Assembly (NCBI RefSeq): GCF_009834785.1
Contig: NZ_WUYX01000044.1
Span: forward strand, 1 to 64,000
Length of the DNA stretch: 64,000 nt
Source: Natronorubrum halalkaliphilum
Lineage (GTDB): Archaea > Halobacteriota > Halobacteria > Halobacteriales > Natrialbaceae
Direction: 5' to 3'
Shown here one piece after another: positions 1 to 64,000 of the stretch (position 1 is the first letter of the stretch; every line of letters begins with the position of its first letter). The translations under genes were made by a program, and so were the position numbers. The notes beneath the pieces were generated by a model. The model did no database searches. It was not told the DNA's origin and was given only the letters and a program-made list of their open reading frames with translations.

Positions 1-88
1 CTTCGCCGAGTCGTCAGCAGCAATGAGATGATCTCACGGGCTCACGCTGTGCCGGCTGTCGAGACCTCGGGGTAAACACATACATTCG

Positions 89-95
89 ATATAAA
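89..95 (-). promoter_or_regulatory. TATA-like box at window edge, minus strand
   Basis: Read on the minus strand this is TTTATAT, a good archaeal TATA box. The roughly 70 bases downstream of it, running off the left edge, hold no sustained reading frame. A stable RNA gene starting near base 65 and leaving the window is possible. Apart from this box I see nothing else in bases 1-306. Confidence 0.35.
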
Positions 96-306
96 CCTCC
101 GGCTGCTCCACACCGTGCGAACCACGTGCGGCGACCCGCTGGACCGGAGCACACAACGAACGTTGTCCACTCTCGTGTGAGGTCTTCAAGAGCGACGCGA
201 GCGACTGGCTCGGAAGCGCGTGCTCGAGTCTAGCTCGTTTCGCTGTTTTCTCGCGTGTATTCGCTCGGAGCGACTGCTCCTCGCGAGTAGTTGCTCGAAG
301 AACAGC

Positions 307-378
307 GCCGAAGCCAGGACTCGAACCTGGGACAACCTCGTTAACAGCGAGGTGCTCTACCATCTGAGCTACTTCGGC
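307..378 (-). tRNA. tRNA-Asn (GTT)
   Basis: The minus strand folds into a complete 72-nt cloverleaf. The acceptor stem is GCCGAAG/CTTCGGC, the anticodon stem CCTCG/CGAGG carries the loop CTGTTAA (anticodon GTT), and the T arm is CCAGG-TTCGAGT-CCTGG. No intron is present and CCA is not encoded. CCA must therefore be added after transcription, and the CCA-adding enzyme gene happens to lie next to it on the opposite strand. Confidence 0.96.
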
Positions 379-473
379 TCATTTTCTCGTAGTCGGGTGT
401 ATTTGATAGGGCTTTCGTTTTGCCCGCTCCGTGTTCGACACCCTTTCACGCACTGCTCGAGTAGTCACCCCCA

Positions 474-1925
474 ATGAGCGAGGAGGACGCCGACAGCGAC
501 GAGAACGACCGGAAGACGGGAGTTGACGACTTCGAGGCGGTCACTGACGCGATTCACGACCGTATCAAACCCGACGCCGAGGAACGCGAACGCCTCCGTG
601 AGGTCGCCGACCGTCTCCTCGAGCGCGCCGAGGCCGCCGCGACCGACCGCTGCCCTACCGCGGACGTCCTACAGGCCGGCTCGACGGCCAGAGGAACGTG
701 GATCAGCGGCGACCGCGATATCGACATCTTCGTCCGCTTTCCACCCGATCTCGATCGCAAAACCCTCGAGCGATACGGGCTCGAAGTCGGCCACGAAACC
801 CTCCCCGAGGGCCACGAGGAGTACGCCGAACATCCCTACGTCAAGGGAACCGTCGAGGGATTCGATATCGATGTCGTCCCCTGCTTTCGCCTCGAGTCGG
901 CCACCGAGATCCGCTCGGCCGTCGATCGCACGCCGTTTCACACCAAGTATCTCGAGGCGCGACTCGACGACGAGCTCGCCGCCGACGTTCGACTCACCAA
1001 GCAGTTCCTGAAGGGAATCGGAGCGTACGGTAGCGACCTCCGAACGCGGGGCTTCAGCGGTTACCTCACCGAGCTGCTCGTCTGCGAGTACGGCGGTTTC
1101 AGACCGCTGCTCGAAGCCGCGGCAAACTGGCATCCACAGGTCGAACTCGATCCGGAGGACCACGGCAAGGAACGCAAAACAGGGTCGACGTCTCGGGGAG
1201 AGAGTGTCGACGATGTCGCCCTCTCGTTCGACGACCCGCTCGTAGTTATCGACCCCACCGATCCCGAGCGAAACGTCGCCGCCGTCTGTTCGGCAGATAA
1301 CGTCGCCCGGTTTCAACACTACGCGCGCGCACTCCTCGAAGAACCCCATATCGAACTGTTCGAACCCGAAATCCCAGACCCACTGACCGCGGCCGACCTC
1401 CGCGAACATCTCGAGCGTCGCGGCACCACGCCCGTCGCCATCCGATTCGACGCACCTGACCTCGTGGAGGATCAGCTCTATCCCCAGCTACAGAAGTCGC
1501 TCGACGGCATCACGATGGGGCTCGACGACCGCGGTTTCGACGTCTTCCGGGCGACGGCGGTCGCCGACGACACCGCGGTGATCCTCGTCGAACTCGCCGT
1601 CAGCGAACGCCCCGCCGTCGAGCGCCACGACGGCCCACCGGTCCACGTTCGGAGTCACGCCGAGGGATTCTACGAGTCCTACGCCGACGACCCCGACGCC
1701 TACGGTCCCTTCATCGACGGCGACCGGTACGTCACCGAACGACCTCGCGAGTTCACCACGGCCGAAGCCTTCCTCGAGAGCGACCGGCTCTTCGACGTCG
1801 GGCTTGGTGCCCACATCGAGACGGGACTCGAAGACGAGTACACGGTCCTGGTCGGCGACGAGATCGCGGCGCTACTCGAGGAGTTCGGCCAAGAACTCGC
1901 TCGGTATTTCGATCCCACTCCCTGA
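474..1925 (+). CDS. cca: CCA-adding enzyme (archaeal class I tRNA nucleotidyltransferase)
   Basis: Adds or repairs the 3' CCA of tRNAs using CTP and ATP. The 483-residue protein has the nucleotidyltransferase signature GS(x)nDxD near residues 69-84 (GSTARGTW, then DRDIDIF; likely catalytic D82 and D84). The third acid sits in GFDIDVVP near residues 130-132. The archaeal helical and tail domains follow. The length is normal for the archaeal class I family. The ATG at 474 follows a short leader. The downstream spacer holds an 82-bp palindromic repeat shared with the convergent deacetylase gene. The assignment is firm. Confidence 0.95.
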   Translation: MSEEDADSDENDRKTGVDDFEAVTDAIHDRIKPDAEERERLREVADRLLERAEAAATDRCPTADVLQAGSTARGTWISGDRDIDIFVRFPPDLDRKTLERYGLEVGHETLPEGHEEYAEHPYVKGTVEGFDIDVVPCFRLESATEIRSAVDRTPFHTKYLEARLDDELAADVRLTKQFLKGIGAYGSDLRTRGFSGYLTELLVCEYGGFRPLLEAAANWHPQVELDPEDHGKERKTGSTSRGESVDDVALSFDDPLVVIDPTDPERNVAAVCSADNVARFQHYARALLEEPHIELFEPEIPDPLTAADLREHLERRGTTPVAIRFDAPDLVEDQLYPQLQKSLDGITMGLDDRGFDVFRATAVADDTAVILVELAVSERPAVERHDGPPVHVRSHAEGFYESYADDPDAYGPFIDGDRYVTERPREFTTAEAFLESDRLFDVGLGAHIETGLEDEYTVLVGDEIAALLEEFGQELARYFDPTP

Positions 1926-1946
1926 ACTGGCGACCGATACAGTCTG

Positions 1947-2028
1947 ATACGGTTTACTGTAGTCAATTACCGCCGATCACCGACCACGTCCCTGGTGATC
2001 GGCGGTAAATAGTTACAGCAATCCGTAT
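1947..2028. repeat. 82-bp palindromic repeat, copy 1 (class A)
   Basis: An imperfect palindrome with ends ATACGGTTTACTGTAGTCA and TTACAGCAATCCGTAT. The perfect inner stem is TACCGCCGATCACC/GGTGATCGGCGGTA around an 11-base loop. It lies between the convergent genes cca and the deacetylase. The inner stem is nearly identical to the copies at 18549 and 47926. It may act as a two-way terminator or be a small non-autonomous mobile repeat. Confidence 0.85.
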
Positions 2029-2132
2029 GAATCGAGCCAGAACAAGACCGAGCGATCGGCTGTGACAGTCGAATCCGGAATCAAAGAGCAAAACCGGGAG
2101 GGACAGAGAGTTGAGAATCGAGAACCGAAAGA

Positions 2133-3173
2133 TCAGCCGTCGAGATCCAGATCCAACTCGAGATCCAGCCCGTGTTCGTCGGCAACGTCCGAAATCGCCG
2201 ACGCCGCTTTCGCCTCACACTCCGAGTCCGGTTCGATCGGCTCGCGGCCGTCGAACGTCTCGTGGACGATCGCGACGCTGTCGGCGAGGACGTCCAGTCC
2301 GTACCCGCCCTCGAGGATGAACGCGAGCGCCGCATCGGTGTCGTCGGCGAACGTCCGGAGTCGGTCGGTCATCAGGGCGTAAGCCTCCGTCGACAGCCGA
2401 ACCCGCGAGATCGGATCGTGGCGGTGGGCGTCGAAACCCGCGCTGACGAGCAGCAGGTCGGGATCGAACGCGCTAAGCGCGCCGATGATCGGCCCCTCGA
2501 TCGCCGCGAGATACTCCCGATCACTGGTCCCGGCCGGCAACGGAACGTTCATCGTCGTTCCCGCGCCGTCACCCGTTCCGGTCTCGTCGACGGCACCGGT
2601 GCCGGGGTAGAGACCCTGCTCGTGAATCGAGACGAAGAAGACGTCATCGCGGTCGTAAAAGATGTCCTGCGTACCGTTGCCGTGGTGGACGTCCCAGTCA
2701 ACGATCGCGACCCGATCGACATCGTACGCATCCGCATCGAGTGCGTGTTGGGCGGCGACCGCCGCATTGTTCACGAAGCAAAACCCCATTGCATCGTCGT
2801 ACACCGCGTGATGTCCCGGCGGCCGTCCGATCGAGAACGGCGTATCGCGACCGGTTGCACCCTCGAGAGCCGCCTCAGTGGCCCAGCAGGCGAGGCCGGC
2901 GCTGTGACGGACCGCATCCCAGGTCTCCTCGACGGCAGTCGTGTCGGGATCCCAGTTGCCACCACCGTCGGCACAGAACGTTTCGACGGATTCGATGTAC
3001 TCCCGCTCGTGGACGGCCGCGAGCGTGTCGATTTCGCAGGGGTCGGCCTCGACGTACTCGACGCCGTGTTTCCTTTTCAATCGCTCCCGAATGGCGCGCA
3101 ACCGGTCCGGCGACTCTGGATGGCGCGAACCGGGATCGTGTGCGAGACAGACCTCGCTGTAGCCAAACTGCAT
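2133..3173 (-). CDS. hdaI: Histone deacetylase family protein
   Basis: A Zn-dependent arginase-fold deacetylase of 346 residues. Visible motifs are HDPGSRHPESPDRL (residues 12-25), GRPPGHHA (H121/H122, catalytic His pair), VDWDVHHGNGTQ (D161 and H163, zinc ligands), SAGFDAH (third metal ligand and start of the active-site rim), and EGGYG. I start it at the ATG at 3173, one base after the histone stop; a longer upstream frame only overlaps the histone gene. Homologues remove acetyl groups from lysines of protein or small-molecule substrates. The operon with a histone makes chromatin or other acetylated proteins plausible targets. The acidic tail after residue 320 is typical of halophiles. Confidence 0.9.
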   Translation of the reverse strand: MQFGYSEVCLAHDPGSRHPESPDRLRAIRERLKRKHGVEYVEADPCEIDTLAAVHEREYIESVETFCADGGGNWDPDTTAVEETWDAVRHSAGLACWATEAALEGATGRDTPFSIGRPPGHHAVYDDAMGFCFVNNAAVAAQHALDADAYDVDRVAIVDWDVHHGNGTQDIFYDRDDVFFVSIHEQGLYPGTGAVDETGTGDGAGTTMNVPLPAGTSDREYLAAIEGPIIGALSAFDPDLLLVSAGFDAHRHDPISRVRLSTEAYALMTDRLRTFADDTDAALAFILEGGYGLDVLADSVAIVHETFDGREPIEPDSECEAKAASAISDVADEHGLDLELDLDLDG

Positions 3174-3174
3174 C

Positions 3175-3606
3175 TCACTCAAACAACGAGAAGTACGTCT
3201 CGATGTCGTCGTCTGTGATCGTCCGGCGGTCAGCGTGGTGGGCGAGAATCGCCGCCGCCCGAGCGACGTTATCCGCGTAGTCCTCGAGAATGTCTGCGAG
3301 GGCGACGCGAGCGTCCATCGAGACGCGGTACCGATCGTCGATTTCCAGCCTGGCGATACGGTCGACCGGCGCAACCGGCAACTCGAGGTCGTTTTTGTTG
3401 ACGACTGTGCCGACGCCGAAATCCTCCGCCATTAGCGTCTTCCGACCGTCTTCGCTCGCTCGCTCGGCGGCATCGATGGCGAGCTCGCTTCCGTGTTCTT
3501 GAATCCGTGTTGCAAGTTCCTTCGACGCGTCGGCACTCACCCGAAGTTCGCCCGCGTTTCGCCGGATGATCGTATCCACCGGGGCGAACGGGAGTTCGAC
3601 GTTCAT
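3175..3606 (-). CDS. hstA: Archaeal histone, fused double histone fold
   Basis: The 143-residue protein carries two consecutive histone folds, roughly residues 1-68 and 73-143. Each begins with an (F/V)APVDxIxR(x)nA pattern (LPFAPVDTIIRR and LPVAPVDRIARL). Haloarchaea encode such fused dimers instead of separate subunits. It is predicted to bind and bend DNA or act as a global regulator. It lies 66 bp after rpa2 and 1 bp before the deacetylase on the same strand, so the three are very probably co-transcribed. No long lysine-rich tail is present. Confidence 0.95.
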   Translation of the reverse strand: MNVELPFAPVDTIIRRNAGELRVSADASKELATRIQEHGSELAIDAAERASEDGRKTLMAEDFGVGTVVNKNDLELPVAPVDRIARLEIDDRYRVSMDARVALADILEDYADNVARAAAILAHHADRRTITDDDIETYFSLFE

Positions 3607-3672
3607 ACCATGATACGCGAAGCAAACGCCCTTAACGCTTTTCCTAGGTGCTCGATGAGGTTGCTCGCGGCG

Positions 3673-5142
3673 TCAGAACACGTCGTTTGCCTCGAGACGA
3701 CCGTCACGGACGATCCCTCGTGCGGTTACCTCTTCTCCGAGACCGACGTCGGCGTGGGTCTCCACGCTCATCGTCGTCTCGCCGTCGTCGAGAACGACGG
3801 GATCGCCGGCCTGAACAACGACGCCCGTGAACTCGATCTCTTCGCCGTCGGCCGGTTCGTCCGTGTCGGTACTCGTGTCGCCCGAGCTGTCCGTTTCGGT
3901 TTCCGCAGCGTCTTCGTCTTCGTCTTCGTCTTCGTTTCCATCGTCGTCCCCGCTTCCGGAAAACGCCGATAGCCCGGCGTTCTCGTCGCTCGAGTCGTCC
4001 GCGTCGGCCGCAGCAGCCCCAGCCCCCTCGGCGGATTCGGACTGGAGCACCGTGATCGTCGACTGCCAGCCGGCAGACGCCTCGAGGTCGTCCTGCCAGC
4101 CGTCCTGAATTTCGACGTCGCCGAGTGCGACCTCGTCGCCCGGGCCGATGTCGAGGTCCGCTTTGTCACCCCAGAGCGCCACACGGATGTCGTCGGTCGC
4201 GTCCTGGACGCGAATGTTCCGTACCTGTCCCTCGGAGCCGTCGTCGCGATCGAAGGTTCGTTTCGGATCCGCCGAGCGGACGACGCCCGCGAGATCGACC
4301 GTCTGGCCGATCTCGATAGCTTCGATCGGCGTACTCTCCGGGACGTACTCGACCGTTTCGTCGACCTCCTCGACGGCGCCGCGATTGCCGACGTGAAGTT
4401 CCAGATTGCCGTCGCGCTCCTTGACGTAGCCGTCGATCACTTCGACGGTGGTATCGGGCTCGATTTCGGTGGCCAGATCGGCCTGCTCGTCCCACAGCGT
4501 CACGCGGATACGGCCGGTCGAATCGCCGAGTACGAGGTTCGACACCTTCCCTTCGGAGCCGTCGTCGCGGTCGAACGTGCGCACGCTGTCGGTGTCCAAG
4601 ACGAGCCCTACGAGGTTGACGTTCGAAAGGCCCAGCGAGAGGTCCTCGACGGTGTGGGTGTCGGAAACCTTTACCTCGTCAATTTCCTCGTCCGGATCGG
4701 GTTCGACCTCGTCGACGCTGATCTCGACGCCGCTAAAGCCCTCCTTGGGGCGGCCCTTGATCCGCAGCACCTGCCCCTCCTCGAGTTCCTCGATGGCGGC
4801 TTCGGCGTGTTCGTCCCAGAAGGCTGCCCGGACGGAGCCGGTCTCATCGGCGACCTCGACGTTGACGACGCGACCGTCCTCGTCTTCCCCGTCGCGTTCG
4901 AAGGTCCGCACGTCGCCGATGCTGATCACTTTGGCGATAAACTTTGCTTCCTCCATCCCCGGTTCGATATCGGCGATGCCACCGACTTCGCTCTCGCCGA
5001 TTTCGTGTGCGATGAGCATCGCCGCCGTCTCCTCGTCTGCGAGTCCACCCATCTGCTCGACTTTCGCCTCGACGGCCTCGCGAAACTCCTCGAGAGAGAC
5101 GTCGGCCTCGAGGTCTTCATAAACGCCCTCGATGTCGCTCAT
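3673..5142 (-). CDS. rpa2: Single-stranded DNA-binding protein, RPA-like with repeated OB folds
   Basis: The 489-residue protein has an N-terminal helical part, then at least three OB-fold repeats. The repeats share a motif of the type VRTFxRDDGSEGxVxNLxxxDxTGxIRVxLWDEQADL (near residues 80-120, 185-225 and 285-320). An acidic low-complexity linker (about residues 390-440) and a C-terminal OB-like region follow. It matches haloarchaeal replication protein A, which protects ssDNA in replication and repair. I chose the ATG at 5142 (MSDIEG) over an in-frame start 30 bases upstream because family members begin at this point. It leads the operon with the histone and deacetylase genes. Confidence 0.9.
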   Translation of the reverse strand: MSDIEGVYEDLEADVSLEEFREAVEAKVEQMGGLADEETAAMLIAHEIGESEVGGIADIEPGMEEAKFIAKVISIGDVRTFERDGEDEDGRVVNVEVADETGSVRAAFWDEHAEAAIEELEEGQVLRIKGRPKEGFSGVEISVDEVEPDPDEEIDEVKVSDTHTVEDLSLGLSNVNLVGLVLDTDSVRTFDRDDGSEGKVSNLVLGDSTGRIRVTLWDEQADLATEIEPDTTVEVIDGYVKERDGNLELHVGNRGAVEEVDETVEYVPESTPIEAIEIGQTVDLAGVVRSADPKRTFDRDDGSEGQVRNIRVQDATDDIRVALWGDKADLDIGPGDEVALGDVEIQDGWQDDLEASAGWQSTITVLQSESAEGAGAAAADADDSSDENAGLSAFSGSGDDDGNEDEDEDEDAAETETDSSGDTSTDTDEPADGEEIEFTGVVVQAGDPVVLDDGETTMSVETHADVGLGEEVTARGIVRDGRLEANDVF

Positions 5143-5433
5143 TCTATGCTCGTGCATGGGTAGGCTGCGCATAAGCGTTGTCCATTCGGTGTGTTCGTCG
5201 GGGTGTTCGACTCCGTTTCACAGTGGGATGGGGGCTGGGATGGTACCACGCAACCCGCCGCTGGTCCCATCCGTGGAGCCGACGATTGGCGTCCGAACGC
5301 ATACCGCCGCTTGCCCCGGCTCCGTATATAAACCCGAGTGTTAGTCAGCTGGACGGAGGCGGCCGTTGTGGCAGGCGTAGACACGCACGATCGGGGGAGA
5401 ACGGCGGACTGTGGCCGGTTCCTTTCGAAAGGG
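5143..5433. other. Spacer upstream of rpa2
   Basis: No convincing gene. On the minus strand a TATA-like TTTATATA at 5323-5330 could drive rpa2 with a long leader. The short frames here are rich in Cys, Arg and Pro and do not look haloarchaeal. Confidence 0.4.
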
Positions 5434-5441
5434 CTTTAATG
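5434..5441 (+). promoter_or_regulatory. Box A (TATA) promoter of tRNA-Arg
   Basis: CTTTAATG lies 24-31 bases upstream of the tRNA-Arg 5' end, the expected archaeal box A spacing. Confidence 0.6.
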
Positions 5442-5464
5442 TCGACGCGGGTATGAAGAGATGA

Positions 5465-5537
5465 GTCCTGATAGGGTAGTGGACTATCCTCTTGGCTTGC
5501 GGAGCCAGGGACCGGAGTTCAAATCTCCGTCAGGACG
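5465..5537 (+). tRNA. tRNA-Arg (GCG)
   Basis: The cloverleaf has acceptor GTCCTGA/TCAGGAC with discriminator G, D stem GGGT/ATCC, anticodon stem TTGGC/GCCAG around TTGCGGA (anticodon GCG), and T arm CGGAG-TTCAAAT-CTCCG. No CCA is encoded. Its last 21 bases are repeated downstream (see 5538-5850), the usual sign of a tRNA used as an integration site. Confidence 0.93.
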
Positions 5538-5850
5538 TTTCTGTCGACGCCAAACCGCGAGCGGAGCGAGCGGCTGGTGTCGACGAAACTCCGATGCGGA
5601 GATTTGAGCAGACGAGTCGCAGCCCGGGAAGCGAACAAAGTGAGCGACCCGGAACGTCTCGGCGAGTTCAAATCTCCGCCAGGACGCTCACTTATCGCGG
5701 GCGCTTCGCATTGCTCAGCGCCCGCTTTTGGGTTCGGTCCTGACGTGCCTTACGCTCACTTCGTTCGCGTAAGACTCCGTCAGGACGCTTTCACCGATGC
5801 GACAACGCCGAACGTAGCCAGGCGTCCGTGTCGGTGAAAACTCGCACCTT
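5538..5850. repeat. Tandem hairpins and copies of the tRNA-Arg 3' end
   Basis: After the tRNA comes a hairpin (GTTTC-GTCGACGCCA paired with TGGTGTCGACGAAAC, 5538-5589). An inverted fragment of the T arm (5596-5607) follows, and then a direct copy of the last 21 tRNA bases with one change (5666-5686). Next are a GC hairpin GCGGGCGC/GCGCCCGC followed by TTTT (about 5697-5735), a CTTACGC/GCGTAAG hairpin, a third partial tail ending TCAGGACG near 5780, and a TTTCACCGA/TCGGTGAAA hairpin. No coding sequence is visible. It could be a scar of repeated insertions and excisions at attB, or a processing/termination array. Confidence 0.7.
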
Positions 5851-5915
5851 GTACGTCGAGTACCCGAGAACTCCGCAGCGACACCTATTCGGTCTCGAGG
5901 CGAGAACAGTCAGCT

Positions 5916-6269
5916 ATGCTTGACAGTCTGGTCGTCTTCCTCGTCAGTTTGCTGATCGGTGCACTTGGACTTCACATCGGCGCGATCGTTATCGCCGACG
6001 TCAGTGATTACACGCACGCGTTCTTTACCGCACTGTTCGGAGCGATCGTCTGGAGCCTCATCGGCTTCTTCTTCGGCTGGATCCCGTTCCTCGGTCCGGT
6101 GATCGTCCTGCTCGCGTATCTGGCGGTCGTCAAGCGACGATACCCCGGCGGCTGGATCGACGCCGCCGGCATCACGGTCGTTGCGTGGGTTTCCGTCCTC
6201 GTCGTCTTGTACACCCTCGCTGCCGTCGGTCTCACGACGTTCGACGCCGTCGGCGTCCCCGGGACGTGA
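5916..6269 (+). CDS. Small integral membrane protein of unknown function
   Basis: The 117-residue protein is almost entirely hydrophobic. About four membrane segments are visible (roughly residues 3-27, 36-55, 57-71 and 84-107), with a short basic cytoplasmic loop KRRYPGGW near residue 73. I do not recognise a named family beyond conserved haloarchaeal membrane proteins. It stands alone between the tRNA repeat array and the hydrolase. The ATG is preceded by a spacer without an obvious Shine-Dalgarno, common in haloarchaea. Confidence 0.75.
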   Translation: MLDSLVVFLVSLLIGALGLHIGAIVIADVSDYTHAFFTALFGAIVWSLIGFFFGWIPFLGPVIVLLAYLAVVKRRYPGGWIDAAGITVVAWVSVLVVLYTLAAVGLTTFDAVGVPGT

Positions 6270-6377
6270 CGCGACTCGAGCGACGGATGATCGGCCCCCA
6301 TGAGCGGCCGTCATGTGCCGACAGGGCGGTTACCCTCCCTCGGTTCCGAACCCGGCCGTAAACGGAGTTCGAGGACG

Positions 6378-7292
6378 ATGACTGAACACGATCCGGACGG
6401 AAGCGACAGCGCACAGCGGGACGAAAATAAGCGGACGGACATCAGCCGACGGCGCGTACTGCGGACGACCGCAGCGACGGCGGTCGGCGGGGCCGGCCTC
6501 GCCGGCGCAACCGGAACCGCCTCGGCGAGCGGATTCACGGGCTGTGACGACTGGGTGAACGCGCCGGCGGAGTACCCGGAACTCGACCTTACCAGTTCCA
6601 ATCCGTCGGCGTCGAATTTCGACGATATCGAGGACGAAGACGAAGACGAAGACGAGTTCGTCGTCTACGTCCACGGCTGGCGCGGTCTCGAGACCAGCAC
6701 CGATCAGGCCGAGACGCTTCGGGAGGCGCTCGAGGAAAGCGACTACGACGGGCCAGTGGTCGCCGCGTCCTGGGACGCGGACACGCTCAACTACTGGCGC
6801 GCCGAAAGCACGACCGAAACCGCCGGCCACCGCCTCGCATTGTGGCTGGCGTCCGACCGCGTGGACCTCGAGGAGACGACGGTTCGGCTAGTCGGGCACT
6901 CGCTCGGCGGTCGCGTCTGTCTCGAGGCGCTCACGGCGCTGGGTGGCGACGCGACCGTCGAAAGCGTCGCGCTGGTCGGCACCGCTGCGGACGACGATGC
7001 GGTCTGTACGGACGGGCAGTACGCCTACGGTATCGACGCCAGTGCCGAGACGGTCGCCAACTACCACTCCGAAAACGACGACGCCGTCTGCTACGGCTAC
7101 GACGTGCAGTCGCTCTCGAGCGGCCTCGGCTGTGCCGGCTCCGACTGCGAGGCCGGCCTGCTCACCGATGACAGCGGCTCGCTGCCGGAGAACTACACCG
7201 ACGTGGACGTCACCGACGAGGTCGCCGGCCACTGCGACTACATCAAGCCCGGCGTGGGCTGTGTGCCCCAACTAGTCGACGACTTCGAGTGA
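6378..7292 (+). CDS. Tat-exported alpha/beta hydrolase (lipase-like)
   Basis: The 304-residue protein has a twin-arginine signal (RRRVLRTT near residue 25) and an Ala/Gly-rich hydrophobic stretch ending in ASASG. It then has an alpha/beta-hydrolase core: VYVHGWRG (oxyanion-hole strand) and the nucleophile elbow GHSLGG. A late Asp and the C-terminal GHCDYIKPG (probable catalytic His) complete a plausible Ser-Asp-His triad. Several Cys residues in the C-terminal third could form disulfides outside the cell. I start at 6378 because the longer frame adds only a basic non-signal peptide. Substrate unknown; probably an extracellular esterase or lipase. Confidence 0.82.
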   Translation: MTEHDPDGSDSAQRDENKRTDISRRRVLRTTAATAVGGAGLAGATGTASASGFTGCDDWVNAPAEYPELDLTSSNPSASNFDDIEDEDEDEDEFVVYVHGWRGLETSTDQAETLREALEESDYDGPVVAASWDADTLNYWRAESTTETAGHRLALWLASDRVDLEETTVRLVGHSLGGRVCLEALTALGGDATVESVALVGTAADDDAVCTDGQYAYGIDASAETVANYHSENDDAVCYGYDVQSLSSGLGCAGSDCEAGLLTDDSGSLPENYTDVDVTDEVAGHCDYIKPGVGCVPQLVDDFE

Positions 7293-7378
7293 TCGTCGGT
7301 CGCTCGAACAGCGTCGTCACTCGAGGGGAGAACGGACGGTCATCGCTCGAAAACGTTGGCACTCGAGGTATCGAAACT

Positions 7379-7903
7379 GGGTGAGAGGAGTAAGCCCCCT
7401 TCTGTTCGTCCCGGCATTCGGCTGAGCGTCCGCGCCGTCCGCGGCCAGGCCGCGGGGCGTTCGGGCTACCACGGCACGGACTTGCACCGGTGAGGGTTCG
7501 CCGTTCCATCGATCCTCGGCCGTCTGGGTGTGGTCGGTTACGTCGCCGAGGTTCGGATCCCCGAAGGGAAGAACCGCGCACGCAACCCATGGATTCGAAC
7601 CATGTATCGTTCGAACGACCACACGCCCTCTGCAGGTTAGCTTCCCTTCCTCTCGGTCGGGTTCGCACGCATCATCGGTCGGGCCGAGACGTGTCGTTTC
7701 TGTTCCAGAGCCAGCGGTCTCCCGCTCCGGACTTGCGTCCGGTCACCTGCCCGAACAGGTGGGGGGACTTTCCTCGCGTGCGTTGGGCAACTCGAAGAGT
7801 TGGCCAACGGTAGGAGCGTGATGCATCCCGAAGGGATGGCCACAATGTACGGATGCGACGTCGCCGACGCATCCGCCGCGGCAGCCAGGCTCTCTCTCCC
7901 ACC
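7379..7903 (-). ncRNA. rnpB: RNase P RNA
   Basis: The minus strand contains the universal RNase P core. The 5' conserved block is GAGGAAAGTCC (near 7776), and the archaeal block CTGGAACAGAAACGACACG lies near 7690. The 3' block ACAGAAGGGGGCTTACTCC (about 7386-7404) pairs back to form P4. Helix P1 can form between GGTGGGAG (from 7903) and CTCTCACC (ending 7380), which sets the approximate ends. GC-rich hairpins between them match a haloarchaeal type A RNA of about 520 nt. A TATA-like CTTATTC lies about 23 bases upstream. The RNA processes tRNA 5' ends. End positions are accurate to perhaps 10 bases. Confidence 0.92.
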
Positions 7904-8005
7904 GATAGTACGAGCGTGGGCCGAATAAGTCCCTCGGTCCCCACGGAAAAAGAACGTCGTAGCGAATGGAAGCGCTTTAGGACGACTATTACCATGTACA
8001 GTTGT

Positions 8006-8605
8006 ATGTCCCAGCGACAGGGCGTCAACCTCTCCTACGAAGACGGTGCGCGAGCCGTCGAACTCGCTCGCGAATCCGTCGAATCTTACGTACAACACGG
8101 GCAACGAGAACAACCGGGCAGTATGCGCGAGGCATTCTACGAGCGAACCGGCGCGTTCGTCCGCCTCGAGTCCACGCGCGGCCGAGGCAGTCTGCGCGGC
8201 TGTGCCGGCGGCTACCGCTCGGGCGAGCAACTCGGTCACGTCATCGTCGACGCGGCGATCGAAGCTGCAAGCGAGGATTCGTGTGGCTCCGAAGTGACAC
8301 CCTCGGAGCTACCGAACCTCACCGTATCGGTCTGTACCGTCAAGAACGTCGTTCTGACCGACGATCCGCTGGCGGATCTCGAACTCGGAACCCACGGCGT
8401 CGCCATCGACGGCGGCGAAGGCGGCTGGCTCTATCCGACGGTGCCCGTCCAGAACAACTGGAGCGCCCGCGAGTATCTCGACCGGACCTGCCGAAAGGCG
8501 AAGCTCGCACCGACGGCCTGGCAGGACGACGACGTCGTCGTCACGCTGTTCGAAGGGCAGGTGTTCCGAGAGCGCGAAGCCGACGGAAGCATCGAAGAGG
8601 TCTGA
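8006..8605 (+). CDS. AMMECR1 domain protein
   Basis: The 199-residue protein matches the AMMECR1/TIGR00296 family over its whole length. It has the signature LRGCAGGY near residues 60-70, the PSELPNLTVSVCTV strand, GTHGVAIDGGEGGWLYPTVPV, and a C-terminal LFEGQVFRE. The biochemical role of the family is unsettled; archaeal members often occur near radical-SAM or MEMO proteins. It is divergent from rnpB, with about 100 bp of shared promoter DNA. The ATG at 8006 is preferred; another ATG lies 12 bases upstream. Confidence 0.88.
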   Translation: MSQRQGVNLSYEDGARAVELARESVESYVQHGQREQPGSMREAFYERTGAFVRLESTRGRGSLRGCAGGYRSGEQLGHVIVDAAIEAASEDSCGSEVTPSELPNLTVSVCTVKNVVLTDDPLADLELGTHGVAIDGGEGGWLYPTVPVQNNWSAREYLDRTCRKAKLAPTAWQDDDVVVTLFEGQVFREREADGSIEEV

Positions 8606-8824
8606 CTGCGACGAGAACAGGAACCGTATCGACGGTCGAATCGGAACGCTAGCGGTAGAATACAGTTACTTCTCACGCGGATATCTCCCCTCTCGAGTCG
8701 AGCGGTATCGATCGAAGCCGTCTCGAGTCGAAGCTGGGGCCGCCGCGACGGACTGCTGTACGCGGTTCCGGCGCAGCCGTGATGTCCTGCGGTTGGACGT
8801 ATATCGGTAAGCGATCCGGATGAG

Positions 8825-9097
8825 TTATCGATCGAACGTCCGATAGATCACCGCGAGTCCGATCGTATGCGAGAGGGTGATCGCAAGGAGGCTCGCGGCA
8901 TCGCTGAGGTCGAGGATCGGATCGAACAGATAGAGGATCAGATACGGGACGACGGCGATCGAGACGATCCCGATCGCGAGGGCGCGCATCGTCCGGCTCT
9001 CGTGTCGCCGGTAGCCGCGATAGGCGAGATGCGCGACGAACAGTCCGAGGACTGCCGTGAGGGCGGACGCGACGGCGGTGATGGATGCAAGTGGCAT
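8825..9097 (-). CDS. Small membrane protein (DUF7521-like)
   Basis: The 90-residue protein has three hydrophobic segments (about 5-24, 41-60 and 67-84) and the loop motif AYRGYRRHESRTMRALAIG. It resembles the C-terminal half of the next gene upstream (EGYRRTKARPILLLAIGMFL), so the two are probably related. It lies 10 bp after that gene and ends the regulator cluster. This family typically accompanies winged-helix regulators and ABC exporters in haloarchaea. Function unknown. Confidence 0.72.
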   Translation of the reverse strand: MPLASITAVASALTAVLGLFVAHLAYRGYRRHESRTMRALAIGIVSIAVVPYLILYLFDPILDLSDAASLLAITLSHTIGLAVIYRTFDR

Positions 9098-9107
9098 AAT
9101 CTCGTTA

Positions 9108-9590
9108 TCAGGTTGTGTAGACGGCGTAGAGAATGACTAGCAGGCCACACAGTTCGGACAGCGTCGTGAGCAGCAACTGTGCTGAGAGCGGAACCGACGC
9201 GACGTTCCCCGCGAGCAGCCGAACGAACATCGGCGCCGGTGCGAGCAGGAACATACCGATCGCGAGCAGCAAGATCGGCCGTGCCTTCGTCCGTCGGTAG
9301 CCCTCGACGAACCGGTAGGTGACGAGGACGGCGAGGACGGTCGCGACGAAGAACGAGAGGATAGCGGCGACCACGACGGGCGTCGAACCGCCCTCGACCG
9401 TGACCTGGATCGGAACCGGCACCGACAGCAATGCCGACGGTGATAGCGACGTCGTCGGAACCGACACCGCCGCCTCGAGAGAGGGGCCGAGCGTCGCGGC
9501 CGTTGGCTCGAACGGCGCGAAGAATCTGAACCCGAACGCTCCCCGGAGCACCTCGAGCGCGCCGGCCGTCACGCCAGTGTACCCTGTCAT
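9108..9590 (-). CDS. Membrane protein (DUF7521-like)
   Basis: The 160-residue protein has an N-terminal extracytoplasmic segment of about 55 residues rich in Ser, Thr, Pro and Val. Three hydrophobic segments follow (about 68-88, 100-120 and 130-156). The loop RFVEGYRRTKARPILLLAIGM matches its downstream neighbour. Its start codon overlaps the stop of the upstream regulator by four bases, implying translational coupling. Possibly a sensor or accessory membrane partner of the regulator; this is inferred from context only. Confidence 0.72.
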   Translation of the reverse strand: MTGYTGVTAGALEVLRGAFGFRFFAPFEPTAATLGPSLEAAVSVPTTSLSPSALLSVPVPIQVTVEGGSTPVVVAAILSFFVATVLAVLVTYRFVEGYRRTKARPILLLAIGMFLLAPAPMFVRLLAGNVASVPLSAQLLLTTLSELCGLLVILYAVYTT

Positions 9591-9943
9591 CCCGAGAACT
9601 CCTCGTACAGTCGCGTGAAGGTATCCGCGGCGTCTTCCTCGGTGTACTCGAGCGTCACGTCGAAGCCGTCGTCGGTGACGTCGATCGCGACGTGTTCGAG
9701 GCGGGCCGCGTAGACCTTGTAGTGGTGGCCGTTCGGATCGAGTCGCTGCTGGTCCTCCAGGAGTCCGTGGTCCTGCAGGCGATCGATGCGTCGATACACC
9801 GTCGACGGGTCGGCGTTACAGGCGGTACTCAGGGCGTCGGCGGACCGGGCCTCCCGGTAGGTCTCGAGGATGATCGTGCGCGCGTACTCGTCCTCGAGCA
9901 GCGTGAGGAGTTCCTCGGTGTCGGGGTCGACGCTGGTCGTCAT
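9587..9943 (-). CDS. Winged-helix transcriptional regulator (ArsR-like)
   Basis: The 118-residue protein has a single winged-helix domain. Helices lie near residues 8-35, the recognition helix is in CNADPSTVYRRIDRLQDHGLL (about 42-62), and the wing is in HHYKVYAA. The C-terminal part VTLEYTEEDAADTFTRLYEEF fits haloarchaeal ArsR-type regulators of membrane-protein/ABC loci. The start at 9943 (MTTSVD) is used because the longer frame has no regulator-like sequence. It leads a three-gene minus-strand operon and faces an ABC exporter across a 464-bp spacer that holds a candidate operator. Confidence 0.85.
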   Translation of the reverse strand: MTTSVDPDTEELLTLLEDEYARTIILETYREARSADALSTACNADPSTVYRRIDRLQDHGLLEDQQRLDPNGHHYKVYAARLEHVAIDVTDDGFDVTLEYTEEDAADTFTRLYEEFSG

Positions 9944-10183
9944 CGCTCCCCCCTTGCTCGCGTCGTGGTCGCGTGCCGGTCCCGCGATCGCACCGCGGCC
10001 GAAACGGCGAGCGATCCGCTGGTCGGAGATTGCGGATCGCCGGCGGAATTCAGTTGCCGAGCCGACACGTCGATGTCGACTCCCGTACGAAAGGCAATAA
10101 TCGTTCGGATGCGTGGCGAATCGCCGGGCGACGAGCACGGCGGAGCGCGAACCGGCAACTGAGTTCCTCGAGACCGGTTCTCG

Positions 10184-10219
10184 TATATAAGCGTTTGGTA
10201 CGGTTGGCGCCCCGCCAAC
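10184..10219 (+). promoter_or_regulatory. TATA box with adjacent inverted-repeat operator candidate
   Basis: TATATAAG at 10184-10191 is a strong TATA box facing the ABC operon. The inverted repeat GTTGGCG-CCC-CGCCAAC at 10203-10219 covers the expected transcription start. A repressor bound there would block initiation; the divergent winged-helix regulator is the obvious candidate. Confidence 0.5.
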
Positions 10220-10237
10220 TGTGAATCGGCTTATACG

Positions 10238-10411
10238 ATGCTGTCGGACGACGGTCAGCATGCAATGGTCGAGACATGGTACACCGGTCGTTCCGCGGCC
10301 GATTCGATCGAAGCGACGGGAGCGTCTCGTATCGACCGCCGAAGCCGACCCGGGCACGGCGGCTTCCGAACGCCCTACCGACGGCCACCGGAGCCGGAGG
10401 TGTCCCGATGA
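10238..10411 (+). CDS. Possible 57-residue leader ORF overlapping the ABC ATPase start
   Basis: An ATG at 10238 opens a 57-codon frame whose TGA (10409-10411) overlaps the ATG of the ABC ATPase in the sequence ATGA. The N-terminal half looks moderately haloarchaeal; the C-terminal half is rich in Arg and Pro. It may be a real small gene, a leader that couples translation, or chance. No family is recognised. Confidence 0.3.
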   Translation: MLSDDGQHAMVETWYTGRSAADSIEATGASRIDRRSRPGHGGFRTPYRRPPEPEVSR

Positions 10412-11442
10412 CGGCGATCGAAACGACCGACCTGACGAAGCGTTACGGCGAGGAGACCGCCCTCGAGAGCCTCGAGTTAACCGTCGACGACGGCGAGGTG
10501 TTCGGCTTTCTGGGGCCCAACGGCGCGGGAAAGACGACGACGATCGATCTCCTGTTGGACTTCATCCGGCCGACCGCAGGATCGGCGACGGTGCTCGGCT
10601 ACGATACGCACGACGAGACCGACGCCGTTCGCGACCGTGTCGGCATCCTTCCCGACGGGTTCGACCTCTGGGAGCGCTCGTCGGGCTATCGCCACCTCGA
10701 GTTCGCCCTCGAGTCCAAGAACGGGACTGAATCGCCCGAGGCGCTGCTCGAGCGCGTCGGGCTCGACCTCAAGGACGCCGAGCGACCGGTCGGCGACTAC
10801 TCGAAGGGGATGGCCCAGCGACTCGCGATGGCGATGGCGCTCGTCGGCGATCCGGACCTGTTGATTCTGGACGAACCGTCGAGCGGCCTCGACCCCCACG
10901 GCATTCGGACGTTCCAGGAGATCATCCGCGAGGAAGCCGCCGACGGGACGACGGTCTTCTTCTCGAGTCACATCCTCGGGCAGGTCGCGGCCGTCTGCGA
11001 CCGCGTCGGCATCTTGGACGACGGCGAACTCGTCACCGTCGACACCATCGCGGGGCTGCGCGAGCGATCGGGTGTCGGCTCGAGTCTCGTCGTCGACGTG
11101 GCGGGAGAACCGTCGACCGAAGGGACGGCGCTGACCGAGATCGACGGCGTCACCGAGGTAACGGCCGACGACGGGCGTCTTCGGGTGACCTACGCTGACC
11201 CTGCAGCGAAAGCGCTCGCGATCCACCGACTCGTCGAGTCGGGACCGCCGATCGTCGACTTCGAGACCGAAGAGGCGACGCTCGAGGACCTCTTCTCGGC
11301 GTTCACCGGCGTCGACGGGGAGTCAGTCCGCGAGCAGGGAGCGGTGGCCGACGAACCGAAGGCGAGCCAGAAAACGGTAGCCGACGGCGGCGTGTCCGCC
11401 GACACCGACGCCGACGAGGAGGAAGAGGAGGTGGTTCGATGA
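10408..11442 (+). CDS. ABC transporter ATP-binding protein
   Basis: The 344-residue protein has a canonical ABC ATPase in residues 1-220. It has Walker A GPNGAGKTT, the signature YSKGMAQRLAMAMAL, Walker B LLILDEPSSGLDP, and the switch His in FFSSHILGQV. The C-terminal 120 residues carry a domain common in CcmA/DrrA-like exporters and an acidic tail ending in a run of Glu. The stop overlaps the permease start (ATGA). It probably powers export of an unknown substrate with the next gene, under control of the divergent regulator. Confidence 0.92.
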   Translation: MTAIETTDLTKRYGEETALESLELTVDDGEVFGFLGPNGAGKTTTIDLLLDFIRPTAGSATVLGYDTHDETDAVRDRVGILPDGFDLWERSSGYRHLEFALESKNGTESPEALLERVGLDLKDAERPVGDYSKGMAQRLAMAMALVGDPDLLILDEPSSGLDPHGIRTFQEIIREEAADGTTVFFSSHILGQVAAVCDRVGILDDGELVTVDTIAGLRERSGVGSSLVVDVAGEPSTEGTALTEIDGVTEVTADDGRLRVTYADPAAKALAIHRLVESGPPIVDFETEEATLEDLFSAFTGVDGESVREQGAVADEPKASQKTVADGGVSADTDADEEEEEVVR

Positions 11443-12338
11443 GCACCGCGCTGCTGGCCCGGAAGGACTTCGAGGACGCGATCCGTTCACGGATGATCTG
11501 GGCCGTGATGGGCGTCTTCGTCTTCCTGATGGGGATCATCGCCGCCGGGGCCGCGACCGACAACCTTTCCGAGGCCGAGCCGACGGAGGTGATCGGCGTC
11601 GTCGCCAACATCGGCGGGCTGTTGCTCATCCCGATTATGGCACTCCTCGTCGGCTATATGGCCATCGTCGGCGAGCGACAGTCGGGCAGCCTGCGGGTGT
11701 TGTTCGGGCTTTCACACAGCCGGTGGGACGTCTTCGCCGGCAAACTCCTGAGCCGTCTCGGCGTCATCGCGGTCGCATCGGTCGTGGCGTGTCTCGTTGC
11801 CATCGTGATTGCGGTCGGATTGTTTGACGACGTCCCGATACGGACCTTCCTCGGATTTTCGGTGCTGACGATCCTCCTCGGGATGGCCTTCACCGCCATC
11901 GCGGTCGGCGTCTCGGCGATCGCATCCTCGAGAATGCAGGCGATGGCCGGCGCGATCGGGAGCTACGTCGTGTTCACGCTCGTCTGGCATCCGGCCGTCA
12001 CGGCGTTCCATTACCTCGTCGAAGGTAACCTGCCGGGACTCGAGGCCCCCGAGTGGTACTTCTTCCTCCTGAGTCTGAACCCGCTCGAGGCCTACCGCGC
12101 GGTCTCGAGCGAACTCGCCGGCCAGTTCATCTGGCCGATGGTCGGCTGGCAAACTATGGTCGAAGACATTCCGGAGGAGACGCTGGAGGAGCCGAACGCG
12201 CTTTTGCTCTCGAATCGCGTGAGCGGCGACCTCCCGTTCTACCTGAGCGACTGGTTCGCCGCCGTCGTCCTGCTCGCCTGGATCGTGGTCCCGCTGGCGA
12301 TCGGCTACTGGCGGTTCGAGCGGGCGGATCTGAACTGA
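11439..12338 (+). CDS. ABC transporter permease (ABC-2 type)
   Basis: The 299-residue protein has six hydrophobic segments (about 20-40, 52-72, 100-128, 134-160, 170-190 and 268-292) and the ABC-2 pattern ARKDFEDAIRSRMIW at the N-terminus. GERQSGSLRVLFGLSHSRWDVFAGKLL forms the cytoplasmic coupling helix after the second segment. It forms an exporter with the ATPase encoded immediately upstream. Substrate not predictable. Confidence 0.9.
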   Translation: MSTALLARKDFEDAIRSRMIWAVMGVFVFLMGIIAAGAATDNLSEAEPTEVIGVVANIGGLLLIPIMALLVGYMAIVGERQSGSLRVLFGLSHSRWDVFAGKLLSRLGVIAVASVVACLVAIVIAVGLFDDVPIRTFLGFSVLTILLGMAFTAIAVGVSAIASSRMQAMAGAIGSYVVFTLVWHPAVTAFHYLVEGNLPGLEAPEWYFFLLSLNPLEAYRAVSSELAGQFIWPMVGWQTMVEDIPEETLEEPNALLLSNRVSGDLPFYLSDWFAAVVLLAWIVVPLAIGYWRFERADLN

Positions 12339-12375
12339 CGACGGTCGACACACTCGGTGCTGTGACCGGAGTCAG

Positions 12376-12624
12376 TCACGCTCGATCGTGGAGTTTCGAC
12401 TCAAGCAACTGGTCGAGGGCGGCGAAGACGGCGTCGACGACGAGCCAGCAGACGACGACGTTGCCGAGTACGAAGAGACCGATTCGGAACAGGCCGAGCG
12501 GACCGGAGACGATCAGGGCGGACCAGTTGACGACCGCCGCGAAGATCCCGACACCGACCAGTTTGAGCGTCAACAGGTTCACGATCGAGCCGCGGGAGGG
12601 CGGCGATGCTGCCGAGGATTCCAT
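12376..12624 (-). CDS. Small membrane protein, unknown
   Basis: The 82-residue protein has two hydrophobic segments (about 15-38 and 45-70), with GPLGLFRIG between them. It is convergent with the ABC permease and lies 25 bp downstream of pncB on the same strand. Haloarchaeal genomes carry many such short conserved membrane proteins; no function is known. Confidence 0.65.
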   Translation of the reverse strand: MESSAASPPSRGSIVNLLTLKLVGVGIFAAVVNWSALIVSGPLGLFRIGLFVLGNVVVCWLVVDAVFAALDQLLESKLHDRA

Positions 12625-12649
12625 ACCGAGTCTGTTGACGGAAAAAAGT

Positions 12650-13810
12650 TCAATCCGTTGATTCGCTGAACCCGACTATCTCGGCGTCGGTCAGACACCG
12701 CTCGCTCGCCTCGTCCAGATCGAACTCCCGGACAATTTCGCCGTCTCGAACCAGCGGCTCGAGCAGCGCCTCGCCGTCCTCGGGTCCCTCGCGGTCGGCG
12801 AGCGCGACGTGGTGGCCCCCCGCTGACGTTCGGTACACCTCCTTTACGCCCGAGAGCTTGCCCCGCTTGGAGATCGGTTTGCCCTCGATTTCGACGATAT
12901 CGAGGCTGAAATCGACCGATTCCGCGTCGGTGATGTGACTGCCGACGCCGAACCCGTCGGCGAGGTTCTGCAGTGGCCGGATCGTCTCCGGGGTGAGCCC
13001 GCCGCTACAGAAGATGTCGACGTCCTCGCGGCCCCGCGCGTCGAGTTCCCAGCGGACTTCCCGAATGATGTGTCGGAAGTCGCCGCGACGGGAACTCGTG
13101 GTGTCGATTCGAACTCCGTCCAGATCCTCGCCCAGCGTTTCGGCGGCCAGCAAACTCTCGCTCTTCTCGTCCCAGAAGGTGTCGACCAGCGCGGTCCGCG
13201 GCACGTCCTCGCCGACGGCCTCGTCGAAGGCCGTCCACGCGTCGGCCTGGTTGCCCTCGCCGAAACAGAACATGAGCGCGTGGGGCATCGTTCCGCCCGC
13301 CTCGCGGCCGAGAACCTCGCCCGCGGCGACGTGCGAGAAGCCGTCGAGGCCGGCAAGCAACGCGGCGCGCTCGACCGCCGTCGCGATCGAGGGATGAACG
13401 TGGCGAGCGCCGAAGGAGAGCACGAGCGACTCCGGGGCCGCCAGCCGCGCCTCGAGTGCGGCCGTCGCGAACCCGCTCGGCTGCGACAGAAAACCCAGCA
13501 GCGACGTCTCGAGTTCGGCGAACTCGAGGTACGGCCCTTCGATTCGCATGACCGGTCCGCCGTCGAACAGTTGCCCGTCCGGGAGCGCGTCGATATCGAC
13601 GTTACGGCCCTCGAACAGCGTGGCGACGTCTTCGATCCCAGTAACGACCTCGAACGAGCCGGTGGGAAACTGGTCGGCGGTCACCTCGGCGACGACGCGG
13701 GGGTTTTTTTCCGCGTGCTCGAGGGTCGCGCGAGTGCGCTCGAAGTAGGCATCCGTCGCGGAGCCCTCGAGAATCGCCTCCGCTGGGACGGTTCCGAACG
13801 GGTTAGACAT
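12650..13810 (-). CDS. pncB: Nicotinate phosphoribosyltransferase
   Basis: The 386-residue protein converts nicotinate and PRPP to nicotinate mononucleotide in the NAD salvage (Preiss-Handler) route. It has the family core: FLSQPSGFATAALEAR, SFGARHVHPSIA near residue 130, the GGTMPHALM loop, DTFWDEKSESL, IDTTSSRRGDF, and the late FCSGGLTPETI and FGVGSHITDAESVDFSLDIVE phosphate-binding region. Length and order fit the archaeal type. The nicotinamidase gene (pncA), which makes its substrate, lies 3.4 kb away past two protease genes. Confidence 0.93.
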   Translation of the reverse strand: MSNPFGTVPAEAILEGSATDAYFERTRATLEHAEKNPRVVAEVTADQFPTGSFEVVTGIEDVATLFEGRNVDIDALPDGQLFDGGPVMRIEGPYLEFAELETSLLGFLSQPSGFATAALEARLAAPESLVLSFGARHVHPSIATAVERAALLAGLDGFSHVAAGEVLGREAGGTMPHALMFCFGEGNQADAWTAFDEAVGEDVPRTALVDTFWDEKSESLLAAETLGEDLDGVRIDTTSSRRGDFRHIIREVRWELDARGREDVDIFCSGGLTPETIRPLQNLADGFGVGSHITDAESVDFSLDIVEIEGKPISKRGKLSGVKEVYRTSAGGHHVALADREGPEDGEALLEPLVRDGEIVREFDLDEASERCLTDAEIVGFSESTD

Positions 13811-13870
13811 GTCGACGACTTCCCGTGGGAGACAAATAAGCTCCCCGTCTGCCGACGCCCTCGGGATCGG

Positions 13871-15325
13871 CTACGCTGGCGGCGCTGGCGACGTTACCGG
13901 GCCCGTTACGGACGGCCCGTCAGCAGTGTTGGCCGACCCACCCGCGTCAACGCGCTCGATCGACGCCGATCCCGACTCCGTTCCGTGAATGTCCTCGAGG
14001 TCGTCGACTGCAGGCGCACCGACGATTTTGATCGTCTCTCCGGAGACCGTCACCCGATACGCGCCGGCGAAGGCGTCCCCGTCGCCGATCCGGTAGGTAT
14101 CGTTCGCGGCGTCGATCGGTTCCGCGCCGTTGTTCTCGAGGAGCGTCCGGTAGGCCTCCGCAAAGGCCTCGGCGTCGTCCTCGCTCTCCCAGGCGAGGCC
14201 CCAGACGTGGCCAGTCCGGCTGTCGTCGTCGACGTCGTGGTAGACCCGGAAGGTGTCGCCGGCCCAGCCGTCGGTCGCGGGGTGAGAGTAGTTGTACGGC
14301 GAGAGTTCACTGCCGCCCTCGCCGATCGGCCGCTCGACGACGCCGTTGGTCCAGAGCGACGCGAACAGCGTCGCCTCGCCGATCGTCTCCGAGCGTGGCT
14401 GGCCGTTACGGGTGACCGGCTCCCAGTCGTCGGTCGAGCGGTCCCGAATCTCGACGTCGACCGGTCGGTCATCCGGGTACCGCTCGGGGTGGATCAACTG
14501 ACTGGTGCTCGCCGGTCGGTCCGCGTAGGCGCCGTCGACGGCCGCCCAGCCGCCGCGGTCGCGGAGGTGAGCGACGAACGGCGGCCCCTCCGAGTACGGC
14601 GTGTAGATCGAGAGGAACAGCCCGATGTTGAACGAGCGCTCGCCGGATTCGCCGTCGGCCGGCGGTCGGTCGTCGTCGGGCAGACACTGCCACTCCTCGC
14701 CACAGCGTTGGTCGTACAACTGCGGGATGTAGTTCGCCTCTCCCTCCGTGAGCCCGATTTCGGCCCGCTGGGCGTCGATCGTCGTGGCGTGTCGTTCGAG
14801 GCCGAAGTGGTGGTCCTGAAGGGCGTGGACGAGTTCGTGGACCAGCGTCTCGCGGTCGATCCGCAGTCCGTCGGCGCCGTCAGTTACGATGACGATCCGA
14901 TCGTTCGTGTAGTAGCCCTGCACGGAGCCGCCGTAGAGATCGTTCATCGCGCGGTTGACGTCCGTCTCGCCGTCGACGATGAACGCACCGCGCCACAGTT
15001 CGTTCGCGAACGGCGACGCCGATCCCGGCTGGCCGCGCTGGCTGCGATACTCGGTTCTGGTGATCGTCTCGAGGGTGACATCGTGGTGGAACTTCAGGCC
15101 GCGAACGACCTCGATTCGGGCCATCGAACGGTACTTGACGGCCTCGAGTTGATCCTCGGTGAGCGACTCGTTGTCGTCGAACTCGAAGACGTCGTCGTGA
15201 GCGTAGTGGCCGACGTGACCGAGTTCTCGGTCGGTGTCGAATCCGTCGGGAGTACTGGGGAGCGTACAGCCCGACAACACGATCAGCGCGACGACCGCGA
15301 ACAGTGCCAGTCGGCCACGGTTCAT
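13871..15325 (-). CDS. Hvo_1808-like lipoprotein with HELVH metalloprotease motif
   Basis: The 484-residue protein has a lipobox signal (hydrophobic residues 5-18, then LSGC), so it is probably anchored outside the membrane. A zincin-type motif HELVHALQDHHF lies near residue 190, followed by an EGEANYIPQLYDQRCG segment that may supply a Glu ligand. The remainder aligns by eye with the next gene (GGSVxGYY, GxIVLVxD, YSEGPPFV, DGWAGDxF, GAYRV). Haloarchaeal Hvo_1808 proteins share this layout. Probably a membrane-attached metallopeptidase; substrate unknown. Confidence 0.8.
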   Translation of the reverse strand: MNRGRLALFAVVALIVLSGCTLPSTPDGFDTDRELGHVGHYAHDDVFEFDDNESLTEDQLEAVKYRSMARIEVVRGLKFHHDVTLETITRTEYRSQRGQPGSASPFANELWRGAFIVDGETDVNRAMNDLYGGSVQGYYTNDRIVIVTDGADGLRIDRETLVHELVHALQDHHFGLERHATTIDAQRAEIGLTEGEANYIPQLYDQRCGEEWQCLPDDDRPPADGESGERSFNIGLFLSIYTPYSEGPPFVAHLRDRGGWAAVDGAYADRPASTSQLIHPERYPDDRPVDVEIRDRSTDDWEPVTRNGQPRSETIGEATLFASLWTNGVVERPIGEGGSELSPYNYSHPATDGWAGDTFRVYHDVDDDSRTGHVWGLAWESEDDAEAFAEAYRTLLENNGAEPIDAANDTYRIGDGDAFAGAYRVTVSGETIKIVGAPAVDDLEDIHGTESGSASIERVDAGGSANTADGPSVTGPVTSPAPPA

Positions 15326-15364
15326 GTGGCCAGTCTTTCGACGGCGGCGACATAGGTTCGTCGC

Positions 15365-17098
15365 TCAGGCGCGGCCCCGACCGTGACGGCAGTCGTCGAC
15401 GCGGCCGGGATCGATCTCGCTAGCGATCGACGTGGCAGAATCGGCGGATACGGACCGACGAGACGGCTCTGAAACGCGGGTTCGAGGGGTGACTCGGGCT
15501 CTCGCGACGAGCAGCGCGAGCGAGATGGCAACTACCGCACCGGGTGCAGCGAAGCCGGCGAGGGAGTCGTCGCCGTCGTCATCGTCACTGCTCGCGGTAT
15601 CGTCGTCAGCACTGTCGTCCGCCGAAACGCGTTCGAGGGTGTCTTCACCGGCGGGCGCGGCACCGTCGACGATTCCGTCGAGTTCGGCAACCGACGGGGC
15701 GCGGACCACCGTCACCGTCTCGCCGTCGCGCTCGAGGTAATAGGCGCCGGGGAACGCCTCGTCGATTACGTAGCTATCCTGCCGGTCTTCGATCGGTTCG
15801 GCGTCGTGGATGTCGAGGAGTTCGAGGTAGCCGGTGGCGAACTCTCGGGCGTCCTCGCTCGAGCGCCACTCGGTCTCCCAGACGTAGCCGGAGTCGGCTG
15901 CCCCGGGCTCCTCGGCAGTTGCGTCGATATAGGTGACCAGTTCGTCGCCGGCCCAGCCGTCCGTATACGGCTGGTCATAGTCGAACCCGCCGAGGTCGTC
16001 GGTGAGCAACGCCTCGGACTCGATCACCGACGGCTGTTGGTCAGGACTGAGAGCGTTCGCGCCGAGCATCGCGACCATCGTCGCCTCGCCGGTCGTCTCT
16101 CTGGCGACCTCGCCGTCGAACTCGAGGGGCGTCCACGACTCGTTCGAGCGGTCCTCGACGGTGGTGTCTGCCGGCTCGCGCTCCTCGTGGTGAATGACCG
16201 TCGACGAACTCGTCGGCGGGTCGTCGTACGCCGCGTCGACGGCCGACCAGCCGTCGTCGGTCTCGAGCAGGTGGTCGACGTAGGCCGGGCCGTCGCTGTA
16301 GGGCTGGAAGAGCGTCATGTAGATCCCCCAGTTGAGCTCTGGAAAGTCGTCCGGGTCCGAATCCGCGGGGAGCACGCAGCCCCACTCGTCGCCACAGCGT
16401 TGCTCGTACTCGGTATCGACCCAGACGGCGTCGCCTTCGATGAGACCGTTCTTGGCGTTGTCCTGGTCGATCGTCTCTCGATCGTAGCTCGTCAGATCGT
16501 AGTGTTGGTCCTGAAGCGCGTGGACCAGCTCGTGGCCGAGTACGACCTCGTCGAGTTCGGGCGTCTCCGGATTGTCCGAGACGAGCACGATCTGATCGCT
16601 CGACGGAGCGTAGTAACCGTCGACGGAGCCGCCGTACATGGCCTCGAGTTCGTCCGCGGCGTCCGTGTCGCGGTCGACCATGAACAGGGCCTCGTAGGTG
16701 ACGTTCTGTTTGCGCTGTTCGTCCTCGCTCAACTCGACGAAGATATCGTCGTGTTCGGTCTGGAACTCCTCTCGAGAGATGACGTCGACCGGGACGTCGT
16801 CCTCGAAGGTCAGGTTCCGAATCTCCTCGACGCGCGCCATCGATCGGGCGACGACCGCATCGAGTTCGTCGTCCTCGAGCACGGCGTCGTCGCGGTCGTC
16901 GACGGACAGTTCGTCGTCGTACCAGTAGCCGTCGACGTAGCCGACGGTCCCTTCGGTGGTCGGTTCGTCGGGGCGGTCCGACGAATCGTCCGAGAACAGT
17001 CCCGGGACGACGCCGCCGGCCGCGATCAGCACCAGAACGATCGCCGACACCGCGAGAAGGGAGGCGAGAAGTCGCGTCCGCGTGAGTGTTGCCGTCAT
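15365..17098 (-). CDS. Hvo_1808-like surface protein with HELVH motif and C-terminal membrane anchor
   Basis: The 577-residue paralog of the downstream lipoprotein has an N-terminal signal or membrane segment (residues 8-30). It carries HELVHALQDQHYDL near residue 195 and the matching EGDAVWVDTEYEQRCG segment. The C-terminus has an acidic Ser/Asp-rich stretch, then a hydrophobic helix SLAGFAAPGAVVAISLALL and a basic tail. That layout looks like a PGF-CTERM type anchor, but extra basic residues continue after it. The ATG at 17098 is chosen because the longer frame puts 39 non-signal residues before a clear signal peptide. Predicted surface metalloprotease. Confidence 0.8.
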   Translation of the reverse strand: MTATLTRTRLLASLLAVSAIVLVLIAAGGVVPGLFSDDSSDRPDEPTTEGTVGYVDGYWYDDELSVDDRDDAVLEDDELDAVVARSMARVEEIRNLTFEDDVPVDVISREEFQTEHDDIFVELSEDEQRKQNVTYEALFMVDRDTDAADELEAMYGGSVDGYYAPSSDQIVLVSDNPETPELDEVVLGHELVHALQDQHYDLTSYDRETIDQDNAKNGLIEGDAVWVDTEYEQRCGDEWGCVLPADSDPDDFPELNWGIYMTLFQPYSDGPAYVDHLLETDDGWSAVDAAYDDPPTSSSTVIHHEEREPADTTVEDRSNESWTPLEFDGEVARETTGEATMVAMLGANALSPDQQPSVIESEALLTDDLGGFDYDQPYTDGWAGDELVTYIDATAEEPGAADSGYVWETEWRSSEDAREFATGYLELLDIHDAEPIEDRQDSYVIDEAFPGAYYLERDGETVTVVRAPSVAELDGIVDGAAPAGEDTLERVSADDSADDDTASSDDDDGDDSLAGFAAPGAVVAISLALLVARARVTPRTRVSEPSRRSVSADSATSIASEIDPGRVDDCRHGRGRA

Positions 17099-17221
17099 TT
17101 GGGCGGGATACCCACACATACGAAGGCGAGTGCAAAAAGGTCGCTGATCAGCGAACTCCTCGAACGATCGACTCGCTTCGGCGTCATGAACGTTTTTGGG
17201 AACCCCTTCGTACACTCACGT

Positions 17222-17800
17222 ATGCACCTCGAGCCAGACAGCACGGCGGTCGTGGTCGTCGACATGCAAAACGGGTTCTGCCATCCCGACGGCTCGCTGT
17301 ACGCGCCGGGCAGCGAGGCGGTTATCGAACCGATCGCCGACCTCGTCAAGCGGGCCCGGGAGGTCGGGACGCAGGTGATCTTCACCCGCGACGTCCACCC
17401 GCCCGAACAGTTCGACGACGCACACTACTACGACGAGTTCGAGCAGTGGGGCGAACACGTCCTCGAGGGCTCCTGGGAGGCCGAGATCGTCGACGAACTG
17501 GCCGTCGAGCCGGCCGATCACGTCGTTGAGAAACACACCTACGACGCCTTCTACAACACGGAACTCGAGAGCTGGCTAAACGCCCGCGGAATCGACGATC
17601 TCGTGCTCTGTGGCACGCTTGCGAACGTCTGCGTGCTCCACACCGGTGGCAGCGCCGGCTTGCGTGATTTCCGGCCGATCATGGTCGAGGACTGCATCGG
17701 CGCGATCGAAGACGAGCACAAGGAGTACGCGATCGACCACGCCGGCTGGCTGTTCGGCGAGGTCGCCGTGCGCGACGACCTCGAATTCGCCGGGGAGTGA
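17222..17800 (+). CDS. pncA: Nicotinamidase (isochorismatase family)
   Basis: The 192-residue protein hydrolyses nicotinamide to nicotinate and ammonia. The cysteine-hydrolase triad is visible: Asp in VVVDMQNGFC, Lys in VEKHTYDAF, and Cys in CGTLANVCVLHT. Metal-binding Asp/His lie in FTRDVHPP. It is divergent from the second Hvo_1808 gene with about 120 bp between starts. With pncB nearby it completes nicotinamide recycling to NAD. Confidence 0.92.
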   Translation: MHLEPDSTAVVVVDMQNGFCHPDGSLYAPGSEAVIEPIADLVKRAREVGTQVIFTRDVHPPEQFDDAHYYDEFEQWGEHVLEGSWEAEIVDELAVEPADHVVEKHTYDAFYNTELESWLNARGIDDLVLCGTLANVCVLHTGGSAGLRDFRPIMVEDCIGAIEDEHKEYAIDHAGWLFGEVAVRDDLEFAGE

Positions 17801-18015
17801 GCGGGAGTGGATGGTCTCGCGTTGTGTCGGCCTCGGATCCGGCGTTTCGCGTTTCCCTCGTGTTGGTTCCGTACTGCGTCGCTTTCGGTGGCACACGCCC
17901 GCCACTCGACACGCAACACCACCCTCGATACTCGACACGCAACACTCGACCTCCGGAAGACAGCCGACCCGCCGAGAAGTGTGACTGTTTTCACCGGCCC
18001 GCACTAACGGCGAGT

Positions 18016-18138
18016 ATGGCACTATCTCGGCCCGCACGGAGGGGGCGACTCGAGCGAGCGACAACCGGTACGGACACTGGCACTGAAGCGGGTCCAAATC
18101 CCCCCGGCACCGACGACGGCACCGGTGAGACTGCATGA
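18016..18138 (+). CDS. Possible 40-residue protein
   Basis: ATG at 18016; the TGA stop overlaps the next start in ATGA (18135). It has a basic N-terminus and a Thr/Gly/Pro/Asp-rich tail. Only the start-stop overlap and position in a run of small genes support it. The 215 bases before it hold only a short direct repeat (CTCGACACGCAACAC, twice). Confidence 0.35.
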   Translation: MALSRPARRGRLERATTGTDTGTEAGPNPPGTDDGTGETA

Positions 18139-18296
18139 ACGCCCGTCGAATGCGATCGATGTACCTCTTCGGAATCGCACTGAACGCGGTCGCTCTGGTC
18201 TATGCGGCCATGGACGGCTCGCCGCTGTTCGCGGTCACGTTCGGTATCGTCATGGTCTATCTCGGCGTGCGCTACTGGATGATCACGAACGCTTAA
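18135..18296 (+). CDS. 53-residue membrane protein, unknown
   Basis: Starts with MNARRMRSMYLFG, then has two hydrophobic segments (about 9-25 and 30-46) and ends in WMITNA. The start overlaps the preceding small frame. The basic N-terminus followed by two membrane helices looks like a genuine small membrane protein rather than noise. Function unknown. Confidence 0.55.
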   Translation: MNARRMRSMYLFGIALNAVALVYAAMDGSPLFAVTFGIVMVYLGVRYWMITNA

Positions 18297-18353
18297 CAAG
18301 CCTGTCTCACTGCAGGTGGACTCGTATTCCGAACGCGGCCGAACTAGCTGTTG

Positions 18354-18506
18354 ATGCTCGAATCGGTCCCTCCAGTCGTCGAGGCGGCGATCTATTGCTA
18401 CTTCGTCGCCGTCGCGGCGATCGGCTGCTACCTCCACGGACGCGCCTGGCTGCGTTACCGGAACCGCGACGCTCGAATCGACGAACAGCCCGGCCTCGAG
18501 GGCTGA
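18354..18506 (+). CDS. 50-residue membrane protein, unknown
   Basis: Has one hydrophobic helix (about residues 8-25, AIYCYFVAVAAIGCYLHG), then a basic segment RAWLRYRNRDAR and an acidic end. It lies 57 bp after another tiny membrane protein on the same strand. The positive-inside pattern supports reality. Function unknown. Confidence 0.5.
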   Translation: MLESVPPVVEAAIYCYFVAVAAIGCYLHGRAWLRYRNRDARIDEQPGLEG

Positions 18507-18548
18507 AATCACACCCGCGAGAGCCGGAACGTAATCCGGCCGACCCTC

Positions 18549-18630
18549 ATACGGTTTACTGTAGTCAATGACCGTCGATCACCGACCCCATCCCTGGTGA
18601 TCGGCGGTAACTAGTTACAGCAATCCGTCT
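18549..18630. repeat. 82-bp palindromic repeat, copy 2 (class A)
   Basis: Same layout as the copy at 1947 with a few substitutions in the stem (ACCGTCGATCACC/GGTGATCGGCGGT). Its last base is the first base of the nosL stop codon read on the plus strand (TCA at 18630-18632). Confidence 0.85.
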
Positions 18631-19187
18631 CAGCCGACGGTCGAAAGTTCGTCCCACTCCCGAACGTCCCCGCCGTGATCGTCGGCGACGCGCTCGGCGT
18701 CACCGCGATCGGAAAACGGCAGCAAGTCCGGCCCCATCGCCCCGTGAACGTCGCTCTCGACGACGTAGTAAAGCTCCGTCGCGTCCGCGAACGCCGCCTC
18801 CTCGGCGTGGGTCGAGATGTGCGGCGTTCCGTCGTGTTCGGCGAGGTCGTAGTCGACGCTTGAGTAGTCGGTGACGAAGGCGCCGCGAAGCTCCCCTCCC
18901 TGCGCCTCGTGCTCGTCTCGAGCGACGACGAGTTCGGAGAGACTGTCGTACCGGAGGGGGCCGTCGCGCTCTTCGGGCCGTCCGTCGGCGTAGAAGAGCT
19001 GTCCGGCGGGACCGAAGTGGTCGGCGATCACCATTCCGCAGGCGTCACACGACTGTCCGTCGGCCAGGCTGATCGGCTCGGCCGGGGAGTCGTCGGTACC
19101 CTCATCTCCCAGACAGCCGGCCAGCCCGGCGGCCGCGAGGCTTGCGGTTCCCGCGAGGAGCCGTCGCCGCGAACAGCGACAGGTCAT
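18630..19187 (-). CDS. nosL: NosL-family lipoprotein, copper chaperone
   Basis: The 185-residue protein has an RR-containing signal and lipobox (LAGC at residue 25), then CDACGMVI near residues 47-54, the CxxCGM copper-binding motif of NosL. A later Met/His-containing segment HGAMGPDLLPF follows. NosL delivers Cu(I) for assembly of the CuZ cluster of nitrous-oxide reductase. It is the last gene of the nos cluster and overlaps nosY by four bases. Confidence 0.9.
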   Translation of the reverse strand: MTCRCSRRRLLAGTASLAAAGLAGCLGDEGTDDSPAEPISLADGQSCDACGMVIADHFGPAGQLFYADGRPEERDGPLRYDSLSELVVARDEHEAQGGELRGAFVTDYSSVDYDLAEHDGTPHISTHAEEAAFADATELYYVVESDVHGAMGPDLLPFSDRGDAERVADDHGGDVREWDELSTVG

Positions 19188-20203
19188 AGCCGCCGCCTCC
19201 GAATCGCGACGGTCGCGAGCGCGGTCGGCAGGACGATCCAGGCGGCCAATGCCGCCGCGAGGACGCCGCTCGAGAGCCCGGTGTCGGCCAGCAGGGCCGC
19301 GAATCCGGCGTCGCCACCGGCACCGAGGGTTCCGAGCACCAGCGCCCGAAAGATCCCGGTCGGGTTGGCCAGGACGATCGCCGAGACGGCCGTCTCCGAG
19401 AGGCCGAAGGCGGCGATCAGACCGAGCGCGAGCAGATCGTGGACGAGGACGAACCACGCCCACAGTAGCAGCGCGAAGCCCAGCGCGTGGGTCTTCTCTG
19501 CGGCGAGCGTCGACAGCAGGACGCCCATCGAGAGGAAGGCCAGTCCCAGCCCGACGGTTCCGACCAGGAAGCCGACGTAGGCGTCGAATCCCGCGACGCC
19601 GTACTCCAGCAGGAGGAACCCGCCGGCGACGCCGAAGCCGACGACGGTCGCGCTCGCGAGGACGGTCGCCCGGCCGAGGACCGTCCCGAGGACGACCCAG
19701 GCCCGCGAAACCGGCAGCGCGAACAACGTCTGGAGCCAGCCGCTCTCCTCGCGACCAACGACCGCGTCGTAGCTAAACGCCAGCGCGACCAGCGGGACGA
19801 GGTAGACCGCGAGCACCGCCAGACTCGCGACGACGCGTTCGAACCCCGCGGGGCTCACCGAGGAGCCGCTGAACGTCGTCAGCCCGAGTGCGAACGCCGC
19901 GAAGATCGCGGTGAGTGCGATCGCCCACCGGCTCCGAACCGCGAGTCGGTACTCCGTTTCGGCGACGACGAACAGCTGTCGGTACCACTGTCCGGAGCCG
20001 GCGGCGTGACCGCGGTCGCTCTCGATCGCCGTCTCGGCTCGAGCGTCCCGTTCGACTCGAGCCGCCGGGCCGGTCTCGAGGTCGTAGCCGCCGTCGGGTT
20101 TCGGTTCGCCGGCGGGGCGGGTGTCTGAGGCGCTTGCGGCGGATGCTGCGGACCCGTCCGTCCCAACCTCCTCACCGTCCGCTCGACTCGAGTCGTGCGT
20201 CAT
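19184..20203 (-). CDS. nosY: NosY-like ABC permease
   Basis: The 339-residue protein has a long acidic cytoplasmic N-terminus (about 75 residues). Six membrane helices then start with WAIALTAIFAAFALGLTTFSG and include YLVPLVALAFSYDAVVGREESGWLQTLFALPVSR, the conserved ABC-2 coupling region. In denitrifiers NosY pairs with NosF to move a sulfur species used for CuZ assembly. Both ends overlap neighbouring genes by four bases. The long N-terminal tail is unusual compared with bacterial NosY. Confidence 0.87.
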   Translation of the reverse strand: MTHDSSRADGEEVGTDGSAASAASASDTRPAGEPKPDGGYDLETGPAARVERDARAETAIESDRGHAAGSGQWYRQLFVVAETEYRLAVRSRWAIALTAIFAAFALGLTTFSGSSVSPAGFERVVASLAVLAVYLVPLVALAFSYDAVVGREESGWLQTLFALPVSRAWVVLGTVLGRATVLASATVVGFGVAGGFLLLEYGVAGFDAYVGFLVGTVGLGLAFLSMGVLLSTLAAEKTHALGFALLLWAWFVLVHDLLALGLIAAFGLSETAVSAIVLANPTGIFRALVLGTLGAGGDAGFAALLADTGLSSGVLAAALAAWIVLPTALATVAIRRRRL

Positions 20204-21132
20204 GGCCGCACCTCCTCGGCCGCGGCCGTCGGCTCGTCGGCCGACAGTGCCTCGTGGAACGCCGCCTCGAGCCCCGGCTCGTGGACTTCGAACCGTTCCA
20301 CGTGCTCGCGCTCGAGTGATCCGAGCAGGTCGAACGCCGCCTCGCGGCCGCAAACGACCTCGATCTCGTCGCCGGTATCGGTGACGTTGCCGCGGTTCTG
20401 GACGGCCTCGAGCAGCGATTCGCGCTCGTGATCGGCGGGGGTAAGGGCGACGGTCACGCGCTCGTCGCTGGACCGGAGGTCGTCGACGGAGCCGGCGGCC
20501 CGAAGCCGCCCCGCTTGCAGGATGACGACCTCGTCGCAGAGTCGCTCGACCTCGCTGAGCACGTGCGAGGAGAGGACGACCGTTACGTCCGTCTCGCGGT
20601 CGATGCGCTCGATGATGCGGTGGAACGCGGTCACGCCGCGGGGGTCGAGCCCCGCGGTTGGCTCGTCGAGGACGAGCACGGGCGGCCGCGAGAGCAGGAC
20701 GGACGCGAGTCCGAGCCGTCGTCCCATCCCGTTCGAGTAGCCCGAGACGGGGCGGTCCGCGGCGTCGGCGAGGCCGACGAGCGCGAGACACTCCTCGATG
20801 CGAGCGTCTCGGTCGGAGAGCCCGCGGATGCGGGCGTGAACCGAGAGCACTTCCCGGCCCGTCATCGACGGCGGAAAGCCGCTGTGCTCGGGCAGGAACC
20901 CGACGCGTTCGCGGACGCGGTGGCCCGCGGTCTCGACGTCGAGGCCGCCGACTTCGATCGATCCCTCGTCGGGCCGGTCGTGGCCGACCAGGAGTTCGAA
21001 CAGCGTCGTCTTTCCCGCTCCGTTCGTGCCGAGGACGCCGAACGTCGACCCCGTGGGAACCTCGAAGGAGGGCCCGTCGAGAGCGACGACGTCGCCGTAC
21101 CGTTTGTGGACGTCAGTTATCGTGATGTTCAT
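20200..21132 (-). CDS. nosF: NosF-like ABC ATPase
   Basis: The 310-residue protein has Walker A GTNGAGKTT, signature YSNGMGRRLGLASVL, Walker B VLVLDEPTAGLDP, and switch His in LSSHVLSEV. The C-terminal 90 residues resemble other NosF/CcmA-type ATPases. I start at 21132 (MNITITDV) because the longer frame runs through nosD in another phase. The start lies 20 bases inside the end of nosD. Powers NosY in CuZ maturation. Confidence 0.9.
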   Translation of the reverse strand: MNITITDVHKRYGDVVALDGPSFEVPTGSTFGVLGTNGAGKTTLFELLVGHDRPDEGSIEVGGLDVETAGHRVRERVGFLPEHSGFPPSMTGREVLSVHARIRGLSDRDARIEECLALVGLADAADRPVSGYSNGMGRRLGLASVLLSRPPVLVLDEPTAGLDPRGVTAFHRIIERIDRETDVTVVLSSHVLSEVERLCDEVVILQAGRLRAAGSVDDLRSSDERVTVALTPADHERESLLEAVQNRGNVTDTGDEIEVVCGREAAFDLLGSLEREHVERFEVHEPGLEAAFHEALSADEPTAAAEEVRP

Positions 21133-22501
21133 TGTCGTAGTAGGACCTCCAGTCCTTGTGTGGGGGCTCGGCGAGCGGTCGGTGATCGACCACGCCGGGC
21201 GATTCGACGACCGGGAACGAGCTCTCGGCCAGTCGGACGGCGTCGAACGCCGGACTCTCGGCGAAGACGGCCGCTTGCGGGTTCTCGTGTACGAGTTTCT
21301 CGACGCTGCCGGCGGGTTGGTGGCGGATTTCGCTGGTTCCGTCGCCGTCGAGGTCGACGCCGCTCGCATCCGCCCAGTAGTTCCCCTGATCGCTGTCGTT
21401 CCAGCTCGTCTGGGCGTTCGCGTGGGCGTACGCCGCCTGTCCGTTCCCGATGAAGCTGTTGCCGGTCACGACCTCGCCGGTGCTTCCGGCCGTGATGTGG
21501 ACCCCGACCGCGTTCTCGAGGACGAGATTATCCGCGAGCCGGTTGTCCTGGGCGTTATAGACGTAGAGCCCGTTGTCGTTGCCGACGACCTCGTTGCCGA
21601 CGATCTCGCTGCGTTCGACGTCCTTGACGAGGATGCCGTGACCGCTCGGGCCGTCGTTGTTCACCGCGACGTTGTCCCGGAGGGTCAGTCCCTCCGAAAC
21701 CATCAGCGCGAAGCCGACGTCGTTGTCGAAGGCGGTGTTGTTCGCGAGTCGGTTGTCGTCCGAGTACATGTAGTGGACGCCGTAGCGCAGCTCCCACATG
21801 ACGTTGTTCTCGGCGACGACACCCGACGACCACTGGTAGTAGATACCGTCGCGGACGGTCGTGATGTGATTGTCTCTGAGTTCGGCGTCGGTGGCCTCCC
21901 AGAGGTGGATTCCGTTGCCGCGCTGGTCCGCTGAGACGTCCTCGCGGCCGGCGATGAGACTCTCCTCGACGGTCGTGTTATCGACGCCGTGGACCCAGAT
22001 TCCGAAGGCGACCTCGGTCAGCCGGAGTTCGGAGAGCGTTGCGTTCGCGCCGTCGACGAGGATCCCGCTGTCGTCGTCGTTCTTGTCGTGGCCGCCGTTG
22101 CGGATCCAGACCCCCTCGAGCGCGACGTCGTCGGCCGCGATCTCGAGGACGGTCCCCTCGCCGCCGCCGTCGATCACGGCCGCGTCTCGCTCGGCGGCGG
22201 CGATCGTCACGTCCGGCGTCTCGATCGTCACCCGTTCGTCGAAACGTCCCTCGAGGAGGACCGTTTCGCCGGGATCGGCGGCGTCGACGGCGGCCTGGAT
22301 CGAGTCGAACTGCTCGTCGCCGTCGATCGTCGCGGTACCCGCCGCCTCGGGTTCGGCGACGTCGTGGACGTCCGGAACGTCCGGACTCCAGGCGTCGACG
22401 CCGTCGGCGTCGGCCGGGCCGTTCGTCGCGGCGACGGCTGCGCCGGCGAGCGAGGCGACGAGCATCACGGCAGCGGCGACGGCGAACCACGATTCGTTCA
22501 C
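21113..22501 (-). CDS. nosD: NosD-like periplasmic-type maturation protein
   Basis: The 462-residue protein has an N-terminal signal (hydrophobic residues 5-25) and then a right-handed beta-helix. The helix is built of repeats such as GNGIHLWEATDAELRDN, NVMWELRYGVHYMYSDDN and NEVVGNDNGLYVYNAQDN, typical of CASH/NosD proteins. NosD works outside the membrane with NosF-NosY on the CuZ site of NosZ. Overlaps both neighbours slightly, so the cluster is probably one transcript. Confidence 0.92.
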   Translation of the reverse strand: MNESWFAVAAAVMLVASLAGAAVAATNGPADADGVDAWSPDVPDVHDVAEPEAAGTATIDGDEQFDSIQAAVDAADPGETVLLEGRFDERVTIETPDVTIAAAERDAAVIDGGGEGTVLEIAADDVALEGVWIRNGGHDKNDDDSGILVDGANATLSELRLTEVAFGIWVHGVDNTTVEESLIAGREDVSADQRGNGIHLWEATDAELRDNHITTVRDGIYYQWSSGVVAENNVMWELRYGVHYMYSDDNRLANNTAFDNDVGFALMVSEGLTLRDNVAVNNDGPSGHGILVKDVERSEIVGNEVVGNDNGLYVYNAQDNRLADNLVLENAVGVHITAGSTGEVVTGNSFIGNGQAAYAHANAQTSWNDSDQGNYWADASGVDLDGDGTSEIRHQPAGSVEKLVHENPQAAVFAESPAFDAVRLAESSFPVVESPGVVDHRPLAEPPHKDWRSYYDNEHHDN

Positions 22502-23274
22502 GGGCGATCACCGTCCGCCGTGGATCGCACTGGGTCGGAATCCGGTTGGTCGGTCGTCCCCGACGCTTCGCCGCCGCGCCAGCGACGGAGTCGTGCGTTC
22601 GCGCGTTCTCGTCTGTCGCGAGCGAGTTCGGGCACGTCCCCGAGGGTCTCCTCGGAGCCCCGGAACCGGAACGCGACGAACAGCAAGCCGACGGCGGCCA
22701 CCAGCAGGTAGCCGCCGGGACCGAACCAGGCGGTGCCGCTGATGTTCGCGACTTCGTAGCTGCCGGCCAGCGGCGGCGTAAACCCGTCGACGCCCGACAG
22801 CGGTGCGGCCGGATCGAGCGAGTGACCGGTCTGATGGAGCCGGTACTGGATGAGCGCGCCCATCGTGACGAACACGAAGAGCGTTCCGCCGAACAACCCG
22901 GCCAGTCCGCGTTTGAGCCGTTTGCCCGACGGGAGCAGCGCCACGGCGACGCTCGAGGCCGCGAGGGCGACGAACGCGACCGGGCCGAGCACCCACTCGG
23001 GGACGGCGACGGCGTTCTCGTGGACGTCGTAGTTGGGGTCGACGTACACCGGATCGGGGTAGTAGAACCCGACGTAGCTGTTGAGCGCCTGTATCTCGGT
23101 AATATCGCCCTCGAGCCGCGGGTAGGCGTAGAGCTTGACGGTCAGCGGCTCCATGTACTGCGGCGCGGTGAGCGTGATCCGCCACACCGGCATCGTCAGT
23201 GCGAGCAGGAACAGCGCCGCCGCTGCCAGCGGGAGCGCGCGTCGGAGTTCGGTGAGCCGGGTGAGGCGGGACAT
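22498..23274 (-). CDS. Membrane protein of the haloarchaeal nos cluster, unknown
   Basis: The 258-residue protein has four hydrophobic segments (about 14-30, 92-110, 120-138 and 180-200) and a large loop between the first two. The loop carries MEPLTVKLYAYPRL and YVGFYYPDPVYV near residues 40-75. The C-terminal tail is basic and acidic mixed and probably cytoplasmic. It sits between nosZ and nosD, a place not occupied by a classical bacterial nos gene. Possible roles are electron delivery in place of NosR or metal supply; no redox motif (CxxC, haem) is visible, so this is open. Confidence 0.75.
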   Translation of the reverse strand: MSRLTRLTELRRALPLAAAALFLLALTMPVWRITLTAPQYMEPLTVKLYAYPRLEGDITEIQALNSYVGFYYPDPVYVDPNYDVHENAVAVPEWVLGPVAFVALAASSVAVALLPSGKRLKRGLAGLFGGTLFVFVTMGALIQYRLHQTGHSLDPAAPLSGVDGFTPPLAGSYEVANISGTAWFGPGGYLLVAAVGLLFVAFRFRGSEETLGDVPELARDRRERANARLRRWRGGEASGTTDQPDSDPVRSTADGDRP

Positions 23275-23283
23275 CGTGATCAG

Positions 23284-25173
23284 TTACTCCGCGGGTTCGA
23301 CCAGCAGTCGCGAGCGCATCTCGAGGTGGAGTGCGCTGCAGAAGAACGCACAGTACATCCAGTAGACCCCCGGCTCGTCGGCGGTGAACGTGACCTCGCG
23401 CGTTTCCTGCGGTGCGAGCTTGATGTTGATATCGTACTGGGGAATCGCCAGCGAGTGCAACATGTCGGGGGTCTCCTCGACGTTCGTGACGGTAAACGTC
23501 ACTTCGTCGCCCTCCTGGACGGTCACGTCGTGGAAGCCGAACTGGTTGCGGACCGAGTGCATCTTGACGTGGACCCGGCCGTCCTCGCGGATGATGTCGG
23601 TGTCTTGTGCGCTGATGAACTCCTCTTCGTAGTCGTCGGGGTCGTAGATCGATGCCGGGTCGAGCTTGTCCGCTTTCACCATCGAGGCGTCGTGGGGCTC
23701 GGCGTACGCCGGCGTGTCCTTGACGAGTTTCATCCCTTCGTCGTCGTCTCCGATGTAGATCAGCTGGTCGTTCTCCGGGTACACCGGGCCGACGGGGAGG
23801 AATCGATCCTTCGAGAGCTTGTTGAGACAGATCAGCCAGTCACCCTGCGGATCGGCCGTGTACGACTCGGCGGCGATCAGGTGGCCCGGATTGTAGTGGA
23901 CGTCGATCTTCTCGATCACCGGATCTTCGGAGCCCATCTCTGCTTCGATGGCCGCTTCGATGTCCCACTTGACGACCTGCGAGTCGACGAACAGCGTCGT
24001 GTAGGCGTGGCCCCGCCCGTCGTAGGCAGTGTGCAGCGGCCCCATACCGAGTCGGGGCTGGCCGACGATCGCATCGTTCGAGTCGTCTACTTCCGCGAGC
24101 CGTTCGATGTCGATGATCGTCGCGGTCGGATCGAGTTTGCCGCTGGCGATCGCGTACTCGCCGTCGGGCGTGACGCTGACCCCGTGTGGACTCTTGGGCA
24201 CGTCGAGGTAGTGGACGATGGGATCCGAGCCGTCGTTGAGCGAACTGTCCTTTCGGCCGTCGACGACCGGGACGCCGTTTACCTCTTCGTACTCGCCGGC
24301 GTCGACGACCTCCTCGATCGCGGGCGTGTCGAACGCCTTGACGTAGTCCGTCTCCGAACTCGACATCTCGCTTTCGGTGACCGCCTCCTCGCTGTTGTAG
24401 CCGGTCGAGAAAAACCAGCGGCCGTCCTTACCGCCGTCGCCGTTGTCCATGTTGCCGTCGACGAGCACCTGCCAGACGACGTCCATCGTCTCGGGATCGA
24501 TCGCCGAGAGGACGGACGTGTACGCGCTGGGATCGTCGAGGTCGCGGCCGTCGTTGGGCATCGGGACGCGGAACTCGCCGACGCCGAAGATGAGGTCCGT
24601 GTCGGGCAGTCGGGCGCAGGCACCGTGTACACCCTGCGTGTTCGGAATGTCGACGATGGCGTCCGTCTCGAAGTACTTCAGGTCGATCCGGGCCATCCGG
24701 CCGTTGGCCTTGTCGTTGACGTAGGCGAATCGGCCGTCGTAGTCGTTGTTCGTCTGGCTAAGGCGCGGGTGGTGGGTGTCACCCCACGTGTAGCCACCGG
24801 CGTTCTCGAGCATCTCGCTGGTGCGGTCATCGTGACCGTAGCCGCGGGCGCTCTCCTTGTTGAACACCGGAATGCGCATGATCTGGCGCATCGACGGTAC
24901 GCCGTAGACGCGGATCTCGCCGGAGTGACCACCCGAGAGGAACGCGTAGTAGTCGTCGTGTTCACCGGGTGGAACGGTCGCGTCGACGTCCGATGCGGAT
25001 GCGAGATCGTCGTCGTCGAGGAGGCTCGTACAGCCGGCAAACGCCCCCATCGCACCGGCAGCTGCACCCGCTTTCATGAAGTCGCGGCGGGGAATGCGGG
25101 CGAACAGCGGATCTCGATCGTCGCTCGATTTCGACTCGGTCGGCGTCTGGTTGCCGGAGTGTGTATCGGTCAT
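23284..25173 (-). CDS. nosZ: Nitrous-oxide reductase
   Basis: The 629-residue enzyme reduces N2O to N2, the last step of denitrification, outside the membrane. It has a Tat signal RRDFMKAGAAAG followed by a lipobox-like AGC. The beta-propeller bears the seven CuZ histidines (in DTHHPR, GVHGAC, SPHGVS, PLHTAYDG, NPGH and EPHDAS). The C-terminal cupredoxin domain has the CuA ligands H573 and C608-x3-C612-x3-H616-x2-M619. All expected copper ligands are present, so it should be active. First gene of the nos cluster; no nosR is seen in the window. Confidence 0.97.
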   Translation of the reverse strand: MTDTHSGNQTPTESKSSDDRDPLFARIPRRDFMKAGAAAGAMGAFAGCTSLLDDDDLASASDVDATVPPGEHDDYYAFLSGGHSGEIRVYGVPSMRQIMRIPVFNKESARGYGHDDRTSEMLENAGGYTWGDTHHPRLSQTNNDYDGRFAYVNDKANGRMARIDLKYFETDAIVDIPNTQGVHGACARLPDTDLIFGVGEFRVPMPNDGRDLDDPSAYTSVLSAIDPETMDVVWQVLVDGNMDNGDGGKDGRWFFSTGYNSEEAVTESEMSSSETDYVKAFDTPAIEEVVDAGEYEEVNGVPVVDGRKDSSLNDGSDPIVHYLDVPKSPHGVSVTPDGEYAIASGKLDPTATIIDIERLAEVDDSNDAIVGQPRLGMGPLHTAYDGRGHAYTTLFVDSQVVKWDIEAAIEAEMGSEDPVIEKIDVHYNPGHLIAAESYTADPQGDWLICLNKLSKDRFLPVGPVYPENDQLIYIGDDDEGMKLVKDTPAYAEPHDASMVKADKLDPASIYDPDDYEEEFISAQDTDIIREDGRVHVKMHSVRNQFGFHDVTVQEGDEVTFTVTNVEETPDMLHSLAIPQYDINIKLAPQETREVTFTADEPGVYWMYCAFFCSALHLEMRSRLLVEPAE

Positions 25174-25438
25174 GGTCCTGAAAGATGTCGGAGCGTGCTC
25201 GTTTGCCGAGCCGATCCGATCATCACAGATGGTACTCAGAACTTCCGGCTATTAGTGGGGTCCAGCAATTCCTACGGAGTGGAAGAAGGCCCGAACGGGT
25301 TCGCCAGAAAGATGGAGTGGGTGTAATCGGCGAGGTTGTTTCCGGTGGATAGTGACGAACGAAAAGACGCGCACTGGTTGTCGATACCCGTTCCCGCTCG
25401 AGTCGCGAGTCGGCCGCGACCGTCCGTCGCCGGCGCGG

Positions 25439-25924
25439 TTACTCCGATCGGAAGATTCGATAAGCGCCCTGTCCGGTCGCGACTTCGCGCGTCTCCCCGT
25501 CCGGAGTCGTGCTCTCGACCATGATCTCGCTGACGCCGACGCTGCCGCCGACGCGGATGACGTCCGCCGTCGCCACGAGGTTCCCCGTGGCGGGCCGAAG
25601 GTAGTTGACGTTTAGATTGATCGTCGCGATGCTGGCCCCGAACGGTTCCTCCATCTCCGTTCGGAGTGCGAGCCCGCCTGCCGTGTCGATCAGGGTTGCG
25701 GCGACGCCGCCGTGGAGGTCCGCGCGGTGACTCTCGGGCGCGTTCGGGCGCGTGTTGCTCAATTTCTCGTCGTACGGAAGCGAGAGCGTCATCGTCCCCT
25801 CGCCGACGTCGTCTACGCGCGTCCCGATCCACGAAAGGAACTCCTGGTGATTGTCGATGAAGTACTGGAGCAGACTCTCGAGGTCCTCGAACTCCTCCAT
25901 CATCGACTGCATCTCGTCGGTCAT
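25439..25924 (-). CDS. PaaI-type hotdog thioesterase
   Basis: The 161-residue protein has an N-terminal helical extension (about 30 residues), then a hotdog domain. HRADLHGGVAATLIDTAGGLAL (residues about 70-92) contains the HGG(x)nD pattern of PaaI-like acyl-CoA thioesterases. It then has SIATINLNVNYLRPATGN and a late GQGAYRIFR. Substrate probably an aryl- or acyl-CoA. The ATG at 25924 is preferred; another lies 15 bases upstream. Stands alone between nosZ and a DUF4385 gene. Confidence 0.88.
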   Translation of the reverse strand: MTDEMQSMMEEFEDLESLLQYFIDNHQEFLSWIGTRVDDVGEGTMTLSLPYDEKLSNTRPNAPESHRADLHGGVAATLIDTAGGLALRTEMEEPFGASIATINLNVNYLRPATGNLVATADVIRVGGSVGVSEIMVESTTPDGETREVATGQGAYRIFRSE

Positions 25925-26016
25925 GCCCTGTGATCCCACAGCGATGCTCTTTACGGCTACGTTTCTCGATTGTCACGTTGTCGAACGTTGATTTGGCTCG
26001 AGGGCGTCGTTTCCCT

Positions 26017-26481
26017 ATGACCGACGGTCACGACGCCGGCGACGGTCCCGAGTACGACATCGACTTCCGGGAGCGGCCGGACGCCTACGAGATCGGGCGC
26101 GGCGAACAGGGCGTGTTCAAGGTCGAACCCTACAAGAGCGAACTCCTCCCGCTGTGGTCGTACGTGGACGAGGAGGCGGCCCGCGAGTCCGCCGAGGCGA
26201 TCTACGAGCGGTACGAACGCTACCGGGAGGACGACGACTTTCCCGGAATGGACATGGCCCGAAAGTACCTCCAGATGGGGTACACGCGGGCGATGCGCTA
26301 CGCGAAGTATCCCGGTGGCAAGAAGTACGACAGCGACGGCGAGCGCGAGCCACAGCAGTGGGCCGACCCGGAGAAACGGGCGGCGGCGCTGGTCTTCGAG
26401 GAGTACTGGGAACGCGTCCGGGAGGACGACGGCTACCAACGCGCGAAGGAGCGCCACCGGGAGCGCCGTCGATCCGAGTGA
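26017..26481 (+). CDS. DUF4385-type protein
   Basis: The 154-residue soluble protein is rich in charged residues. A central motif DFPGMDMARKYLQMGYTRAMRYA lies near residues 73-95, then YPGGKKYD and a helical Arg-rich C-terminus. This pattern matches the DUF4385 family, which occurs in archaea, bacteria and some phages and has no known role. The start is set by the ATG at 26017, close to a TATA-like stretch. Confidence 0.8.
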   Translation: MTDGHDAGDGPEYDIDFRERPDAYEIGRGEQGVFKVEPYKSELLPLWSYVDEEAARESAEAIYERYERYREDDDFPGMDMARKYLQMGYTRAMRYAKYPGGKKYDSDGEREPQQWADPEKRAAALVFEEYWERVREDDGYQRAKERHRERRRSE

Positions 26482-26549
26482 CCTCCCAAACTCAAAGACC
26501 GGTTTCAGTCTACAGAAGGTGTTTATCGTCCGCCTACGGGGAATCGTAT

Positions 26550-27968
26550 ATGCCCGCCGATAGACGAACCGTCCTGGCGTTGACCGGTGCCCTCCTCGCC
26601 GGCGCTGCCGGCTGTACGAGCAGCGACGACACTGATACCGATGCCGACCCCGACGAATCGGATCCCGTGACGAACGACGGCCCCCTCGAGGGGAACGACG
26701 CCCCCGAGTTCCCGCAACTGGACCTCGGAACCGATCCCGACCTCGAGCCGGATCTGCTCGCCCGGCAGATTCGCGGCAACGTCGCCTTCTCGTTCGATCT
26801 GCTCACGCAACTCCGCGACGACGCCCCGGACGAGAATCTGTTCTACTCGCCCTACAGCGTCTCCGTGGCGCTAGCGATGACCTACGCCGGCGCCCGCGGC
26901 GAGACGGCCGCCGAGATGGCCGACGCGCTACGATACGAACTCGAGGACGGGAACGGAGACGGGGATAACGACCTCCACGCCGCCTTCGGCGCGCTCGAGG
27001 GCGAATTCGAGCGGCGAAACGCCGACGGCGAGGAGGTCGACGCGCCGGAGTGGGACGACGAGGAGCGCGACGACGAGTTGGGGTATCAACTTTCGAGTGC
27101 GAACGCCGTCTGGATGGACGAGGAAAACGCCACGAGCGACGACTACCTCGAGTTGCTCGCGGCCTACTACGAGGCCGGCGAGAACCTCGTCGACTTCGCG
27201 GGCAGTCCCGAGGAGGCCCGAGAAGAAATCAACGCGTGGGTCGAGGAGGAAACGAACGACCGGATCGAGGACCTCTTGCCCGAGGGATCGATCGACGGCT
27301 CGACCCGGCTCGTCCTGACCAACGCCGTCTACTTCCTCGCCGCGTGGGAGCACGACTTCGACCCCGCAGCGACGGAACCGGCGACGTTCACGAGCCTCGA
27401 CGGGAACGAAACCGACGTCGAGATGATGCACCAGACCGCGGAACTACGCTACGCCGAGATCGGCAGCCATCAGGTGGTCGAACTCCCCTACGCCAACGAG
27501 GACACGAGCATGATCGTCGTCCTCCCCGCCGAGGGCGAGTTCGAATCGTTCCAGGCGTCGCTTTCGGTCGATCGACTGGCGACGATGCTCGAGGAACTGT
27601 CCCGGCCCCAGGTCGACCTCGCGCTCCCCAAATTCGGAATCGAATCGAAGTTCAGTCTCGTCGAGATCATGCAGGAGCTGGGAATGGAACGCGCCTTCGG
27701 CCCCGGTGCGGACTTCAGTGGGATGGTGGACGGAAACGGAAGCGGGCTGTTCGTCGACGATATCATCCACCAGAGCTTCGTTGAAGTCGACGAGGAGGGA
27801 ACCGAGGCGGCGGCCGCGACGGCGGTCGTGATGGACGAGTCCGCGCCGCCGGAGCAAGTCGAGATGACCGTCGATCGCCCGTTCCTGTTTTACATCCGCG
27901 ATCGGCCGACCGAGACGCCGCTGTTCGTCGGTCGCGTGGTCGACGGGGAGACGCTGCAATTAGAGTGA
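26550..27968 (+). CDS. Serpin-family protease inhibitor, predicted lipoprotein
   Basis: The 472-residue protein has a lipobox signal (LLAGAAGC near residue 22) and an acidic linker. A full serpin domain follows from about residue 65: NLFYSPYSVSVALAMTYAGARGET, TNAVYFLAAWEHDFDP, VVELPYANEDTSMIVVLP, and the C-terminal RPFLFYIRDRPTETPLFVGRVV. The reactive-centre hinge is EEGTEAAAATAVV, with small residues that permit loop insertion, so it should be inhibitory. Counting from the hinge puts P1 at or near Ser in MDESAPP. Probable target: secreted subtilisin-like or other serine/cysteine proteases. Confidence 0.93.
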   Translation: MPADRRTVLALTGALLAGAAGCTSSDDTDTDADPDESDPVTNDGPLEGNDAPEFPQLDLGTDPDLEPDLLARQIRGNVAFSFDLLTQLRDDAPDENLFYSPYSVSVALAMTYAGARGETAAEMADALRYELEDGNGDGDNDLHAAFGALEGEFERRNADGEEVDAPEWDDEERDDELGYQLSSANAVWMDEENATSDDYLELLAAYYEAGENLVDFAGSPEEAREEINAWVEEETNDRIEDLLPEGSIDGSTRLVLTNAVYFLAAWEHDFDPAATEPATFTSLDGNETDVEMMHQTAELRYAEIGSHQVVELPYANEDTSMIVVLPAEGEFESFQASLSVDRLATMLEELSRPQVDLALPKFGIESKFSLVEIMQELGMERAFGPGADFSGMVDGNGSGLFVDDIIHQSFVEVDEEGTEAAAATAVVMDESAPPEQVEMTVDRPFLFYIRDRPTETPLFVGRVVDGETLQLE

Positions 27969-27977
27969 GGGGCAACC

Positions 27978-28697
27978 TCAATCGTCGACGTTCTCGGCCG
28001 GGAGCGGCTCCTCGAGGTCATGCGCCCCATCGAGGCCGCCGTTCGCCACCGCGTGCTCGAGCAGCGACGCGAGTTCGTCCTGCTGGCAGTGGAGTTCGTC
28101 GTACCGATCGAACAACCGCTCGATATCCGCGAACACCGGGTCCGGGAGGTCGCCGTGCTCGAGTTGCATCACCGGCTCGTCTTCGGATCGGTGGACCGCC
28201 TTCGCGGGGATACCCACGATCGTCGAGTTCGGCGCGTGGGACTCGAGCACCACTGAGTTGGCACCGATCTTCGAATTTCCACCGATCTCGATGGGGCCGA
28301 GCAGCGCCGCGCCGGCACCGACGACGACGTTGTCGCCGAGCGTCGGATGGCGTTTCGTCGCCTCGAGTGACGTTCCCCCGAGCGTGCAGCCGTGGTACAG
28401 CAGTACGTCGTCCCCGATCTCGGTCGTCTCGCCGATGACGACGCCGGAGCCGTGATCGATGAAGAATCGCCGGCCGATCGTCGCCCCTGGGTGGATCTCG
28501 ATTCCGGTTAGCCACCGCGAGACGTGGGAGACGAAGCGCGCGGTCGTGGCGAAGCCGCGGTTCCAGAGTCGATGGGCGAGCCGGTGACACCAGATCGCGT
28601 GCAGGCCCGGGTAGCAGGTGAGTACCTCGAGCGTCCCCTTCGCCGCCGGGTCTTTCGAGAACGCCGTCCGGACGTCCTCGCGGATTCGTTTAATCAC
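27978..28697 (-). CDS. cysE: Serine O-acetyltransferase
   Basis: The 239-residue enzyme makes O-acetylserine for cysteine synthesis. It has an N-terminal helical domain ([26 protein letters not shown]) and then a left-handed hexapeptide beta-helix with [26 protein letters not shown] (catalytic His/Asp), [11 protein letters not shown] and [17 protein letters not shown]. The C-terminal tail of about 70 residues is acidic. I prefer the GTG at 28697 (VIKRIREDV), where family members begin; an in-frame ATG at 28748 would add 17 unrelated residues. Confidence 0.9.
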
Positions 28698-29047
28698 CGA
28701 TCTCACCCGACAGTTCGATCGAGCAGTGCCAATCCTTGGTATCGCCACAGGTGGCTACGACGGTAATCGACTCGAAGGGCTCGATCGAATTCATCGGACC
28801 GAGCCGAGGACCGATCGGTCAAAACCCATCGCGTCACTGTGTCCATCACATCGACGAGAACGTACAGTCCCGCCTCGCTCGGCAGATGACGTCCGTCCAG
28901 CGTTCTGAGCCACATTATTCGTTACTCTCGTGGATACACTCTTCATCTCCCGTCCGGAATCTCATTCATTCACACCACTACGCAGTAGGCCCAGAGATGA
29001 AATAACCTGATCACCTGATGGACAATGGTTGGCTGTCTTCGACTGAT

Positions 29048-29143
29048 AGGGATTATCGTAGCCGTCGGAGGTTTCGAAGCCTCGACCGTCTACCTGTATC
29101 TCGGATTCTCGTGAGAAAACTACGAACTCCTACGATAATCCCT
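29048..29143. repeat. 96-bp element with perfect 14-bp terminal inverted repeats
   Basis: Ends are AGGGATTATCGTAG and CTACGATAATCCCT, exact reverse complements. The interior (68 bp) is non-coding. The shape is that of a very small MITE. No flanking target duplication is obvious. Confidence 0.6.
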
Positions 29144-29229
29144 GTAAATGGCAACGAGCGAGGAATGACAGTCGGAGCAGCGGTTCCACATTGGAAAATG
29201 GATTGGAGTACGACTCTCGAGATCGACTG

Positions 29230-29311
29230 ATACGAATTGCTGTACCGATCCACCGGTACAACCGCCGCCAGCGTCGCGGTTGTGCCGAAAATGACTGACA
29301 GCAAACCGTAT
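29230..29311. repeat. 82-bp palindromic repeat, copy 3 (class B)
   Basis: Ends ATACGAATTGCTGTA and TGACAGCAAACCGTAT, with an inner stem CGGTACAACCGC/GCGGTTGTGCCG. The first base overlaps the TGA of a plus-strand frame. Compared with class A the ends are the same but swapped in orientation, and the stem is different. Confidence 0.8.
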
Positions 29312-29465
29312 GAATCACTCCGGTTCAAGCGTCGTCCGTGTTCGCTCGAACGATGGGTAATGTAGTCGACCGTGAGGTCGGCTACTCTTCGGCCTCGGGT
29401 TCTTCTTCGTCTTCCGGTTGAACGGCCACTCCTGCATCAGCTTCAACCGCCGTAGTGACTTCCAC

Positions 29466-30116
29466 CTAGGCGTAGTTCTCCGCACACCGGTTCGGATTCT
29501 CCTGTCCGCCTGCACTGACGATCGCACTACCCTCCGGCACCTCGAAGCAGTACACGGCGTCCCAGTCACGGACCGCTGGGTCGTTCCGGTTGGATTCGGT
29601 ATTGGTAGAGCCGGTCTGGGTGACTCCGTTTGCATCGACGTACGTCACAGAGGTGCCCTGTGTATCGGAGCACACCTGGCTGCAGCCGTAGAAGTTGACT
29701 CGTCCCTCTCCACCGTTCCCGCACCTGAAGAACGAAACGTTACTGATATCCTGACCAGTGGGAGAGTTAACAGTTATCTGACCATTGGTTCCCGAATAGC
29801 TGACCGGGTAGCAACACGTCGCGACTTTGACGGCGACGCTGTCGAACTCGGCGGCTGATTCGGGGACACTGATAGTGACGCTCTGTCCTGACGCGTCGAC
29901 TTTGGCCAAGAAGTCGCAACTCGGGTGTGCACATTGACACATGTCGTCTCCCGTCCCGGCACTACATCCCCCCTCCGCACAGGCCTGCTGCGCTGTGACC
30001 GCTCCGGGGAACACTCCCCCAACGGCCGCTGTCGCGCCTATCGCTTTCATTACCGATCGCCGGTTTGGACTATACCGGTCGGGCGACTCCTCGTCTACTG
30101 ATTTGAATTCGTCCAT
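29466..30116 (-). CDS. Cys-rich Tat-exported protein, possibly truncated by TAG
   Basis: The 216-residue protein has a twin-arginine signal (RRSVMKAIGATAAVGG, cleavage likely after TAQQ). The mature part is unusually rich in Cys (CAEGGCSAG, CQCAHPSC, ATCCYPVS, FFRCGNGG, YGCSQVC, YCFEV, NRCAENYA), which suggests disulfides or metal binding. It ends at TAG (29466-29468). Directly after this stop the same frame runs on for 27 acidic codons (Glu-rich, ending EEEPEAEE) to a second TAG at 29382, as a normal haloarchaeal C-terminus would. A recent nonsense change is the simplest reading. Family not recognised. Confidence 0.75.
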   Translation of the reverse strand: MDEFKSVDEESPDRYSPNRRSVMKAIGATAAVGGVFPGAVTAQQACAEGGCSAGTGDDMCQCAHPSCDFLAKVDASGQSVTISVPESAAEFDSVAVKVATCCYPVSYSGTNGQITVNSPTGQDISNVSFFRCGNGGEGRVNFYGCSQVCSDTQGTSVTYVDANGVTQTGSTNTESNRNDPAVRDWDAVYCFEVPEGSAIVSAGGQENPNRCAENYA

Positions 30117-30790
30117 TGTTATCACCGAAAACCGTCGATCGAGCGCATGCGAGCCCTGTCGCATCTCTACGTTAGAAGGTCGGCTTTCACTGTAGAGTAG
30201 GCTCACAAGCCGGATAATGGTAGAACCTTGTCCATCAGGTGTTGTGCGCCACAGCGGAATAAATTCGAGATCGCGACCCGATTCGACGTCGACGCTCGAG
30301 CGAGCATCCGCGTCGATAACTGCTGATCTCACTCGTGCACCCCCCGGACTCCGCGATAACCGGCAGCCTCATACGGATTGCTGTACCGACGTACCGGCGC
30401 AATTGCCGCCCGGATCGCGGTTGCGCCGGAAATGGCTGACAGTAAACCGTACCAGTACCGCGTTCTCGCCCGGCGTGAACCGTTCCCGCGCTGTCTTTTT
30501 GTAGTAGCTACTGAAAGCCAATTCACGCCTGATCGCACGACAGCTGTGCGATCAACCCGTATCGGTGCTCAAAACGTTTGGCGGTGGTCATCCGATACAG
30601 CAAACCTTGTAGATCAGGTATCTCGGTTATACGCTTGCTGGCAGTACTAACGAACAGAAATCCGACCCGTCGTCGTGACCGCTTTTCGGGGCCAACCGGA
30701 CGATAGTGCGTCCGATCGGTCCGATGACGGACGACGGGTTCCGGAGAACGCGGTCGCCGACCTGTCGGCACACCGCGGGAGCATACTGTA
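30117..30790. other. Spacer with one palindromic repeat
   Basis: Contains the repeat at 30371-30452. The minus-strand frame of the Cys-rich gene stays open upstream of its ATG to 30332 with a fairly normal composition, so a longer N-terminus cannot be fully excluded. The Tat signal nevertheless fixes the start well. Nothing else is supported. Confidence 0.4.
30371..30452. repeat. 82-bp palindromic repeat, copy 4 (class B)
   Basis: Ends ATACGGATTGCTGTA and TGACAGTAAACCGTA. The inner stem is CCGGCGCAA/TTGCGCCGG with a second stem CCGC/GCGG inside. Its right end matches the reverse complement of the left end of class A copies. Confidence 0.8.
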
Positions 30791-31600
30791 ATGACCATCG
30801 CACACTCACTCGAACCGATTCGCCGACCCGAGTACACGGGCGAGAACCGCTGCGTCCCGTGTACGGTCCTGAATGTCCTACTTGCCGCCGTCGTGAGCGC
30901 GGCGATCGGCCTCGTCTCGCCCTCGCTGATGGCAGGCTCGTTCGTCGCCTTCCTCGGAGCGATCTACCTCCGCGGGTACCTCGTGCCTGGGACCCCAGAA
31001 CTGACGAAGCGGTACCTCTCGGAGCGCGTCCTGGCCCTGTTCGGGAAGTCCGTGATCGACGACCCGATCGCCGCGCTCCACGGAGACGAGATCGATGCCG
31101 AAGCCCTTCTACTGGAAGTGGGCACGGTGATCGACTGCCCCGACGGCGACGACCTCTGCCTCGAGCCGGGATTCCACGACGCGTGGATCGATCGAATCCG
31201 GCGGGAAACCGCGGCCGACGACGTCGTAAGGGCCTTCGACGTGACGGCCGCAGGCGGCGAACTCACGCTCGAGGACCGCGAGCACTCGTTCGTCGTCGAG
31301 GCCGGCGGGATTCCGATCGGCTGGTGGGAGTCCCGCACTGCGTTCGTCGCGGATGTGGCCGCCGGCCGTGAACTGAAGCGGCGCTACCCGGGGTGGAACG
31401 ACCTCGAGAACGCGGAGCGCACTCGCGTGCTGGGTTCGCTGCGGGTCTTCCTCGAGCACTGTCCCACTTGCGACGGCACGCTCGAGTTAGGGACCGAAAC
31501 GGTGTCCTCGTGTTGTTCCTCGTACGACGTCGTTGCGCTGGCCTGCACCGACTGCGACGCGCGCCTGTTCGAGTTTGACGCCGGGGCGCTCGAGGCGTAG
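30791..31600 (+). CDS. Haloarchaeal membrane protein with C-terminal zinc-ribbon-like domain
   Basis: The 269-residue protein begins EYTGENRCVPCTVLN (CxxC), followed by two membrane helices (about 27-65). A cytoplasmic domain of unknown fold (about 80-210) includes GIPIGWWESRTAF. A C-terminal ribbon has four Cys: HCPTC near 223, and SCCSSYDV and CTDCDARLFEF near 245-262. I recognise it as a family widespread in haloarchaea but without known function. It lies directly upstream of tatA, separated by 85 bp. Confidence 0.75.
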   Translation: MTIAHSLEPIRRPEYTGENRCVPCTVLNVLLAAVVSAAIGLVSPSLMAGSFVAFLGAIYLRGYLVPGTPELTKRYLSERVLALFGKSVIDDPIAALHGDEIDAEALLLEVGTVIDCPDGDDLCLEPGFHDAWIDRIRRETAADDVVRAFDVTAAGGELTLEDREHSFVVEAGGIPIGWWESRTAFVADVAAGRELKRRYPGWNDLENAERTRVLGSLRVFLEHCPTCDGTLELGTETVSSCCSSYDVVALACTDCDARLFEFDAGALEA

Positions 31601-31685
31601 CGCGATCGATTTTCACAGGTTGCGAGTCGGCCATTATACACTCGGCTCCTAGTTCAACCGTGTCTCCCGCGTAGAGAGTACCGTG

Positions 31686-31967
31686 ATGACGTACGAGATA
31701 CCGCTGTTTATGATGCCCGGCGGCCCGGAACTGCTGATTGTTTTCTTCATCGCCGTTCTGCTGTTCGGATCGGCTAAACTCCCGGGACTGGCCCGCGCGG
31801 CCGGCGAATCGATGGGCGAGTTTCAGAAGGGACGCGTCGCGGTCGAGCGGGAACTGGACGAAATTCGGCGCGGGTCCACAACACAGTCGACGATCGACGA
31901 CAAACCGTCTACCGACGCCGCGGTCGCGGAACCGGGTTCCGAGCCGTCGGTCGACGCTGCCGACTGA
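31686..31967 (+). CDS. tatA: Sec-independent translocase TatA/E
   Basis: The 93-residue protein has one N-terminal membrane helix (GGPELLIVFFIAVLLFGSAKLPGLAR), the FG hinge and an amphipathic helix (AAGESMGEFQKGRVAVEREL), then an acidic tail. This is the pore-forming component of the twin-arginine translocase, which haloarchaea use for most secreted proteins, including several in this window. A GTG directly precedes the ATG used here; the ATG at 31686 is the more likely start. Confidence 0.92.
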   Translation: MTYEIPLFMMPGGPELLIVFFIAVLLFGSAKLPGLARAAGESMGEFQKGRVAVERELDEIRRGSTTQSTIDDKPSTDAAVAEPGSEPSVDAAD

Positions 31968-32054
31968 AGGGTTTTTGTACAAAATTGAACGCTGACTAAC
32001 GTTTTCAGCAGCCTCGAACTGCCACCGGACGAGCTACCTACCGAATCAGAACGC

Positions 32055-32249
32055 TCACCGCCACTCCGCGAGTTCGACGGCGGTGGTCGACTCGAGCCAC
32101 TGCGTCGACGGTCGCCGAACGCTACAGAGAATGTAGGACCCTCCCGACATCATGTACAGCTCGTCCACACTGGTTCGGCGCGGGTTCTCCGCCCCGCGGT
32201 TCGTTCGCGCTCGGCCGCCGTCTTCGTTCCGTTCGGACACGTTCGTCAC
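32055..32249 (-). CDS. Small haloarchaeal protein, unknown
   Basis: The 64-residue protein has a hydrophilic N-terminus and a compact C-terminal half containing DELYMMSGGSYILCSVRRPSTQWLES. The second half looks like a conserved short domain. Similar small genes are often found beside Bat-type regulators, and one lies 100 bp upstream on the same strand. Moderate support only. Confidence 0.5.
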   Translation of the reverse strand: MTNVSERNEDGGRARTNRGAENPRRTSVDELYMMSGGSYILCSVRRPSTQWLESTTAVELAEWR

Positions 32250-32348
32250 CTTTCTATCGAGAGTATACGTCCGCTATGCGGGTAACTCGAGAACATGACA
32301 GGTAATGGCCGTTCGGACGGAGGCATCCGTCGGTACCCAACACGCCGG

Positions 32349-33014
32349 TCAGTCGTCGACCGAACTCGCCGCCAGGAGCGTGTGTCGCGTGAGGTTGGCG
32401 ATGCCCCGACGGAGCCGTTCGGTCACCGCCTGTGAGGAGATATCCAGTTGCTCGGCCAGTTCGGCCGTGGTACACCGACGAGGAATGTCGTAGTACCCCC
32501 GTTCGACTGCGAGCGAGAGCGCCTCCTGCTGACTGGCCGTGAGTCCGTACTGGGGCTCCTCGCCCGGTTCGCTTCCGTGATAAATCCGCTGAACGTGAAA
32601 ATCGAACGGTCCGGCCTCGACGGCCCGTCTGAACGTCGACAGGTGCTGGTGGTGTGAAAACCTGACGACGAACTCCCAGCGATCCCGTCGACAGACGGCG
32701 CGTAAAATGTGTCCGTTCGCGTCGCGGATCGCGCCAAAGATGGCGTCACTCGAGTCGTCCCAGTCGAGAGCGACCAGCGTCGCCCGCCCCGTCCGTTCCA
32801 CGACGTCGACTGCGATGACGGTCGATCTGTCGCGCAACTGGTCGACAATCGGGTCGACGTCCGCCGCGTGAATCCAGAAGAACGGTACCGATTCGGACCG
32901 GGTCGGAACCAGCGTCTCGAGTTCGATCGTCGGAGACTCGTCGGAACCGGCCTGCGACACGGCTCCGAGTTCGCAGGCTGTCGCCGGAACGTCGAACGTG
33001 AGTATAACGGCCAT
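32349..33014 (-). CDS. Bat-type HTH regulator (HTH_10)
   Basis: The 221-residue protein has an N-terminal bacterio-opsin-activator-like ligand or sensor domain (about 1-155) including PFFWIHAADVD. A C-terminal HTH_10 follows, with GLTASQQEALSLAVERGYYDIPRRCTTAELAEQLDISSQAVTERLRRG (in pieces, residues 165-215). Regulators of this class respond to redox or small-molecule cues in haloarchaea. Target unknown. Confidence 0.87.
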   Translation of the reverse strand: MAVILTFDVPATACELGAVSQAGSDESPTIELETLVPTRSESVPFFWIHAADVDPIVDQLRDRSTVIAVDVVERTGRATLVALDWDDSSDAIFGAIRDANGHILRAVCRRDRWEFVVRFSHHQHLSTFRRAVEAGPFDFHVQRIYHGSEPGEEPQYGLTASQQEALSLAVERGYYDIPRRCTTAELAEQLDISSQAVTERLRRGIANLTRHTLLAASSVDD

Positions 33015-33087
33015 TCCAATGCGCGAGAGACCACCACGTCCGTACGCAAAAGCATGACAGTCAATATCACATAGCGCCCACCCAAGA

Positions 33088-34014
33088 TTATCTCGAACAG
33101 ACCGTTATTCTAACCGACTCGCCGCGTTCGAACCCGTGATCCGGACAGATCAGTTTCGCCCCGAAGTCGGCGTCTCGAGCGCAGAACAGCGACAGACCGG
33201 TAATCGCCTCGCCGTTCGCGGTGACGACCACGTCGTCCCACTCGATCGTCCGACCTCGAGCGACGCCGAGTCGGTCGCCGTTCAGCGAGACGGGCGTCGG
33301 TTCGCACTCGAGCGCCTCGGCTCGGCCGTGAACCCCACCGCCGTCGTAGTGCGGGAGCCCCCCGTCGAGGACCCCGCCACCGTCGGAGCACCGCTTCGAC
33401 GAGGATCGCCTCGTTTTACTCGGCTCACCGCCGTCGGCCCGAACCCCCACGAACGTCTCGCCCGGGTCGGGATGCGTCGGCGCGTCGAGAACCGCGTAGG
33501 TCTCGCCAGTCGAAACGACGGTCCCGGTTCCGTCCCACTCGAGCGGCCGAATCTCGACCCCGAGTTCGAGCGGGAGCGAACCCGACGCCCGGTGGGGGTT
33601 CTGATCAGCCCGCCGAAAGCCGACGTGGAGGTGGTTGTCGACCCACGGCGCGAAGAAACCGGCGCGGACGAGTTCGCCCAGCGACTCGCCGCGTTCGACC
33701 CGCTGGCCGGCCTCGACTGCAGGCTCGACGTGGAGGACGCGGGCCGTCAGCCCCTCGAGCTCCGCGGGCCCGTCGCACTCGAGCAGGATCAGATGATCGT
33801 GCTCGGGCGCGTACGGTTTCGGCGGTGCCCGAACGGCTCTGGTCTCGAGGACGGTCCCAGAGACGGGACTCGGAGCGACCGTCGTGCGCCCGTCCCGAAG
33901 CGTTCCGGGATACAGGTCGATCGCACAGCCCTCGTCGTGGGCGGGGTACGGCGAGTTGTACAGCGAGAAGCGCTGGTACTGGGCCAACACTGCCTCGGGA
34001 AGCGTCGCGGCCAT
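33088..34014 (-). CDS. Possible M23/LytM-like domain protein
   Basis: The 308-residue protein has AHDEGCAIDLYPG near residue 25 and a DNHLHVGF (HLH) motif near residue 130. This matches the H(x)nD plus HxH zinc-ligand layout of M23 (lysostaphin-like) folds. In between is the biotinyl/lipoyl-like stretch SPVSGTVLET and VEAGQRVERGESLGELV, common in M23 strands. No signal peptide is seen, so a cytoplasmic role is more likely than wall cleavage. Tentative. Confidence 0.55.
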   Translation of the reverse strand: MAATLPEAVLAQYQRFSLYNSPYPAHDEGCAIDLYPGTLRDGRTTVAPSPVSGTVLETRAVRAPPKPYAPEHDHLILLECDGPAELEGLTARVLHVEPAVEAGQRVERGESLGELVRAGFFAPWVDNHLHVGFRRADQNPHRASGSLPLELGVEIRPLEWDGTGTVVSTGETYAVLDAPTHPDPGETFVGVRADGGEPSKTRRSSSKRCSDGGGVLDGGLPHYDGGGVHGRAEALECEPTPVSLNGDRLGVARGRTIEWDDVVVTANGEAITGLSLFCARDADFGAKLICPDHGFERGESVRITVCSR

Positions 34015-34076
34015 CGGTTGTCAGGTTCGTCTGTGCGACGAGGGTGTTTAGGTCCGTCGGGAACGAGTCCCAAACG

Positions 34077-34826
34077 ATGCGAGTTATCCGCGGGCGCGCG
34101 GCAACAATCGAAGCCGATCGCGACCTCAGTCGACAGCTCCTCTCGTTCGCCGCCGACGGCGACCCCGCAGTTCGAGTCTGGACGCCACACCGTCAGGTCG
34201 CGTTCGGCCGCCGGGACCGACGGCTCGAGGGCTACGACCGGGCCTGCGAACGCGCCCGCGAACGAGCGTTCCCGCCGGTCGAACGCGATGTCGGAGGCCG
34301 CGCGGTCGCCTACGACGGGGAGACGACACTGGCCTTCGCCCGCGCCGAACCGGTCGCGGACTTCCGACGGGGCACCGACGAGCGGTACGAGCGAGCGACG
34401 AACGCCATCGTGGACGCGCTTCGATCCCTCGAGGACGACCTCGAGCCGGTCCGCGGCGAACCGTCGGACTCGTTCTGCCCAGGGACGCACTCGCTCTCGC
34501 ACACGCGCGAGGGGGACGGCGAGGAGCCGGAACGAAAGGTCGTCGGCATCGCCCAGCGTGTCCGTCAGGACGCCGCCGTAACCGCAGGTATCGTCCTCGT
34601 TGCTCGGCGCGAAGAACTGACGGCGACGCTCGAGGACGTCTACGGCGCGCTCGAGGTGCCGTTCGATCCCGAATCAGTCGGTACCGTCGCGGGCGGCGGC
34701 GGCCCGTCGGATCCCTCGGTCGTTCGATCCGCGCTCGAGGACGCCCTCGTCGGCGAGAGAGCGGACGTGACGATCGAACCAGTTAGCGAGACGTACGGAA
34801 ACAGCGACGCAAACGAGAGGAGATAA
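34077..34826 (+). CDS. Lipoate-protein ligase A family protein
   Basis: The 249-residue protein has the BPL/LPL catalytic fold with VERDVGGRAVAYDGETTLAFA (GGR lipoyl-AMP loop) near residues 63-83, SDSFCPGTHSLS, and the Lys-containing RKVVGIAQRVRQDAAVTAGIVLV near residue 158. It is predicted to attach lipoate or octanoate, or to be a related acyltransferase. The short C-terminus lacks the LplA accessory domain. Divergent from the previous gene with 62 bp between starts. Confidence 0.83.
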   Translation: MRVIRGRAATIEADRDLSRQLLSFAADGDPAVRVWTPHRQVAFGRRDRRLEGYDRACERARERAFPPVERDVGGRAVAYDGETTLAFARAEPVADFRRGTDERYERATNAIVDALRSLEDDLEPVRGEPSDSFCPGTHSLSHTREGDGEEPERKVVGIAQRVRQDAAVTAGIVLVARREELTATLEDVYGALEVPFDPESVGTVAGGGGPSDPSVVRSALEDALVGERADVTIEPVSETYGNSDANERR

Positions 34827-34902
34827 CGTTTTTCGTCTCGGTGTCATCGGAGTCGAGTATGCACGCTCGAGTGCGACCGAACGTCAACGCGGAGGGGGAC
34901 CG

Positions 34903-35406
34903 ATGACGTCGAATCTGGAAGACGCGCGCTGGACGGAACTCCTCGAAGACACGACGGCGATCGCCGAGGAGTACCGAGAGAACGGCTGGGACGCCGTGGT
35001 TCTGGATCCCGAGGCGGTTTCGCCGGTCGAGAACGAGGAACGGACCGGGTTCGACGTCCGGGTTTCGGCGGACGAATACGAACTCGTCGAATCGCTGATC
35101 GAACGCGGGGACGTCGCCGTTACTGCAGCCGACGTCTACTATCGGCCGCCCGAGTCCGACGACGAGCCGCGGATCGCGCTCGCCGTCGAGCGCGACGAGG
35201 ACACCGAAACCGCCGTTTTCGTCCCGCTGACTTACGACCTCGCTGAGTCCCGCTCCGTCTTCGAAACGGCACTCAAAACGGAGGAGCTCCTGTTACACGT
35301 CACGACCGAAACGGACGACGCCGACGGCTGGGTCAGCTTTTCCCACGAGGATCCGTCGCTGTTCCTCGAGGAAGCGGACGTTCGCGGTTGGTTCGACGAA
35401 GCGTAA
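34903..35406 (+). CDS. Haloarchaeal protein of unknown function (DUF7529-like)
   Basis: The 167-residue acidic protein has an N-terminal helix (WTELLEDTTAIAEEYRENGWDAVVLDPEAVSP), followed by alternating strands and a conserved-looking EEADVRGWF near the end. I believe this is the DUF7529 type seen across Halobacteria. No catalytic motif is visible. It is convergent with the next gene. Confidence 0.7.
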   Translation: MTSNLEDARWTELLEDTTAIAEEYRENGWDAVVLDPEAVSPVENEERTGFDVRVSADEYELVESLIERGDVAVTAADVYYRPPESDDEPRIALAVERDEDTETAVFVPLTYDLAESRSVFETALKTEELLLHVTTETDDADGWVSFSHEDPSLFLEEADVRGWFDEA

Positions 35407-35425
35407 TCGGCGGCTGCTCGAAACG

Positions 35426-36202
35426 TTACTCGTCTTCGTCCTGTTCGCGAAGTTCCTCGCTGGCCTCGCGAACCTCGCGCATCACGCTCGAGATCCGCTC
35501 TTCGGCCTCGAGTTCCTCCTCGACGGTGAGGTCGACGCCTTCGACTTCCAGCAGGAACTTGGCGACCTCGGTCGACTCGTACATCACGTCGTCGAGTTCC
35601 TCCGCGGTGAAGAAGTCACACATCGCGCCGTAGAGGAAGGTTGCGCCGGCCTTACGGACTTTTTCCTCGAAGGAGGACCGGGCCTGATTGACCGCCTGTG
35701 GCGTGTAGGTGTCGGTCATGAATGGGACGAGTTCGGGCAGGTTCTCGCCGATCTTGGTCATCTCGACGCCGGTCTCGGTCCGGAAGTCCGAACAGAGCCG
35801 AGCGATGGCCCACTCGCGAGCGGTGACGTAGGTTCGGTCTCGCAGGAACTCGTTGACTCGATCGTACTGCGCGCCGTCCATCTTCGTAAAGCGAGCGTAC
35901 TTCTGGACGTCCTCGGGGACGTCGCTTTCCTGGGGGTTGGGGTCGGGAACGCCCGGCATCGAGCCGTCCGTGTCGGTGTCGGTGTCTGTGTCAGTGTCGA
36001 CATCGGCGTCATCACCGTCAGTCGTCCCGGTATCATCCGTCGTATCGGCGTCATCCGTCTCGAGTTCCGGTTCCGGTTCCGATTCCGACTCGGGCTCCGC
36101 CTTCGCCGCCGATCCTGCGTCCGGTTCGGAAGCGTCTTCGACCTCGGCTGACGCAGCATCGTCGGCGTCGAATCGAGACGCGTTCAGTCCGTCCTCGTCC
36201 AT
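35426..36202 (-). CDS. DUF5806-type protein with acidic N-terminus
   Basis: The 258-residue protein has about 95 N-terminal residues of Asp/Glu/Thr-rich low complexity (runs of DTDTDT), probably disordered. A helical domain follows with KYARFTKMDGAQYDRVNEFLRDRTYVTAREWAIARLCSDFRTETG and FMTDTYTPQAVNQARSSFEEKVRKAGATFLYGAMCDFFTAEEL (given in pieces of a longer conserved region). This matches the DUF5806 family of haloarchaea. The role is unknown; a DNA-related or regulatory role is possible but not shown. Confidence 0.8.
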   Translation of the reverse strand: MDEDGLNASRFDADDAASAEVEDASEPDAGSAAKAEPESESEPEPELETDDADTTDDTGTTDGDDADVDTDTDTDTDTDGSMPGVPDPNPQESDVPEDVQKYARFTKMDGAQYDRVNEFLRDRTYVTAREWAIARLCSDFRTETGVEMTKIGENLPELVPFMTDTYTPQAVNQARSSFEEKVRKAGATFLYGAMCDFFTAEELDDVMYESTEVAKFLLEVEGVDLTVEEELEAEERISSVMREVREASEELREQDEDE

Positions 36203-36412
36203 GGCCGCGTATTACCAGCAACCCGAGATAAACGTTGTTCTCGAGCGTTTTTCCGCGCGCGGTTTCCGTCTCGATGCGATGACCACCTGATCGAGTACGG
36301 CACCGAGTACGGCGGTTCGAGGGCGAACGCACCGATCGGCGCGATCGTAAACAGTTCACCTATGTCCGGGAGTTCTACCGGATTTAAGTTCGTGAGGGAC
36401 CTGCGATAGTGT

Positions 36413-37549
36413 ATGTCACAGACGCCAGTCGTGGTGAAGGCTGTACGGACCCCGCAGGGGAAAGAAGACGGCGTGTACGCCGACGTCCGCAGCGAGGACC
36501 TCTCCGTCCCGCTGATCGACGAAATCCTCGCGGAGACCGGCCTTTCTGGTGACGATATCGACGACCTGATGTGGGGCTGTGCCCAGCAGCGCGACGAGCA
36601 GGGGAACAACCTCGCTCGCGTCATCGCGTTGCTCTCCGAGCTGGGCGAAAGCGTCCCCGCGACGACGATCAACCGCTGGTGTGCCTCTTCGATGCAGTCG
36701 GTCATCTCCGCTTCCGACGCCATCGCAGCCGGGAACCGTGACGCCATCATCGCCGGCGGCGTCGAGAGCATGAGCCGCGTCCAGATGGGCCAAAACACCG
36801 GCAACGTCCACCCGCGAATGGCCGAACTCTACAACATCGGCGAACTCCAGATGGGAATGACCGCCGAGAAGGTCGCCGAGGAGTACGGCGTCAGCCGCGA
36901 AGAACAGGACGAGTACGCCGCCCAGAGCCAGCAGCGAGCCCAGGAAGCGACCGAAGAGGGCCGCTTCGACGACGAGATCGTCCCGATCGAGACCGAAGAC
37001 GGCACCGTCGAGGAAGACGAGGGCATCCGTCCCGGCACGACCGCCGAAAAACTCGCCGAGTTGCCGACCGTCTTCAAGTCCGACGGAACCGTTACGCCCG
37101 GCAACGCCTCCCAGATCTCCGACGGTGCGTCCGCGCTGCTCGTTACGAGCGAGGCCTTCGCCGAGGAACACGACCTCGAGATCCTCGCCGAAGTCGGCAT
37201 GAACAACGTCGCCGGCGTCGACCCGACCGTCATGGGGATCGGCCCGGTACCGGCGACGAAGGGCCTGCTCGAGCGCAACGGCCGCGACATCGACGACTAC
37301 GATCTGGTCGAACTCAACGAGGCGTTCGCCAGCCAGTCGCTCTACTCCCGGGACGAGCTCGGTGTCGATCCCGACATTTTCAACGTCAACGGCGGCGCAA
37401 TCGCCATCGGGCATCCGCTGGGAGCCTCCGGTGCGCGACTGCCGGTGACGCTGATTCACGAACTCCAGAAGCGCGGCGGCGGGCGCGGGCTGGCGACGCT
37501 CTGTGTCGGCTTCGGTCAGGGTGCGGCGATCGAGTTCGACGTCAACTAA
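36413..37549 (+). CDS. Acetyl-CoA C-acyltransferase (thiolase family)
   Basis: The 378-residue thiolase forms or cleaves 3-ketoacyl-CoA in fatty-acid or mevalonate metabolism. The active-site Cys is in [11 protein letters not shown] (about residue 89), with His in [10 protein letters not shown] and the second Cys in TLCVGFGQG near the C-terminus. These plus the internal [10 protein letters not shown] and [12 protein letters not shown] segments complete the fold. The last 21 coding bases recur 110 bp downstream (see 37635). Confidence 0.93.
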
Positions 37550-37634
37550 GCCGTTCGATTTCCGCTTTTTGCTCCAGGTTTTGCGAGCGAGGAGCACTGC
37601 GACGAGTGAGACAAAAGGTGGTCGTGCTAGGGTT

Positions 37635-37660
37635 CGGCGATCGAGTTCGACGTCACCTGA
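37635..37660 (+). repeat. Copy of the thiolase 3' end
   Basis: Bases 37635-37655 are identical to 37524-37544 in the thiolase gene. Translation in one frame gives SAIEFDVT and a stop, matching the thiolase end AAIEFDVN. The remnant is too short to be a gene; it looks like a leftover from a duplicated thiolase or a local duplication. Confidence 0.6.
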
Positions 37661-37841
37661 GGCAGAAACTAGTCTTCCGTATTTTCACGCCGCAGTTCTC
37701 ACCGGACGCCGACAACGGCTCCGTGCGTGATTCCGACCGAGCGCACAGCCCGCTCGAGGCGACGCGTATTTCGACTGTTCGATCTGGCCCGCTGCACACC
37801 CACGGACCAACTGTTCTATGGTTGCACCTCGTAGGCCAAGT

Positions 37842-38330
37842 ATGGAGCCAACGCCACTGGACAGGATCGACAAACGGATCCTACACGCCCTGCAGAACGA
37901 CGCCCGCAGTGTCACCACGACGGAACTCGCCGCGGATCTCGAGGTCTCGCCGAGTACCGTCAGCAATCGAATCGAGCACCTCGAGCGCGACGGCATCATC
38001 ACCGGCTATCGTGCGACCGTCGACTACGAGAAGGCGGGGTTTCCGCTGCAAGCCGTGATCGTGGGGACGGCATCGATGTCGGACCGCGAGACGGTGGCGA
38101 AGCAGGCCTGCACTGTCCCGAACGTCGTCAACGTGCGCGAACTGATGTTCGGCGAGGACAACCTCCTCGTGAAAGTCGTCGGCGAGACCAGTTCCGATCT
38201 CACCCGCGTCGCCAAAGCGCTCACCGAACTGGGCGTGACGGTACGGAAGAAGATCCTGATCAGCGACGAACGGTTCGAACCGCTGACCGCGTTCGAACCT
38301 GAGTCGGAACTGGTGATACACGATCCGTGA
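37842..38330 (+). CDS. Lrp/AsnC-family regulator
   Basis: The 162-residue protein has an N-terminal winged helix (DRIDKRILHALQNDARSVTTTELAADLEVSPSTVSNRIEHLERDGII in pieces, residues 6-52). A RAM-like ligand domain follows (GFPLQAVIVGTASM onwards, about 66-140). Such proteins bind amino acids and regulate metabolism. The start at 37842 (MEPTPLD) fits the domain. The gene is preceded by a possible TATA near 37818. Confidence 0.9.
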   Translation: MEPTPLDRIDKRILHALQNDARSVTTTELAADLEVSPSTVSNRIEHLERDGIITGYRATVDYEKAGFPLQAVIVGTASMSDRETVAKQACTVPNVVNVRELMFGEDNLLVKVVGETSSDLTRVAKALTELGVTVRKKILISDERFEPLTAFEPESELVIHDP

Positions 38331-38465
38331 TGCGTCTGTGAATGTGCGACCGAGACGGCGACCGCGTGCAACGATTCACAGAACGTGGCTCTTGTCCATC
38401 ACGAAGTGATATATAGCCGACAGCAGTTGGTCTATCCGATGCTGTGTACCCGAGCAGCGTCACCT

Positions 38466-38939
38466 ATGACGACAAAAAATCAACGGACCATCGGAGACGA
38501 TTCCTCGCTGGACAGTGGCCGACGGGTCCCCGACGATCGTCCGTCGGTCGAGACGCTGCTCGAGGTGCTCGTCGATCCGGGACGTCGGCAGATCCTCGAG
38601 ACGCTGCGGGGAGGAACGGACGGGCAGTTCATCGATAGTTTGCTCGAACCCAGGGGAGAGCCCGGACGCGACGAGCAGCCACAGAGACGGTCCGAACTAC
38701 GGGCGGCGCTCTATCATCAACAACTCCCCAAACTCGAGGACGTCGGGCTGGTCGAGATTGACTGGGACCGGAAGCTGATTTACTACCGACCGGACGCTCG
38801 CGTCGAACGCCTGCTGGATACCGTTTCGTCGGTTGCGACCGAGTGGGAACCGGTCGAACAGCCGCGACCGACGACTCGGAGCCGTGACGTCGTCGACAGC
38901 GTTCGCCGACTGGTCCGTTCGCTCGGCCGGAATCGGTGA
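38466..38939 (+). CDS. Winged-helix protein (DUF7344-like)
   Basis: The 157-residue protein has a predicted winged helix with SVETLLEVLVDPGRRQILETL (about 29-48) and LYHQQLPKLEDVGLVEIDWDRKLIYYRPD (about 90-118, wing). Haloarchaeal DUF7344-type proteins share this layout. The N- and C-termini are charged and probably disordered. The ATG at 38466 is chosen because upstream residues are not domain-like. Target unknown. Confidence 0.78.
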   Translation: MTTKNQRTIGDDSSLDSGRRVPDDRPSVETLLEVLVDPGRRQILETLRGGTDGQFIDSLLEPRGEPGRDEQPQRRSELRAALYHQQLPKLEDVGLVEIDWDRKLIYYRPDARVERLLDTVSSVATEWEPVEQPRPTTRSRDVVDSVRRLVRSLGRNR

Positions 38940-39058
38940 GCGAGGAAGAGCCGAATCGAACGAGCGATCCCTCGACGCGGTACGCGCAAATCGTTCGACC
39001 GACGACTGGAACCCGTCGCGTGGCGGGCCGTTTTGTACCTTCGAGCCGTAGTTGTCGT

Positions 39059-39448
39059 ATGAGCACGATACTGCTGGTGGCGATCGTGGGGATTCCGCTC
39101 GCCTGGCACGTCGGCCTCACTGCAGTTACCTACTACGACGCCGGACGGGTCGGTCTGGAGCCCCCGAAGAAGTGGGCGGCGATCACGTTCTGTATCCCGA
39201 TCTTCGGCTTCTTCATCTACCTGTTCGAACGCAGCGAGCTGTCCTACGAGCCGGAGAACGATCCCTACCGAGGAAACAACTACAACATACACCCCTCACG
39301 AGCCGACGACGCGCCGCTGCCGTCCCGGGGCGACGACCGACCGGATCCCGACGGCGACGACTGGGATGCGAAGCGAGACGGTGACGACGAGTGGGGAGAC
39401 CCACACGGCAGTTGGGGCGAACGCGATACCGACGAGCGGAATCGGTAG
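39059..39448 (+). CDS. Two-helix membrane protein, unknown
   Basis: The 129-residue protein has two membrane helices (about 3-25 and 39-57), separated by YYDAGRVGLEPPKKW. A long acidic Asp/Arg/Pro-rich cytoplasmic tail includes the short motif YRGNNYNIHPSR. This resembles a common haloarchaeal family of small membrane proteins. Function unknown. Confidence 0.72.
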   Translation: MSTILLVAIVGIPLAWHVGLTAVTYYDAGRVGLEPPKKWAAITFCIPIFGFFIYLFERSELSYEPENDPYRGNNYNIHPSRADDAPLPSRGDDRPDPDGDDWDAKRDGDDEWGDPHGSWGERDTDERNR

Positions 39449-39726
39449 GGTGATCGATCGCTGCGCGCCCCGACTCGCTCGGAGCCAGCCGACAAAAAGA
39501 CCGACCTGGTACAGCCGAACGGTAATCCCTCCGTCGCCGAATCGTTCTGTTATCCCGCGGCGGCCATCATCTCCCCTCGCTGTCCCCCCGCGCCGCGGGT
39601 GTCGGTTTTTCGAGTGAACCGTCCGAACGCGAACGAGCCCTGGCCGAGTGAACATCGATCTGGTCGCAGGTGCAAAAAAGAACGTCGATACCGTTCAGTA
39701 CGCCTGACTGGCCCGCGATACGTTTC
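39449..39726. other. Spacer before the aldehyde oxidoreductase 3' end
   Basis: No gene is supported. Open frames here are Arg/Pro-rich shadows. The palindromic repeat at 39727 closes the spacer. Confidence 0.5.
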
Positions 39727-39802
39727 ATACGGCTGCTCTACCGAGTTACCGTGCAACCCACGGCGGCCGCGGGCGCGCCGGTCTGACTACAGTAAACCGT
39801 AT
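39727..39802. repeat. 76-bp member of the palindromic repeat family, copy 5 (divergent core)
   Basis: Left end ATACGGCTGCTCTACCG; right end CTGACTACAGTAAACCGTAT is the exact reverse complement of the class A left end. The core is GC-rich and only weakly self-complementary. The last base is the first base (plus strand) of the stop codon of the aldehyde oxidoreductase gene. Confidence 0.75.
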
Positions 39803-41490
39803 CAGTCGTCCGCGGGCGCGCCGGTCGATCCCGCGTCGAACCGGTCGGCCGGCACCGTCCCGTCATCGTCCCAGCCGCGCTCCTCGTAGTACTCCGACAG
39901 ACCCTGGTCGAAGTCCGGAATCTCGTAGGGCAGCGTGTCGTCGCCGCGGTCGAAGCCGCGCTGATTGTTGAAGTGGCGCTCGAGGGAAACGACCTCGCCG
40001 CCGAGTTCGAGTAGGTCCTCGTAGTCGGCGTCGAGCAGCGTCTCCATGCGGTCGTTGGTCACGAAGTCCCGCGAGAACTTACAGAGGACCGCGCTGTCTT
40101 TGATCACGTTGATGTTCTCGAGTTCGACGACCTTCGGCGGTTTGCCCTCGAGGCCTTCCTTGTCGAAGGCGTCGTCGGCGTCGACCAGCGGGTACTCGTA
40201 GGGGTAGAACTCGGCGTACATGTGGTCGGCACCGCGGTTCGAGGTGGCGAAGGCGAGTCCCTGTCCGTTCAGGGTCCGGCCATCGTGAGCGGCGAACTCC
40301 ATCCCCTTGACGGACCAGTTCTCGACGCCCAGTTCGTCGTGGATGCGGTCGATACCCTCGGCGAGCGTGTCGCCGACGCCCTCCCGGTGGGCGATCTTCT
40401 CGACGAGGTCGTGGATGAGCTCTGCGTTGCCGAACTCGTCTTCGCTCGCGAGGTAGGCAGCGACGGTGTCGCCGGCCGAAATCGTGTCCAACCCGTACTC
40501 GTCGCAGAGCTTGTTCGACTTCATCAGGTCGACGATGTCGTCGATACCGGAGTTCGAACCGAACGCCATGAGCGTCTCGTACTCCGGCCCCTCGGTTTCG
40601 AGTCCGGACTCCTCGTCTCTGGTCGGCAGTTTGCAGGCGAAGGCACAGGCCGAACAGGTCCCTTTCTTGTACTTCTTTTCTTCGACGCGGTCGCCGCTGA
40701 TGCCGTCGAGCCCCTCGAAAGAAAGCTCCGAGAAGTAGTAGCTCGGCAGGGCTTCGACCATGTTCGCGTACTCGGCGACCGAGGTGGTTCCCTGCTGTTT
40801 CATCGGATGCTCGGCCTGAGCCGCCTCGCCGTGGATCTCCATCTGGAGTGACGGGATTTCGACCTCCTGGGTCGAGTCGCCGTCGAAGGTAATCGCCTTG
40901 ACGTTCTTCGAACCGAGTACGGCACCCAGTCCGCCGCGGCCGAAGGCGCGCTCCTCGGAGGTCATGATCGAAGCGAAACGAACCTGGTTCTCACCGGCGG
41001 GTCCGATGACGACGGTGTGTTCGTCCTCGAGACCGTGTTCGTCCTCGATGTACTCGCAGGTCTCGGGGACGGTCGCTTCCTCGAGATCCGGCACTTCCTC
41101 GAACTCAACGCCCTCGTCGGTTACGTGCACGATGACGAGTTCGTCGCTTTCGCCGGTGATCTCGACCGCGCTGTAGCCCGTGCCGGTGAAGTTCCGCGAG
41201 AGGAACCCGCCCGCGTTCGAGGAGAGCAGACCGTCCGTCAGCGGCGAGACGCCCGTCGCCGACATTCGGCCGGTGAAACTCATCGTCGAGTGCTGGAGCG
41301 GCCCCGTCGCGAAGTAGAGGCGATTGTCGGCACCCAGCGGATCAACGTCGAACGGGACTCGGTCGTGGGCGAGTTTGGTCGCGAGCGCACGCCCGCCGAG
41401 GTACGACTCGAGCAGCTCGTCGATCGCTTCGGTTTCCGCAGTCCGTTTCCCAACGTCGACCGTACACAGCGGTCCTCGTACGTGTTTCAT
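39802..41490 (-). CDS. Aldehyde:ferredoxin oxidoreductase family enzyme
   Basis: The 562-residue protein matches tungsten/molybdenum bis-pterin AOR. It has the N-terminal pterin-binding GGRALATKLAHDRV and SNAGGFLSRNFTGTGYSAVEITG, ERAFGRGGLGAVLGSKNVKAI near residue 185, the [4Fe-4S] cluster CSACAFACK near 280, a later Cys near CKFSRDF, and a pterin motif in NWSVKGMEFAAHDGRTLNGQGLAFA. Oxidises aldehydes to acids with ferredoxin. Slightly shorter than the 600-residue bacterial/thermophile enzymes. No MoaD-like or pterin gene is nearby. Confidence 0.92.
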   Translation of the reverse strand: MKHVRGPLCTVDVGKRTAETEAIDELLESYLGGRALATKLAHDRVPFDVDPLGADNRLYFATGPLQHSTMSFTGRMSATGVSPLTDGLLSSNAGGFLSRNFTGTGYSAVEITGESDELVIVHVTDEGVEFEEVPDLEEATVPETCEYIEDEHGLEDEHTVVIGPAGENQVRFASIMTSEERAFGRGGLGAVLGSKNVKAITFDGDSTQEVEIPSLQMEIHGEAAQAEHPMKQQGTTSVAEYANMVEALPSYYFSELSFEGLDGISGDRVEEKKYKKGTCSACAFACKLPTRDEESGLETEGPEYETLMAFGSNSGIDDIVDLMKSNKLCDEYGLDTISAGDTVAAYLASEDEFGNAELIHDLVEKIAHREGVGDTLAEGIDRIHDELGVENWSVKGMEFAAHDGRTLNGQGLAFATSNRGADHMYAEFYPYEYPLVDADDAFDKEGLEGKPPKVVELENINVIKDSAVLCKFSRDFVTNDRMETLLDADYEDLLELGGEVVSLERHFNNQRGFDRGDDTLPYEIPDFDQGLSEYYEERGWDDDGTVPADRFDAGSTGAPADD

Positions 41491-41676
41491 ATGAGACGTA
41501 GTGGCACCCGACGCTGCAAAATGGTACCGGTTCCGGTCGTCTGCACGAAACGTTCGGCTGTCATGAGTACAGTATGGGCAACAACGCCACGGCGGTAGTC
41601 GAATCGAGCAGCAATCCGTCAGCGCCGGTCGGACGGTTCCGGCGAATTTTTGAGCGTCGTCTGTGAGAGACGTGGT

Positions 41677-42246
41677 GTGTCACGCGCAGAAGCAACCCCT
41701 GACGAGACGACGATCGACGACCTCTACGAGCAACTGGAGACGCTCGAGGAGACGGTCGACGATCCCGACGAGCGAAAGGAGGTTCGTCGGACGATGAAAC
41801 TGGTCAACCGGCTCTCGCACAACGGGATGGTCAACCGGGTAATCACCCAGTTTACGGGGAAGGACAAAGCGGAGGCGTTCGTCGGGAGCGTCGTCATCGG
41901 GATGCCGCTGCTCGTCGAGGACGGCGTCATCGAAATCGGCGAGTTTCTCGCGGAGACGCCGGCGTTTTTCGTCGCGAACCTCGCGCTCGCCGTCGCGCTG
42001 GTCGTCGGCATCCTCTACGTCGCCGACTTCCGCGACGTACAGATCCACAACCCCTACTTCGGCGTGGTACCGCGCCGACCAGTGTGGGTGCTCGGAATCG
42101 CGTTCGTGACGGCGACGGCGATGATGACGCTGTGGGGGCGGGTTACCTGGGACGAACCCTGGGTGAACCTCTGTCAGGTGTCGGTGATCTTCACGGGGAT
42201 GGCGATCGGCGGCTCGCTGGGTGACATTCTGCCCGGCGAGAGTTGA
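41677..42246 (+). CDS. DUF2391-type integral membrane protein
   Basis: The 189-residue protein has a coiled-coil-like N-terminal segment (DDLYEQLETLEETVDDPDERKEVRRTMKLV, residues about 14-44). Four hydrophobic segments follow (about 66-86, 93-117, 133-152 and 165-182). The order matches DUF2391 putative membrane proteins. I use the GTG at 41677; an in-frame TTG 27 bases upstream is less likely. Function unknown. Confidence 0.78.
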   Translation: MSRAEATPDETTIDDLYEQLETLEETVDDPDERKEVRRTMKLVNRLSHNGMVNRVITQFTGKDKAEAFVGSVVIGMPLLVEDGVIEIGEFLAETPAFFVANLALAVALVVGILYVADFRDVQIHNPYFGVVPRRPVWVLGIAFVTATAMMTLWGRVTWDEPWVNLCQVSVIFTGMAIGGSLGDILPGES

Positions 42247-42285
42247 GAGCCATCGGCTCTCGGTAGGCATTGATCGGGCGGGTGC

Positions 42286-42558
42286 TTACTCCGACGGTTC
42301 CAGTTCCGGAACGCCGTCGTCCGGCACGTGGCTCTCGTCGTCGAGGACGACCTCGAGTCGATCATCCTCGATCAGTCGGTCGATCTGGTCGTGGGTGAAT
42401 CGGCCGTCACACTCCTCGCCGACGACCGTCACGAATCGCTCGGTTCGTTCGACGACGGTTGCCAGCGAGTCGCCGGTTCGGTAGTGGTACCGAACCGTCG
42501 TTCCGGGGTGGAGAGCATCGGCGGTGGTGCGCGTGTACCGCCAGCGGGGACGAACCAT
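42286..42558 (-). CDS. Small conserved haloarchaeal protein
   Basis: The 90-residue protein is a compact single domain: GTTVRYHYRTGDSLATVVERTERFVTVVGEECDG suggests a small beta-barrel, then RFTHDQIDRLIEDDRLEVV. The C-terminus is acidic. The start at 42558 (MVRPRW) is used because upstream residues are Arg/Cys-rich and not domain-like. No function assigned. Confidence 0.65.
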   Translation of the reverse strand: MVRPRWRYTRTTADALHPGTTVRYHYRTGDSLATVVERTERFVTVVGEECDGRFTHDQIDRLIEDDRLEVVLDDESHVPDDGVPELEPSE

Positions 42559-42659
42559 ACCGGAGCACATTCGGTGGATACTATATCTCTTCTGGAACAA
42601 AAACCGAGTAACGTCGAAGCATCGACCGCCGCCTTCTCCGCGTCGACGAAAATCGCTCG

Positions 42660-42872
42660 TCACTCGAGTCCGTCGCCGTCGCCATCGCTGGCGAGTTCGC
42701 GCAGGCGATCGACACCCAGTGGCGGCCCGCGAACGAGCAGCGTCTCGTCGGACGCACACGCGAGGTCGTCAGTCGGATCGAACGTCCATCCGTCGCCCCG
42801 GCGGATCGCGAGCACGACCACGCCGGATCCTTCCTTGAACTCGTGCTTTAGACGGTCTGCGTAACGACGCAC
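42660..42872 (-). CDS. Stand-alone TrkA-C (RCK_C) domain, possibly a gene remnant
   Basis: The 70-residue protein is a single RCK_C-like unit: EFKEGSGVVVLAIRRGDGW, FDPTDDLACASDETLLVRGPPLGVDRLREL. In haloarchaea this domain normally ends a PhoU-TrkA or K+ channel regulatory protein of several hundred residues. In-frame stop TAG lies shortly upstream of the GTG at 42872, so any N-terminal part is lost. It is either a free-standing regulator of K+ transport or a remnant. Confidence 0.55.
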   Translation of the reverse strand: MRRYADRLKHEFKEGSGVVVLAIRRGDGWTFDPTDDLACASDETLLVRGPPLGVDRLRELASDGDGDGLE

Positions 42873-42918
42873 TCGAGACCGACGACTCCGTCGCTATCGC
42901 CTCGATCGACCGTCTGCC

Positions 42919-43194
42919 TCAGGTCCGGAGTTCGACGTACTCCCCATCGATGACGCAAACGTCGACGTCCTCGATCGAGAACATCACCGACCCGTTGCGC
43001 GTTCCGGTCGTCGTATCGTCGAACAGCGCGTCGACGCTCTCCGGATCCACGTACTCGTAGAGCGGGCCGTGGGCGCTGACTCCGTCATCTTCCAGCGCCT
43101 CGAGCACCCGAACGACGGCGATCGACGGCTCTTCGTGTTCCTGTACCTCGGCGCGAACCGTCGGCTCCGTGAACGAGTGTGAGTCCTCACGCAT
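42919..43194 (-). CDS. HalOD1 output-domain protein
   Basis: The 91-residue protein matches the haloarchaeal HalOD1 domain: SIAVVRVLEALEDDGVSAHGPLYEYVDPESVDALFDDTTTGTRNGSVMFSIEDVDVCV in separate blocks, with the PLYEYVDPESVDALF signature near residue 45. HalOD1 occurs alone or fused to receivers and is thought to be a signalling output. The ATG at 43194 fits. It ends about 90 bp from the TnpB element. Confidence 0.8.
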   Translation of the reverse strand: MREDSHSFTEPTVRAEVQEHEEPSIAVVRVLEALEDDGVSAHGPLYEYVDPESVDALFDDTTTGTRNGSVMFSIEDVDVCVIDGEYVELRT

Positions 43195-43280
43195 CGAAAT
43201 CAATCGGGAACGTTCCGACGGCCAAATTAGTCGCCAGAACGCCGTCAACGACACCATTAGTGAATCAACGTAGTCAACTG

Positions 43281-43400
43281 CCCCGCGCACGGTGGCGCGG
43301 GGCTTGTCAGTGAACTCGACCTCAACCGACCGTAGTTAGTCGGACGGGACGAATCCCCGGTTCGGCGTCACCGTTCCTGACTTCAGGGCGAGTTGACTGT
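43281..43400 (-). ncRNA. Candidate omega-RNA (reRNA) of TnpB
   Basis: In IS605-family elements a guide RNA scaffold overlaps the end of tnpB and runs to the right end of the element. Here the 43281-43302 hairpin is the expected terminal stem, and the guide would be the bases below about 43276. Inferred from element architecture; exact ends unknown. Confidence 0.4.
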
Positions 43401-44553
43401 CGCCCGTCCGCCGAGACGACTGTAGGCCCCGACGGACATACCGCCACCCAACATTCTTCGCACCCACGTAATCCGCATTCTGAGTCGCACCACACGACTC
43501 ACACTCAAACTCCGCCTGTCGAACCCGGTTCCCCTCGCTCGTGTGACCACATTCGGGGCACCGTCGACTCGTGTTCTTCGGGTCTACAAACTCGACGCTA
43601 ATCCCTTCGGCTTCGGCCTTGTACTCCACAAGGTCAACGAGTTGGCGGTGCGCCCACTGGTGAAACTCTTTGACAGGCGGCGCACGCTCTCGAATATGCT
43701 TCAGATTCTCGAACGCGATGTACTCGCAGTCGTATGTTCGTGCTTCTTCGAGAATCTGGTTAGCGACTTGATGGAGCTGGTCACGGAGATACCGTGACTC
43801 CCTCCCGCTCATCTGCTGAATCGTCCGATGGGCTGATTGTGTACCGGTCTGTTGAAGGTTGCCGCGAATCCGCTCGAACTCCCGGTGCCGGTGCCTGAGT
43901 TCTCTCCCCGATGCGAAGTACGCTGTGCTGGTGGTGGCAATGTTGACGATGCCGAGGTCAACGCCGAGAACTGTCCTGTCCTCGTCGTCATCCTGTCTTT
44001 CGACCTGTTTCTCGGGCTTGTCTTTGCGAAACCCGAGATGGAGGTAGTATTCGCCATCACGCTTTGATAACGTAGACTCTGTTACTTCCCATTCATCATC
44101 GGTGAGGTATTCGTGTTGATACCCGTCTTCTTCGTCAGGGAGGTTCAGGTCACACCGAATCCGACCATCGACAGTGGAGAGCGACACAGACCCGTCATCG
44201 AACAGCGTCATCGTCCGGGTGTCGTATTTCACCGTGTTACTGGTGAACTCTGGTCGGGACGTTTTGTAGTGTTCGTCGAGGTCTTCGATTGATTCGACAC
44301 CATCAAGTGCGGCTGCGGCTTGGTGGGTGGCGAGAATCGCGTGCTGACTCCCGAGACGTGTTTCCTCCAACACCGTGTCGTAGGCGAGGTCTTGGAGGTA
44401 GGTTTTCCGCGTCTCACCGTTTTCCCATCCGATGCGGCTGCTGATATTGCAGGCAGTTTTCCACTCGCTGATGGTGGCGTCGAGCAAGTCCTGTTGCTCG
44501 GTGGTGAGGATGGGGCGGGTGATTGCGGTGCGTCTCAGGTAGTCGTCTGCCAC
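43336..44553 (-). CDS. tnpB: RNA-guided endonuclease TnpB
   Basis: The 405-residue protein has a split RuvC nuclease: GVDLGIVNIATTST (first Asp), YIAFENLKHIRE (Glu), and NADYVGAKNVGWR (last Asp). A zinc finger CPECG...CESCG lies between the latter two. All catalytic residues are present, so it is probably functional. The start is a GTG at 44553 (VADDYLRRTAI), typical of haloarchaeal TnpB; the longer frame reads through the left-end hairpin. Confidence 0.92.
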   Translation of the reverse strand: MADDYLRRTAITRPILTTEQQDLLDATISEWKTACNISSRIGWENGETRKTYLQDLAYDTVLEETRLGSQHAILATHQAAAALDGVESIEDLDEHYKTSRPEFTSNTVKYDTRTMTLFDDGSVSLSTVDGRIRCDLNLPDEEDGYQHEYLTDDEWEVTESTLSKRDGEYYLHLGFRKDKPEKQVERQDDDEDRTVLGVDLGIVNIATTSTAYFASGRELRHRHREFERIRGNLQQTGTQSAHRTIQQMSGRESRYLRDQLHQVANQILEEARTYDCEYIAFENLKHIRERAPPVKEFHQWAHRQLVDLVEYKAEAEGISVEFVDPKNTSRRCPECGHTSEGNRVRQAEFECESCGATQNADYVGAKNVGWRYVRRGLQSSRRTGDSQLALKSGTVTPNRGFVPSD

Positions 44554-44728
44554 GAGTTTCAATAGATGGTGAAGGTAGTTAATAGTTCGTGGTTTGTGGC
44601 AGTGAGTGTCGGCTTCAACCCCGCCCACGGTGGGGCGGGGAATCCGCCTCGCTACCTAGTTTGAAATTGTGGTCCGCGTTCGAGGACCGTGACCGAGAGG
44701 GGAAACAGTTGTGGACGGGACGGCGGAC

Positions 44729-45391
44729 CTACGCCGACTCGTCCTCGTGGCGCATCACCGTCTCGGAGAGCAGGCGGTCGAGCCCGCGGTTGATTCGCCC
44801 CGCTACCGCCGCGTCCGAGAGGCCCAGTTCCTCGCCGACCTCCTCGAGCGTCGTCTCCTTCGGATTCTCGAAAAACCCGGATTCGAAGGCTGTGGCGAGC
44901 GCTGCGACCTGTTTCTCGGTCAGATCGTACTCCATGGACGGGCTGATCTCGAGTTGCGTGTGCAGCCGCTCGAGGACCAGTTCGAGATCGAACTCAGCGA
45001 CGAGTTCCTGGAACCGTTCGATGCGCTCTTGCTCGCGAAAGCGGATTTCGAACGTCCAACTATCTCCGGTTCCGACCGCCTCGAGGAGCGTCGCCTCCGA
45101 TTCGCGGATTGCCTCCCCTAGACCGTCGGTCGACCCGTCCCAGCGGACCCGGTAGAGCCGACCGCCCTCCACCTGCTCGATTTCCTCCAGTCCCGTGACT
45201 GCCGGATCGTCCCGAATATCGGCCTCGATCGAATCGAACGCCCCGTCGCTCCAGACGAACACGAACGGGAACAGACCGCGGTGGGTCGGAACGATGCTTT
45301 CCAACTCGAGTCGAATGTTCGAGTGTTTCTCGAGGACGGCACCGACGGAAAACTCCGACGCGGGGAGGCTGAATTCGGCGACGAACGTCAT
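44729..45391 (-). CDS. Bat-type HTH regulator (HTH_10)
   Basis: The 220-residue protein has an N-terminal sensor-like domain (FPLPASEF-type start, then RGLFPFVFVWSDGAFDSIEADIR) and a C-terminal HTH_10. The HTH_10 has YDLTEKQVAALATAFESGFFENPKETTLEEVGEELGLSDAAVAGRINRGLDRLL in blocks (about 155-210). It is a second regulator of the same class as the one at 32349 but clearly divergent. Upstream of the acyl-CoA ligase gene's 3' end; target unknown. Confidence 0.87.
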   Translation of the reverse strand: MTFVAEFSLPASEFSVGAVLEKHSNIRLELESIVPTHRGLFPFVFVWSDGAFDSIEADIRDDPAVTGLEEIEQVEGGRLYRVRWDGSTDGLGEAIRESEATLLEAVGTGDSWTFEIRFREQERIERFQELVAEFDLELVLERLHTQLEISPSMEYDLTEKQVAALATAFESGFFENPKETTLEEVGEELGLSDAAVAGRINRGLDRLLSETVMRHEDESA

Positions 45392-45472
45392 ACCGCTCGA
45401 AATATGGGGATCGGTCGGATAAGGATTCGGCCAGCGATAGACGCCGACCGGAGTACAGTGAGACGCTAACTA

Positions 45473-45517
45473 CCGCGGGCCCGCCTCGAGTGGTCGTCCG
45501 CGGGCCCGCCTCGAGTG
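45473..45517. repeat. Two 20-bp direct repeats, each with a GC palindrome
   Basis: The sequence CCGCGGGCCCGCCTCGAGTG occurs twice, five bases apart, just after the end of the acyl-CoA ligase gene. Each contains GCGGGCCCGC. Possibly part of a terminator. Confidence 0.5.
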
Positions 45518-45524
45518 ATTGGTC

Positions 45525-47483
45525 CTAAGCGTCCGTGTAGATGCGATCGACGCGGTCCTCGAACTCCTCGAGAATCACGCGGCGTTTCTTCTTCATCGTC
45601 GGCGTCAGCATCTCGTTCTCCTCGGTGAACTCCCGCGGTACAAGTTCGAACTGCTTGATCGTCTCGTGTTTCTCGAAGTCCTCGTTGACGCGGTCGACTT
45701 CCCGCTGGATGTACTCGCGAACGCGCTCGTCGTCACACATCGCTTCGGGATCCTCGGGAAGGTCGATCCCCTCGCTCTCGGCCCACTGACGGATGTGGTC
45801 CGTGTTAGGGACCAACAGCGCGCCGATGAACTTCTCGCCGTCGCCGACGACCATCGCCTGCTCGACGATCTCGCTGGCCGCGAACCTGTCCTCGATCGGG
45901 CCGGGTGCGACGTTTTTCCCCGTCGAGAGGACGATGATCTGTTTGACGCGGTCGCGGAACTCGATGTAGTCGTCGGGGCGCATGTGGACGATGTCACCGG
46001 TACGGAACCAGCGGTTGCCATCCTCGTCTTCAGTGAAGGCGCCCTCGGTCGCGCCGGGTTTGTTCCAGTACCCTTTGGTAACGTTCGGCCCCTTGACGAG
46101 GAGTTCACCAACCTCGCCGGGGTCGTCGGTGAACGCCTCCTGGTCGGCGACCGATTCGTCGACTCGCAGGTCGACCCCCGGAAGTGCCGGCCCGATCGTC
46201 CCGATCTTGACCGCTTCCGGTGGGTTCGTCGTGACGACCGGCGAGGTCTCGGTCAGCCCGTACCCCTCGTAGATGGGGAGTCCCATCGCGTGATAGAGCT
46301 GGCAGAGCTCCGGCGAGAGACTCCCGCCCCCGCTGATCAGGAGTTCGATCTCGCCGCCGAGTGCCTCCCGAACCGTCGAGAAGACGAGTTTGTCGGCGAG
46401 CGACCGTTTGGCGTTCAGAATCGGGCCGGGCGAGTCCGCCGTCTGGTACTCGACGCCGACGTCCGTCGCCCACTCGAAGATCCGTTCTTTGACCGACGAC
46501 TCGCTGGCCTGCTCGCGGATCGCGTCGTAGATCTTCTCGTAGACCCGCGGCACGCTCGTCGCCGTCGTCGGTTTGACGAGGCTGAAGTCCTCCTGGAGCG
46601 TCTCCGAACTCTCGGCGTACGCGACGCACGCGCCGGTCGCAAACAGCACGAAGTGACCCGCCGTTCGCTCGAAGACGTGCGCCAGCGGCAGGTACGACAC
46701 GGCCTGCGATTCCTCGTCGAGCGCCGGCACGTCGTCGGGTTTGTCCGGTCGCGGCGCGAACCGTTTCCGAACCGCGTTCACGTTCGATCGGAAGTTCCAG
46801 TGAGAAAGCTGGACGCCCTTCGGCTGACCCGTCGTCCCGCTCGTGTAGATCAGGCTCGCCAGATCGTCCAGATCGGGCCCATCAACGCGCTCTTCGTAGG
46901 CCTCGAGATCGAACGTCTCCTCGCCCCGGTCGTAGACCTCCTCGAGCGTGTAGACGTCGTCGCGGTCGTCGTAGCCCTCGAGTTCGTCCATCGAGACGAT
47001 GAACTCGAGATCGAGTTCGTCCTCGACTTCGAGGACGTTCTCGAGTAGCTCCTCGTTCTCGACGACGACGGCGGAGGCGTCGGGGTCGTCGAGCAGGTAC
47101 TCGACCTGACTCGGCGAGGAACTCGTATAGACCGTCGTGATGACGGCACCGACACCGAGCAGCGCGAAGTCACACTGGGCCCACTCCATGCGCGTGTTGG
47201 CGAAGATACCGACGCGGTCGCCCTGTTCGACGCCGAGGTCGTGAAACCCGGCCGAGAGATTGCGGACGATATCCCGCATCTCGGTGTACGAAAGCGTCCG
47301 GAACTCCCCGGGCGTTGCGGCCGGAATAACCGAGTCGGTCAGCGATCGATCGTAGATACCGCCCTTGTACTGCTGTGCTGGCCGGTTCGCGTTCCGTTCG
47401 ACGGCATTTTCGAACATCCGTCCGAGCGTCGTCTCCCCGATTACCTCGTCCTCGTACTCTCGTTCGGCGTCCCACCAGTTCAT
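45525..47483 (-). CDS. Long-chain acyl-CoA synthetase (AMP-forming)
   Basis: The 652-residue ANL-superfamily enzyme activates fatty acids with ATP and CoA. Motifs are LIYTSGTTGQPKGVQLSHWN (P-loop) near residue 185, VYEKIYDA, the YEGYGLTETSPVV core near 385, WFRTGDIVHM, and the C-terminal KQIIVLSTGKNVAP hinge. Length and motifs fit long-chain (FadD/LACS) members. Works in fatty-acid breakdown or lipid remodelling; the thiolase at 36413 could act downstream. Confidence 0.92.
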   Translation of the reverse strand: MNWWDAEREYEDEVIGETTLGRMFENAVERNANRPAQQYKGGIYDRSLTDSVIPAATPGEFRTLSYTEMRDIVRNLSAGFHDLGVEQGDRVGIFANTRMEWAQCDFALLGVGAVITTVYTSSSPSQVEYLLDDPDASAVVVENEELLENVLEVEDELDLEFIVSMDELEGYDDRDDVYTLEEVYDRGEETFDLEAYEERVDGPDLDDLASLIYTSGTTGQPKGVQLSHWNFRSNVNAVRKRFAPRPDKPDDVPALDEESQAVSYLPLAHVFERTAGHFVLFATGACVAYAESSETLQEDFSLVKPTTATSVPRVYEKIYDAIREQASESSVKERIFEWATDVGVEYQTADSPGPILNAKRSLADKLVFSTVREALGGEIELLISGGGSLSPELCQLYHAMGLPIYEGYGLTETSPVVTTNPPEAVKIGTIGPALPGVDLRVDESVADQEAFTDDPGEVGELLVKGPNVTKGYWNKPGATEGAFTEDEDGNRWFRTGDIVHMRPDDYIEFRDRVKQIIVLSTGKNVAPGPIEDRFAASEIVEQAMVVGDGEKFIGALLVPNTDHIRQWAESEGIDLPEDPEAMCDDERVREYIQREVDRVNEDFEKHETIKQFELVPREFTEENEMLTPTMKKKRRVILEEFEDRVDRIYTDA

Positions 47484-47925
47484 ATACGTGTGACAGTACC
47501 TCCCGCGCGATAAAACGTACTGAAACGGAAATCATCCGTGCCGGCGTTTATTATTTGTGAATGTTCGAAGTATGTCGGCTGTAGCCATCGGTATCGAGCG
47601 ATACTGGAAAACGGCCTGAAGTTGCTCCGGAACCGGTTGCGCTGTCGTGGAGATCCACACCTTCACGGCGAGATCGGCCAGCGGAAGGTGACCATTTCAG
47701 GAGATAATACGCCTATAATTGGACAAGCAGTATTACTGGTCCAGTTCAAACGAGACTCGAGCCAGTACCCGCACCGGCCAGCAACCGTCCTACCCGTCTC
47801 GAGTCCCCGACCCCCGTTCGCCCGTCGACGGCGACCGATCGGCTCATTCGGACCGCCTAGGTCAGTTCGGGCGCGATCATAGCGCTCCGTGGTTGCCCCG
47901 GTAACTCGGTGCAGCGGACCGTCTC
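47484..47925. other. Spacer upstream of the acyl-CoA ligase
   Basis: No supported gene. It is more AT-rich near 47560-47760 than the surroundings. One plus-strand frame (47538-47882) lacks haloarchaeal composition. The palindromic repeat at 47926 follows. Confidence 0.5.
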
Positions 47926-48007
47926 ATACGGTTTATTGTAGTCAATTACCGCCGATCACCGACCACGTCCCTGGTGATCGGCGGTCAATAGTTACAGCAA
48001 TCCGTAT
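47926..48007. repeat. 82-bp palindromic repeat, copy 6 (class A)
   Basis: Nearly identical to the copy at 1947, with few changes over 82 bases. The last base is the first base (plus strand) of the stop codon of the MBL-fold gene. Confidence 0.88.
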
Positions 48008-48933
48008 CAGTCCCGCTCCCCGAGGGAGCCGAGGACGCCTCGCGCGTTCATCGCGGCCTCGGCGCTCGCCTTGCGCTCCCCCCAGACGTCGGCCATCTCG
48101 CCCGCGTTCGCGAAGTGTCCGACCACAGCCGTATCGTCCTCGAGTTCCGCCCGTTTCGCGGCGACGGCGTCGACCCACTCGCTGAGGACCGTCGCGTACT
48201 CCTCGAGAACCGTTTCGGCGTCGTCACCGACTTCCCGCGGCCCGAAGTGGGTGTAAAGCAACACGTCGGGATCGATTTCTATCAGCGTTTCGACGTCGTC
48301 GAGACAGCCCTCGAGGTCGAAGTCCGACGGCGGCGAGGTCTCCCTGATTTCTTCGGTCTGTGGGACCCAGATACCGGCGGCGTCGCCGGTGAAGACGGCG
48401 TCGTTTGCGGGATCTTCAAAGATCACCTGGTGGAACGCGTGGCCCGGCGCTTCGTGGACCCGCAGTTCGTGGTCGCCGAGGTCGATACTGTCGCCGTCCT
48501 CGATTTCGACGATCCGCTCCTCGGGAATCGGTTTCGGTTCGACGTAGAACTCCCACTGATCGCCGACGGCGTTTTTCGTCCCCTCGACCAGTCGCGTCGG
48601 ATCGACGAGCAGCCCCGAGCCAGGAGCCGGCACGTAGACGTCGGCGTTCGGACAGGCGTCGGCGAGAAAACCCGCTCCGCCGGCGTGATCGAGGTGGATG
48701 TGCGTCACCGCGATGGCCGCGAGCTCCTCGCGATCGATTCCGAGTTCGTCGAGCGCCTCGAGAATCAGTTCGTGGTTGGTGCCGATCCCGGTTTCGACGA
48801 CGGCGGGTCGCTCGTCGTCGAGGATGTAGGCGGCGCCGTACTCCTCGGTGTCGTACATGCCGGTGTCGAGGTAGTAACAGTCCGTACAGTCACCGGCCGT
48901 TACCTCCCGTACCGCACCGATTTCCGATCCCAT
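48007..48933 (-). CDS. MBL-fold metallo-hydrolase
   Basis: The 308-residue protein has the HxHxDH motif THIHLDHAGGAGFLA near residues 77-90. Further metal His lie in HEAPGHAFHQ and a late YTHFGPRE, with Asp in FTGDAAGI. The N-terminus CTDCYYLDTGMYDTEEYGAAYIL is typical of haloarchaeal members. General hydrolase (thioester, lactone or similar); no specific substrate. Its 3' end abuts a palindromic repeat. Confidence 0.9.
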   Translation of the reverse strand: MGSEIGAVREVTAGDCTDCYYLDTGMYDTEEYGAAYILDDERPAVVETGIGTNHELILEALDELGIDREELAAIAVTHIHLDHAGGAGFLADACPNADVYVPAPGSGLLVDPTRLVEGTKNAVGDQWEFYVEPKPIPEERIVEIEDGDSIDLGDHELRVHEAPGHAFHQVIFEDPANDAVFTGDAAGIWVPQTEEIRETSPPSDFDLEGCLDDVETLIEIDPDVLLYTHFGPREVGDDAETVLEEYATVLSEWVDAVAAKRAELEDDTAVVGHFANAGEMADVWGERKASAEAAMNARGVLGSLGERD

Positions 48934-48980
48934 ACCGGTACCGCGTGGGCCGATAGGATAAAAGCTACCGTCGCGGTTGA

Positions 48981-49478
48981 ACGAACGGGGTTCCGGTCCA
49001 CCTCGGCGACGTCTTCGACGATATCGAGATCGATGCCGCGATTCCGGGTTCGGTACTCGTCCGTGGGAACGACGGCATCTCGTGGATCTTCCGGAATCTG
49101 TTCGAGAACGCCGTCGAACACGCCGAGAGCGACGCGTCGCGTATCGAGGTGGACGTGGAGACGACGCCCGAAACCGCGACGGTTACGGTTGCGGACAACG
49201 GGCCGGGAATTTCGGCCGATACCCGAGCGACGCTGTTCGAGCGCAAATCGCAGCATCACGGCCTGGGGCTGTACCTCTCCCGAATACTGGCGAACCGATA
49301 CGGCGGACGTATCGAACTGGTCGAAACCGGCCCGGACGGCAGCGTGTTCGCCGTCACGCTGCAGCGAGCCACGCCCGAGGGCGAGTCCGGCGACGGAGCG
49401 GCGGGGCGAGAAGAGACGGGGACGGAAAGGGACACAGTCAGGAACACGGACACAGACTCCGGTACGACAATCCGTTAA
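48981..49478 (+). pseudogene. Histidine kinase C-terminal remnant
   Basis: The frame opens after a TGA at 48978. It reads the end of a sensor-kinase ATPase domain: the N-box RNLFENAVEHAE, G1 VADNGPGIS, and G2 HHGLGLYLSRILANRYGG. A charged tail follows to 49478. The sensor domains, dimerisation helix and phospho-accepting His are missing. The upstream DNA is the promoter of the opposite-strand MBL gene, so it is a 5'-deleted gene. The end overlaps the CDF gene by four bases. Confidence 0.75.
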
Positions 49479-50377
49479 TCGTCCGGGCGATCCTTCCACT
49501 CGCCGATTCCCGAGGGATCCAGATGGACGTGGGCATCGCCGACGTCCTCGAGCGACCGCACTCGAGCGACGAGGTCCGACTCGACGTCGTGGGCCTGCCG
49601 GAACGGCATGTCGCCGTCGACCTCGACGTGGACCTCGACCTCGAGAACGGTGCCGTCGTAGAAGACCGTGAGATCGTGAACGCCCTCGACGTCGGGATGG
49701 CTCCGCAGGGCGGTTGTAATCTCCGACCGTTTCTCGGGGTCGGGTGCGGCGCCGATGAGATAGTCGACGTTCTCGCGGCCGATTTCGACGCCCTGATAGA
49801 CGACCAGCAGGCTGACAAGTGCGCCGGCGAGCGGGTCGAGCAGCGGTTGGCCGAGCAAGACGCCGATGACGCCGACGACGGCGGCAAGAGAGGTGTAGAT
49901 ATCGTTCAGACAGTCCGTCGCGAGCGCCTTGAGCGCGGTCGAGTTCAGCCCTTCGTTGATGTACTCGGTGTAGCGGTAGACGAGATACATATCGATGATC
50001 GCGAAGGCGAGGGCCCCGAACAACAGCGGACTGAAGCGAACGTCGACGCCGTGGAGCAACCCCTGAGCGGATTCGTAAAGCAGGTTCAAGCCGAGTAGTG
50101 CGATGACGCTCCCGACGAACAGCGCCGTCAGGGGTTCGATCCGATCGTGACCGTGGGGATGGGTGTCGTCGGGTTCGTCGTAGGAACTCCGGCCCCAGAC
50201 GAGGACGACGATGCTCGCGACCAGATCCGCGATGGAGTGGGCCGCGTCGGCCAGCAGCGCGACACTGCCGAAGGCCAGCCCCGCGGCCCCTTCGACGATG
50301 ATCTTCGCCGCGTTGCCGAGGACGTTCGCCCACGATGCTCGTGTGAACCCGCGTCGTTCGTCCTCGGCATCGGCCAT
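49475..50377 (-). CDS. Cation diffusion facilitator transporter
   Basis: The 300-residue protein has six membrane segments and a C-terminal cytoplasmic domain (from about residue 205). The metal site pairs are AHSIAD in TM2 (H-x3-D) and TDCLND in TM5 (D-x3-D). That combination points to Zn2+/Fe2+/Mn2+ export by proton antiport, without fixing the metal. A His-rich loop (DDTHPHGHDRIEP) lies after TM2. Stand-alone gene. Confidence 0.9.
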   Translation of the reverse strand: MADAEDERRGFTRASWANVLGNAAKIIVEGAAGLAFGSVALLADAAHSIADLVASIVVLVWGRSSYDEPDDTHPHGHDRIEPLTALFVGSVIALLGLNLLYESAQGLLHGVDVRFSPLLFGALAFAIIDMYLVYRYTEYINEGLNSTALKALATDCLNDIYTSLAAVVGVIGVLLGQPLLDPLAGALVSLLVVYQGVEIGRENVDYLIGAAPDPEKRSEITTALRSHPDVEGVHDLTVFYDGTVLEVEVHVEVDGDMPFRQAHDVESDLVARVRSLEDVGDAHVHLDPSGIGEWKDRPDD

Positions 50378-50529
50378 GGCTGATTTAGAGGGAGTCTAAA
50401 CTTGGGTCTTTTCCTTCCGCGGTCGCTCGAGCGGACAGCTGAGGCCCGTCTCGGAACCGGGCATCTCGGCGGCCTCGAGGTTGCGAGTCGCAACCCTGAT
50501 ACCGGTCCTGTGAGAACCGTGGCGTATCC

Positions 50530-50580
50530 GGGCGATGGGGCCCGCCTGATCCAACTGCCGAACCGCTCGCACTCGGCGTC
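50530..50580 (+). promoter_or_regulatory. Candidate fluoride (crcB-motif) riboswitch
   Basis: About 130 bases before the crcB pair lies GGGCGATGGGGCCCGCC, then CCAACTGCC. As I recall it, the 5' half of the fluoride riboswitch aptamer has the form GGCGATG...CGCC...AACxGCC. The stem GGCG/CGCC (50531-50534 with 50543-50546) and a second GCCGA/TCGGC stem can form. The usual TGATGGC-like 3' strand is not clear here, so the call is tentative. Confidence 0.35.
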
Positions 50581-50661
50581 GTCGCGTCGACGGCCGAACT
50601 CGACCCAGATACCGACCCCGATTGCGAGGGCGGCTGACGGTCCCTGCCGACGACGACAGCT

Positions 50662-51075
50662 ATGGCAGCCGACCACCCCCTCGTTCGACTCGAGACGCTC
50701 GCACTGATCGGCATCGGCGGCTTCGCCGGTTCGAACCTCCGGTTTTTCGCGCTCGGCCTGATATCGGAGATACAGGCCGTGTTGCTGGTGAACATACTGG
50801 GCTCGTTCGCGCTGGGCTTTCTCGTCTACGAAGCCCAGTACTCGGGGCTCGTCGGGAGCAAGTCCCGGACCGTCTTCACGACCGGTTTTCTCTCCTCGCT
50901 GACCACCTACAGCACGTTCGCGATCCAGAGCGCGCTGGCGGCCGATCCGTTGTTGCTCGTCGCCGTTGTCGCCGGGAACTACGGACTCGGGTTCACCGCC
51001 GTCCTCGCGAGTCGAGCGCTTGCACGCCGGCTCCGCGACGGTTCCAGTCCCGCCACAGGGGGTGAGACGGCGTGA
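50662..51075 (+). CDS. crcB: Fluoride channel subunit FluC/CrcB (first copy)
   Basis: The 137-residue protein has four membrane helices with the family motifs GGFAGSNLRFF near residue 20, VNILGSFALGF near 45, and GFLSSLTTYSTFA (the TTxSTF fluoride-path segment) near 75. It passively exports fluoride. Overlaps the next copy by four bases. Two adjacent copies usually form an antiparallel heterodimer with opposite membrane orientation. Confidence 0.92.
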   Translation: MAADHPLVRLETLALIGIGGFAGSNLRFFALGLISEIQAVLLVNILGSFALGFLVYEAQYSGLVGSKSRTVFTTGFLSSLTTYSTFAIQSALAADPLLLVAVVAGNYGLGFTAVLASRALARRLRDGSSPATGGETA

Positions 51076-51476
51076 CCTCCGCGCTCGCGCTCGCCGTCCC
51101 TGGAGCCGTTACCTTCGACCCCGAACCCGCACACATCGTCGGCACCGGCGGAGCGATCGGGGCCGTGGTGCGCCACTGGGTCTATCTGCAGTTCTCGAGC
51201 GAACGGTTTCCCTGGCCGACGCTCGCGGTGAACGTGCTCGGGAGTTTTCTGTTCGGCGTCGCGGTGTTCGCCGGCGCGAGCGAGTCGACGCTTCAACTCG
51301 TCGGCATCGGCATCTGTGGCGCGTTCACGACGTTCTCCTCGTTTTCGGTCGAGACCGTCCAGTTGTACGAACGCGGTGACCGGCTGATCGCCGCCGCCAA
51401 CGCCGTAGGCAATCTCGCGCTCTCGCTCGCGGCGATCGGAGTCGCCTGGGGGATCGTTTCGATGGGGCCGCTTTAA
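51072..51476 (+). CDS. crcB: Fluoride channel subunit FluC/CrcB (second copy)
   Basis: The 134-residue second subunit has GGAIGAVVRHWVYL near residue 28, VNVLGSFLFG near 55, and GAFTTFSSFS near 80. It has a longer N-terminus than the first copy. It is probably translated together with the first copy and pairs with it. Confidence 0.92.
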   Translation: MTSALALAVPGAVTFDPEPAHIVGTGGAIGAVVRHWVYLQFSSERFPWPTLAVNVLGSFLFGVAVFAGASESTLQLVGIGICGAFTTFSSFSVETVQLYERGDRLIAAANAVGNLALSLAAIGVAWGIVSMGPL

Positions 51477-51643
51477 TCGCCCGTCGTTGCGCGGACGACG
51501 GCCACCGTGAACGGGAACGTCGTTTCATGCGCCATGGTAGCTATAGGAGCCACTGACGGTCAGTAACACTGTAGCTCGGTGCGTAACGTCTCAAAAATGA
51601 TATCGTCGTTCAGCGTCGCCATAACGCGACGGTGAAGTCGGAG

Positions 51644-51838
51644 TTATTCGCGGACGACGTTCGTCGCGCGGGGGCCCTTGGGGGCCTGTTCGATGTCGAA
51701 TTCGATATCCGTGCCTTCCTCGAGATCCGGGCCGCCGACGTCTTCCATGTGGAAGAATACGTCATCGTCCGCGTCGTCCGTCTCAATGAAACCGTAGCCG
51801 CCTGTGTCGTTGAAGAAATCAACCGTACCGTTTGCCAT
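51644..51838 (-). CDS. cspA: Cold-shock domain protein
   Basis: The 64-residue single OB fold has RNP1 (GGYGFIET) near residue 14 and RNP2 (DVFFHMED) near residue 26. It is a halophile version of CspA with many acidic residues. RNA chaperone or ssDNA binder. It lies between crcB and mgtE with its own spacers. Confidence 0.95.
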   Translation of the reverse strand: MANGTVDFFNDTGGYGFIETDDADDDVFFHMEDVGGPDLEEGTDIEFDIEQAPKGPRATNVVRE

Positions 51839-51957
51839 TACAACCAGATAGAGGACCACGCCACGGATAACGCTTGCGAGGGTCGTGGTACCACGCTTTC
51901 GTTCGGCGGTGCCGGAATCGAAAACGGAAGCGACGCCGCTCGGTTCCCGAGGTCCTG

Positions 51958-52995
51958 CTACAGGAGCTCTTGGAGCAGGACGGCCGCCAACCAGAAGTAG
52001 ATCAGCAGCGCCGTCACGTCCTTGACCGTCGTGATCAGCGGGTCCGATGCGGCCGCCGGATCGTATCCGAGTTTGTTCATGATCCATGGGATGACGTACC
52101 CGACGACGGACGCGACCACACAGACCGAGACGAGTCCGACGAAGACGACCATCGCCAACTCGAGGGCGTACGGTTCGTTTCGCTGCCAGAAATAAGCTGC
52201 ACCGCCGCCGATCGAGCCGATGATCAGCCCGATCAACAGGCCGATGAATCCCTCGCGAGCGAAGTATCGCATCGCGTTTCGGTCGTCGATCTGTCCGAGT
52301 GCGAGCCCGCGGACAAAGATCGTCGACGCCTGTGTGCCGACGTTCCCGCCCATGTCCATGATAACCGGAACGAAGAACGCGAGTGCGACGACCGCCTCGA
52401 GCGTTTCCTCGTACACTTCGATCACGCCCCCGGCGAGCAGTCCGCCGGCCAGTGCAACGATCAGCCACGGCAGTCGCAGCCGTAGAATTCGCGGAATCGA
52501 GGACTCGAGGATAGCCGAACTACGGGACTGCTCGACGTCGGCGAACGAAAAGCCCGCGCTTTTCAGGATGTCTTCGGTCGCTTCCTCTTCGACGACCTCG
52601 AGCATGTCGTCGGTTCGGAGAACGCCGACGAGGACGCCGTCCCGGTCGACGACCGGCAACGCGGGGAAGTCCCGATCCGCGATCTCTGCGGCGGCGTACT
52701 CCGGATCCGCACCGGCGTCGATCGTAAACAGGTCGGTCACCATGTGATCCTCGACGACGTCGTCCTCCGGCGCGTTGAGAAGCTCTCGGAGGGACATGAC
52801 GCCGACGAGTCGGCCCGCGTTGTCGGTGACGTAGAGGTAGTAGACCGTCGTTTCGTCGGAAACCGGTTCGAAGTCGCGGAACTCGTCGATGGCGTGGCCG
52901 ACGAACGTTTCCTGCGTGACGGCGACGTACTCGTCGTCGGTTACCTCGCCGACCCGATCCGCGTGGAACTCGAGGTCGCGATCAGCAGCCCCCAT
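51958..52995 (-). CDS. mgtE: MgtE-type Mg2+ transporter with CBS domains
   Basis: The 345-residue protein begins with two CBS domains (about 15-140; VYYLYVTDNAGRLVGVMSLREL and PVVDRDGVLVGVLRTDDM). The MgtE membrane domain has five helices and the ion-path signature DMGGNVGTQAST near residue 225. The usual N-terminal superhelical domain is missing. Mg2+ gating through the CBS pair is likely retained. Confidence 0.92.
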   Translation of the reverse strand: MGAADRDLEFHADRVGEVTDDEYVAVTQETFVGHAIDEFRDFEPVSDETTVYYLYVTDNAGRLVGVMSLRELLNAPEDDVVEDHMVTDLFTIDAGADPEYAAAEIADRDFPALPVVDRDGVLVGVLRTDDMLEVVEEEATEDILKSAGFSFADVEQSRSSAILESSIPRILRLRLPWLIVALAGGLLAGGVIEVYEETLEAVVALAFFVPVIMDMGGNVGTQASTIFVRGLALGQIDDRNAMRYFAREGFIGLLIGLIIGSIGGGAAYFWQRNEPYALELAMVVFVGLVSVCVVASVVGYVIPWIMNKLGYDPAAASDPLITTVKDVTALLIYFWLAAVLLQELL

Positions 52996-53598
52996 ACACC
53001 TCCCCCCGGCTGTGCGAGCGAGTGGCGCTGGTGAACATGCCCCGAATGGGGTCGAGAATCAGTTTCTCGACCGTCCGTCCGTGCCCGTGGGCCGTCGCAG
53101 CCCCGTCGTTGATTGCCGTTTCGATACCGTCTCGACTACTGTGGTTAGTATCCAGCATGCATTCGAGCCGTTATTAGCTGTGTCTAAAAATAGTCCTCAT
53201 CCACCCTAATAATGTGTCTGATTACTATGGGAGACGGCCGCTATCGTAACGCCTAGAGACGAATATTCGATGCCCGACGACACGCCGGTGACCCCGATCA
53301 CCTACCCCTCGAGGCGCTTCGGTCTTCGGACAATGGTCTCGCTTCGAGAGAGGGACAGCGCGTTTGCGCCAACGTCTGTACGTGCGGGCCCTCCGTCGGA
53401 GTCGACGGGTTCGCGGTCCCGAGAGCGGGCCCGAACACCTCTGCGTCCGTCAGGCGTCTGACCGCGTCTGTCGAGCGTCTGACTGACTTTCAAGTGTACT
53501 GCTGTGGCCGTCAGTGGTATGGCATTCGAATCGCACCCCCACGGAAGAAACCGATGGGTTACCGTTCAGCGAACCGTCAGACGGAGGCGACCCACCCA
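52996..53598. other. Spacer upstream of mgtE and serS
   Basis: I see no gene or repeat that I can support. A TATA-like or AT-rich patch near 53200-53220 may belong to promoters. Open frames are shadows with Arg/Ser-rich composition. Confidence 0.5.
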
Positions 53599-53739
53599 AT
53601 GATCGGATTCCTGCGGACGATCCGACTACGAGAGCGCGGACAGCCGCTCGTCCCGGTAGCCCTCGCCGTCATCGTCGCCATCCTCGGTGCGCTCGGCTAT
53701 CTCGAACTCGTCTCCCTCCTGGTCGGATACGTCGGCTAA
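53599..53739 (+). CDS. 46-residue single-helix membrane protein
   Basis: Has a basic N-terminus MIGFLRTIRLRERGQP and then one membrane helix LVPVALAVIVAILGALGYLELVSLL. The positive-inside pattern supports a small membrane protein. It lies 67 bp upstream of serS. Function unknown. Confidence 0.5.
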   Translation: MIGFLRTIRLRERGQPLVPVALAVIVAILGALGYLELVSLLVGYVG

Positions 53740-53806
53740 CGCGAGCGAACCGGACCGAAAAGGGACTCCGACACGGTTTTGGCCGGGCGCAAAGAACGCA
53801 CGAGCA

Positions 53807-55186
53807 ATGCTCGATCGGACCTATCTGCGTGAAAACCCCGAGGAGGTGCGCGACGCCCTCGACAACCGAGGTGCCGACGTCGACCTCGACGAGATCCTCG
53901 AGATCGACGAGCGGTGGCGAGAACTGAAAGCCCGCGGCGACGAACTGCGCCATGAGCGCAACCAGATCACCAAGGAGATCGGCAAACTGGTCGCCGCAGG
54001 CAAAGACGAAGAGCGCGAGGAAGCGATCAGAGAGTCGAAAGAGCTCAAATCGAAGATCGAAGACGTCGAGGACGAGGCTGCGGGCCTCAAAGACGAACTC
54101 AAAGAACGGCTGCTCGAGGTGCCCCAGATCCCCCACGAGAGTGTGCCGCTGGGGATCGACGAGCGACATAACGTCGAGGACCGACGCTGGGGATTCGATG
54201 AGTTGCGCGTCGATGGCGACGACGAGATCACCCCCCACTACGACCTCGGCGAGGAACTGGACATCATCGACGAAGAACGCGGCGCGAAGACGACCGGGTC
54301 GGGCTTTTACTTCCTCAAAGGCGACGGCGCACGGCTCGAACACGCGCTGATCCAGTTCATGCTGGACCTCCACCGCGAACAGGAGTACGTCGACGTCTTC
54401 CCGCCGGTGCCGGTCACGAGCAAGTCGATGCGCGGCACCGGCCAGTTACCGAAGTTCGCCGACGACGCGTACCGACTCGGCGGCGACGAGTCGGAGTACG
54501 AAGACGACGACCTCTGGCTCTGCCCGACCGCAGAGGTTCCCGTCACCAACATGTACGCCGACGAGATCCTCCTGCAGGACGATCTGCCGCTCAAACATCA
54601 GGCCTACACCCCGAATTTCCGTCGTGAGGCCGGCGAGCACGGCACCGAAACCCGCGGTATCGTCCGCGTCCACCAGTTCAACAAGGTCGAGCTGGTGAAC
54701 TTCGTCGAACCCGAGGACAGCTACGACCGCCTCGAGGGGCTGCTCGAGGAAGCCGAGGACGTCCTCCAACGGCTCGGCCTTCCCTACCGCATCCTCGAAC
54801 TCTGTACTGGCGACCTCACCTTTGCGAGCGCGAAGACCTACGACATCGAGGTCTGGGCCCCCGGCGACGATATGGACGACGGCCCCGAGGAGGGCGGCCG
54901 CTGGCTCGAGGTCTCGAGCGCCTCGAACTTCGAGGACTTTCAGGCCCGTCGCGCCGGCCTGCGCTACCGGCCCGAACGCCACGAATCGGCCGAATATCTC
55001 CACACCTTAAATGCCTCGGGCGTCGCGATTCCCCGGGTTATGGTGGCGATTCTCGAGTACTATCAGAACGAGGACGGCACCGTGACGATCCCCGAACCGT
55101 TGCGGCCGTACATGGGCGGCCAGGAGGTTATCGAGGGTCACGAGAAGGTTGGCGAGTCGGCGCTCGGTGCGGGCGAACGGGAGTAA
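53807..55186 (+). CDS. serS: Seryl-tRNA synthetase
   Basis: The 459-residue class II enzyme has an N-terminal coiled-coil arm (about 30-105, ending near LKDELKERLLEVPQIPHESVP). The catalytic core has motif 2 TPNFRREAGEHGTETRGIVRVHQFNKVELV and motif 3 HTLNASGVAIPRVMVAILEYYQ near the C-terminus. Charges Ser onto tRNA-Ser. It is the common (not methanogen-type) form. The ATG at 53807 follows a short promoter spacer. Confidence 0.96.
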   Translation: MLDRTYLRENPEEVRDALDNRGADVDLDEILEIDERWRELKARGDELRHERNQITKEIGKLVAAGKDEEREEAIRESKELKSKIEDVEDEAAGLKDELKERLLEVPQIPHESVPLGIDERHNVEDRRWGFDELRVDGDDEITPHYDLGEELDIIDEERGAKTTGSGFYFLKGDGARLEHALIQFMLDLHREQEYVDVFPPVPVTSKSMRGTGQLPKFADDAYRLGGDESEYEDDDLWLCPTAEVPVTNMYADEILLQDDLPLKHQAYTPNFRREAGEHGTETRGIVRVHQFNKVELVNFVEPEDSYDRLEGLLEEAEDVLQRLGLPYRILELCTGDLTFASAKTYDIEVWAPGDDMDDGPEEGGRWLEVSSASNFEDFQARRAGLRYRPERHESAEYLHTLNASGVAIPRVMVAILEYYQNEDGTVTIPEPLRPYMGGQEVIEGHEKVGESALGAGERE

Positions 55187-55242
55187 CTGCAGTTAGCCAC
55201 CCTCGATTCGTTCGCGTTTTCGTCAGGATCGAAATACGGGTA

Positions 55243-55266
55243 GCAGCTGCTAGCTGGCAGCTGCCA
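55243..55266. terminator. Possible two-way terminator between serS and EF-2
   Basis: Nested palindromes GCAGCTGC and GGCAGCTGCC lie in the 186-bp spacer between two convergent genes. There is no clear T-run next to them, so the role is uncertain. Confidence 0.3.
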
Positions 55267-55372
55267 ACTGCTTCGGGGGCCACCCCGTGGCATCTGAACA
55301 CAATCCTGTGCAGAGCCGCTGCTCGGGATCGAAGCGAATAGAAATAAAAACGCGAGAGGTGCTCGGTAGCGC

Positions 55373-57559
55373 TTACAAGTAGTCGATAGCCGGCGGCAGC
55401 TCGAGTTTCATACCCTTGCGCTCGCGGATCTCCATGATGTGCTCTTGCTGGAGCGAGTCGGACATGACCTCGAAGCCGGCGTTTTCGGTGTTCCAGGAGG
55501 CACGACCCTCGGTCGCGGAGCGAATGTCGCTCGCGAAGCCGATCATCTCGCCGACGGGGGCGATCCCCTCGACGACCATCAGATCGCCTTCCTGGTACAT
55601 GTCGTCGACGCGGCCACGACGACCCTGGATCTCGCCGGAGGCGGCACCCATGTGGTCGTTTGGCACGTCGATACGGACGTCCTGCATCGGCTCGAGCATC
55701 TTGATCGTCCCGTCGATCAACGCCTTGTGGACGGCGTTGCGGGTTGCGGGGATGACCTGTGCCGGGCCGCGGTGGATGGTGTCCTCGTGAAGCTTGGCGT
55801 CGTGGAGACGGATGAGCGTCCCTTGAACCGGCTCGTTTGCCAGCGGACCGTTATCGAGGGCATCCTCGAGTCCCTCGATGAACAGCTCCATCGTCTCGTT
55901 CAGGTGCTGGATACCCTTCGTCTGATCCAGCAGGATGTTCGAGCCGTGGATGTGTTCGACGACCTGCGAGTCGTCTTTGTCCATGCCGGCTTCCTGCAGG
56001 GCTTCGCGGCGTTCCTGCTCTGGCATGTCCATCGTGGCCTCGCCCTTCTTGATCGTCTCGACGAGGTCGTCCGAAAGCGGCTCGACGGAGATGTAGAAGC
56101 GGTTGTGGCGGTTCGGGGAGATACCCTCGACCTGATCGCTCGCCTGCTGAATCGCCTCGCGGAAGACGACAATCGGTTCACCGGTGTTGACCGGAATGCC
56201 CTGGTTCTTCTCGATACGCTGGGTGATGACCTCGAGGTGGAGTTCACCCTGTCCGGAGATCAGGTGTTCGCCGGTGTCCTCGTTGATCGTAATCTGAATC
56301 GTCGGGTCCTCCTTGGAGACCTGACGCAGCGTCTCGATGAGCTTCGGCAGGTCGTCCATGGTCTGGGCCTCGACGCTCTTCGTAATGACGGGTTCGGAAA
56401 TGTGTTCGATCGACTCGAACGGCGTCATCTCGACGCCGGAGACGGTCGAACCGGCGATGGCGTCTCTGAGACCGGTCACGGCCGCGATGTTTCCGGCGGG
56501 AACGTGGTCGACCTCCTCGCGTTCGCCACCCATGTAGACACCGACGGACTGGACGCGGTTCTTGCCCGCAGTTCCGGAGACGTACAGCTCCTGACCCTTC
56601 TCGAGGGTACCGGAGAAGACGCGGCCGGAGGCGACTTCGCCGGCGTGGGGGTCCATCGCGATGTCGGTGACCATCAACACGACATCGCCGTCCTCGTCGA
56701 CGAGTCGCATCGACTCTGCGAGGTCGGACTCGTCGTCGCCGCGCCAGATACGCGGGATACGACGTGGCTGTGCGTCGACCGGGTTCGGGAAGTGCTCACA
56801 GACCATGTCGAGCACGACGTCGGAAAGCGGCGTCCGGTCGTGGAGTTCCTGGCGCTTGTCGGCGCGCTCGAGTTCCATGATCTCGCCGAAGTCCATGCCG
56901 GTACGCTGCATCGACGGCATGGAAACGCCCCACTTGTAGAGGGCGGATCCGAAGCCGACGGTGCCGTCTTCGACGGAGACCGTCCAGTCGTCGATGTCGT
57001 CCATCTCCTCGGTCATGCCACGGATGAGTTCGTTGACGTCGTGGATGACCGAGAGGAGTCGTTCCTGCATCTCCTCGGGTCCTTCCTGGAGCTCCGAGAT
57101 GAGGCGGTCGACCTTGTTGATGAACAGGGTCGGCTTGACGCCCTCGCGGAGCGCCTGTCGCAGCACCGTCTCCGTCTGGGGCATGGCCCCTTCGACGGCG
57201 TCGACGACGACGAGCGCACCGTCGACGGCGCGCATCGCTCGGGTGACGTCGCCACCGAAGTCGACGTGGCCCGGCGTGTCGATGAGGTTGATGAGGTGGT
57301 TCGTGTCCTCGTACTTGTGGGTCATCGAAACGTTCGCCGCGTCGATGGTAATCCCACGTTCCTGCTCGTCTTCCTCCGTGTCCATCGCGAGCTGTTCGCC
57401 GGCAGTCTCGTCGGAGATCATGCCCGCACCCGCGAGGAGGTTGTCAGAAAGGGTTGTTTTGCCGTGGTCGACGTGAGCGGCGATGGCGATGTTCCGGATG
57501 TTCTCCGGGTTATCCATCAGCCGTTCACACTCTTGGACGATCTTCTTGCGTCGGCCCAT
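55373..57559 (-). CDS. aef2: Translation elongation factor 2
   Basis: The 728-residue translational GTPase has AHVDHGKTT (G1), DTPGHVDF (G3) and NKVDRL (G4). Archaeal domains II-V follow. The diphthamide His is expected in [15 protein letters not shown] near residue 600. Drives ribosomal translocation. The start at 57559 ([15 protein letters not shown]) is the family start; the longer frame adds Cys/Arg-rich noise. Confidence 0.97.
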
Positions 57560-57781
57560 ATACACCCTGTTACCGCCAGCGGGGTCAAAAGGGTAGTGTT
57601 TCGTCGCCGCCGGAATCCGCCGTTGTTCCCCGTCCGAACGCTGGAATATCCAATTTGAGTGAGTGAATCCCTCGCACAATTGTTCGGGACACGCTACTCG
57701 ACGCTGACAGTATCGACACCCACGTTTCACACCCTGGCGCACAAAAGAGTGAAATTCTTCGGGCCCTTGCTACCTACACAC

Positions 57782-58537
57782 ATGGATATCCGCGTACAGG
57801 GCCCTGGTCCAACCTCCCCATTTCTCAGCGCTCGTGACCTCTTCGAAACCGAACACGACCTCTCGCTCCCGGTCTACGTACACCTTCGAGACGACCCGGA
57901 CGAACGAACCTGGGCCGCCCACTACGACGACCGCCACGTCCTGAACATCTCGAGACAGGCCGCTTCGAGCGCCATGGCCCGGGAACTCGCCCTCCACGAG
58001 TTCGCCCACATGGCCAGACACGAACAGGACCACCCCTCACACACCCAGTCGACCGAAGAAGTGCTCTACCTCGCACTGGCCGGCAAGAGCGTCGAACGGC
58101 GGAAGCTCTCTCACTGCTACCAGATCGCGAACCACATGAAAGACATCTACGCCGACGATATCACACTCGCGGTCGGCCCCGGCGAGAAACTGCTCTCCTT
58201 CCTCGAGTCCAGTCTTGCGATGGCCGTCGCCGACCGACCCGAGACGCCGTCGCGGCCCGGTTTCGAACGGCTCTCCGCGAGCGCGGATCCGGAGATTACC
58301 GCAGTCAACGCGGCCTTCGCACTGGCCCTCGCCGAACGCCACGACCTCGTCGACGAGGAACACCGGCTGTACGACCTCGCACACGCGGCCGCGATGGACG
58401 CCCCCGGTATCGACTTCCAGGGGTTCAAACGTCGCTTCCGGGAGCTCGCCCGCGATCCGGACTCGAGCAGCTACCGACAGGTGCTCGTGGACGCGACCCG
58501 CGCGTACGTCGGTGGGGAGGGGCCTGCGGCGGACTGA
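57782..58537 (+). CDS. DUF5781-type protein with HExxH motif
   Basis: The 251-residue soluble protein has MARELALHEFAHMARHEQDHPSHTQ near residues 60-85, a zincin-type HEFAH motif. Further His/Glu residues follow. The remainder is mostly helical (KLSHCYQIANHMKDIYADDI, then FLESSLAMAV). I recognise it as a conserved haloarchaeal family (DUF5781). A peptidase role is plausible but not proven. Divergent from EF-2. Confidence 0.75.
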   Translation: MDIRVQGPGPTSPFLSARDLFETEHDLSLPVYVHLRDDPDERTWAAHYDDRHVLNISRQAASSAMARELALHEFAHMARHEQDHPSHTQSTEEVLYLALAGKSVERRKLSHCYQIANHMKDIYADDITLAVGPGEKLLSFLESSLAMAVADRPETPSRPGFERLSASADPEITAVNAAFALALAERHDLVDEEHRLYDLAHAAAMDAPGIDFQGFKRRFRELARDPDSSSYRQVLVDATRAYVGGEGPAAD

Positions 58538-58715
58538 TTACCGAGTATTCGGTCGCCGAGCGGTGGCGGCTACGCAACCAACAGTTCTCTGCCGTCTTCG
58601 GTCTCTCATCCACGGATCGGTGCACCGAGATCCCGCTGTTGAGAGCCACGAAACGACAGTTCGCTTCAACCCGAACATTTAATGTTTGATCCACCCATGC
58701 CAGTAACATATATTG

Positions 58716-59417
58716 ATGCTTTCGAGCAAGGACTGGGGTGGGGGGGCTGAGGACGAGCTGTTTACCGAAGCGTTGTCACAGTTGAAACGACGGGGGGCAA
58801 GCGTGCTTGTTGTCGGGTCCGTCCGAGCCGATCAGCGGCGAAATGTTCGTCAGCGACTCCTGGGACAGGCCACCGATCAGCCGCGCCAGCGTATTTTCGT
58901 GTCGACGACCGGCGAGTCCCACGACCTCGAGGTCTCCGGCCCGGTTCGCCGTATTACCTACGCGGCACAGGCCCGAAGTGCGGCCGCACAGAGCCCCGAC
59001 TCTCACGAAGCGGAACCATCCGCACCGTCGACCGACGAGTCGCCGATCGAAGCGACCACGCTCGCCGACCTCGGTATTGCAATCTCGAGTGCTATCGAAA
59101 CGTTTGAAACCGAATCGAACGGACTCGCACCTGCGGAGCTTCGCGTCGGAATCAACTCGCTGGTCCCGCTGCTCGAGGAATACGGTGCCGAACGGGTCTT
59201 CAAATTCGTTCATCTGACCAACGGTCGAACCCGGGAGACTGACGGCATGATCCACTACCATCTTCCGATGGACCGCAACTCGGACGTCGTTTCGGTTCTG
59301 GAGCCGCTGTTCGACATTCGCATCGATCTTCGGGAACAAAACGGCGAGTTTCAGGAGCAGTGGAGGATCCACGACGGCGGCCATCGCTCCGGGTGGATCA
59401 CGATCGACCAGTCCTAA
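58716..59417 (+). CDS. DUF7504-like protein (RecA-superfamily-related)
   Basis: The 233-residue protein has a strand-turn start GASVLVVGSVRADQRRNVRQRLLGQ near residue 30, where RecA-like folds carry a P-loop. No GxxxxGK(S/T) is visible, so ATP binding is doubtful. A Ser/Glu/Pro-rich linker follows, then a C-terminal half with GINSLVPLLEEYGAERVFKFVHLTNG near residue 150. Proteins of this type in haloarchaea occur with DUF7503 peptides. It is 65 bp upstream of the first CHAT gene on the same strand. The TTG before the ATG is ignored. Confidence 0.7.
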   Translation: MLSSKDWGGGAEDELFTEALSQLKRRGASVLVVGSVRADQRRNVRQRLLGQATDQPRQRIFVSTTGESHDLEVSGPVRRITYAAQARSAAAQSPDSHEAEPSAPSTDESPIEATTLADLGIAISSAIETFETESNGLAPAELRVGINSLVPLLEEYGAERVFKFVHLTNGRTRETDGMIHYHLPMDRNSDVVSVLEPLFDIRIDLREQNGEFQEQWRIHDGGHRSGWITIDQS

Positions 59418-59482
59418 CGACGATCTCCCTGATATACACTCTCCGTCTCGTTGCACGACCGCCCCGCTGACCTATCTACTCC

Positions 59483-61555
59483 ATGAAACCGAAATTCGAG
59501 TCAACTGACGACGGCCTCGAAATCATCGACCGAATCGAACGCCACCGCTACCATTTGACAACACACGATCCAGTCTCTCCGACAGCAGTGGAAACGGATC
59601 GCATTCAGTTCCCGGTCGCCACGGCCGTCGAAATTACGGCCGGAATGATCACGCTCCCGACGAACGAGACGGTCTACGTTCGTGATAGCGACGGTTCGAT
59701 GGTCTCGGAGGTTCGACCGAGCAAGCAAACGTCGCTCCCACACGGGACCTACACGCTCGATCTCTCAGGACCGATGAAGGTGTACGCCCGCGTCGAAAGT
59801 TCGGTATACATCTACTCGGACAGCGAACAGACGTATATCACGCTCGACGACTCGACGCGAACGGTCCTCGGCGCACGATCGTATCATCGCCGTCCGGCAG
59901 GCACGATAACGACGACAGCGGAGCCAACCGATCTGATGCGGGCCGTCTCGGCCTTTGGCTCCGCACTGAAATCGACAGACCCCGAACGCTCGTATCCGAC
60001 ACACCGGGGCCACCCGCCCGCCATCGAACTCGGCGACGAGTTGTCGATACCCGAAGCGTTCGAGCGGCCGGAGACCGGCATTCAAATCGAGGTGCCACCG
60101 ACGCTGGGCCACGTATTCGTCGTCACGCCGCTTGCGTACTATCTCGGTGCTGAGGTCGTTCCCGGCCCGGAGCCGCGACTGCTCACGAAGAACGGTTTTA
60201 CCTACGATCTCGACGGAGAAGACGGATTCGAGGCGACAGTCGAGCGCGTCCTCAAGCAGGTGTTCTTCCTCGATTGCGTCGTTCGAACCGAAGGGCCAAC
60301 GCCACTGCCGCTCCGCGAGCGACAGGTCGTCGAACCGAAACTCGAGTTCGATGTCGGCGAGCTCTACCAGCGAGAGCTAGCCGACCAGGTCGAAACGTAT
60401 CTATCGGTACCGTTTGCGACAGTAGCGCCCACCCTTCCCGAGTGGCGACTCGAAACTCAGTTGCAGCCGGTCGCCGAAACGGTCGAGTTTTTACCGTACC
60501 TCACCGATACGCTCGCGATTGTCAGTATTCAAGAAACGGAGGAACGGCCGGCATCAGCGACACAAACGGACGCGATCACGGCGTTCACCCGGGGCGACTG
60601 TGACTTTCACCGAAGTGCGAACTCGGTCCGCGGGACCGAATCGTCGTCGACGCCTGCTGATCGGCCGTCGATGCCGCTGATCCAACAATCGTGGAGCAGC
60701 ACTACGGCGGCGGATATCACGAGTAAGACGCCGCTATCTGCGTTCCACCACAGCCTCGATCGAACTCCTCGAGACGAACCTATCGAGATCGAAGTCGTCT
60801 GTAACGACCAGGAGATGCGGGAAGAACTCGAAACGGTAAACGGCGTGTACGGAGTCCGCGAGGAAATCCCGTTCGACGTGACGGTTCATTACGATACCGA
60901 AACGGACCAACTCGCGGAGATTCTGGCAAAGAATGCGGATTTCTTTCACTTCATCGGACACATCGATGACGGCGGGTTCCAGTGTGCTGACGGCAAGTTA
61001 GACGTCTCATCAATCGAGACGGTCGGGACGAAGGCGTTCTTTCTGAACGCCTGTCAGTCACACGATCAGGGGCTACAACTCGTCGAATCCGGAAGTATCG
61101 GCGGAATTGTGACGATCGACGATATTATCAACAGCGGTGCGGTCAAAGTTGGAAGTACGATCGCTCGGTTGCTCAATCGAGGGTTTCCGCTGTATGCGGC
61201 GCTGGACGTCGTCCGAAAGGGAAACATCATCGGACAGCAATATTTTCTCGTCGGCGACGGAATGACGACGATTGCCCAATCGGAGACGGGGCCGCCCCTC
61301 GTGTGCTCGATCGAACGCGACGGAAACCGGTTCGAGACCAGTATGGAGACCTACACAAAAACGGGGTTGCGGAAAGGCGGACTGTTCATCCCGTATCTAG
61401 AGGACAACGAAGTGTACTTCTTGGTTTCGGGCCGACTCGGATCGTTCTCACTCACGAAGTCACAGGTTGCAGAGTTCCTGGATCTAGAGGACTTGCCAGT
61501 TATTACTAACGGATCGGTCGACTGGAGTAAAGAGCTTCGTCTGGACGAACTGTAG
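59483..61555 (+). CDS. CHAT-domain (caspase-like) protease with novel N-terminal region
   Basis: The 690-residue protein has residues 1-130 beta-rich (TAVEITAGMITLPTNETVYV, VYARVESSVYIYSDSEQTYI), like a jelly-roll or sandwich. Residues 130-420 form an unfamiliar mixed region with an unstructured Thr/Ser part. A CHAT protease domain follows from about residue 440. The catalytic pair is visible: H493 in FFHFIGHIDDGG and C524 in FFLNACQSHDQG. GSIGGIVTIDDIINSGAVKVGSTIARLLNRGFPLYAALDVVRKG supplies the rest of the fold. A paralog lies 1.1 kb downstream. No TPR or membrane segment is seen. Protease activity is a strong inference; its target is unknown. Confidence 0.82.
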   Translation: MKPKFESTDDGLEIIDRIERHRYHLTTHDPVSPTAVETDRIQFPVATAVEITAGMITLPTNETVYVRDSDGSMVSEVRPSKQTSLPHGTYTLDLSGPMKVYARVESSVYIYSDSEQTYITLDDSTRTVLGARSYHRRPAGTITTTAEPTDLMRAVSAFGSALKSTDPERSYPTHRGHPPAIELGDELSIPEAFERPETGIQIEVPPTLGHVFVVTPLAYYLGAEVVPGPEPRLLTKNGFTYDLDGEDGFEATVERVLKQVFFLDCVVRTEGPTPLPLRERQVVEPKLEFDVGELYQRELADQVETYLSVPFATVAPTLPEWRLETQLQPVAETVEFLPYLTDTLAIVSIQETEERPASATQTDAITAFTRGDCDFHRSANSVRGTESSSTPADRPSMPLIQQSWSSTTAADITSKTPLSAFHHSLDRTPRDEPIEIEVVCNDQEMREELETVNGVYGVREEIPFDVTVHYDTETDQLAEILAKNADFFHFIGHIDDGGFQCADGKLDVSSIETVGTKAFFLNACQSHDQGLQLVESGSIGGIVTIDDIINSGAVKVGSTIARLLNRGFPLYAALDVVRKGNIIGQQYFLVGDGMTTIAQSETGPPLVCSIERDGNRFETSMETYTKTGLRKGGLFIPYLEDNEVYFLVSGRLGSFSLTKSQVAEFLDLEDLPVITNGSVDWSKELRLDEL

Positions 61556-61560
61556 TGTAC

Positions 61561-61689
61561 TTACGTTCCAGCGTAGGAGCCAGATGCTCCGGCTGCGGCG
61601 GTGCCCGCCTGGGACAGGGCCAGCATAATCGTAAACAGGACGCCGATCATTCGTGGGTGATTCTTTAGGTGTTGGGTTAGGTCTTCCAT
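61561..61689 (-). CDS. DUF7503-like small peptide
   Basis: The 42-residue protein has a hydrophilic start (MEDLTQHLKNHPR), a hydrophobic helix (MIGVLFTIMLALSQAGTAAAAG-like, residues 14-33) and a Gly/Ser/Tyr end (ASGSYAGT). This layout is that of the DUF7503 family, known only from haloarchaea and often next to DUF7504 genes. The hydrophobic part could be a membrane helix or a signal-like segment. It is convergent with the CHAT gene, with five bases between stops. Confidence 0.75.
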   Translation of the reverse strand: MEDLTQHLKNHPRMIGVLFTIMLALSQAGTAAAGASGSYAGT

Positions 61690-61716
61690 GCTACACCTTA
61701 GTCATAGAGAGTGAAG

Positions 61717-61725
61717 ATTATAAAT
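61717..61725 (-). promoter_or_regulatory. TATA box of the DUF7503-like gene
   Basis: The plus strand reads ATTATAAAT, about 30 bases upstream of the small gene's ATG (61689) on the minus strand, so transcription would start almost at the ATG. It lies in the most AT-rich tract of the window (about 61710-61745). Confidence 0.6.
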
Positions 61726-61879
61726 TTATTTTAATATATCATATGAGAAAACCATGATGTTATTTGATAGCATGACTGTTCGAAAGAGTTCCGGGAGAAA
61801 ACGTCTCTCAAGGAAGGTGACGAGAGAAGCGACTCAGGTGTACTGCACGGCGAAACGCGAAGAAAGAGCAGTCGGTGTG

Positions 61880-62461
61880 CTACTCCTCGAGTAGTCGTCG
61901 GAGCGTTCGATCGAACGCGTCACTCGAGAGTTCGTCTCGGATCGCCGCTGCCCGTTTGCGGTACTCATAGAGGTCACAGACAACGGACTGGTACTGATCC
62001 GTGACGGCGAGACCGGATTGGAGTTCGCTCTCAAGCAGTGCGCGTTCGGTCGAGAGGCGGAAGAATTCGCCGATCGCCTCCTCGTAGGCCCCCTGTAAGA
62101 GCAACCGTTCGATCGTCGAATGCAGCGTCTCGTCCGAGATCGGACTGACGAGCAGTTCGTCGGCACCGCGATCGACCGGATCGTCACCCGGCACGTCATC
62201 GGCAAGGACCAGAATCTGAATGTCTGAAGTGTGCTGGCGAAACGTATCGAGAACGCCGCGAGCATCCGGGGTCTCGAGACCCCAGTCGAGAACGAGCAGA
62301 TCGTATCGGTCGTCGATCTGCTCGAGAACCGAGCGATCGAAATCGGCCCTCGTAACGGAAACGGTGACGCGCGAACAAGCAGCGTCTAGCCCGGTCAGGG
62401 AACGGGTAGGATGAACGACGAACAGAGATGACGGAGAGTCCAACAACACGGTTCGTATCAC
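61880..62461 (-). CDS. HalX-domain protein with degenerate receiver
   Basis: The 193-residue protein has a receiver-like domain in residues 1-110 with the phospho-acceptor position kept (VLDWG, D59). It lacks the acidic pair near the N-terminus (here FVVHP) and the late Lys (here LVSP). A HalX domain follows in 115-193 (IERLLLQGAYEEAIGEFFRLSTERALLES and RDELSSDAFDRTLRRLLEE). Probably a modified response regulator or adaptor not controlled by phosphorylation. GTG start at 62461, with TTTAATA about 20 bases upstream. Confidence 0.75.
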   Translation of the reverse strand: MIRTVLLDSPSSLFVVHPTRSLTGLDAACSRVTVSVTRADFDRSVLEQIDDRYDLLVLDWGLETPDARGVLDTFRQHTSDIQILVLADDVPGDDPVDRGADELLVSPISDETLHSTIERLLLQGAYEEAIGEFFRLSTERALLESELQSGLAVTDQYQSVVCDLYEYRKRAAAIRDELSSDAFDRTLRRLLEE

Positions 62462-62653
62462 TACTGCTCGAGCAGGTACTATTAAATATGAGTGGAAGCG
62501 ACGAGGCTGCCGCGGTAGTCGACCGACGCGCATACTCGGGTTCGATATGGAAACACGAGGCGTGGGCCACAACGTATATTTTTACCGATACACATTCGTT
62601 TCTACAAGCACGTGGGGCGGCCAGGCAGTCCCCTCGATCGATCCTCGTTGCTA

Positions 62654-64000
62654 ATGAAACCGAAAGTCAAGACGACGGACGCTGGCTTAGTGATTATCGA
62701 TCCGATCGAGCGGCGACGATATCGGCTCGAGGCGCAGGCAGCGCTTACACCCACGCCGGTATCGACCGATCGGATTCCGTATCCGCTGGATACGGCGGTA
62801 GAGGTTTCTCTCGACGAGTTCGTGTTACCGGGCAATAACACGGTGTACACCCGTAACGAAGAGCAGGTACTGCTTGCGGAAACCCAACCGAATCAACGCA
62901 CACAGTTGCCACGCGGGACGTATATTCTCGATATCTCTGTTGCGATGAAAGTCTACGTTCACGTGGACAGTTCAGTCGATATCCGCGTCGGCTCGGAAGA
63001 GACGCGAATAACGTTCGGAGAGACGGTACCGGTGACGTTCGGTGTCCGGTCGTATCACACGCGTCCGGCGAACTCGATTACGACGACCGCTGAGCCGACC
63101 GATCTGATGGAGGCCGTTTCGACGTTCGGAACGGCATTGAAGACAACGACGGCTGAACGATCGTATCCGACTCTTCGTGGGCATCCGCCGACGCTTACGC
63201 TCGGTGATGAGCTACGGATTCCCGACGGGTTGGACCGACCGGAGACCGGCGTTCGAATCGAAGTCCCACCAACGCTTCGACACGTGTACACCGTCACACC
63301 GCTTGCGTACTATCTTGCAGCGACGGTCGTCCCCGGATCGACGCCGAGACTTCGCACTGACACCGGATACTCGTACGCACTCACCGGAACCACCGACTTC
63401 GAAACGACCGTCAACCGCGTTCTACAGCACGTGTTCCTCCTCGACTATATCGTTCGGACCGAGGGAGAATCACCGGCTCCGATCGCCGAACGGCAGGCGC
63501 TTGAATCGGCGCTCGATTTCGACGTCGAACGGCTGTACGGCCAGCCGCTGGAAACGCAACTCGAGACCTATCTCGAGGTTCCGTTCGCCACGACCGAGTC
63601 CCAACTCCCCGCCTGGAACCTCGAGACACGGCTCGATCCAACTGCAGCACACGTCGAATGTCTCCCGTTTGTCGCCAACAACCTCTCAGCAGTCACTGTC
63701 TGCGACGACGACAGCGGTTCGGCTTCGTCGATGGAAACACGAGTTCAGTCAGCCGCGGAACCGCGCTGTTCGTGTCCCGAGTCCAGTTCCACTTACGGCA
63801 ACGTTTCGAAACCGGAGGCAGACGACGACTCGTCGTCATCGGTTTCGATAACACGACAGGTCTGGCGAAGCGACGATGGTGACGAAATATGGAGCACGAG
63901 GCTCCCCGGAGCGTTTCGAAACGGGTTAGCCCAAACACCACGGGACGGACCGATTGAGATCGAACTCGTCTGTAACGATCCGGAGATGAGCAAAGAACTG
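62654..64000 (+). CDS. Second CHAT-family paralog, N-terminal part (runs off window)
   Basis: ATG at 62654, open to the window edge (449 codons). It matches the N-terminal and middle regions of the first CHAT protein: the MKPK start, TTTAEPTDLM, EVPPTLxHVxxVTPLAYYL, and PRDGPIEIELVCNDPEM just before the edge. The catalytic part must lie beyond base 64000. A CxC pair (RCSCPE) appears in the linker, not present in the first copy. A TATA-like TATATTTTTA near 62574 may drive it, divergent from the HalX gene. Confidence 0.85.
   Translation, partial: MKPKVKTTDAGLVIIDPIERRRYRLEAQAALTPTPVSTDRIPYPLDTAVEVSLDEFVLPGNNTVYTRNEEQVLLAETQPNQRTQLPRGTYILDISVAMKVYVHVDSSVDIRVGSEETRITFGETVPVTFGVRSYHTRPANSITTTAEPTDLMEAVSTFGTALKTTTAERSYPTLRGHPPTLTLGDELRIPDGLDRPETGVRIEVPPTLRHVYTVTPLAYYLAATVVPGSTPRLRTDTGYSYALTGTTDFETTVNRVLQHVFLLDYIVRTEGESPAPIAERQALESALDFDVERLYGQPLETQLETYLEVPFATTESQLPAWNLETRLDPTAAHVECLPFVANNLSAVTVCDDDSGSASSMETRVQSAAEPRCSCPESSSTYGNVSKPEADDDSSSSVSITRQVWRSDDGDEIWSTRLPGAFRNGLAQTPRDGPIEIELVCNDPEMSKEL

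Follow-up and report, generated by a model that had tools for sequence, protein, structure and literature searches.

In Escherichia coli K-12, an Rfam search of the tyrV/tyrT locus (L325) gives four matches to the RtT repeat RNA (RF00391). Each match starts with GGGGAAGG, an inverted piece, ends with AATCCTTCCCCCACCACCA, the tail of tRNA-Tyr, and carries a hairpin of the CGAGCGNNAGCGAG type inside. RttR, as annotated, starts 8 nt beyond tyrV and stops on the final A of the first tail copy. A covarying helix that frames a tandem GA is ascribed to RtT repeat RNA in a passage of one review (PMC8250186). Archaeal att repeats are usually 40-50 bp in length, and that of a SNJ2 provirus is 13 bp, according to a section of PMC8371274. 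Here we describe an array of tRNA-tail copies and hairpins behind a tRNA-Arg gene in a stretch of 64,000 nt of Natronorubrum halalkaliphilum DNA, which is called the window below. The feature is real, structured and order-wide. We did not find a description of haloarchaeal tRNA-tail units in the open-licence PMC literature.

The array behind tRNA-Arg(GCG)

The last 23 nt of the tRNA-Arg are found again 149 bp downstream with a single change (22/23), and its last 13 nt are found once more without any (13/13). Both downstream copies terminate exactly on the last base of the tRNA. The repeat with its one change, the inverted piece between the copies, the shorter third copy near 5780 and a distinct stem-loop after each direct copy had all been pointed out in an earlier note on this DNA, and all four are borne out (Table 1). 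Absent from that note is a further inverted piece, GTCCTGACG, which precedes the third copy and pairs with it. The plan of a unit is a stem-loop (H), an inverted tail piece (T'), a core hairpin that sets T' against the tail copy T2, and a closing copy, exact or nearly so, of the 3' end of the tRNA. The units in the window are about 149 bp (type A) and about 101 bp (type B) in length.

Table 1. Features of the array behind tRNA-Arg(GCG), in window coordinates
Feature	Position	Strand	Basis
tRNA-Arg, anticodon GCG	5465..5537	+	ARAGORN; Rfam RF00005, 51.1 bits
T1, genuine tRNA 3' tail and reference copy of the repeat	5515..5537	+	
H1, stem-loop adjoining the tRNA 3' end, apical GCGAGCGGAGCGAGC (tandem G.A)	5538..5588	+	fold; compensatory changes in 23 related sequences
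T', inverted copy of T loop and T-stem 3' strand, pairs with 5666-5679	5596..5609	+	tracks the upstream tRNA
Conserved core hairpin, AGTCGCAGC...GAACGTCT, tandem G.A near the tip	5610..5665	+	covariation
T2, second tRNA-tail copy, ends on the last base of the tRNA	5664..5686	+	repeat search
H3, stem-loop after T2	5697..5725	+	fold; covariation
Unit-B hairpin, inverted acceptor strand (5737-5745) closed on T3	5737..5786	+	fold; 24 related sequences
T3, third, shorter tail copy	5775..5787	+	repeat search
H5, stem-loop after T3	5789..5839	+	fold

A chance repeat is ruled out. With up to three mismatches allowed, the 23-mer occurs at two places only in the 64 kb, and its expectation in shuffled sequence is 0.00. 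The 13-mer with up to one mismatch occurs at four places vs. 0.57 expected, the fourth of which (34560) is unrelated. The 301 nt 3' of the tRNA fold with a z-score of -6.26, and 0/100 shuffles were equally good. At the gathering thresholds, Rfam identified only tRNA and RNase P in the window and no other known family. A cmscan of 5400-5900 up to E=10 gave microRNA and mascRNA matches that are weak and far below the cut-offs. No tail copy or inverted piece was found in the 304 bp available behind the second tRNA of the window, a tRNA-Asn (305-378). Genes for a CCA-adding enzyme (474-1925) and an RPA-like OB-fold protein (3673-5172), as well as the archaeal RNase P RNA (7385-7793), are located within about 5 kb of the array, a proximity that is possibly a coincidence.

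Covariation, fit to the tRNA, and spread

The core helix was compared in 57 copies, in which 93.6% of the pair cells are formed. Two-sided changes occur at 8 of its 17 pairs, in 75 cells vs. 17.9 in shuffles, and none of 500 shuffles scored as high by any measure. As a control, core structures slid out of register pair only 22-39%. The two tandem G.A columns are kept in 55/57 and 57/57 copies while the adjoining pairs change together. Within the core, 11 G.U pairs stand against 2 A.C pairs, an excess that favors an RNA of the tRNA strand. H1 (23 Arg-GCG sequences) and unit B (24 Arg-GCG sequences) also show many compensatory change types in alignments made by script with RNAalifold and without a shuffle control, and covariation is present in H3. 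In the single sequence with a C for an A in the tRNA tail, the facing base of unit B has changed in step.

By comparison of sequences, the tail and the inverted piece vary with the tRNA that precedes them. A T-loop anchor could be placed in 89 of 120 copies, and 82 copies with both an anchor and a tRNA were used. T2 agrees with its own tRNA at 10.9 of 12 positions and with other isoacceptors at 5.3, and it extends to the last tRNA base in 65/82. T' is complementary to its own tRNA at 4.15 of 6 positions vs. 2.71 for other isoacceptors, for which the largest of 2000 draws was 3.07. The 52 copies left when the Arg-GCG loci are omitted give 3.75 vs. 2.71 for T' and 11.2 vs. 5.6 for T2. Divided by segment, the match is 0.973 in the T stem of T2 and 0.861 in its acceptor strand, while the pairing of T' reaches 0.749. 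Thus, of the two partners the tail is the more strictly conserved, and pairing alone is no explanation for exact tails. Gene conversion or recombination could be the reason for them. At one position of the T'/T2 pairing only A-U (49) and G.U (40) are found, whereas elsewhere G.U and A.C are about equally frequent.

To follow the units across genomes we used R1, a covariance model of the inverted-tail/core/tail hairpin built from 14 copies. R1 matches 228/243 Halobacteriales genomes. In a sample of 157 genomes from the phylum, 24 are positive, all of them Halobacteriales, and no positive genome was found outside this order; at least two Halobacteriales genomes in the sample are negative. A DNA search with the window array as query matched 60/61 genomes, and the T'-core-T2 part of the query also matched places behind Phe, Val, Ser and Gly tRNAs. 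The exact core 21-mer is found on 22 GTDB contigs, 19 of them haloarchaeal, where the upstream tRNAs include those for Leu, Ile, Tyr, Lys, Asp, Val and Arg. On the three bacterial contigs (L056, L071, L074) the 21-mer has no tRNA and no tail around it, and these matches look like chance.

In genomes G000, G131 and G168, 58/63 R1 matches (E<=0.001) lie on the strand of a tRNA gene and 28-420 bp behind its 3' end, although the source copies of R1 were all tRNA-adjacent and included tail letters, so the model favors such places. The remaining five comprise one on a contig that lacks tRNAs, two at a contig start, and two whose nearest tRNA is 9 and 76 kb away. An R1 match (E<=0.01) lies within 700 bp of 10/42, 16/44 and 24/41 tRNAs in the three genomes, respectively. 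A model-free check of 40 of the 41 tRNAs of G168 was made by looking for the last 20 nt of each tRNA, with up to four mismatches, within about 600 bp downstream. A tail copy follows 22/40 tRNAs, perfect (20/20) in 17 of the 22, and an inverted T-arm copy follows 21 of the 40. The same check on 28 tRNAs of G267, from the same phylum, gave two direct matches, both of them second tRNA genes, and no inverted ones. We infer G267 to be a non-halophile because it falls outside Halobacteriales and has a lower G+C (0.53). Among the loci examined there are 120 distinct copies, of which 110 are preceded within 1500 bp by a tRNA on their strand, and these tRNAs represent 26 isoacceptors. The first observation was correct and understated, and the array is no private scar. 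The earlier note had named an array found unchanged behind other tRNA genes as evidence against its readings, and on this point the outcome is mixed. Units do stand behind other tRNA genes with no inserted element, but their tails and inverted pieces are altered to fit each tRNA.

Possible origins of the units

The anatomy, the covarying hairpins, their fit to the tRNA, the restriction to Halobacteriales in the samples searched, and the presence or absence of units at tail boundaries can all be read from the sequences. We give an even chance to the array being a set of structured trailer RNA units whose 3' ends copy the 3' end of the tRNA. The array would be transcribed by read-through from the tRNA promoter, and the tRNA 3'-end enzymes would cut after the genuine tail and after the tail copies. 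The products would be unit-sized RNAs, about 100-150 nt long and ending like a tRNA at the 3' side, in line with what the annotation of E. coli RttR suggests. T' may sequester the copied T arm, so that it would not compete with the real tail in tRNA folding. T2 of unit A has its T arm paired with T' and is therefore no obvious tRNase Z substrate. Such RNAs would most likely regulate the maturation of tRNA 3' ends or an enzyme that binds these ends. An RNA array processed by tRNA enzymes was one of two readings offered at the outset, and it is the best fit to the covarying hairpins, the sense orientation behind 26 isoacceptors and the E. coli tyrT parallel, with the processing step one that we infer.

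The other initial reading was that the array consists of insertion scars. Each unit would represent the fused ends of an integrated element whose middle was deleted, and the tail copies would be att repeats. The same tRNA is a real integrase target. In G004, a genome of the same genus, an element of roughly 4.3 kb (L033, about 850-5190) is integrated in tRNA-Arg(GCG). It encodes a 391-aa tyrosine integrase (PF00589, 1.1e-13) and is flanked by the tRNA on one side and by a 3' tRNA half of about 49 nt on the other, beyond which the displaced array follows. G001 (L034) carries a related remnant 3' of a unit-B tail. Units are present or absent exactly at tail boundaries, and loss of DNA between short direct repeats, including prophage-derived partial tRNA duplications, is known in haloarchaea, as a passage of PMC3119063 describes. 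Against this, the G004 att repeat reaches back to the anticodon arm (~49 nt), whereas the unit tail starts only at the T loop (~21 nt). Random deletion would not leave units of ~100-150 bp that share their covarying hairpins across 26 isoacceptors, and the window has no integrase gene between the tRNA and the tail copies. The unit is also absent from all viral records searched: phage records held 0 copies, the exact core 21-mer was found in 0 stretches of IMG/VR, and R1 gave 0 matches on 80 of the 92 stretches found with a looser core pattern. Compact, structurally conserved, order-wide and unrecovered from viral records, the units weaken the case for insertion scars, and we consider it unlikely.

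A search for plasmid copies resulted in no clear copy of the unit and one partial match, of 68 nt at 80% identity, on a Natrinema thermotolerans megaplasmid (CP031304.1, 457636-457705; L324). The match is core-like and has no annotated gene under it.

The composition of the array varies between genomes. At Arg-GCG, units of type A (usually about 149 bp, in the order H1-T'-core-tail) mostly alternate with those of type B (about 101 bp), and the orders A-B, B-A-B, A-B-A-B and B alone were observed. In nine distinct Arg loci T1 runs straight into unit B, i.e., into the sequence that lies 3' of T2 in G000; unit A is therefore absent exactly at the tail boundaries. At the Phe locus, tail copies are found in 18/29 loci of relatives, with differing H and core modules. 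In G001 (L034, about 2110-2350) a unit-B sequence is partly repeated in tandem, three times. There is also a second unit type at tRNA-Phe (L031 1120-1270, L203, L204, L214, L221), which consists of the tRNA 3' half from the anticodon arm on and has two tandem-G.A hairpins inside its T stem.

Such exact presence and absence at nine Arg loci, together with the rapid turnover at Phe, would be expected of cassette-like mobile units, i.e., small hairpin DNA elements that enter tRNA 3' ends, either through recombination between tails or with duplication of the tail as their target. Loss by tail-tail recombination accounts equally well for the presence and absence of units, and deletion between short direct repeats would explain the losses. 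We did not find a recombinase linked to the units. Recent spread within genomes was not seen either: cores behind different tRNAs are as alike within genomes as between them (0.600 vs. 0.600), and across genomes cores behind the same tRNA are only slightly more alike than cores behind different tRNAs (0.653 vs. 0.600). Cassettes are distinctly unlikely as the main explanation. Both integration scars and cassette mobility, the main rivals, may nevertheless have contributed to the origin of the feature.

Every tail in the window has a stem-loop behind it, and T-rich stretches are frequent both there and at the Phe loci, as would be the case if the hairpins merely halted read-through from strong tRNA promoters; the exact tail copies, inverted tails and conserved core motif are left unexplained by such terminators, which makes this very improbable. 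The least probable explanation is that spare tails serve as decoys that draw integrases away from the tRNA gene, for which the G001 remnant abutting a unit-B tail, as if integrated there, is one case only, and which leaves T' and the core unexplained.

Relation to known systems

More than half of the tRNA genes scored in G168 (22/40) are followed by exact or near-exact copies of their own ends, and the hairpins in which they lie show covariation wherever this was examined. If the units are RNAs, as in the trailer reading, the puzzling repeat of E. coli would turn out to be one case of a widespread phenomenon, open to study by haloarchaeal genetics. If they are DNA cassettes, they would represent a new type of mobile element bound to tRNA genes. 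On either view, tail repeats downstream of haloarchaeal tRNAs call for further evidence before they are taken for provirus ends. More tentatively, and with the balance somewhat against it, there may be an order-wide haloarchaeal class of tRNA-tail RNAs, i.e., trailers of a large share of the tRNA genes that are processed by the tRNA 3'-end machinery and bear tRNA-type 3' ends. The E. coli tyrT repeat would then be either a lone bacterial member of the class or its convergent twin. If true, this would be a general and overlooked tRNA-linked regulatory layer in two domains of life.

The R and L boxes of integron attC sites are GTTRRRY and RYYYAAC. Compared by eye, these boxes are not found in the units, in which the tail has GTTCAAA and T' has TTTGAGC/TTTGAAC. 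Haloarchaeal elements integrated in tRNA genes by a tyrosine integrase (SNJ2, HF1-type) resemble the units in that they use tRNA 3' ends and leave 3' tail copies; they bring an integrase and kilobases of DNA, however, and the units carry neither. The PATEs/MITEs of haloarchaea are likewise small, noncoding and palindrome-bearing, but they are not described as tRNA-bound or as having tRNA-tail repeats in the portion of PMC3119063 that deals with them. A dispersed insertion outside tRNA genes, as of a PATE or MITE, was not what we found, with 58/63 matches behind tRNAs and no tRNA near the other five in the assembly.

The closest known system is the E. coli tyrT repeat RNA, which follows the same plan by anatomy without the units belonging to its family by model. 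In E. coli, too, the units lie behind a tRNA gene, whose 3' end is copied at the end of every unit (19 nt with CCA). The E. coli inverted piece GGGGAAGGAT pairs with the tail ATCCTTCCCC, as the haloarchaeal T' pairs with its tail copy, and a tandem G.A hairpin lies inside both, in the form CGAGCGNNAGCGAG in E. coli. The two differ in that the window units are not matched by the RF00391 model (cmscan of 5400-5900, up to E=10) and stand behind tRNA-Arg, not tRNA-Tyr. E. coli has one tRNA (Tyr) and one repeat type, whereas haloarchaea have several unit types behind 26 isoacceptors. The likeness between the haloarchaeal units and RtT may reflect either homology or convergence.
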